A stretch of 33,501 bases of DNA, taken from Acidimicrobiaceae bacterium. GTDB lineage: Bacteria; Actinomycetota; Acidimicrobiia; Acidimicrobiales; Palsa-688. Position numbers and translations under genes: made by a program. This document shows positions 1 through 33,501 of this stretch, piece by piece. The DNA is taken from contig PMHU01000149.1 in NCBI GenBank assembly GCA_003156795.1, positions 6,594 through 40,094 on the forward strand, written 5' to 3'. Below the pieces are notes generated by a model. The model searched no databases. It saw nothing but the letters and a program-made list of their open reading frames with translations, and had not been told where the DNA came from. Numbering within the stretch: the stretch's first letter is position 1; each line of letters begins with the position of its first letter.

Positions 1-176
1 CCCAAGGCTGCGGCGACTATCCAGATCAACAGCCCGGTGAGGACCCCGAGCGCCACTCGCGCCGCCCGTCGCCGGCCGTGGAGCACGACCGTGCGCAAGA
101 CGATCAGGGTGTCGGGACCCGGGAGGAGGACGAGGAGGACCGACGCGGCCGCGAACGCCAGCAAAGCCGTGAGCAC
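1..176 (-). CDS. LysE/RhtB-family amino-acid exporter, N-terminal fragment (runs off window start)
   Basis: Reverse-strand translation from GTG at 176: VLTALLAFAAASVLLVLLPGPDTLIVLRTVVLHGRRRAARVALGVLTGLLIWIVAAAL; hydrophobic with the LPGPDTL motif of LysE translocators. Not in the ORF track because it is open-ended. Confidence 0.65.
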   Translation of the reverse strand, partial: MLTALLAFAAASVLLVLLPGPDTLIVLRTVVLHGRRRAARVALGVLTGLLIWIVAAAL

Positions 177-282
177 GCGTCCATTCTGGCGGAGGGTGGC
201 CGCGACCTCCCGGTATTTTTGAGAGTCATCCAGTGGTCGGTCTTGGAAGGTGTGTCGACAGGCATTGGTGCATGATGGGACC

Positions 283-657
283 GTGCTCGACCACCTCTCG
301 ATCCAGTGCGCCGACCCCCGGGCCAGCGCTGCCTTCTACGATGCAGTCCTTCCGGCTGTAGGCGGAGGGCGAATCATGGACTTCGGCGACGTCATAGGTT
401 ACGGAGTGCCACCACGACCGGACTTCTGGATCGCTCCCCAGCAAACGGGCGATGGATTTCGCGAATCCCACGTCGCGTTCTCAGCGCCAAATCGCGACGC
501 GGTGCGGGCCTTCGTAGATGCGGCCGTCGCTCACGGCGCCGAAGTGCTTCACCAGCCACGTGTGTGGCCCGAGTACCACGCCAACTACTACGGCGGTTTC
601 GTGCGCGACCCCGACGGTAACAACGTCGAGGCCGTTTGCCACCTACCCGGTCCGTAG
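283..657 (+). CDS. VOC (glyoxalase/bleomycin-resistance) superfamily protein
   Basis: VLDHLSIQCADPRASAAFYDAVLPAVG...GGFVRDPDGNNVEAVCH; typical VOC start and DPDGNxxE end. GTG start at 283 preferred over 250. Confidence 0.85.
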   Translation: MLDHLSIQCADPRASAAFYDAVLPAVGGGRIMDFGDVIGYGVPPRPDFWIAPQQTGDGFRESHVAFSAPNRDAVRAFVDAAVAHGAEVLHQPRVWPEYHANYYGGFVRDPDGNNVEAVCHLPGP

Positions 658-1995
658 GGCCTGGCGGGCGAGCTGGCAGGCCACCGGCAACTCGGCGATG
701 AGCTCGGCCGACTCCTGCCGGTCGCGGTCCCGAGCGAGAGCGTGGACGTTGCGCCCAGCGGTATCGAGATGGATCGTGGCCAGATGAAGCAGGCGTTGCA
801 CCGGTCCTTCCACCCGCCGGATGCTCTGGACCTTGGCCAGCGGGACCCAGTCGGTGGTCAATCGGATGCGACCCGACGTGGTCACGGCATACGTCTGATT
901 CCGGCCCCAAGAGAGGTGGCGGTACCGGAGTGGCGACTTCCACCTGGCCCGCGACGGAGGGTCGAGTCCCGGGCGCGGTACGCCGGGGAGGATCCAATGA
1001 AGCAGCCATTCCGCTTGGTCGCGGCTGCCGACCGGCAGCACCGCCCTGAGGTTTGCCGATTCGGACTTGTTCTCCCGGCTGGAGCGCTGCTTGCCGGCCA
1101 CGTCGACCTCAAGGCGGCACCAGCCGAAGGGACGCCACATCAAAGGCTCGACCAGGCGCACGGCTTGGACCCGTCCTCGGGGGATCGTTTCGGAGGTGGT
1201 CTGTAGCAGCCCGGAGCGCAGCCGGATACCGTCAGAGGCCTCGGCCACCGTCATTTCGTATTCGCTGTTTAGCCGGCGGAAGACGGTTGTCCCTAGGCCG
1301 AGAAAGGCGGTGGCGCCGCCACTGATGGTGGCACCGAGGGCGGCCGGCTCCACTGCGGTGAGGACTATCAGTCCGATTATCACGAGCTCGAGGATCAACC
1401 CGAGGCCGCTGAGGAGAATCGATGCCACCAAACGGCCGCTTCCGATGGTGAAGAGCACCCGTTCCGGTGGCGCGGGGGTGTGATCCGCGACGCCGTGTGC
1501 CAGCGCCAGCAGCCGGGCCCGCACGGCCTCGGCGTCGGCGTCGCTCAGGTATGAGAGCCGCCCAGAGGAGCCGGTGGAGGCGGCCATCCGCAGCCGGACT
1601 TCGGCCAGGCCGAATATGCGGGCGGTGGCGGGCCGTACCGTGTCCACCGCTTGGAGCTGCTCGGCTGGGAAGCGTCGCGAAGTCCGTCGGATCAATCCGC
1701 TCTCTATGCGCAGCACCCCCTCCTCTATTCGCCACCGGGTGACGAGCCACGCCACGACCGACCCGACGAGCAGCAGCCCGATCAGGCCTGCCTCCACCAG
1801 CAACGTCGTGTTGCTGGCTCCGTGGTGTGATGAGAGGTCGGTAGCGGCCAGGACCACGAGGACGGCCAGGGCCCGGCCCGTCCGAACGACCGGCGAGAGC
1901 GGATGAAGTCTTCGCCATCGCACCTCGGCAGGCGCGTTCCCGCTCGGGTCAGGGGTCGCCGGACCGTTTGGACCCGAGGTTCCGAGGATGCTCAC
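643..1995 (-). CDS. PH domain-containing membrane protein (YdbT-like, repeated bPH2 domains)
   Basis: Hydrophobic pairs followed by GVLRIESGLIRRTSRRFPAEQLQAVDTVRP and EASDGIRLRSGLLQTTSETIPRGRVQAVRLVEPL-type bPH2 repeats. Start chosen at GTG 1995, coupled to the upstream PH gene. Confidence 0.8.
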   Translation of the reverse strand: MSILGTSGPNGPATPDPSGNAPAEVRWRRLHPLSPVVRTGRALAVLVVLAATDLSSHHGASNTTLLVEAGLIGLLLVGSVVAWLVTRWRIEEGVLRIESGLIRRTSRRFPAEQLQAVDTVRPATARIFGLAEVRLRMAASTGSSGRLSYLSDADAEAVRARLLALAHGVADHTPAPPERVLFTIGSGRLVASILLSGLGLILELVIIGLIVLTAVEPAALGATISGGATAFLGLGTTVFRRLNSEYEMTVAEASDGIRLRSGLLQTTSETIPRGRVQAVRLVEPLMWRPFGWCRLEVDVAGKQRSSRENKSESANLRAVLPVGSRDQAEWLLHWILPGVPRPGLDPPSRARWKSPLRYRHLSWGRNQTYAVTTSGRIRLTTDWVPLAKVQSIRRVEGPVQRLLHLATIHLDTAGRNVHALARDRDRQESAELIAELPVACQLARQALRTG

Positions 1996-2513
1996 AGTCC
2001 GGCCGCGTGGGCCTCGCCGAGCGAGGCCAGGTTGTCGCGCAACCGGGCCGCCTCTTCTGCCGGCAGCCCCGGAATGCGTGCGTCGGAAGCCGCCGCGGCC
2101 GTGTACATACGGACGGTTGCCAGTCCGAAGGATCGTTCGACCGGTCCGGCCGTCACGTCGATGTACTGCATGCGACCGTAGGGGATCACCGAGAGCCGCT
2201 GGAACATCACCCCCCGGCGGACCAGGAGGTCGTCGTCTCGCTCTGCGTAGCCCCACGCTCCCAGGCGACGGGACAGGAACAAGTAGGCGACGCCCGCGGC
2301 GGCCGTGACGACCACGAACCCGCCGGCGGCCCCTAGGACCCCTCCGGTCGCGGCCCCGACCGCGACGGCGATCACGAGGGCAGGTACCGCGGCTGCAGCC
2401 AGCTGGACCTTACGCACCGAACGTAAGCGAGGCGAAGGGGTTTGCCATTTGGCGTCAGGCCACGGCGCGGCTGCGGACGGCGGAGTCGTCCCGACTCCGC
2501 CTGCTGTTGACAT
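1992..2513 (-). CDS. PH domain-containing protein (YdbS-like bPH2)
   Basis: MSTAGGVGTTPPSAAAPWPDAKW...WGYAERDDDLLVRRGVMFQRLSVIPYGRMQYIDVTAGPVERSFGLATVRMYTA; classic bPH2 motif. ATG at 2513; 4-nt overlap with the next gene. Confidence 0.82.
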   Translation of the reverse strand: MSTAGGVGTTPPSAAAPWPDAKWQTPSPRLRSVRKVQLAAAAVPALVIAVAVGAATGGVLGAAGGFVVVTAAAGVAYLFLSRRLGAWGYAERDDDLLVRRGVMFQRLSVIPYGRMQYIDVTAGPVERSFGLATVRMYTAAAASDARIPGLPAEEAARLRDNLASLGEAHAAGL

Positions 2514-2536
2514 GGCCCGACCATACCGGCTGTCTT

Positions 2537-3304
2537 TCAGCCGTAGGCGTCGAGGGCTAGGTGTACGGCCAGACCCAGCCCGGCGCAAGCGACGACCGCC
2601 CGTAGTGGACCAGCCGGAGCTCGCCGGACGAGGATCGGCCCCAGCCGGCCGCCGACCAAGAAGCCCGCTGCCAGTGGTATGGCTGCAGACCAGCGGACCG
2701 GACCGAAGGCCACGAAGGCCACGGCGGCCACCGCATTGGCCAGACCGAGCAACAGGTTTTTCATGGCGTTGCTGCGAGCGAGCGGCTCGTCGGCACTGAA
2801 CAGAAGGAGGGCGAGGAGCAGCACCCCGGCCCCGGCCCCGAAGTAGCCGCCGTACACGGCTATGGCGAAGACGCCTACCGTGACCGCCGCGGTTGCCCGG
2901 GCCGACGCGCCCGGCGCCAGGCCGTCTTGGGGCTCCCGCACCGGTCGGCGGGGGACCAGAATGCCCAACGACGCCAGCCCTATGAGCCACGGCACGATCA
3001 AGGCGAAATCTCCGGAAGGGGTGGACAACAGCAGTACGCCGCCGGTTATCCCACCCCCGACGGCGACGTACCCCAAACGCCGAGCCCGAGCCCGCTGGCC
3101 CCTCAGCTCCGGGTGGGACCCCCACACCGAACCGACGCTGCTAAACACCAGGGCGACGGTGTTGGACACGTTGGCGGTGACCGGTGAAAGCCCGACCGCG
3201 AGCAGGGCGGGGTAGCTGACCAGCGACGCCAGCCCGGCCACGCTGCCGGCGATGCCGCCACCGAATCCAGCCAGCACCAACCAGACCGGGTCAAGGTTTC
3301 CCAA
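2537..3304 (-). CDS. TauE/SafE family sulfite exporter/permease
   Basis: 255 aa, many TM segments, GFGGGIAGSVAGLASLVSYPALLAVGLSPVTANVSNTVAL motif. Confidence 0.88.
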   Translation of the reverse strand: MGNLDPVWLVLAGFGGGIAGSVAGLASLVSYPALLAVGLSPVTANVSNTVALVFSSVGSVWGSHPELRGQRARARRLGYVAVGGGITGGVLLLSTPSGDFALIVPWLIGLASLGILVPRRPVREPQDGLAPGASARATAAVTVGVFAIAVYGGYFGAGAGVLLLALLLFSADEPLARSNAMKNLLLGLANAVAAVAFVAFGPVRWSAAIPLAAGFLVGGRLGPILVRRAPAGPLRAVVACAGLGLAVHLALDAYG

Positions 3305-3379
3305 AATGTTGTCGGTTCCTCGTTGTCGGCTTGGGTGCCGGGCGCGACCCTACCCGTACCTGCTCGCCAAAGACCTGCC

Positions 3380-4555
3380 CTACCCGCGACCGGACGGCGG
3401 TGGCCCCTCGGGGTCGACGACTGCGGGTGCCACGACCTCGGGAACGGCGACCTGCGACGTTGCCATCTCGCCTAGGGCGGGCCCCAAGCCGTCCTGCACA
3501 ATGCGCATGAGCTGTCCCGCCTGGCTGGCAAAGCCAGCCAACAGCTGTCCCATGCCGTCCGCGCCGTTGAGCACCGTCACGTTGGCGTTGGCCAGCTGAG
3601 ACGCGGCAGCTGAGATGATTTCCGGCATCTTCTCGACGAGCATCCTCTGTAGTGCGATTCCCTGCCCCGTCCCCGTTGCTTCCGCCTGTATGCGGGTGCG
3701 AAGAGCTTCCGCTTCGGCGATGGTACGGATCCGGTAAGCCTCCGCTTCGGCCGGCTTTTGCACCGTCGCGATCAACTCCTTCTCGCGCAGTTCGGCGTTT
3801 CGCACGGCGAGCTCGGCCTGGGCCTGGAGGACGGCGTTCTGCGATTCGGCCTGGGCCAGCGGGCCCGCTTGCGCAGCTTGGGCCTGGGCCCGGTCGACCT
3901 CTGCTTTGTAACCCGCCTTCGTGACCTCAGTCTGACGCTCGTACTCGGCCTGGTTGCGCAAGGACTCCTGGTGGGCTTGGGCCGAGGCCTGCTCAGCTTG
4001 GGCCTGGGCGATCTGGGCATCGCGCTGGACGGCCGCTTGATGGGGCGCAGCCAAGGCGGCGATGTAGCCCGAGCCGCGGTCGTCGATGGACTGGATCTGA
4101 AGAGAATCCACGACGAGGCCGATCTTTTCCATCTCTGGCTTCGATGAGTCGAGGACCACCTCGGCGAGCCTTTGGCGCTCGCGGATGATCTCCTCCACGG
4201 TCATGGAGCCGATGATGGACCGCAGGTGTCCGGCGAAGATCCGCCCGGTCAACACCGACATGTGATCCTGGTCCTCGAGGAAGCGGCGCGCCGCGTTGGC
4301 GATGCTCTCATGGTCGTCGCCCACTTTGAAGGCAATGACGGAGCGGCAGAGCAGGGTGATCCCCTGCTTGGTCACGCACTCCTCCGCGACCTCGGCCTCC
4401 TGCATGGCGAGCGTCAGGGCGCTGACCCGCGACAGCACGGGCATCACGAACGCACCGTGCCCGGTCACGATCCTAAACGGCAGGCCGTCGTCGGACTTCT
4501 TCCTGCCGCTAACGAGCATCGCCTCATCGGGTGCCGGAACGTGCCAACCAAACAT
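3380..4555 (-). CDS. SPFH/flotillin-family protein
   Basis: 391 aa; SPFH domain (AECVTKQGITLLCRSVIAFKVGDD..., DHMSVLTGRIFAGHLRSIIGSMTVEEIIRERQRLAEVV) followed by an Ala/Gln/Glu-rich coiled coil. Confidence 0.88.
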   Translation of the reverse strand: MFGWHVPAPDEAMLVSGRKKSDDGLPFRIVTGHGAFVMPVLSRVSALTLAMQEAEVAEECVTKQGITLLCRSVIAFKVGDDHESIANAARRFLEDQDHMSVLTGRIFAGHLRSIIGSMTVEEIIRERQRLAEVVLDSSKPEMEKIGLVVDSLQIQSIDDRGSGYIAALAAPHQAAVQRDAQIAQAQAEQASAQAHQESLRNQAEYERQTEVTKAGYKAEVDRAQAQAAQAGPLAQAESQNAVLQAQAELAVRNAELREKELIATVQKPAEAEAYRIRTIAEAEALRTRIQAEATGTGQGIALQRMLVEKMPEIISAAASQLANANVTVLNGADGMGQLLAGFASQAGQLMRIVQDGLGPALGEMATSQVAVPEVVAPAVVDPEGPPPSGRG

Positions 4556-4617
4556 TAGAGGGCCTCCTTATTGGGTTTCGCCCGCTGTCATCTTCGCGCC
4601 GAGCGGCGGTATTGCTG

Positions 4618-4827
4618 TCATCCGATGAAAGGAGTGACCTCCACCGTCCTAGCGGAGCGCTGGGCGACGACGAGGACTTCGGTCTCTTCGGCGAGCTCCG
4701 TGTCGGCGTACGCCATATAGATTTCGGTCCCGCCGCGGATGCGCACGACGATCTCGCCCGGCTTGCCGGGGGCGATGGGATGGGTGACGGTTCCTAGCTT
4801 CCCGACGACGGGATCGTCACTCGACAT
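4618..4827 (-). CDS. Small NfeD-like (OB-fold) protein
   Basis: 69 aa: VGKLGTVTHPIAPGKPGEIVVRIRGGTEIYMAYADTELAEETEVLVVAQRSARTVEVTPF, resembling the NfeD C-terminal OB domain; immediately upstream of the SPFH gene. Confidence 0.65.
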   Translation of the reverse strand: MSSDDPVVGKLGTVTHPIAPGKPGEIVVRIRGGTEIYMAYADTELAEETEVLVVAQRSARTVEVTPFIG

Positions 4828-4864
4828 GGGCGCGAAGGGTAGCCGTCACCGCTCCCCGCTGCTG

Positions 4865-5239
4865 TCAGCCGCCCCCGAAGCTGCTGTTATCGACAGTGGT
4901 CGTCGGGCAGGTCAAGGCGCCGGAGCTGTTGGTGCCTCCACCTAGCGCGTTCTCCAGGGCCTGCACCCCACCGGGGTTGCTGGCGCCGGCCGAGGCCAGC
5001 CCCGAAGCGGAGGCGACCGTGATTGGAGTATCGGAGTTGGGATCGCCCGATGCGTCGGCCTCTGCCTGTTCGTTGGCGCAGATGCCCGCGATGCCATTCT
5101 GGGCCAGGTTGGTCGGATTCAGCGGTGAGGACGGCGACGAACCCGAGCACGAACGAGCGGTGATGACGGTCAGGACCATCATCACGATGATGCCCATGAG
5201 CTTCATCATGAGCCTGGCGCGCATACCCCTCACCGACAC
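4865..5239 (-). CDS. Hypothetical membrane-anchored or secreted small protein
   Basis: 124 aa with an N-terminal hydrophobic segment (LMMKLMGIIVMMVLTVITA) and a Ser/Gly/Asn-rich exported-type tail ending SSFGGG. Confidence 0.6.
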   Translation of the reverse strand: MSVRGMRARLMMKLMGIIVMMVLTVITARSCSGSSPSSPLNPTNLAQNGIAGICANEQAEADASGDPNSDTPITVASASGLASAGASNPGGVQALENALGGGTNSSGALTCPTTTVDNSSFGGG

Positions 5240-5311
5240 ATATGCGAGATCGGCAGGCTGGAAAGGCTCCTTGACCGTACTTCCGCTATTGCTCGGGTGC
5301 TCCGTTGCAGG

Positions 5312-6115
5312 TCAGCTGGTGATGACGGCCTGGAGTTGGCTGACGCGGAAGTTGGGGATGGCGGCGACGGTTCGGAGGTCGGGGAGCACGCCGTGGAAGG
5401 GACCGAGGGTCCAGACGGCCGACCAGTTCTCGTCGAGCGTGACGGTGACGAACCCGGTGTTGTCGTAGGTGTGAGCGATGTTCCCGTTCGGGTACGGCCG
5501 GCCTTCTTGGCCGTAGGGGCCGGCCCATGTCGGCGAGGTGCCGTCACCCCAGTTCACTAAGTACGAGCCGGTCGCGACGATTGTCAGCGGTCCGAGGGGG
5601 GTGTTGGCCAAATACGGGTTCGGGTGGAGAGTTCCGTCCGTCACGAGGTAGGCCGGGAGGCCCGTTATGGCATATCCGGGCGGCACTCGTGGCTTCGGTA
5701 CAGGCAGCGGGATCCTGCGCCAGAAGCTGACCGCCAGATTGGTGGGACTGACAGCAGGCAAGGCAGGGACGTTGTCGACAGGGCACGCCCCTAGGCCAGG
5801 AGTCGGCTGATAGAGGTAGGCGATAGGGGGCAGGCTGGACCCGGCCGGCGCAACGCAGAATCCCGTCGACCCCAGAGTGACGAACGGGACGTTCGGGGGC
5901 GGCTTCGGCACTTCGCCAGCACCGTCCCGATGCGCCACCGCGGGCTTCCCGGGTTGCTGGACTACGTAGACGCCTCCGCAGACGATGATTCCGCCGGCGA
6001 AACTGAAACTGCACGACGCTTGCCCGGACGGCGTACTCGCCGGAGGTGAGCCCAGGCCGAGGGCTTGTCCGCGGAATAGCGCGAGGAGGACGAGGACCGT
6101 TATGCGGGTTCGCAT
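5312..6115 (-). CDS. Hypothetical secreted protein with PKD-like segment
   Basis: Signal-like N-terminus MRTRITVLVLLALFRGQALG; C-terminal SYLVNWGDGTSPTW...NIAHTYDNTGFVTVTL resembles the PKD WGDG...HTY...VTVT pattern. ATG at 6115. Confidence 0.65.
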   Translation of the reverse strand: MRTRITVLVLLALFRGQALGLGSPPASTPSGQASCSFSFAGGIIVCGGVYVVQQPGKPAVAHRDGAGEVPKPPPNVPFVTLGSTGFCVAPAGSSLPPIAYLYQPTPGLGACPVDNVPALPAVSPTNLAVSFWRRIPLPVPKPRVPPGYAITGLPAYLVTDGTLHPNPYLANTPLGPLTIVATGSYLVNWGDGTSPTWAGPYGQEGRPYPNGNIAHTYDNTGFVTVTLDENWSAVWTLGPFHGVLPDLRTVAAIPNFRVSQLQAVITS

Positions 6116-6705
6116 TTGCTCGCTACTGAGGTGGGTTTCAGGAAGACCTCGTCGGCGCCGTAGGCCCAAGGCGTCGAGTTCAGACCTAGCGGATCGGCTC
6201 CCGGTTGCTTCAAGAGCAACTCGAAGTACTCCGACGCCGGCTCGAGGACGGGTTCGACAAATAGTGCGGACGGGTCAGATGTTGTCTCGACGAAGATGCA
6301 CGCGGAGGTCCCGGTGATGAGGCGGTCAACAACTGTCTCGGCGTCGCCTCCGTCTGGACGGACGTTGTTGATCACGCCCTGCTTGAGACTCGCTTCGGCC
6401 GCTTGGACCTGTTGGTCGTAGGCCGGATCGTTGAAGATGGCTCGCAAATCAGCCCGGACCTCCGCGTTGACCTGGCGCGTCGACGCGAGTTCCCGTTCTG
6501 CGTTGCTGTACACGTGGTTCAGGACAACAAACACGGAGTTGACGTAGGCGACGGTGATCACCGTCGGGATGCTGTACGGGCCCGGGGCGGAGGTAGTCGA
6601 ACGCGGAGTCGACGTGGTCGGTGGGGCCGCGTCATGCGACCGGCTGGAACATGCCGACACCGTCAGGAGAACGACTCCGCCGAGTGCCAGAAGCGTGCGT
6701 CTCAT
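6100..6705 (-). CDS. Hypothetical lipoprotein
   Basis: MRRTLLALGGVVLLTVSACSSRS: signal peptide with lipobox-like TVSAC; followed by a Thr/Ser/Pro linker. Overlaps the next gene by 16 nt. Confidence 0.7.
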   Translation of the reverse strand: MRRTLLALGGVVLLTVSACSSRSHDAAPPTTSTPRSTTSAPGPYSIPTVITVAYVNSVFVVLNHVYSNAERELASTRQVNAEVRADLRAIFNDPAYDQQVQAAEASLKQGVINNVRPDGGDAETVVDRLITGTSACIFVETTSDPSALFVEPVLEPASEYFELLLKQPGADPLGLNSTPWAYGADEVFLKPTSVASKCEPA

Positions 6706-6801
6706 AGCCTCTCTTATACCTTGGCACACAGGCGATGAGCGCCGCAAGGGGCAAAATCACCGCATCCGGAGGCTTCGTGGGCGCTGCCGTTCCCAAAAAA
6801 T

Positions 6802-6913
6802 CGCTAACGCGCCAGTGGATCCGATGCGGGTCGATCCGCTGTCGCGTTACCTGAGAAAGGTTGACCTAACGCGCCAGCGGACTGGGATTAGGCCGATCTC
6901 CGTGGCGCGTTAG
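6802..6913. repeat. Two tandem related imperfect hairpins sharing TAACGCGCCAG(T/C)GGA arms
   Basis: Hairpin 1: 6805-6821 pairs with 6833-6849 (15 Watson-Crick pairs of 17 plus one G-T). Hairpin 2: 6866-6876 pairs with 6903-6913 (11 bp), extended by 6878-6881 with 6899-6902 around a bulged G. Checked base by base. Confidence 0.8.
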
Positions 6914-6934
6914 CGCGATCGGGCGCCCGCCGGG

Positions 6935-6960
6935 CAAACCCGCCGGCCAAACCCGCCGGC
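6935..6960. repeat. Tandem 13-bp direct repeat (CAAACCCGCCGGC)x2
   Basis: CAAACCCGCCGGC at 6935-6947 and again at 6948-6960. Confidence 0.85.
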
Positions 6961-6995
6961 CCACCGCTCCGGGCCGCTCGGGGGACGAACCCCGC

Positions 6996-7814
6996 TCAGG
7001 GTTTCGGGAACAGGCGGGGGAGGCGGTCGGCGAGCGCTCGGTCACCGTTCAGGTGGAGATGCCCGGATCCGGTGAGGACGGGCAGTTCCGCTCGCCCGTA
7101 CACGAGCAGGACCAGGTCGGCCGCGGCGGCGATGAGGGTCACGTCCGCGGGGGCGTCTTCCCGTCGGGTCACTAGCTGGTCTGGATAGAAGGTCATCAAC
7201 CAGCTGGCATTGGGGTCGCCGTCGACGGCCAGCGAATACCGCTCGCCGTTGCCTCGGTCTTCGGACAAACCCGCGGCGTACATCAGCGGGGCGTTGCTCT
7301 CGAGAAGGGTAGGGAGTACCAGTCCGGCCACGTGTTCCGGCAGTACCGGCTGTCGATGCAGCGACAGCTGCAGGTCCCAAGAATGAAGAGCGACCTCCAC
7401 CAGCCGGTGGGCTGCGTACCAGCGAACCGGGCGATCGCCGCGCCGGTGGTAACAGATTGCGGATAGGCCGTCTTCGTCGAGCCCGGCATACAGGCTCGCG
7501 AATTCGTCCGTTATCTCGCGAAGCGCGGAAGCCGCTGTCGCCGGGTTCCCGTCCGCCAGGGCGGCCATTCCGCTAAGTCGAGCGTCGGATCCGGTAGGCG
7601 GATCTACCGAACCGGCCAGCCCACGGCGGATGCTGGCGGCGAAGCGGTGGCCGCTGTCGACTACGTGTCCGACGAGGTCGTTTACCCGCCACGGCGGACA
7701 GCTGGTCGGTCCGGTCCATACGTCGGCCGGTAGGGCACGAATCTCCAACTCCAACTCAGCCGACGTCTCGTCGATCGCGTGGAGGCAGCCTTCGACGTCT
7801 ATCTCGGTCGGCAT
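6996..7814 (-). CDS. Maleylpyruvate isomerase-family mycothiol-dependent enzyme
   Basis: 272 aa; LPADVWTGPTSCPPWRVNDLVGHVVDSGHRFAASI is the MDMPI N-terminal motif; second half is MDMPI_C-like. Confidence 0.8.
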   Translation of the reverse strand: MPTEIDVEGCLHAIDETSAELELEIRALPADVWTGPTSCPPWRVNDLVGHVVDSGHRFAASIRRGLAGSVDPPTGSDARLSGMAALADGNPATAASALREITDEFASLYAGLDEDGLSAICYHRRGDRPVRWYAAHRLVEVALHSWDLQLSLHRQPVLPEHVAGLVLPTLLESNAPLMYAAGLSEDRGNGERYSLAVDGDPNASWLMTFYPDQLVTRREDAPADVTLIAAAADLVLLVYGRAELPVLTGSGHLHLNGDRALADRLPRLFPKP

Positions 7815-7829
7815 GAGTCGATCTGCGCG

Positions 7830-8579
7830 CTAAACGACCATGCTGCCGCCATCGACGACGATCACCTCACCCGTCACCCAAGAGGAAAGGTCGCTCGCCA
7901 GATACAGGGCGGCCCTGGCGATGTCGAGCGGCTGGCCCAGGCGGCCCATGGCCCAGGGCCAGTCCTTGCGGTCCGCGCCTGGCTCCCAGAGGGCGCGAGC
8001 GAAGTCGGTCTTGACCAGGCCGGGCGCGATGGCGTTGACCCGCACGTGGGGACCGAGCTCCGACGCCAGGTGTTTGGTTACGTGTATGAGGGCCGCCTTG
8101 GTCATGTCGTAGATGCCGATGGATCCGCTGAATTTCATTCCTCCGACCGAAGCGATGTTGATCACCACTCCACCCCGGTCCTCCATCGATTGCTTCCACG
8201 CTTCTTGGGTCCACACGAAAGGACCCCGCAAGTTGACTTCGACGATCTTGTCGAAGCGCGGCAGATCGATGTCGATGGACCGGCCGTAGTAGGGGTTGGT
8301 GGCGGCGTTGTTGACGAGTATGTCGAGACCGCCGAAGCGTGCGATCGTGGCGGCGACACAAGCGCGGGCTTGTTCGGGGTCGCCGGCATTGGCGGCGTGC
8401 ACGGCCGTGTCGCCGTCGATCGTGGCCGCCGTCTCTTCGAGGGCGCCGATCTTCCGCGACGACAACATCACCGACGCGCCGTGTTCGGCGTATATGCGGG
8501 CGATCGCCGCCCCGATGCCCTTAGAAGCGCCCGTAACCAAGGCGACCTTCCCTTTGAAATCCAGGCTTTCCGTTCCCAT
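7830..8579 (-). CDS. SDR-family oxidoreductase
   Basis: GKVALVTGASKGIGAAIARIYAEHGA, NNAA, YDMTKAA (YxxxK), C-terminal GEVIVVDGG. ATG at 8579. Confidence 0.92.
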   Translation of the reverse strand: MGTESLDFKGKVALVTGASKGIGAAIARIYAEHGASVMLSSRKIGALEETAATIDGDTAVHAANAGDPEQARACVAATIARFGGLDILVNNAATNPYYGRSIDIDLPRFDKIVEVNLRGPFVWTQEAWKQSMEDRGGVVINIASVGGMKFSGSIGIYDMTKAALIHVTKHLASELGPHVRVNAIAPGLVKTDFARALWEPGADRKDWPWAMGRLGQPLDIARAALYLASDLSSWVTGEVIVVDGGSMVV

Positions 8580-8818
8580 GCGTTCCCCTTCCTGGGCGTG
8601 CGCGTCCTTGGCATGGTTCCCGGTGGCGCCGGGCTCACGCAAGCCCAGCCCGCGGGGTGTCAGTCTCTGGCCGTCCAAGCCGGGGCACCGCCGCCTAGCG
8701 GTCTCGAACGATCAGCTGATCGGGACGCCCATATCCGCGAGGAAGGCGAGCAGGTCATCTGAAATGTATTCCGCTGTGCTGCTCGACCCTAAGACGTGGA
8801 TTCGGGCAAAGTTGACGG

Positions 8819-9346
8819 ATGCCTCCGGCTCCGGTGACGTGGCTATTTGGGGAACGGTCGTGGCACGGAGGGTGCGACGAAATACCGTTACCTCACGGTC
8901 CTGGGCGTCTGTGGCTGTCCGGTAAACGTTTCGTAGCTGACGATCCGGACGAGGCTCTGGCATCTGTGCAGGGCACCCGGATCGTGTGCCTCTGCGAGCG
9001 GCATGAGCTGGAGGAGCGCTATCCCAACTACATCGCCTGGCTGACGCGTGAGTCCGAGGCCCGGGCCATCTGGTTTCCGATACCGGATGTCCATGCCCCC
9101 GGGATCGACGCGGCGGTGCCCTTCTTGGAGACGCTGCGAGCCCAGGTCGTCTTGGGAGAGGGTCTGGTCATGCACTGCGGGGCCGGGATCGGCCGCTCGG
9201 GCACCATGGCCGCAGCGTTATTGATGAGCATGGGCGCGGATCGGTTGGCCGCCACGGCCGCCGTGGCTGAGCACCGGCCGATGGCCGGTCCCGAAGTGGG
9301 AGCCCAGGAGTCGCTCCTCGTGGATCTCGCCGCCCACTTGGGTTGA
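8819..9346 (+). CDS. Cys-based protein tyrosine/dual-specificity phosphatase-like protein
   Basis: VMHCGAGIGRSGTMAAALLMSMG: HCx5RS/T P-loop. Confidence 0.78.
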   Translation: MPPAPVTWLFGERSWHGGCDEIPLPHGPGRLWLSGKRFVADDPDEALASVQGTRIVCLCERHELEERYPNYIAWLTRESEARAIWFPIPDVHAPGIDAAVPFLETLRAQVVLGEGLVMHCGAGIGRSGTMAAALLMSMGADRLAATAAVAEHRPMAGPEVGAQESLLVDLAAHLG

Positions 9347-9399
9347 GGGCGGCGCGGGCGCCGTATGGAGTGGTCTCGCCGGGGTGGCAGGCTGGCCTG

Positions 9400-10467
9400 G
9401 TGACTGACGAGCGCGATCGGCTGGCCGCATTCGCTTTGCGGGTTTGGGGCTACAAACAAGGGGAAGTGGTATCGCTCATGGTCCACCTCGGGGACCGACT
9501 CGGCCTCTACCGGGCCATGGGCGGGAACGGCCCCCTGACCGCCGCCGATCTGGCGGCGGCCACCGGACTGCAGGAGCGCTGGCTGCTCGAATGGCTCCGC
9601 TGTCAGGCCGCAGCCGCTCTGATTGACACGGAGGACGGCGAGACCTTCGAGATGAGCGACGAGGCGGTCGCGGTCTTGGCCGACAACGAAGAGAGCTTGT
9701 GGTACGCCGCCGGCGCCTTCCAAGGGGGGGTCGCACCACCGGACGTCGTCGAGCGGTTGGCTGACGCCTTCCATTCCGGGATGGGGCTGAGCTACGACGA
9801 CCTGGGGCCGTCGGCGGCCCACGCCGTCGAGCGAATGCTGGAGCCGTGGACCCGGCTGGCGCTCGTTCCGTTGATCCTGCCGGCCCTAGACGGGGTCGTG
9901 GATCGCCTCGATGCGGGTGCCCGGGTAGTCGACGTCGGATGCGGATCCGGTGTGGCTCTTTTTACATTGGCAGCAGCATTCCCGGCCTCGCGTTTCGAAG
10001 GACTCGATCCTTCGGAACACGCGATCGGCCGAGCTCGAGCCCGGTTGGCCGAGAGCGGGCTGGCCAACCTGGAGTTCCGCTCGGCCGGCGCAGAGGACTT
10101 GCCGGTGGACGAGAGTTACGCCCTGATCGTGACCTTGGATTGCATCCACGACATGCCGCGTCCGGCGCAGGCGATAGCCGCCATACGCCGAGCCATCAGG
10201 CCGGACGGCGCGTGGCTGATCAAGGACATCCGCTCGGGCCCGACCTGGAACGTCAATCTCCGGAATCCGTTGTTGGCCATGATGTACGGGACTTCGGTGT
10301 CGTGCTGCATGTCGTCGGCCTTGTCCGAGCCGGGCGGCGCTGGGCTGGGGACACTCGGCTTCCATCCCGAGTTGGCCGAGACGATGTGCCGGGCCGCCGG
10401 CTTCTCGCGCTTCACGGTCCACGATTTCGATGACCCGGCGAACCTGTACTACGAGGTCCGCCCCTGA
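9400..10467 (+). CDS. Class I SAM-dependent methyltransferase with winged-helix N-terminus
   Basis: ARVVDVGCGSGVALFTLAAAFPASRFEGLDPS motif I/II; N-terminal LTAADLAAATGLQERWLLEWLRCQ helix-turn-helix/dimerisation-like region. Confidence 0.85.
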   Translation: MTDERDRLAAFALRVWGYKQGEVVSLMVHLGDRLGLYRAMGGNGPLTAADLAAATGLQERWLLEWLRCQAAAALIDTEDGETFEMSDEAVAVLADNEESLWYAAGAFQGGVAPPDVVERLADAFHSGMGLSYDDLGPSAAHAVERMLEPWTRLALVPLILPALDGVVDRLDAGARVVDVGCGSGVALFTLAAAFPASRFEGLDPSEHAIGRARARLAESGLANLEFRSAGAEDLPVDESYALIVTLDCIHDMPRPAQAIAAIRRAIRPDGAWLIKDIRSGPTWNVNLRNPLLAMMYGTSVSCCMSSALSEPGGAGLGTLGFHPELAETMCRAAGFSRFTVHDFDDPANLYYEVRP

Positions 10468-10598
10468 GCCTGGTCCGACCTCCGACGGCGTACCGGCCGT
10501 CTCCCCGGCTGGCCGGGGCGATCGCGTCTCTGATGATCTAGTGCCTCGGGGCATCCTTGTACGGCGCCCATCGTCGCCGCGCTGGCAGACTGGCATCC

Positions 10599-11405
10599 AT
10601 GGACGACGAGCAACGGGTCGCGGTAGTCACGGGAGGAGCGAGCGGCATAGGTCTCGCCACCGCCCGTTTGCTCGCTCAGGAGGGATGGCGACTGGTTCTA
10701 GCCGACATCGAAGCGGCTCGGCTGGAAGCCGCCCGGGCGGAGCTGGGTGGTGGCGACCGCGTGATCGGGGTCGTCACTGATGTGGCTTCCAAGTCCTCGA
10801 TGGATGCCTTAGCCGACGCCGCCTACGACCGCTTCGGGCGCACCGACGTCATGTTCAACAACGCGGGCGTCGCCATCTCCGGCCCCACCGTTGACGTGAG
10901 TAACGCTGACTGGACGTGGCTTATCCAAGTCAACCTCTGGGGCCCGATCCACGGCGTGGAGGCGTTCCTACCCCGCATGATCGAAGATGGTCGCGGCGGT
11001 CATCTCCTGTTCACCGCGTCGTTCGCCGGCTTGGTCCCCAACAAGTGGCTTGGCCCCTATTGCGTAACGAAATATGGCGTGGTGGCGTTGGCCGAGGTGC
11101 TGTATCGGGAATTGCGATCCGAGCGGATCGGGGTGTCGGTGCTCTGTCCGATGCGGGTGGAAACCGACATTGGTCGTTCCGAGCGCAACCGGCCGGTCGA
11201 GTTGGGAGGCTCCGGCCATGCGCCGCGGCCCGCGTTGGCTCACGACGACGAACGGTTGGCCGGGCGGGTTCTGCCGGTCGAGGTGGTCGCGCAGCAGGTA
11301 GTCGATTCCATCGGCACGGACCGGTTGTACCTCGTGCCTCACGAGGAGAGCCGAGAGATGATCCGCCGTCGCTTCGAGCGCATCGACCGAGCGTTCGGGG
11401 AATAG
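10599..11405 (+). CDS. SDR-family oxidoreductase
   Basis: RVAVVTGGASGIGLATARLLAQEG, FNNAGVA, YCVTKYG. ATG at 10599. Confidence 0.9.
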   Translation: MDDEQRVAVVTGGASGIGLATARLLAQEGWRLVLADIEAARLEAARAELGGGDRVIGVVTDVASKSSMDALADAAYDRFGRTDVMFNNAGVAISGPTVDVSNADWTWLIQVNLWGPIHGVEAFLPRMIEDGRGGHLLFTASFAGLVPNKWLGPYCVTKYGVVALAEVLYRELRSERIGVSVLCPMRVETDIGRSERNRPVELGGSGHAPRPALAHDDERLAGRVLPVEVVAQQVVDSIGTDRLYLVPHEESREMIRRRFERIDRAFGE

Positions 11406-11413
11406 GAGCCGGG

Positions 11414-12151
11414 GTGGACGATCTGGCGCGTGCGTCCCTTCCGGCTGACTCGGTCGGCCTGTTCGAAGGTCTTGTCTCGACGCGGGCCGTTCGCCGATAC
11501 CGCGATGAGCCCGTTCCGCCCAAGGCCCTCCGCGATATCCTTTTCGCCGCCACCCGAGCCCCGAGCGGCAGCAACCGTCAGCCGTTTCGCTTCGTGGTGT
11601 TAACTGACGGACCGCGAGCGATCGAGGCCAAGAAACTCATCGCCGGCGCGGCCCGAGACTTTTGGCGGGCCAAAATCCGGACCGACGGCTACCAGGAGGG
11701 ATCCGGGCTGACGGAGGACTCTCCAAAAGCGCGTATGGCTCGGACCATGCAGGCTTTCGTCGACAACTTCGAGCGGGTACCGATGCTCGTCCTTCCCTGC
11801 CTGGTGCGCTATCGGTCGCCGAACCCAATGGAAGGGGGTTCGATCTACCCGGCATGTCAGAACCTGCTGTTGGCAGCTCGGGCCCTCGGCTACGGCGGGG
11901 TGATGACGGGCTGGCACGCGGGCGTGGAAAGTGAGCTCAGAGAGCTGCTCGGGATACCAGACGGGGTCTGGATCGCGGCGACCATCACCATCGGTCGCCC
12001 CGAAGGTTCGCACGGCCCAGTGCGCCGCCGACCGCTCGAGGAACTGGTCTATGACGACGGTTGGGGGCACGCGGCCGATTGGGCCGTCGACCCGCCCGGA
12101 ACCCGTCATACCGCCGCCGGTCCGCCCAATCCGACCACGACGACGACGTAG
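11414..12151 (+). CDS. Nitroreductase family protein
   Basis: LFEGLVSTRAVRRYRDEPVPPKALRDILFAATRAPSGSNRQPFRFVVLTDG; ACQNLLLAARALGYGGVMTG. Confidence 0.88.
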   Translation: MDDLARASLPADSVGLFEGLVSTRAVRRYRDEPVPPKALRDILFAATRAPSGSNRQPFRFVVLTDGPRAIEAKKLIAGAARDFWRAKIRTDGYQEGSGLTEDSPKARMARTMQAFVDNFERVPMLVLPCLVRYRSPNPMEGGSIYPACQNLLLAARALGYGGVMTGWHAGVESELRELLGIPDGVWIAATITIGRPEGSHGPVRRRPLEELVYDDGWGHAADWAVDPPGTRHTAAGPPNPTTTTT

Positions 12152-12162
12152 GGTTCGCTGCG

Positions 12163-12777
12163 GTGTACATCGCTCCACCCGACCGCAGCCGCGGAGATGA
12201 CGAGTGGCGTCGCTTCGTGGCGGCCCAAGGATTCGGTCACCTGGTTGCCGCCGGCCGGGACAGGGATGTTCCCGTGGTGGTGCCAACCCAATTCTTGCTC
12301 GAAGAGGACCGGGTCTTCCTCCATTTGGCGGCCCCGAACCCTGTGTTCGCGGCTCTCAGCGAACAGCCGCGCGTCGTGCTGAGCGTCGCCGGGGATTGGG
12401 CGTTCATCCCTTCGGACTGGAAGGCGATAGGTGATGAGGATCCGACCCTCGGGATACCTACCACTTACTACGGTGCCGTGCAGATGGTCGGCAGCGCGAC
12501 CGTCGACATCGCCCCCAAGGCAGTCGCGGCCGTGCTCCGCCGGCAGTTGGCCGGCCTCCAGCCACAAGTGCTCGCCGCTGATCCTGAGCTGGTCCACGCC
12601 ACTAAATTGAAGGCCATCCACGCCATCACGATCGCCATCGAAGAGGTCCGGGCCAAGTTCAAGTACGGAGGCAATGTCGATCGTGCCCATCGCCAAGCCG
12701 TCATCGAGCGCCTCCGACGCCGGGACGGGCCGGGTGATCGGGCCGCGGCCGACCACGCGGCGCGCCGGGACATCTAA
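12163..12777 (+). CDS. FMN-binding PaiB-like / pyridoxamine 5'-phosphate oxidase-fold protein
   Basis: FGHLVAAGRDRDVPVVVPTQFLLEEDRVFLHLAAPNPVFAAL...IPTTYYGAVQMVGSATV...KLKAIHAITIAIEEVRAKFKYGGNVD, PaiB-like. Confidence 0.75.
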   Translation: MYIAPPDRSRGDDEWRRFVAAQGFGHLVAAGRDRDVPVVVPTQFLLEEDRVFLHLAAPNPVFAALSEQPRVVLSVAGDWAFIPSDWKAIGDEDPTLGIPTTYYGAVQMVGSATVDIAPKAVAAVLRRQLAGLQPQVLAADPELVHATKLKAIHAITIAIEEVRAKFKYGGNVDRAHRQAVIERLRRRDGPGDRAAADHAARRDI

Positions 12778-12888
12778 ACGCGTCGAGTGGGTATAACGAA
12801 TGGCGTCGCGGCGCGGCCCGGATAGCGTCGTTGGAACAGTGAAGTCCCCCCAAGCAAGTCCGCCTACAAGAGGATTGAGATCAACCAA

Positions 12889-13683
12889 GTGGCTGATGAA
12901 TCAGACGACCGCCCGGCCCAGGAGGGTCCCACGGCGACCCCGCCCGAAGCAATCCCCGGGCGTATCGCGGCCCAGGTCGACGACGCCGTCAAGGTATACG
13001 GGCGGGGCGAGACTTCGGTTCGGGCCCTCGACGGAGTGTCGGTTTCGTTCCCCGCAGGTCGATTCACCGCCATCATGGGGCCGTCGGGCTCGGGCAAGTC
13101 GACCCTGCTGCACTGCACTGCGGGCCTCGACACGCTGACCAGCGGCCGGGTGATGATCGGCGACACCGACCTCAGCAGCCTCGACGACCGAGGTCTTACC
13201 GCGCTCCGTCGCGATCGAATCGGCTTCGTCTTCCAGACGTTCAACCTGGTACCGACTTTGACGGCGCTCGAGAACATAGTGCTTCCGATGGACCTGGCCG
13301 GGCGCCGGCCGGACAAGGCATGGCTGGACTCCGTGATCGACACGCTGGCCATCCGGGACCGGCTCAAGCACAAGCCCAACGAGCTGTCCGGAGGCCAGCA
13401 GCAACGCGTAGCCGTCGGGCGAGCCCTGGCGTCGCGACCGCAAATCATTTTTGGCGACGAGCCCACGGGCAACCTGGATTCCCGCGTCAGCGCGGAGGTT
13501 CTCGGGTTGCTTAGAGACGCCGTTAGCCGTCTGGACCAGACGGTGGTCATCGTCACCCACGACCCCGTCGCGGCCAGCTACGCCGACCGGGTCCTATTCC
13601 TTGCCGACGGGAAGATCGTCGACGACGTTTCCGGTCCGACGCCGGAGTCGATCATCGATCACATGAAGCGGCTGGGGAGCTGA
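12889..13683 (+). CDS. ABC transporter ATP-binding protein (MacB/LolD type)
   Basis: Walker A GPSGSGKST, signature LSGGQQQRVAVGRAL, Walker B IIFGDEPTGNLD. Confidence 0.96.
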   Translation: MADESDDRPAQEGPTATPPEAIPGRIAAQVDDAVKVYGRGETSVRALDGVSVSFPAGRFTAIMGPSGSGKSTLLHCTAGLDTLTSGRVMIGDTDLSSLDDRGLTALRRDRIGFVFQTFNLVPTLTALENIVLPMDLAGRRPDKAWLDSVIDTLAIRDRLKHKPNELSGGQQQRVAVGRALASRPQIIFGDEPTGNLDSRVSAEVLGLLRDAVSRLDQTVVIVTHDPVAASYADRVLFLADGKIVDDVSGPTPESIIDHMKRLGS

Positions 13684-13688
13684 CAGCA

Positions 13689-16223
13689 GTGTGGAGCGTG
13701 ACGATCAAGAGTCTCGCCGCTCACAAGTTGCGGCTGGCGTTGACGGCCCTGGCGGTGGTCCTGGGCGTGGCTTTCATGTCCGGCACCTTCGTCCTCACCG
13801 ATACCATCAAGCACGACATCAACGGGCTGATCTCCCAAACCACGGCTGGGCGCAGCGCGGTCGTGCGGGCCACGGCTCCGTATGGCGACAGTTCCGGGGG
13901 ATTCGCGCAGGACGTCCGCCCCCTTACCCCGGAGTCGATCCAGCAGATCGTCCGGTCGGTCCCGGGTGTTGCGGCCGCGGACGGCACCCTGCAGGGCCAG
14001 GTGACTCTGATACATGACGGCAAGGTCGTCAAGACGAAGGGCAATGCGCCGACGATCGCCCTCAATTGGGAACCCGACCACCAGCTGACCTCGCTGACCC
14101 TCAGAGCGGGCCACGCCCCGATAGGACCAGGCCAGTTGGTCATCGACGCCGCCACCGCGAAGGCCGCTTCCCTGCGTATCGGCGATGCCGTCACGGTGAT
14201 CGGGAACCCCGGCCCGGAGCCTTTCACCATCGTCGGCATCGTCGGGTTCGGGAAGGCGAACACCCTGGCGGGAGCCACGCTGACCGCCTTCGACACTGAG
14301 ACGGCTCAAAGCCTCGTCGGAAAGCCGGGTTACTTCACCGCGATCAACGTAGCCGCGGCCAAGGGGGTGTCTTCCGACACATTGCTGTCGGCCATCGGAG
14401 CCCGGATCCCGCTCGGCTTCGAAGTGGTCAGCGAGGCGACCGTCGTGGCCCAGACCTCGGCAGGCATCGACTCCTTCATCAACACGTTCAACACCTTCCT
14501 GCTGTTCTTTGCCGGGATAGCCCTATTCGTGGGGGCCTTCCTCATCTTCAACACATTCAGCATCCTGGTCGGGCAGCGGACGCGCGAGCTGGCCCTGCTG
14601 CGGGCGGTAGGGGCCAACCGATCCCAGGTGACTAGGTCGGTCCTGGGCGAGGCCACCCTCACCGGCCTGGCCGGGTCCATCGTCGGCCTTCTAGTCGGCA
14701 TCCCCTTGGCGGCCGGTCTTTATAGCCTCCTGAGCACCCTCGGCTTGTCCATACCGTCGCAAGGCCTGCGCATTCTGCCGCGGACCATCATCGTCTCGAT
14801 CGTGGTGGGTACCCTCATAACGGTCGCATCGGTGATTCTCCCGGCCCGCCGAGCCGGCCGGGTGCCACCCGTCGCGGCCATGCGCGACGACGCCGTGATC
14901 GAGGAGACGTCGTTGCGTAGGCGCGCCGTCATTGGCGGAGCGGTGCTCGTGGTCGGGGTGCTCGCCCTGATCTCCGGCCTGTCCGCGTCGAACGGCATCG
15001 GTCTGGTCGGCCTCGGAGCCGCCTTGACCTTCGTGGGCGTGGCCATGCTGGTCCCGTTCATCGCCGCTCCTATGGCTCGAGCCTTGGGATCGCCCCTTCC
15101 CGCCCTGCAGGGCGTTACCGGCCGACTCGGGCGGGAAAACGCGGCCCGCAACCCGCGCCGTACCGCCGCCACCGCCTCCGCGCTGATGGTCGGTCTCGGA
15201 GTGGTCGGCGCCGTCGCCACTCTGGCCTCGTCGGCGAGCGCGTCGGTGGGCAGCCTGGTCGACCGGACGTTCAACGCCGACTACGTGATCACGACCGGCG
15301 CCAACCAAGGCCTTTTCTCGAGCGCGGCGGAATCCGTGGTGCGTAGTGCGCCTGGGGTCATCGTCAGCAGCCCATTTACCCAGGCCACGTGGCACGACGG
15401 GAAGGTGTCGCACGGGTTGTCGGCGATAGACGCTGTCACCGGACCGCAAGTGCTCAACATAGACGTGGTGACCGGCTCCGTGGCCGCCCTCGCTCGGGGT
15501 CAGGTGCTCGTCGACAGCACCGTGGCGCGTCGGGACCACCTGACGGTCGGGGACGTGCTGCCCATGGGCTTCGCCGAAACCGGGGTCAAGCCGGTGACGA
15601 TCGGCGGTACGTACAAGCCGAATCAGCTCCTCGACAGCTACCTCATCTCGACCGCGCTCCTGTCCCAGAACGTGACGACCCGCCAGGACATCGCCATCCT
15701 CGTCAAGACCACGCGCGCAAGCGCGGCCCAGCAGGCTGCCCTCAAATCGGCGCTCGCTGCATACCCTCAGCTCTCCGTCGAAACCGGCGCTCAGTTCAAG
15801 GCCGACCAGAAGAAGCAGATCAATAGTTTCCTCGCGATCGTGTACGTACTCCTTGCCCTCTCGATCATCATCGCCCTGATCGGGGTGATCAACACCCTCG
15901 CCTTGTCCGTCCTGGAGCGCACACACGAAATCGGCCTCCTGCGCGCCGTCGGTATGTACCGCCGCCAGGTGCGGCGCATGATCCGCGCCGAAGCCGTCGT
16001 TGTATCTCTGATCGGTGCTGTTCTCGGGCTGGCGTTGGGGATCGGCCTCGGAGCGACGATCGTCCACGCCGCGAGCAGCTCTGGCATCGACGAACTGGCC
16101 ATCCCGTGGAGGACGATCATCGTGGTGCTCGTGGCGGCCGCCATCTTCGGCGTCTTCGCCGCCGTCTTCCCGGCCCGGCGCGCCGCCAAGCTCGACGTGC
16201 TCACGGCGGTCAAGGCGACCTGA
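13689..16223 (+). CDS. ABC transporter permease, duplicated FtsX/MacB architecture
   Basis: 844 aa; N-terminal TM plus MacB-like periplasmic segment, QRTRELALLRAVGANRSQVTRSVLGEA and ERTHEIGLLRAVGMYRRQVRRMIRAEA FtsX motifs. Confidence 0.95.
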   Translation: MWSVTIKSLAAHKLRLALTALAVVLGVAFMSGTFVLTDTIKHDINGLISQTTAGRSAVVRATAPYGDSSGGFAQDVRPLTPESIQQIVRSVPGVAAADGTLQGQVTLIHDGKVVKTKGNAPTIALNWEPDHQLTSLTLRAGHAPIGPGQLVIDAATAKAASLRIGDAVTVIGNPGPEPFTIVGIVGFGKANTLAGATLTAFDTETAQSLVGKPGYFTAINVAAAKGVSSDTLLSAIGARIPLGFEVVSEATVVAQTSAGIDSFINTFNTFLLFFAGIALFVGAFLIFNTFSILVGQRTRELALLRAVGANRSQVTRSVLGEATLTGLAGSIVGLLVGIPLAAGLYSLLSTLGLSIPSQGLRILPRTIIVSIVVGTLITVASVILPARRAGRVPPVAAMRDDAVIEETSLRRRAVIGGAVLVVGVLALISGLSASNGIGLVGLGAALTFVGVAMLVPFIAAPMARALGSPLPALQGVTGRLGRENAARNPRRTAATASALMVGLGVVGAVATLASSASASVGSLVDRTFNADYVITTGANQGLFSSAAESVVRSAPGVIVSSPFTQATWHDGKVSHGLSAIDAVTGPQVLNIDVVTGSVAALARGQVLVDSTVARRDHLTVGDVLPMGFAETGVKPVTIGGTYKPNQLLDSYLISTALLSQNVTTRQDIAILVKTTRASAAQQAALKSALAAYPQLSVETGAQFKADQKKQINSFLAIVYVLLALSIIIALIGVINTLALSVLERTHEIGLLRAVGMYRRQVRRMIRAEAVVVSLIGAVLGLALGIGLGATIVHAASSSGIDELAIPWRTIIVVLVAAAIFGVFAAVFPARRAAKLDVLTAVKAT

Positions 16224-16304
16224 GACGGCGCGGCCGCAGCGGGCCCACCGTCCTCGGTCAGCCGGCTCGACGTGTGGTCGTGTCCAACTTGGTGAAGTCT
16301 GCGG

Positions 16305-16613
16305 TCAGATTCCGTCGAGATGAGCGAACTCGTCTAGCACCGAGATGGCTTCGTCGGGGACCGACACCTTCAGGGTGGCTCGATCGGATTCGATGCTGAT
16401 CGAGAAGTCGAAGAATGGGCAGCAGGTCTTTTCGCGTTGCGAAAGCCGGACGAGCGCGACCAGGTGGGTCAGATCACCTCTCAAGCGAAACGCCAACTCG
16501 GTCGGGGAGGTACGTCTGGTCTCGACGGCCGACTCCGCCAGCAGATCGCGCCACTCCCCGAGCTGGGCCCGCGCGGCGGTGTCGGTGAGGCTGCACGCAA
16601 TGGGGACGTTCAC
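16305..16613 (-). CDS. Conserved small protein with EKxCCPFFDF motif, unknown function
   Basis: 102 aa: LVALVRLSQREKTCCPFFDFSISIESDRATLKVSVPDEA; coding-like composition, clear start and stop. Confidence 0.7.
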   Translation of the reverse strand: MNVPIACSLTDTAARAQLGEWRDLLAESAVETRRTSPTELAFRLRGDLTHLVALVRLSQREKTCCPFFDFSISIESDRATLKVSVPDEAISVLDEFAHLDGI

Positions 16614-16630
16614 GAACGGCCAGGCTACGA

Positions 16631-16640
16631 CGAATATTCG
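16631..16640. promoter_or_regulatory. 10-bp perfect AT-rich palindrome CGAATATTCG in a divergent intergenic region
   Basis: Read directly; lies between genes starting at 16613(-) and 16750(+). Confidence 0.35.
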
Positions 16641-16749
16641 AGTCGGGGGGCCCGAACTAGAATCCGTCGGTGCGCGGGATCGATACGGACGTCTGGCGGG
16701 AGCGTAGAGCTGGGAATCAGTTGGTCATGGCGGCGGTGCGGGGACAGTC

Positions 16750-17499
16750 GTGATTGGCGAGCGCAACCTGGGCTTCGCGGGTGCTTACAACTTCCGGGAC
16801 TTGGGTGGCTACCCGACTTCCGGAGGAGCGCGGACCCGATGGGGACGCGTGTTCCGGTCGGACGCCCTCGTGCTCGAGGATCAGGACTTCGACTCGTTTG
16901 CCGGCCTCGGAATACGGGTCGTCTATGACCTTCGCAGCGACGCCGAGCGGGCGACGACGCCCAACCGTCTACCGCCTGGGGGGTACTCGAACGAAGCCAT
17001 CTCGCTCGCTTCCGAGGAAGCAGTTCGCCCCGCTATCGAAGCAGGCATGGACGACGGGGAGGCATTCCTGGCCGGGCTGTATCTGTCGATGCTCGAACGC
17101 TGCCCGTCGGAGATCGGACGAATCCTGACCGGGCTGGCAGATGACTCCAAGCTGCCCGCAGTGTTTCATTGCGCCGCCGGTAAGGACCGCACGGGTCTGG
17201 TGGCCGCGGTCTTGCTGTCTCTACTAGGTGTTGCTGAAGACGCCGTGCTCGACGACTACCAGCTCACGTCGCTGTACCGGACGCCTGAGATGGTCGCGTC
17301 CTCCCTGGACCGGTTGAGCTCGGACTCCAACATCGGTGCCGAAGCGATTGCGGGCATCCTGCGGGCTCCGCGGTGGACCATGCAGTCCGCTTTGGGCGAG
17401 ATCTCCCGAAGATACGGAGGGATCGTCGGATACGCGACAGGTCCGGCCCAAGTCGATCCTCACGTCATCGAACGGCTGCGCGAGCAGCTGCTCGAGTAA
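16750..17499 (+). CDS. PtpB-like tyrosine-protein phosphatase
   Basis: NFRDLGGYPTSGGARTRWGRVFRSDAL...VFHCAAGKDRTGLVAAVLLSLLGV; signature HCxxGKDRTG. Confidence 0.92.
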   Translation: MIGERNLGFAGAYNFRDLGGYPTSGGARTRWGRVFRSDALVLEDQDFDSFAGLGIRVVYDLRSDAERATTPNRLPPGGYSNEAISLASEEAVRPAIEAGMDDGEAFLAGLYLSMLERCPSEIGRILTGLADDSKLPAVFHCAAGKDRTGLVAAVLLSLLGVAEDAVLDDYQLTSLYRTPEMVASSLDRLSSDSNIGAEAIAGILRAPRWTMQSALGEISRRYGGIVGYATGPAQVDPHVIERLREQLLE

Positions 17500-17611
17500 G
17501 AGGTAGACCGCGGCTCGCCACTTGTGAGAATGTGCAGGTCCATGGATGGCGACGACTGGGAGGACGAGTGAAGCCGTCATTTTCTGCCGAAATGCCGGAA
17601 TCGAGATTCTC

Positions 17612-18247
17612 ATGCCTGCTCCCCTCTTATCCGACCTGATCCATCCGGCTACCACCGCGATCGTGACCCAGGAGTGTCAAGGGGGGGTCATCGGTCCGAA
17701 CGCGGGTCTCCGACAGTTGGCGGAGGAAGCGCGGCGCACGGCTGTGCCGAACATCGCCCGCCTGCTGTCGGCGGCCCGGGATTGCGGGGTCAACGTCGTT
17801 CATTGTCTGGCGATGCGGCGACCTGACGGAAGGGGCTCCAACCACAACGCCCGCCTCTTCGCCGCCGCGAAGTCGTTTGGCGCCGATATCGCGCCGGGTA
17901 GCGAGGGCGCCACCCTTCTACCCGAGCTCGATCCCCATCCGGATGACCTGATTCTGACCAGGTGGCACGGGCTTGGCCCCATGGGCGGTACCGACCTCGA
18001 TTCCGTGTTGAGGAACCTGGGGGTTACGACGATCGTCGGGGTAGGGGTGTCGGTCAACGTCGCCATCACCAACTTCGTGATGGACGCCGTCAATCGCGGC
18101 TACCACTTCGTTCTGCCCCGAGACGCAGTAGCGGGGGTTCCACGGGAGTATGCCGAGAGCGTCATCGACAACACGCTGTCCTTGCTGGCCACGGTCGTCA
18201 CGTCGGAGGCGGTCGTTGAGACCTGGGCCGCGGCCGCCAGGACTTGA
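17612..18247 (+). CDS. Isochorismatase-fold (cysteine hydrolase family) protein with non-canonical triad
   Basis: TAIVTQECQGGVIGPNAGLRQL...GGTDLDSVLRNLGVTTIVGVGVSVNVAITNFVMDAVNRGYHFVLPRDAVAG; fold motifs conserved. Confidence 0.82.
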   Translation: MPAPLLSDLIHPATTAIVTQECQGGVIGPNAGLRQLAEEARRTAVPNIARLLSAARDCGVNVVHCLAMRRPDGRGSNHNARLFAAAKSFGADIAPGSEGATLLPELDPHPDDLILTRWHGLGPMGGTDLDSVLRNLGVTTIVGVGVSVNVAITNFVMDAVNRGYHFVLPRDAVAGVPREYAESVIDNTLSLLATVVTSEAVVETWAAAART

Positions 18248-18252
18248 CGCCC

Positions 18253-19827
18253 ATGGTCGATCCGATATTGAGCTTTCCCGACAGCTTTTGGTCTCTGCTG
18301 ACGGCGTCCGCCACCAGGGAACCCGACCGCGTCGTCCTCGCCGATGACTACGGGCGGACTCTCACGACGGTTCAACTTCGCGACTCCGCCTTGAGCCACG
18401 CTGCCAGTTTGCACGACCGCGGCATCGGCGCCGGTTCCGTGGTGTCGTGGCAGCTGCCGAGCACGCTGGAAGCGATGGTGGTCATGGCTGCTCTCACTCG
18501 GTTGGGAGCTGTGCAGAATCCGGTCCTGCCGATCTTGCGCGAACGAGAGGTCAGGTTCATCACGGAGCAGATCGGGACCGGATGTCTGATCATTTGCGAC
18601 TCCTGGAAGGGTTTCGACCATTCGGAGCTGGGTCGGGTGCTGGCCGCTGAGATCGGCTTCGACCTCCTCGTGGTCGAGCAGGGGAGCCCGCCTCCGGGGG
18701 GGCCATCGCCGCTTCGTCTATCGATGGGGGACCCCGACTACCTGCCCTCACCGCCGGGCGAGGCGCGAGTGGATGAAGTCAGGTGGGTGTACTTCTCATC
18801 GGGGACCACGGCCGATCCCAAAGGGGTCCGCCACACCGATCGTTCGGTGATGTCGGGCGCGGCCGGTGTGGTGGGGATGGTCGGGGCGAATACTTCCGAC
18901 GTCGACCCGCTTGCCTTCCCGATCAGCCACATCGGCGGCAGCGCCATGCTCGCAGCCGCCCTTCTCACCGGAATGCGCTTGGTTCTCTTTGACAGCTTTG
19001 ACCCCACGGCGTCGCCCATGCGGATTGCCGCGCACCGGCCCACCATCTTGGGAAGCGCCACGCCGTTCTTTGTGGCCTTCATCGAGGCTCAACGGAGTAG
19101 TGGCGAAGTTCGAGTTTTTGGTGATTTGCGCGCATGCATCGGGGGCGGGGCTCCTGTAACCGCAGAACTCAACCGTCAAGTGCGCGAGGTCCTCGGCGTG
19201 CCGGGTATCGCCAACGCATGGGGCCTGACCGAGTTTCCCGTCGCCACCTCGCCCCGACCGGACGCGGCCCCGGAGGTCCTCGACAACACCGTCGGTCCTC
19301 CGGTTCCCGGAGTTTTCGTCCGGGTAGTTGCGTCGGATGGACAAGAGCTCGACGCAGGCCAGGAAGGCGAGCTTCGGTTGAAGGGTCCTCAGTGCTTTGC
19401 CGGCTACGTCGACAGCTCATTGAATCGTGACGCCTTCGACGCCGAAGGATGGTTCTGTACCGGTGATCTGGGGATGGTCGATCAGGATGGCAACGTCCGG
19501 GTCACCGGGAGGATCAAGGATGCGATAATCCGCAATGCCGAAAACATCTCAGCCCAAGAGATCGAGGAGGCGCTGATCACTCACGGCTCGGTGGCGGATG
19601 TAGCAGTGATCGGTGTGCCCGACGAGCGCACGGGTGAGCGGGTATGCGCGGTCGTGGTGGCCGTGCCGAACTGTCGGGTAACGCTTCGGGAACTGGTCGA
19701 CCATTGTCAGCAATTGGGCCTGGCCCGCTACAAACACCCCGAAGCTCTGGAGGTCGTGGATGCGTTGCCGCGTAACCTATCCGGAAAGGTTCTCAAGCGG
19801 GAGCTGCGGGTGACGTTCTCGACCTAA
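18253..19827 (+). CDS. AMP-dependent acyl-CoA synthetase/ligase
   Basis: VYFSSGTTADPKGVRHTD P-loop; NAWGLTEFP; GWFCTGDLGMVDQDGNVRVTGRIKDAIIRNAENIS; catalytic Lys in NLSGKVLKREL. Confidence 0.95.
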   Translation: MVDPILSFPDSFWSLLTASATREPDRVVLADDYGRTLTTVQLRDSALSHAASLHDRGIGAGSVVSWQLPSTLEAMVVMAALTRLGAVQNPVLPILREREVRFITEQIGTGCLIICDSWKGFDHSELGRVLAAEIGFDLLVVEQGSPPPGGPSPLRLSMGDPDYLPSPPGEARVDEVRWVYFSSGTTADPKGVRHTDRSVMSGAAGVVGMVGANTSDVDPLAFPISHIGGSAMLAAALLTGMRLVLFDSFDPTASPMRIAAHRPTILGSATPFFVAFIEAQRSSGEVRVFGDLRACIGGGAPVTAELNRQVREVLGVPGIANAWGLTEFPVATSPRPDAAPEVLDNTVGPPVPGVFVRVVASDGQELDAGQEGELRLKGPQCFAGYVDSSLNRDAFDAEGWFCTGDLGMVDQDGNVRVTGRIKDAIIRNAENISAQEIEEALITHGSVADVAVIGVPDERTGERVCAVVVAVPNCRVTLRELVDHCQQLGLARYKHPEALEVVDALPRNLSGKVLKRELRVTFST

Positions 19828-20015
19828 CCGGTGTTCATCCCTGACCCTTGGCCCAAAGCCCGACTCGGCGAGACGTGCTGTGCTTTTCGTGTGAGGCTGG
19901 CCGGTCCAAATCAATGTATTGTCACTCCCGGAATGAGCGGATTAGGGACCATGACCGACTCCGGCGTCGAGTGTCGGCAACCTAGTATCGGCGTCGAAGA
20001 CCGTTTCACTGGCTG

Positions 20016-21287
20016 ATGAGCGATCTCGTCCGACCGGCCATCGGTCCTGATAGTTCTGCCGAAGATGTTGCGACCGAGATCAAGCGATGGGTATCTGCCA
20101 ACGTGCCGAGGTCGTGGCAGGAAGCCGCCATCCTCGGGGCAGAGGCTCTCCGGACGGCTCGGACCCGCAGGGAGTACGAGGACTGGTATCCCATCCTGGG
20201 CCGAGCCGGGCTGGTCGCGCCGACCTGGCCCGTCGACTTCGGGGGGTTGGGCCTCGGTCGCGAGACGTCAGCGGTGATCGATGGCGAACTCCGGTACCTG
20301 TCCTTGCGGGCCCTCAACCCTCTGGGGTTGAACAATACGGCGTCAGCTCTTTTCGCCTTCGGGACAGAGGAACAGAAGAAGAGGTTTCTACCTCCGATAG
20401 TCACCAACGAAGAGAAATGGTGTCAGCTCTTTAGCGAACCCGGAGCGGGATCGGACCTGGCCTCCCTCGCCGCCCGAGCGGAGCGCGACGGTGACGAATG
20501 GACCATCTCGGGGCAGAAGGTTTGGACCACTTGGGCCGGCGACGCCGATTTTGCCATCCTCCTGGCTCGCACCGATCCCGCCAAGCCGAAGAATCAAGGA
20601 ATCACGTACTTCCTGCTCGACATGCACCAGCCCGGTGTCCATATCCGCCCGCTCTACCAAATGACTGGAGGGTCCGAGTTCAACGAGGTCTTCCTCGACG
20701 ACGCGAGGGTCCCGGACTTCCATCGGCTCGGAGAGGTCAACGGAGGATGGCGCGTAGCGGGTGCCACACTGTCGAGCGAGCGACAGATGGTCTCGGGTGG
20801 GGGTACGGGGGAATCAGCGGCCGCCCGTTTGGCTGACGCGGCTCGCGACCACGGCCGAGCCGGCAACGTGCTCTGCCGCCAAGCGATCTCCGCGATATGG
20901 GCTGAGGAGAAGATCCGTCGCTGGACCAATGCCCGGGTAACCTCCAACCTGGCCGCGGGGCAAGCACCTGGGCCCGCCGCCTCCATTGGGAAGGTGCACC
21001 AAGCCGAGCTCAATCAGCGATTGCAAGCGACGTCTGCGGGCATGATCGGCGCCGCCGCCACCGCCTGGCTTGGCGACGTAGAGGTCGGCCCCGCTTCAGC
21101 TCCGCCGATTTCCTACGCCCGCGACTTGCCGGCTGAGGTTCGTGGTCTCTTGCGGAGCAGGGCCAACACGATCGAGGGCGGCACGAGCGAGATCAATCGC
21201 AACATCCTCGGCGAGCGGGTGCTTGGACTCCCACGGGAACCGGATCCTTGGCGGGGGGAGTCGTGGCGCGACGTACCCCGGTCATGA
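20016..21287 (+). CDS. Acyl-CoA dehydrogenase
   Basis: QLFSEPGAGSDLASLAARAERDGDEWTISGQKVWTT; RSRANTIEGGTSEINRNILGERVLGLPREP. Confidence 0.95.
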   Translation: MSDLVRPAIGPDSSAEDVATEIKRWVSANVPRSWQEAAILGAEALRTARTRREYEDWYPILGRAGLVAPTWPVDFGGLGLGRETSAVIDGELRYLSLRALNPLGLNNTASALFAFGTEEQKKRFLPPIVTNEEKWCQLFSEPGAGSDLASLAARAERDGDEWTISGQKVWTTWAGDADFAILLARTDPAKPKNQGITYFLLDMHQPGVHIRPLYQMTGGSEFNEVFLDDARVPDFHRLGEVNGGWRVAGATLSSERQMVSGGGTGESAAARLADAARDHGRAGNVLCRQAISAIWAEEKIRRWTNARVTSNLAAGQAPGPAASIGKVHQAELNQRLQATSAGMIGAAATAWLGDVEVGPASAPPISYARDLPAEVRGLLRSRANTIEGGTSEINRNILGERVLGLPREPDPWRGESWRDVPRS

Positions 21288-21372
21288 AGACCTAGACGTC
21301 GTCGGTGGGCCTGCCGCGGCTGCCGTCGGTAGAGTGTGGGTGTTGGTAGAGCTATAGCAAAGAGGGGACCTC

Positions 21373-22644
21373 ATGGACGTCGATGATCTGATCATGGTGA
21401 GCGTGGATGACCACGTGGTCGAGCCACCGAATGTCTTCGATGACCGCCTGCCCGCCAAGTACCGCGATCTGGCTCCGAAGTTCATTACCAACGCCGACGG
21501 CACCAACGCCTGGGAGTACGAGGGCCAGGTCATCGGCAACGTGGCCTTAAACGCCGTCGCGGGCCGCCCACCGGAGGAATACGGGATCGAGCCGACCTCC
21601 TTCGACGAGCTACGGCCGGGCACGTACGACATCCACGAGCGGGTCAAGGACATGGACGCCAACGGCGTTCTTGGATCTCTCTGCTTTCCGTCGTTCCCGC
21701 AGTTCTGCGGCCAGCTGTTCGCTCGGACCGAGGACAAGGACGTCGCCCTGGCCATGGTGAGGGCGTACAACGACTGGCACATCCAAGAGTGGTGCGGAAG
21801 CTATCCGGGTCGATTCATCCCCTGTTCGCTGCCGGCCATCTGGGACCCCGAGGTGCTCGCCGGAGAGATCCGGCGTACGGCGCGCCTCGGCGCTCACGCC
21901 GTCACCTTCTCGGAGAACCCATCCAAACTTGGATGGCCCAGCGTTCACTCCGACCACTGGGACCCCTTCTGGACCGCGTGCAGCGATGAAGAGGTCGTGG
22001 TCTGCATGCACATCGGCTCGTCGTCACAGCTGGTCATCACGTCGCCCGATGCGCCTATGGACGTGCTGATCACGCTCACGCCCATGAATATCGTTCAGGC
22101 CGCTGCCGATCTGGTCTGGTCGCCCGTCCTGCGGAAGTTTCCCAAGCTGAAGTTCGCCCTGTCCGAGGGCGGCATCGGCTGGATTCCATACTTTCTGGAG
22201 CGGGTGGACTACAACTACCAGCGCCACCACATCTGGACGGGTCAGGATTTTGGAGACAAGCTTCCGAGCGAGGTGTTCAACGAGCACGTCATCACCTGCT
22301 TCATAGATGACCACTTTGGCGTGGCCAGCCGAGGGTTCCTGGACATGGACAACGTGTGTTGGGAGTGCGACTACCCACACTCGGACTCCACGTGGCCTAC
22401 AGCGCCCGAGACGTTCATGAAGCAGATGGACGGCGTCTCTCGGGTCGACATCGACCGGCTCAGCCATCAGAACGCGATGCGCCACTTCCATTTCGATCCC
22501 TTCGCGTCCGTTCCGAAAGCGGAGGCGACCGTGGGAGCCTTGCGCGCCAAGGCCTCCGGACACGACGTTTCGATTCGGGCGCGAGGCAAGCGGGGGAGTT
22601 CCGGCACACTCGCGACCGGCCTGGCTGCGAGATTCGAAAAGTAG
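21373..22644 (+). CDS. Amidohydrolase (PF04909-type TIM barrel), paralogue 1
   Basis: DLIMVSVDDHVVEPPNVF, VVCMHIGSSS, WECDYPHSDSTWP metal-site motifs. Confidence 0.9.
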   Translation: MDVDDLIMVSVDDHVVEPPNVFDDRLPAKYRDLAPKFITNADGTNAWEYEGQVIGNVALNAVAGRPPEEYGIEPTSFDELRPGTYDIHERVKDMDANGVLGSLCFPSFPQFCGQLFARTEDKDVALAMVRAYNDWHIQEWCGSYPGRFIPCSLPAIWDPEVLAGEIRRTARLGAHAVTFSENPSKLGWPSVHSDHWDPFWTACSDEEVVVCMHIGSSSQLVITSPDAPMDVLITLTPMNIVQAAADLVWSPVLRKFPKLKFALSEGGIGWIPYFLERVDYNYQRHHIWTGQDFGDKLPSEVFNEHVITCFIDDHFGVASRGFLDMDNVCWECDYPHSDSTWPTAPETFMKQMDGVSRVDIDRLSHQNAMRHFHFDPFASVPKAEATVGALRAKASGHDVSIRARGKRGSSGTLATGLAARFEK

Positions 22645-22708
22645 TCGTCACCCGCGTTCGGTATTCGATCCCCGATCCGGCACGACCACGCAAACACGGA
22701 AGGAAACG

Positions 22709-23626
22709 ATGAGCGAGGACTACCGCTTCATTACGTATGAGGCCCTTGACGACGGAGCCATTGCCCGTATCCTCTTGAACCGCCCGAAGACGCGCAACGC
22801 TCAGAGCCGTGGATTGCTGGTCGAGCTCGACGACGCGTTCATGCGAGCGGAGGCGGACGACCAGGTCCGGGTCGTGATACTCGGGGGCGTCGGTCCCCTT
22901 TTCTCGAGCGGACACGACATGGGCTCCTCCGAGTCGCGCGCCGAACTTACTCCCGGACCCGATCAACATTCGACGGCCGGGATCAACGGCGGCACTCGAA
23001 CCGGGGCCGAGAAGCGCATGCTTCAGGAATGGCACTACTTCTTCAACAACACCCGGCGGTGGCGCGATCTGCGCAAGATCACCATCGCCCAGGTCCAGGG
23101 GACCGTTTTCGCCGCCGGCCTCATGCTGATGTGGGCGTGTGACTTGATCGTCGCCTCGGATGACACGTTGTTCGCCGACGTGGTGGGCACCCGTCTCGGT
23201 ATGTGCGGGGTGGAGTACTTTGCCCATCCATTCGAGTTCGGCCCGCGCAAGACCAAGGAGCTGATGCTGACGGGGGACTCGCTCGACGTCCACGAAGCGC
23301 ACAGTCTCGGAATGGTCTCGAAGATCTTCCCGCGTGCCGATCTCGAGCAGAAGACCCTTGAGTTCGCGCGTCGGATCGCGCAGCGACCGACCATGACTGC
23401 CCTCCTGATCAAGGAGTCGGTCAATCAATGCGTCGACAACATGGGCTTCTACAACGCCCTCAACGCCTGCTTCACGCTCCATGAGCTCAATCACTCGCAC
23501 TGGGCTGAGATCCACGAATCCAAGTGGCCCATTGCAGAGGTTGAAGACGGCGTTGCCGACTGGCGCAGTGCGCCGGCGGTCCTCCCTGCGCTCAAGGACC
23601 AACCCGAGGCACCCGTTCCCTCGTAG
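22709..23626 (+). CDS. Enoyl-CoA hydratase/isomerase (crotonase) superfamily protein, atypical active site
   Basis: ARILLNRPKTRNAQSRGLLVELDDAF...FSSGHDMG...VQGTVFAAGLMLMWACDLIVASDDTLFADVVGTRLG. Confidence 0.88.
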   Translation: MSEDYRFITYEALDDGAIARILLNRPKTRNAQSRGLLVELDDAFMRAEADDQVRVVILGGVGPLFSSGHDMGSSESRAELTPGPDQHSTAGINGGTRTGAEKRMLQEWHYFFNNTRRWRDLRKITIAQVQGTVFAAGLMLMWACDLIVASDDTLFADVVGTRLGMCGVEYFAHPFEFGPRKTKELMLTGDSLDVHEAHSLGMVSKIFPRADLEQKTLEFARRIAQRPTMTALLIKESVNQCVDNMGFYNALNACFTLHELNHSHWAEIHESKWPIAEVEDGVADWRSAPAVLPALKDQPEAPVPS

Positions 23627-23664
23627 GTTTTCTGTCCGACCTGATAGAGCCAGAGGAGCCGAGC

Positions 23665-24468
23665 ATGGATCTGGGACTAGCCGGGGCTACGGCAGTCGTC
23701 ACCGGTGGCACAAAAGGCATGGGACTCGCGACGGCTGAAGTGTTGGCGGGCGAAGGCGCGTCGGTCGCGGTGCTTGCAAGGGACCGGGCTGGTCTCGACC
23801 AAACGGTAGACCGGCTGCGCGCCATCGGCAGCCCTGATCCCGTAGGGCTATCTGTGGACGTCACCGATGCCGGACAGATTGAGAGGGCCTTCGCCGAACT
23901 GTCGGAGCGCTGGCCGTGCCTCAACTCCCTGGTCAACACGGTTGGTCCCATGGACGGAACGTTCGAGAACCTGACCGACGAGGATTGGGACACGGCGTTT
24001 TCGCTGGGCACGATGTCGGCCGTACGGTGCATCCGTGGCGCCCTGCCGCTATTGCGCAGGGCTCCTTGGGCGCGGATCGTAAATATCGGCGCCCACTCGA
24101 TCAAGAGACAGAGCCCTCGCCTGGTCGCCTACACGGCTGCCAAGGCCGCCCTGACCAGCATTTCCAAGAACTTGGCTCGCAGCCTCGGGCCTGAGGGAAT
24201 TCTGGTCAACACCGTCAGCCCCGGGACGATCGTGACGGCCAGTTTCAGCAGCACGTTGAGGCCTCTCTTCGAGGCCGAAGGGCTGGACCCTACGGATCCT
24301 CACGACGTGATGCGCTGGATCGAGTCCAACTTCAATCATCCAGTCGACCTCGGCCGCGCCGGCCTTCCTGATGAGGTCGCTTCGATAGTCGTGTATCTAG
24401 CCTCGAAGCGCAACGGATACGTAACCGGGGCCAACGTCAACGTGGACGGCGGAAGCGACTTCAACTGA
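23665..24468 (+). CDS. SDR-family oxidoreductase
   Basis: TAVVTGGTKGMGLATAEVLAGEGAS; YTAAKAALTSISKNLA; GANVNVDGG. Confidence 0.92.
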   Translation: MDLGLAGATAVVTGGTKGMGLATAEVLAGEGASVAVLARDRAGLDQTVDRLRAIGSPDPVGLSVDVTDAGQIERAFAELSERWPCLNSLVNTVGPMDGTFENLTDEDWDTAFSLGTMSAVRCIRGALPLLRRAPWARIVNIGAHSIKRQSPRLVAYTAAKAALTSISKNLARSLGPEGILVNTVSPGTIVTASFSSTLRPLFEAEGLDPTDPHDVMRWIESNFNHPVDLGRAGLPDEVASIVVYLASKRNGYVTGANVNVDGGSDFN

Positions 24469-24479
24469 GCCCCGCAAGA

Positions 24480-25700
24480 TCAGCCCCATCGGATCGGCAT
24501 GTGTTTGATGCCGGCTACGAAGTTCGAACGCAGCATCTCCACTTCGCCATCGAACCGGGCGTCGGGCATCCGGGTAACGAGCTCGGTGAAGATGAGCCGG
24601 AGCTCGAGGCGAGCCAGGTTCGCGCCTAGACAGAAGTGGGGACCCCCGCCCCCGAAGGCGACGTGATCGTTGGGAGTTCGATCCACATCGAACATGAAAG
24701 GATCGGGGAAGGCCTCGGCGTCTCGGTTCGCCGACGCGTACCAAAGGACCACCCGATCGCCCTGCCTGATCGTCTTACCTCGAAGTTCGATGTCCATGGC
24801 CGCGGTTCGACGGAAGTAGTGGATCGGTGAGGACCACCGGAGGATCTCCTCGACGGCACGTTCGATTCGCGCCGCGCTCGGATCCTCTCTCAACTTCTGC
24901 ATTTGGTCGGGGCTCTCGATAAGTGCCCGCATCCCGTGGGCGGTCGCGTTACGAGTCGTCTCGTTTCCGGCCACGACGAGAAGCAGGAAGAACATTCCGA
25001 ACTCGGCCTCCGTCAACCCCTCGCCTTCATCCAGCGTGGTGTTCGTCAGCTTGGTGATGATGTCGTCGCGAGGATTCAGCTCCCGGTCCTGCCTCAGTCC
25101 ATCGGCGTACGAAATCATCTCGGCTGATACGAGCATCCCGTGTTCGAGGTCCCCTTCGTATTCCGGGTCGTCTATGCCGGTCAGCTGGTTGCTCCACGCG
25201 AAGACCCTCTTTCGGTCCTCGTCGGGGACGCCGACCAATTCAGCGATAGCTTGGAGCGGGAGCTCGGCTGCGACGTCTTCGACGAAATCACACGAGCCCC
25301 GTTCGACCACGTTGTCCAAGACCGTCTTGGCTTTGAGAGCGAGGTGACCTTCCAGAAGGCGCAACGTCCTGGGTGTGAATCCCCGGTTGACGATCCGCCG
25401 GTAGCGCGTGTGCTGAGGAGGGTCCATTCCAGGAAGCATTTCCCTCATGGCGGCACCTTGAAGATCGTCCGGGTCGATGTCGATGAGCGTGAAGCCTTCT
25501 GACACGATGAAGCGTTTGGCATCCCGGTTGGCCATTTGCACGTCAGCGTGCTTGGTCAGCGACCAGAAGCCGATCCCATTGCTGTCGACGTGCCAGTGGA
25601 CCGGGTCTTGGTCCCGCAACCGGGCAAAGAAGTCATGGTGCTCCTGGCGCTTGAAGATGTCCGGACCCAGCACGTCCTGGGTATCTACGTCGTCAGTCAT
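24480..25700 (-). CDS. Cytochrome P450 (CYP125/CYP142-like)
   Basis: Heme loop FGGGGPHFCLGANLAR; I-helix VVAGNETTRNATAHGM; MDPPQHTRYRRIVNRGFTPR; LRSNFVAGIKHMPIRW. Confidence 0.95.
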   Translation of the reverse strand: MTDDVDTQDVLGPDIFKRQEHHDFFARLRDQDPVHWHVDSNGIGFWSLTKHADVQMANRDAKRFIVSEGFTLIDIDPDDLQGAAMREMLPGMDPPQHTRYRRIVNRGFTPRTLRLLEGHLALKAKTVLDNVVERGSCDFVEDVAAELPLQAIAELVGVPDEDRKRVFAWSNQLTGIDDPEYEGDLEHGMLVSAEMISYADGLRQDRELNPRDDIITKLTNTTLDEGEGLTEAEFGMFFLLLVVAGNETTRNATAHGMRALIESPDQMQKLREDPSAARIERAVEEILRWSSPIHYFRRTAAMDIELRGKTIRQGDRVVLWYASANRDAEAFPDPFMFDVDRTPNDHVAFGGGGPHFCLGANLARLELRLIFTELVTRMPDARFDGEVEMLRSNFVAGIKHMPIRWG

Positions 25701-25743
25701 GGGCACCTCTCGGGTCTCGTTGGGTTACTTGTCGGTTGCATGT

Positions 25744-28146
25744 TCAGCTGCTCGGCTTCCAGCCGGCCGGCCGGTCGCCTATCACGCCAGATTGGCGGAG
25801 ACCATCCAACTGGGCATCGTCGAGGGAGAGGATCCCCGAGAGGATCTCACGATTGTGCTCCCCAAGCATGGGGGCCGGATGCGTGAACCACGGACCGGAG
25901 TGGCCCGAGAACCGAACGGGGACACCATGGATCTCCATGTCGCCGATGACTGAATGGTGGACCGCCTCGACGAACCCTCGGGCCCGGAGGTGAGGGTCAT
26001 CCAGTACGAAGGGAGGACCGACCACCGGCGCGACTGCGATGTCCGCGGCCGCCAGTTCTGTTGCCAGCTCGTCGATTTCCCTGGTGGAGCAGTACTGCTT
26101 GATCCTTCGGTCGAGCTCATCTGCTTCGGCCCGGCGGCCGTCGACGCTGTCGAAGCGAGGATCGGTCGCCCAGTCGGGATCGCCTACGGCTAGTTTGAAC
26201 CCTTGCCACTGACCATCATCCTCTATGGCGATGGCCAGCCAGCGCTCCTTGGCCGAGCACTCGTAGACTCCTTGCGGAGCCGCCATCGGCCCTCGATTGC
26301 CTACCCGCCCGATGGACGCTCCATAGGCGGAGTGCTCGATCACGACCTCGGCCGCGATATTGAGCGCAGCGTCGATCATGGTCACTTCTATGTGACGCCC
26401 GACCCCGGAAAGGTCTCTCTCGCGGAGGGCTGCGAGAAATGCCACGACGCCGTGCATGCCGGCCACGGGATCGCACGGCCCGCGAGGGATTACTGGAAGG
26501 CTGTCCGGGAACCCCGACATCCATGCCATCCCGCTCAGCTGCTCCATCGTCTGAGCGAAGCCGGTTCGATCCCTCCATGGCCCTGAAAGGCCGAAGCCAG
26601 GCATCCGCATCATGATGGCCCGCGGGTTGGCCGCGGAGACCGCCTCCCAGGTGATACCCATTGAGTCGAGGACACGCGGCGAGAAGTTCTCGACCAGGGC
26701 GTCAGAGCGGGCGACCAGGTCGAACAGGAGGCGGCGCCCTTCGTCGCATCCGAGGTCGAGGGTGACGGCCCGCTTGTTGGTGTTGACCGATTGGTAGTAC
26801 GGGCTCCATTCCCACCAACCATCCTCGATCGGTTTCTTGGTGGAGCTGAAGCGCATACCGTCGGGCCTTTGGATCGACTCGACCTTGATCACCTCGGCTC
26901 CGAGGACCGCCATGATCTGGGTTGCCGATGGGCCGGCCCAAAAGGCTGTCAGGTCGACGATCCTCAGCCCGCTGAGCGGCTTTCCGGGCACGTTGGAGCG
27001 TCGGGGCTTACCAAGCTCCAGCTCTCGCGGAGTAGGCGCGTGCGCCCGTGGCGTCCAAGCGGCGCCATTGTGCTGACCCAAGGCCGGCGAAGCTCCGAAG
27101 GGGTGGGGTGCGGCGCCGGACACTCTGTAAGGAACGTTCGGCTGAAGGAAGGCACCCGAGGGATTCAAGACGTGACTCCGACGCTCCTTGAGATGATCGA
27201 ACTCCGTGATGGTCTCCGGCCGCCCCACGTCGGCTACCGGTATTCGATACGCAACGGCGAGCTCGACGATGTCTGCCGTGGTGTGCCGGGTGGTCCAGGC
27301 ACCCACTATCTGGCTGAACTCGTCCCTATGGTTGATCCGTCGAGCGGCCGTGGCATAGCGATCATCGCCGCGGAGGTCCGGGCGTTCGATCATGAGCAGG
27401 AAGTCCTCGAACTGCTGCCCGGTTCCTGTGCAAAAGCCGACCAAGCCGTCAGAGGTCGGCTCGACGCACGGAGCTTCGAGGCTGCGGAAGGGCCCAGCGA
27501 AGCCACTCAATGAGTCCCGCAGACCGGAGAGCGACGAGTAGAGGGAGCCGAATCCTCCCAAAGTCGGAGCCATGCATTCCAGGAAGGAGATGTCGGCATG
27601 CTCGGGCCGCCCCAACCTCAAGCTGGCGAGAGCGGCAACCGCGGTGTACGTGCCGGCGATCCACTCGCCGATGCGCCCGCCCGCGTGCAGAGGCTCGCGG
27701 TCGGCGCTCCCTCGGCTCGCCGTGGATCCGCATCTCGCTTGTAGGGTGAACTCTGTCGCTCTTCGACCGCTGTCAGGTCCACGACGGCCCAGAAGCGTCA
27801 CCGAAATGACCGACGGACCATCCGGTTGTTCGAGGAGTTCCTCGACGTATTCGTCGGGGAGCTGCCCTCCTTCGATGAGCACGTCGGATTCGCTCGCGAG
27901 ACACCGAATCCCAGGGTCGCTCCAACTCCCGATCAGTGACCGCTTGGAAGCGTTGAGGTACTGAAACAGGGCGCTGTCACGCGTTCCGAGCTCGGCTCCG
28001 GATGCGGTCCAGTGCCTCATCGGGTCCCCTTCGGGCGACTCCACCTTGATGACGTCGGCGCCGGCGTCGGCCATCAGCTTGGTGGCGTAGGGCCCCGCGA
28101 TTTGTTCGCTGAAGTCGAGTACCCGAATTCCTGCCAAGAGGGTCAT
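25744..28146 (-). CDS. Fused double-domain CaiB/BaiF (family III) CoA-transferase
   Basis: 800 aa with two CaiB-type starts: GIRVLDFSEQIAGPYATKLMADAGADVIKVESPEGD and GLRIVDLTAFWAGPSATQIMAVLGAEVIKVESIQRPDG; second half has GPCDPVAGMHGVVAFLAAL. Confidence 0.93.
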   Translation of the reverse strand: MTLLAGIRVLDFSEQIAGPYATKLMADAGADVIKVESPEGDPMRHWTASGAELGTRDSALFQYLNASKRSLIGSWSDPGIRCLASESDVLIEGGQLPDEYVEELLEQPDGPSVISVTLLGRRGPDSGRRATEFTLQARCGSTASRGSADREPLHAGGRIGEWIAGTYTAVAALASLRLGRPEHADISFLECMAPTLGGFGSLYSSLSGLRDSLSGFAGPFRSLEAPCVEPTSDGLVGFCTGTGQQFEDFLLMIERPDLRGDDRYATAARRINHRDEFSQIVGAWTTRHTTADIVELAVAYRIPVADVGRPETITEFDHLKERRSHVLNPSGAFLQPNVPYRVSGAAPHPFGASPALGQHNGAAWTPRAHAPTPRELELGKPRRSNVPGKPLSGLRIVDLTAFWAGPSATQIMAVLGAEVIKVESIQRPDGMRFSSTKKPIEDGWWEWSPYYQSVNTNKRAVTLDLGCDEGRRLLFDLVARSDALVENFSPRVLDSMGITWEAVSAANPRAIMMRMPGFGLSGPWRDRTGFAQTMEQLSGMAWMSGFPDSLPVIPRGPCDPVAGMHGVVAFLAALRERDLSGVGRHIEVTMIDAALNIAAEVVIEHSAYGASIGRVGNRGPMAAPQGVYECSAKERWLAIAIEDDGQWQGFKLAVGDPDWATDPRFDSVDGRRAEADELDRRIKQYCSTREIDELATELAAADIAVAPVVGPPFVLDDPHLRARGFVEAVHHSVIGDMEIHGVPVRFSGHSGPWFTHPAPMLGEHNREILSGILSLDDAQLDGLRQSGVIGDRPAGWKPSS

Positions 28147-28219
28147 TTGACGAGAGTGGGACTGAGTGTCTCGAAGGGGGGTGGGGAAGATTCCGGCGCG
28201 GTCGCCAGACAGCCCGACG

Positions 28220-29527
28220 TCACTTCGTAGCGACGCCCGCCCGACCCGGGCGGCTAGCCAGCAGCTGCCTGGCCATCACCTGCGCGAAGTCGACATCACC
28301 GGCCTCCTTCCCGACTCGCGTGACGACGTCGACCTCCGGTGACTCGCTTCGGAGGTGGCCGGCCGTGCACGTTTCTTTCGGGCGGGTGGCGAAGGGGTCG
28401 AAGTGGTAATTCCGCATCGCGTTCCGGTGCGAGATCTTGGCGATCTGCTCGTCGTCAAGGCGGCTGGACACCGCAGAGAACAGCTCCGGCGCGTTTGGCC
28501 ACGTGCCATCGGAGTGCGGAAAGTCGGATTCCCAAAAGACGTTGTCGATATTGAAATGCGAAATGAGCTCGATGCCTATCGGCTCGTTGATGAAACAGCA
28601 GAGGATGTGGTCGTGGAACACTTGAGTCGGACTTCCTCCGTTGGCGAACTCGTGCTTGCTCCAGCCAGAGTGTCTTTCCTGGACGTGTTCCGCCCTCCAT
28701 GCGAAGTAGGGCATCCATCCGATGTCCCCTTCTGTGAGCGAGAACTTCAGTGAGGGGTAGCGCTCCCAGAAGTTAGCCCAGATCAGCTCCCCGAAGGTGA
28801 AAGCCGTCGTGCAGCCGGCGAGGGTGAAGATCACGCTCGCCGGGGCGTCCTTGGAGATCTGCATCGGTCGCGAGCTGGACCCGAGGTGGCAGCACAGGGT
28901 CACGTCCTCGTCACAGGCAGCCTCGAAAAGCGGGTTCCAATAGCCCGAATGGATCGTCGGCATGTTGAGCGCCTCGGGGTTCTCGGAGAAGGCGACTGCG
29001 TGGCAACCCTTGGCGGCCAGCCGCCGGATCTCTCGTGCTGCCCTGTCCACGTCGAACAGCGGCAGGATCCCACACGGTATGAACCGCTCGGGATATGCCG
29101 CACACCACTCATCGATGTGCCAGTCGTTGTAGGCCTGAATCATTATTTCGTTGACGTCTTGATCGGGACCTTGATTGAGGACCTGTCCGGAGAATCCGGT
29201 CCAGTTCGGAAAGTTGAGGCCAGCGAGCTGGCCGCCCGCGTTCATGTCTTTCACACGCTCGTGAACGTCGTAGCAGCCGGGTCGCATCTCGTCGTAGCGC
29301 GACGCGTCGAGGTTGAAGTACTCCCGTGGCTTTCCGGCCACAGCGTTCAATCCGAGGTTGCGGCCAGGCAGATCGCCGTACCACCACTGCTCCCGCCCGT
29401 TTTCGTCTTCGAGCACGCGAGGCGCTTGGTCGAGGTACTTGGTCGGTACATGGCGCTCGAACATGTCGGCGGGTTCGCAGATGTGGTCGTCGACGCTGAC
29501 GAGTATGAGGTCCTCGGGTTTGATCAT
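28220..29527 (-). CDS. Amidohydrolase (PF04909-type TIM barrel), paralogue 2
   Basis: DLILVSVDDHICEPADMFERHVPTKY, VTLCCHLGSSS, WESDFPHSDGTWP; clear paralogue of 21373-22644. Confidence 0.92.
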   Translation of the reverse strand: MIKPEDLILVSVDDHICEPADMFERHVPTKYLDQAPRVLEDENGREQWWYGDLPGRNLGLNAVAGKPREYFNLDASRYDEMRPGCYDVHERVKDMNAGGQLAGLNFPNWTGFSGQVLNQGPDQDVNEIMIQAYNDWHIDEWCAAYPERFIPCGILPLFDVDRAAREIRRLAAKGCHAVAFSENPEALNMPTIHSGYWNPLFEAACDEDVTLCCHLGSSSRPMQISKDAPASVIFTLAGCTTAFTFGELIWANFWERYPSLKFSLTEGDIGWMPYFAWRAEHVQERHSGWSKHEFANGGSPTQVFHDHILCCFINEPIGIELISHFNIDNVFWESDFPHSDGTWPNAPELFSAVSSRLDDEQIAKISHRNAMRNYHFDPFATRPKETCTAGHLRSESPEVDVVTRVGKEAGDVDFAQVMARQLLASRPGRAGVATK

Positions 29528-29605
29528 TCGGTCCTCCCCTGAACTCCGCCCGTGATCCGCCGGGTGCCATCACAAGTTCGGCGTTAGGGCCAGGCATTGA
29601 ACATC

Positions 29606-29633
29606 TTGACGGTTAGTGTCTACATCGTAATAC
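29606..29633 (+). promoter_or_regulatory. Candidate promoter TTGACG-N16-TAATAC upstream of the thiolase-fold gene
   Basis: TTGACG at 29606-29611, TAATAC at 29628-29633, in the 29528-29673 divergent gap. Confidence 0.45.
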
Positions 29634-29691
29634 TGGCGCTGCCAGCCACGCAATCCCCGCGGAAGCTCCCCGGGTGCCAAAAAGGAGGGTC

Positions 29692-30861
29692 ATGGGGCAC
29701 CCCTACCAGAACGTCGCCATTGCGGCCGGATTCAATACCAAGCAGGCCAGGGTGCTCGAAGGTCACACCTCGCTGAGCATCGCCATCGAGGCCGCGCTGG
29801 GCGTCATGGAGTCGGCCGGCTTGACTCCGGCGGACGTCGACGGAGTCTTCGGGGAGTTCGCCATGGATCTGACCTACTCGCTGGGGATGGGTCCGGTCTA
29901 CGCGTCCTCACCAGGGATTGGGGGCATCCCGGCCATATTGGACGCGGCCAACGCCATCGCCGCGGGGCATTGTAAAACCGTCCTCCTGGCTGGGGGCGGG
30001 GCGGGCATCTACACCGATCGATCGGCCGTGGCGCCCTGGACCCGGGTGTCTCACGAATTCGTGTTGCCATTCGGAATGTTCACGGCGCTCGAGTTCGCGT
30101 TCATCGCCAGACGCCACATGACGATGTTCGGGACGACACCGGAGCAGATGGCCCAAGCGGCGGCGACCATCCGCAACAACGGCCACGTCAATCCTGAGGC
30201 CGTCTTCTACGGCCGCGGCCCCTTCACCGCGGCCGACATCCTGAGCTCGCGCATGGTCGCCGACCCGTTTCATCTTCTCGATTGCTCTATGACCGCTGAA
30301 GGCGGCTGCGCGCTAGTACTGACGACTGCTGACCGGGCAGCCGATCTGAAGCTCCCCCCGGTTTACATCCACGGCGGCGGTGTCGACCACAATGGACCTT
30401 CATACCAGTTCCCCCCCAGCTTCGACCTGAGGGGCGCGTCTCCCGACAGCCCCCCCAACGGCTACGTGGGTCGGCGGGCGGCCATGCGGAGCTTCGCCAT
30501 GGCCGGCGTACAGCCGTCGGACGTCGACGTGTGCGAGCTGTACGACCCTTTCTCCTTTGAAATCATTCGACAGGTGGAGGCCTTCGGCTTCTGTGAGCCG
30601 GGAGAAGGCGGGGAGTTTGTTACCAATGGCCCCATGGGCCCGGGCGGCGCCCTGCCACTGACGACAGACGGTGGACTCATGTCCTTCAGCCATGGAGGCG
30701 GGACGGTGCAGCTCTTGCAGCGGGTGATCCGGGCTACGCACCAGATCCAAGGCCTATGCCAGACCACCCAGGTACCGAACGTTGACCTGGCGCTCTGCTC
30801 GAATGGGGGAGCCGGAGCGTTGTTCAACGACGTGATGATCCTCGGGAGGACGAGGCCGTGA
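29692..30861 (+). CDS. Thiolase-fold / lipid-transfer-protein-like enzyme (possible aldolase)
   Basis: IAAGHCKTVLLAGGGAG, GLMSFSHGGGTVQLLQRVIRATHQIQG, LALCSNGGAGA; paired with a DUF35 gene. Start 29674 (GTG) or 29692 (ATG). Confidence 0.88.
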   Translation: MGHPYQNVAIAAGFNTKQARVLEGHTSLSIAIEAALGVMESAGLTPADVDGVFGEFAMDLTYSLGMGPVYASSPGIGGIPAILDAANAIAAGHCKTVLLAGGGAGIYTDRSAVAPWTRVSHEFVLPFGMFTALEFAFIARRHMTMFGTTPEQMAQAAATIRNNGHVNPEAVFYGRGPFTAADILSSRMVADPFHLLDCSMTAEGGCALVLTTADRAADLKLPPVYIHGGGVDHNGPSYQFPPSFDLRGASPDSPPNGYVGRRAAMRSFAMAGVQPSDVDVCELYDPFSFEIIRQVEAFGFCEPGEGGEFVTNGPMGPGGALPLTTDGGLMSFSHGGGTVQLLQRVIRATHQIQGLCQTTQVPNVDLALCSNGGAGALFNDVMILGRTRP

Positions 30862-31304
30862 CCGCACTCGAACCTCAACGCTCAGGCGAGATTCGGATTC
30901 CCAGGGCGTCGCCTATCTCACAGCCGTTCTGGGAGGGATGCGATCGCGGGGTCCTCCCCTACCAGCGGTGCGACAGCTGCAGTAAAGCGAACTTCAATCC
31001 GGTGTACATATGCCGGTTCTGCACGTCCAAGTCCCTGTCCTGGCATGAAAGCGCCGGGCTTGGCACCATTTACAGCTGGACCATCGCGTGGCGACCTCAG
31101 TTCCCTTCCTTCGCGACCCCGTACGCCCCCATCATCGTGGACTTGGACGAGGGCTACCAGATGATAAGCAACCTGGTGGGTTGTGATACGGAGGAAGTCC
31201 ACGTCGGAATGAGGATTTCCACGTGCTTCCACCGAGTTGCGGACCGTACCCTTCCCTACTTCACCCCCTTGGAAATCAGCCGCGGAGTGATGTTCGGTGA
31301 ATGA
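30858..31304 (+). CDS. Zn-ribbon / OB-fold DUF35 protein, partner of thiolase-fold enzyme
   Basis: FWEGCDRGVLPYQRCDSCSKANFNPVYICRFCTSKSLSWHESAGLGTIYSWTI: rubredoxin-like CxxC...CxxC ribbon plus OB fold. 4-nt overlap with the upstream gene. Confidence 0.92.
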   Translation: MTALEPQRSGEIRIPRASPISQPFWEGCDRGVLPYQRCDSCSKANFNPVYICRFCTSKSLSWHESAGLGTIYSWTIAWRPQFPSFATPYAPIIVDLDEGYQMISNLVGCDTEEVHVGMRISTCFHRVADRTLPYFTPLEISRGVMFGE

Positions 31305-31926
31305 GCTCGGGTTCGACCCATCGGGATCGACGGCTCGATCCACTCGCGACGTCATCATTCAAGCGGCATGGGAGTGCTTCAGGCAGTTCGGTCCACGCAA
31401 GACCACTATTGCCGACATCAGCCGGACAGCGAATCTGTCACGCGGAACCGTCTACCTGTACTTCAAGGACAAGTCCGCGATATTGCAAGCGACCGCGGAA
31501 AACGCGTCCAAGAGCTTCTACGCCGCTCTTGCAGATTCCATGCGCGGCCTCGTCTCTCTCGAGGAGCAGTTTGCCTCCGCGGCAGTATTCGTCTGCCGTT
31601 CCAAGCAGCAGCTCAGACACTGGGAGAAGCTTTTCGACGCCGAGGCGGTAGCCGTCCTGTTGACCTCGGACGGCGTCCTCTTGCGTGAGTGCGTGGAGTT
31701 CTTGAGCCCATATATCGAGTCGGCAACCGCGACAGGAGAGGTGCGGGCCGATCTCGACGTGGGATCCGCCGCCGAGTGGTTCGCTCGAATTCTCTTCTCG
31801 CTATACAGCACACCATCACCTCTCCTCGATCTCGATGACCCCGCGACCGTCAAGCGGTTTGTCGAGAGCCATGTAATCGCGGGGTTTGCGCCGCGACGTC
31901 AGACGCTCAGCCGAGCAAATCGATAA
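31297..31926 (+). CDS. TetR/AcrR-family transcriptional regulator
   Basis: STRDVIIQAAWECFRQFGPRKTTIADISRTANLSRGTVYLYFKDKSAIL HTH motif. Confidence 0.94.
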   Translation: MNELGFDPSGSTARSTRDVIIQAAWECFRQFGPRKTTIADISRTANLSRGTVYLYFKDKSAILQATAENASKSFYAALADSMRGLVSLEEQFASAAVFVCRSKQQLRHWEKLFDAEAVAVLLTSDGVLLRECVEFLSPYIESATATGEVRADLDVGSAAEWFARILFSLYSTPSPLLDLDDPATVKRFVESHVIAGFAPRRQTLSRANR

Positions 31927-31957
31927 GTGGGACGCCGCCCGTCGCCGGCGGCCGCCT

Positions 31958-31968
31958 ACCTTTAAGGT
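31958..31968. promoter_or_regulatory. 11-bp palindrome ACCTT-T-AAGGT upstream of the enoyl-CoA hydratase gene
   Basis: Read directly in the 31927-32009 intergenic region. Confidence 0.3.
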
Positions 31969-32009
31969 CATCCACAGTCCGAACCGTCAGATACAGGAAG
32001 GGAGAGCCG

Positions 32010-32798
32010 ATGCCCGACTTGCTCGTCAGCCAGGCTGGTCACATCACGGTCATGACCCTCAATCGGCCCGAGCAGTTGAACTCATTCACGAATGCGATGG
32101 CTTCGGGCCTGACAGACGCGATGGCAGAGTTTGACGCCGATCCCAACCAGTATGTGGCGATCATTACCGGCGCCGGTCAGCGAGCGTTCTCCGCCGGGCG
32201 CGATATGAAGGAGTTGGCTGCGACTTCCGAGGGCGGTCTGAAAGTGGAGCGATCCGATGTCGACCTCTGGGGTGTCGGATCGAGCCCGAAGCCGACGATC
32301 GCTGCCATCAACGGCTTGGCCGTTGCTGGAGGGTTCGAGCTGTCACTCAACTGCGACATCCGGGTGGCCTCGGAGGACTCGTGGTTCGGGCTGTTCGAAG
32401 TCAAACGCGGGATCATGGCGGGAGTAGGGACGAACCTCCTGGCCCGCTATCTCTCGCTTGGCGACGCTCTCTATCTGCTCATGACCGCGGACCGGATGTC
32501 GGCTCAGGACGCCTTCCAGCGAGGCCTCGTCCAAAAGGTCGTCCCGGCTGCTGACGTAATGGAATCTGCAATGTCGGTCGCCGAGAAGATCGTCGACAAC
32601 TCGCAGGTAGCGGTTCAGGCATCTAAGAAGGTGGCCTACTTCTCGCGCAATCATGGAATACGAGAGCAGTTCGAGTTGTACCGGGCGGTCAATCAACGTC
32701 TTCTGCTGTGCGAAGACCCGATGGAAGGAGTGACCGCCTTCGCGGAGAAGCGGGAGCCGCACTTCACCAACCGCTGGCCCATCCCACCATCCAGCTGA
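32010..32798 (+). CDS. Enoyl-CoA hydratase/isomerase (canonical crotonase active site)
   Basis: INGLAVAGGFELSLNCDIRVASEDSWFGLFEVKRGIM: both catalytic-position Glu residues retained. Confidence 0.93.
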   Translation: MPDLLVSQAGHITVMTLNRPEQLNSFTNAMASGLTDAMAEFDADPNQYVAIITGAGQRAFSAGRDMKELAATSEGGLKVERSDVDLWGVGSSPKPTIAAINGLAVAGGFELSLNCDIRVASEDSWFGLFEVKRGIMAGVGTNLLARYLSLGDALYLLMTADRMSAQDAFQRGLVQKVVPAADVMESAMSVAEKIVDNSQVAVQASKKVAYFSRNHGIREQFELYRAVNQRLLLCEDPMEGVTAFAEKREPHFTNRWPIPPSS

Positions 32799-32803
32799 GC
32801 ATC

Positions 32804-33501
32804 GTGACCGACCAGCGGCGGCGCCTCACGTCAACGTTTGCGCACCCACAAGCGGCGGTTTGGGGGGCTCCCGGTGGGCCCTGGCCGACCCAGACTCTTG
32901 ACCAGGCCATCGTCACCGACGACGAGACGGATCAACTGGTGGGACACGTTGCGGGTGGTCTCGCAGAAGCGGGTGTGCGCCGGGGCGACACGGTCGCGTG
33001 GCAGAGAGCCAACGGGCCGGAAGCGATCGCCCTGTTCCGAGCGGCGTGGCGCCTAGGAGCGGTTGCGGCGCCCATCCATCACCTGGCCGGGCCGAGCGAT
33101 CGAGACGAGGTCCTCGGCCGTCTACGGCCGTCTCTGTTCCTCGGGCCGACGGACCCGGTACCAACGAGTGACTCGCCAGCCGTCGCGTCAGAGCCGATCG
33201 AATCGGGCGACCTGGCGCTCGCACTCGGGACGTCTGGATCGACGGGAACCCCCAAGCTGGCCTTGCACACTCATCGGTCCCTGCTGTACAAGTCGCGGCA
33301 GATGGGCCAGGTCCATGGTCTCGGTCCGGGTGACTGCACCCTTCTTTGCGCGCCCCTCGCGCACATATCCGGCCTTCTCTACGGGGTCCTTCTTGGCGCC
33401 TGGGGTGTCAGGTCCGTGCCGATGGGGAAGTGGGACCCGGCCGTCGCCCTCGAACTGATCGAGCGTGAACGGGTTACGTTCATGATCGGGCCGCCCACCT
33501 T
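32804..33501 (+). CDS. AMP-dependent acyl-CoA ligase, N-terminal part (truncated by window end)
   Basis: Own translation from GTG 32804: VTDQRRRLTSTFAHPQ...GDLALALGTSGSTGTPKLALHTHRSLLYKSRQMGQVHGLGPGD...FMIGPPT; no stop before the window end, so absent from the ORF track. Confidence 0.9.
   Translation, partial: MTDQRRRLTSTFAHPQAAVWGAPGGPWPTQTLDQAIVTDDETDQLVGHVAGGLAEAGVRRGDTVAWQRANGPEAIALFRAAWRLGAVAAPIHHLAGPSDRDEVLGRLRPSLFLGPTDPVPTSDSPAVASEPIESGDLALALGTSGSTGTPKLALHTHRSLLYKSRQMGQVHGLGPGDCTLLCAPLAHISGLLYGVLLGAWGVRSVPMGKWDPAVALELIERERVTFMIGPPT

Follow-up and report, generated by a model that had tools for sequence, protein, structure and literature searches.

A pair of overlapping genes in the window, the whole stretch of 33,501 nucleotides that was analysed, probably encodes a heteromeric acyl-CoA retro-aldolase that would use Tyr284 and His334, a reading to which we assign a probability of roughly 0.68 on the basis of sequence comparisons. 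The pair consists of a thiolase-fold gene (its product is hereafter the query) and a DUF35 gene, and is located among the following genes.

24480..25706, minus strand: cytochrome P450 (Pfam)
25744..28146, minus strand: two-domain class III CoA-transferase, 800 aa, likely CoA activation step (Pfam; neighbour comparison)
28220..29527, minus strand: Amidohydro_2 protein, divergent from the thiolase-fold/DUF35 pair (Pfam; at eight orthologue loci a 59-65% homologue lies close to the pair)
29692..30861, plus strand: SCP2-thiolase-fold protein without nucleophilic Cys, 389 aa, probable acyl-CoA retro-aldolase catalytic subunit (PDB sequence matches; 28-member clade)
30858..31304, plus strand: stand-alone DUF35 protein (zf-ChsH2 zinc ribbon and OB fold), 148 aa, presumed obligate partner subunit (Pfam; PDB matches; adjacency in 27/27 loci)
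31297..31926, plus strand: TetR-family regulator, 8-nt overlap with the DUF35 gene, probable operon regulator (Pfam; compare kstR3 of the atf1-chsH4 operon, PMC10398937)
32010..32798, plus strand: enoyl-CoA hydratase family protein (Pfam/NCBIfam match)

The start of the thiolase-fold gene was placed at the ATG at 29692, and its orthologues begin at MxxHP; an alternative GTG at 29674 sits 5' of a GGAGGG Shine-Dalgarno sequence. The other annotated genes of the window include those for CoA ligases, an acyl-CoA dehydrogenase, enoyl-CoA hydratases and SDRs. A search of 29500-29720 for a TetR operator palindrome turned up no strong candidate. A tyrosine phosphatase gene lies beside acyl-CoA ligase genes in the window (16750-17499, Y_phosphatase3) and again in a Rhodococcus plasmid catabolic cluster (L040, 12681-13412).

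The query matched only Thiolase_C_1 in Pfam, with no Thiolase_N match, and its best NCBIfam match, PRK06158 (NF004811), scored 223 bits against a cut-off of 421. The thiolase fold was assigned from near full-length sequence alignment to solved thiolase-fold chains, of which the best matches were the unnamed thiolase 4u4e (5e-54), TcLtp2 (6ok1, 1e-42) and CtSal (9myr, 1e-38). An AlphaFold2 model built from a three-row alignment (query, L018 and L048) had a pLDDT of 35.7, too low for use in a fold search. The residues and motifs considered below were as follows.

29905..29934, plus strand: remodelled elbow SSPGIGGIPA, residues 72-81, no Cys (alignments; loop lengths counted by hand)
30541..30552, plus strand: YDPF motif, Tyr284-Phe287, in 28/28 orthologues; the Tyr corresponds to Tyr294 of TcLtp2, Tyr302 of CtSal and the HDCF His of SCP2 thiolases (PMC12329534)
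30691..30693, plus strand: His334 in SFSHGGG, at the thiolase GHP-His position and that of Tyr344 of TcLtp2 and Gln352 of CtSal; His in 28/28 orthologues
30796..30798, plus strand: Cys369 in LCSNGGAGA, resembling the acid/base Cys of thiolase CxGGGxG; Cys in 25/28 orthologues, Ala or Ser in three
30969..31022, plus strand: zinc ribbon C38-x2-C41-x10-C52-x2-C55 of the DUF35 protein

The nucleophile Cys that SCP2-type thiolases carry at a helix N-terminus (CxSG) was absent from the elbow of all 28 distinct orthologues, the query included and the other 27 being 54-66% identical to it, while the same alignment placed a Cys there in the positive controls 7yvy, L010, L011, L013 and L016, the last four being Cys-bearing paralogues from the query's own genome. 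In an independent profile alignment the Cys column held Gly in 4u4e, TcLtp2 and CtSal, and Cys in 7yvy and 6esq. Gly also replaces the thiolase Cys in the aldolases compared by Rolfe et al. 2025 (PMC12329534). Anchoring without gaps on AAGHC put Gly75 (29914-29916) at the Cys position, whereas MAFFT turned the Cys column into a 3-residue gap beside Gly77/Gly78; the position would correspond either to Gly75 or to a deletion, and no Cys lies within about 10 residues under either alignment. The original prediction of a thiolase fold without the nucleophilic Cys was thus borne out, no Cys falling at that position when the query was aligned by sequence or profile with Ltp2, Sal and thiolases. Its elbow motif is present, although 6 nt away from the predicted location of about 29911-29940, and its assignment of Gly to the Cys position holds for the ungapped anchoring but not for MAFFT. 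The predicted retention of HGGG (residues 334-337) and LCSNGGAGA (from residue 368, LCSNGG being 368-373) was confirmed.

Counted by hand on the aligned sequences, the elbows of 4u4e and 7yvy exceed that of the query by 3 residues and those of most orthologues by about 4. The sister clade, with mostly YD[I/V]N motifs, has a short elbow too, so that this feature marks a 39-row branch and sets it apart from Ltp2, Sal, IpfD and 4u4e.

The predicted gene order, a Zn-ribbon/OB DUF35 gene overlapping the thiolase-fold gene by 4 nt, agreed with the open reading frames, with Pfam (zf-ChsH2 and OB_ChsH2_C) and with the C4 motif, which is of the TcChsH2 type and not the C3H1 type of CtShy. The closest solved DUF35 chains were CtShy-DUF35 (9myr_B, 4e-18) and TcChsH2-DUF35 (6ok1_B, 4e-17), and by analogy with the 6ok1 and 9myr complexes the protein would clamp onto the thiolase-fold dimer. 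A same-strand DUF35 gene with a C4 ribbon lies directly 3' in 27/27 loci having downstream sequence (26 orthologue loci and the window); together with the 28/28 loss of the elbow Cys, this shows that the pattern is not chance. Orthologues came from the class of the window's own genome and from a second class in that phylum, and included L018 from an Acidimicrobiia MAG; a genome-contig search with the single protein returned one relative and a viral-contig search one partial match. All 11 zf-ChsH2 (DUF35) matches in this genome adjoin thiolase-fold genes, two of them Cys-bearing (L010 and L016).

An IQ-TREE run on 76 rows grouped the 28 orthologue rows in a clade with support of 100/99 whose sister was the YDxN group. 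Both fell within a clade of 69 rows (100/99), together with 4u4e, CtSal, TcLtp2 and IpfD, and Cys thiolases lay outside. Retro-aldolase activity is proven for Ltp2 and Sal, and a retro-aldolase step has been published for IpfDE (PMC12329534, PMC9195938). Since the query is nested in a well-supported Cys-less clade with three published retro-aldolases, the original suggestion of an aldol-lyase rather than a thiolase is the best reading. Two Cys-less paralogues, L012 and L014 (YVPF), were placed on the thiolase side of the tree, so that either the Cys disappeared repeatedly or the root lies elsewhere. L014 and L015 are tandem thiolase-fold genes (C179:8634-10780), at least the first without Cys, an arrangement that may resemble ltp3/ltp4 of sterol degraders.

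The description of the pair as Ltp2-like holds for the shared Cys-less aldolase clade and fails in the strict sense. TcLtp2 and IpfD formed a separate subclade (97/86) without the query, whereas CtSal, for which a partial sequence was used, was on the query's side of the same larger clade (94/87), weakly placed at an open fork. The query is 30.6% identical to TcLtp2, 35% to CtSal and 4u4e and 30% to IpfD. A strict Ltp2 orthologue would remove a C3 side chain from a hydrated steroid CoA ester by means of YDHF and a second Tyr, and the significant TcLtp2 homology (1e-42), the ChsH2-like DUF35 partner with its C4 ribbon and an HsaC/BphC-type extradiol dioxygenase homologue in the genome speak for such a role. 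That homologue is a weak match below the model cut-off and indicates no more than a possible capacity for such chemistry in the genome. The role is nevertheless very improbable given the 31% identity, the other subclade, the YDPF/His pattern in place of YDHF/Tyr344, the elbow 3-4 residues shorter, and the absence of any recognised steroid ring-degradation hallmark among the annotated window genes. Furthermore, a separate gene, L005 on contig C251, has 60% identity to TcLtp2 and falls together with it in the tree (100/99); the window gene is therefore not this genome's Ltp2, and the pair was rejected for that place, which L005 fills.

In favour of the retro-aldolase reading, the catalytic Tyr of Ltp2 and Sal is conserved as Tyr284 in 28/28 orthologues, the DUF35 partner is present in 27/27 loci, and a CoA-transferase or CoA ligase is near in 19/24. 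A beta-hydroxyacyl-CoA would bind in the thiolase pocket where, with no nucleophilic Cys, no acyl-enzyme would form and no thiolysis would follow. As the presumed base, Tyr284 would take the proton off the beta-hydroxyl, the C-alpha/C-beta bond would break, and His334, the presumed acid, would protonate the acyl-CoA enolate, probably with help from Cys369. The products would be acetyl- or propionyl-CoA and an aldehyde or ketone if, as seems probable, the reaction runs in the direction of cleavage. Cys369 is a possible helper acid; its candidacy as an essential catalytic residue was dropped because it is missing in 3/28 orthologues.

The query differs from the characterised enzymes in its proton donors. 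Ltp2 uses Tyr294 of YDHF as base and Tyr344 as acid, and Sal uses Tyr302 as base and Cys304 of YDCY as acid with Gln347/Gln352 (PMC12329534, Rolfe et al. 2025). In the query the Tyr of YDHF is kept and its His replaced by Pro (Pro286), His334 stands in place of Tyr344, and Pro286 and His334 occupy the positions of Cys304 and Gln352 of the Sal/Atf1 pattern. In IpfD of pIBU218 the motif is YDAF and a Tyr stands at position 344. The chemistry may have diverged, as the acids of Ltp2 and Sal are both gone and a change of Sal Cys304 even to His abolished all activity (PMC12329534); the His of that variant would occupy another place than His334. Also counted against the retro-aldolase reading were the position of CtSal at an open fork, the three orthologues without Cys369, the finding of no dedicated MaoC hydratase fused to or constant near the pair, and the presence among the nearest solved relatives of 4u4e, which has no assigned function.

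Neither the HDCF nor the NEAF motif of thiolases is present in the query. The non-nucleophile catalytic residues of classical thiolases are a His and a CxGGG-type Cys, and His334 and Cys369 (25/28) sit where these two are found. For this reason His334/Cys369 might be considered to carry out retro-Claisen hydrolysis on a 3-ketoacyl-CoA or to decarboxylate a malonyl-type CoA, and Cys-less TbSLP slowly decarboxylates malonyl-CoA (PMC12329534). Such a reaction is unlikely, as the query has an aldolase-type Tyr in place of the Asn or His of NEAF/HDCF and Sal was without malonyl-CoA decarboxylase activity (PMC12329534). Less plausible still is a catalytically dead scaffold or acyl-CoA-binding pair, which would fit the lack of the nucleophile and of either known aldolase acid: YDPF and His334 are invariant in the 28 orthologues at 54-66% identity, where drift would be expected in a dead protein, and 27/27 loci, spread over two classes, retain both genes.

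Among known systems, Ltp2-ChsH2(DUF35) of Thermomonospora curvata (6ok1) shares with the query the Cys-less thiolase fold, the YDxF Tyr and a C4 zinc-ribbon DUF35, and differs in YDHF with Tyr344, in subclade and in its longer elbow; ChsH2 has its DUF35 fused to a MaoC-type hydratase domain whereas that of the window stands alone. Sal-Shy(DUF35) of Comamonas testosteroni (9myr) has likewise a Gly for Cys, a Tyr base and a DUF35 partner, but a Cys304 acid and Gln352 instead of Pro and His, and a C3H1 zinc finger. The stand-alone DUF35 is a better match to two other pairs. Atf1-ChsH4 of Mycolicibacterium neoaurum combines an aldolase and a stand-alone DUF35, and their operon also encodes the transcriptional repressor KstR3 (PMC10398937); its shape is similar to that of the thiolase-DUF35-TetR operon of the window. 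In IpfD-IpfE a Cys-less thiolase fold is followed by a stand-alone DUF35 with a CoA ligase nearby, and this retro-aldolase cleaves dihydroxylated ibuprofen-CoA to isobutylcatechol and propionyl-CoA (PMC9195938); unlike the window pair, it is paired with a ring dioxygenase, and IpfE is without the C4 ribbon. Among the relatives of the PRK06158 (NF004811) type, 4u4e and its clade resemble the query in having no Cys and carry YD[SA]F and His, so that an acetyl-CoA acetyltransferase annotation is doubtful there too, although the GGSS elbow of 4u4e is not shortened.

The enzyme kind is already known, while the active-site class, shortened elbow and clade are undescribed in the literature searched. 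The same fold appears to have several proton-donor solutions, and the query's pattern matches no characterised one: YDPF with His334, usually with Cys369, is a predicted third active-site solution, neither that of Ltp2 (YDHF/Tyr) nor that of Sal (YDCY/Gln), and a third strictly conserved pattern for a young enzyme family (Ltp2 2019, Sal 2025). A well-supported clade annotated as thiolase/acetyl-CoA acetyltransferase has no thiolase nucleophile. If the retro-aldolase activity is true, the family would be widened beyond steroids and ibuprofen, a new aldolase would be available for biocatalysis, and thiolase-to-aldolase conversion with different proton donors would become testable.

Neighbour genes at other loci were called with a GC3-based caller and tblastn. 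Within 5 kb of the gene in 24 orthologue loci there was a CoA-transferase or CoA ligase in 19, an Amidohydro_2 gene in 14 and a P450 in eight. The neighbourhood says that a CoA-activated acid is degraded and does not single out a steroid; the substrate would be an acid activated by the CoA-transferase or ligase.

A module of CoA_transf_3, Amidohydro_2, a Cys-less thiolase fold and DUF35 occurred at six loci of this genome (C210, which holds the window, C313, C251, C307, C226 and C19) with different active-site motifs (YDPF+H, YDCF+Y, YENF+Y twice and YDGF+R twice). An Amidohydro_2 gene lay within 3 kb at 6/11 Cys-less loci, where about 0.06 per locus would be expected (P about 1e-5), and in six related genomes 18/78 thiolase-fold genes had one within 3 kb against 3.8 expected; both expectations ignore the general clustering of catabolic genes. 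No description of a DUF35 and amidohydrolase cluster module was found in the searched literature. It is a tentative and rather doubtful idea that the window pair represents one of several copies of a module that strips acyl-CoA side chains from different compounds, in which a metal-dependent amidohydrolase and not a MaoC hydratase would make or consume the beta-hydroxyacyl-CoA, and whose Tyr-His(-Cys) aldolase set is not seen in Ltp2 or Sal. At C307:21340-22717 an Ltp2-like (YENF) gene (L007/L017) is divided between two reading frames and contains an ambiguous base, which probably points to a misassembly or a broken gene. The Cys-less proteins L008 and L009 (C226 and C19) show yet another active-site pattern, with Arg in the place of Tyr344 or the His (YDGF ... 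AGR).
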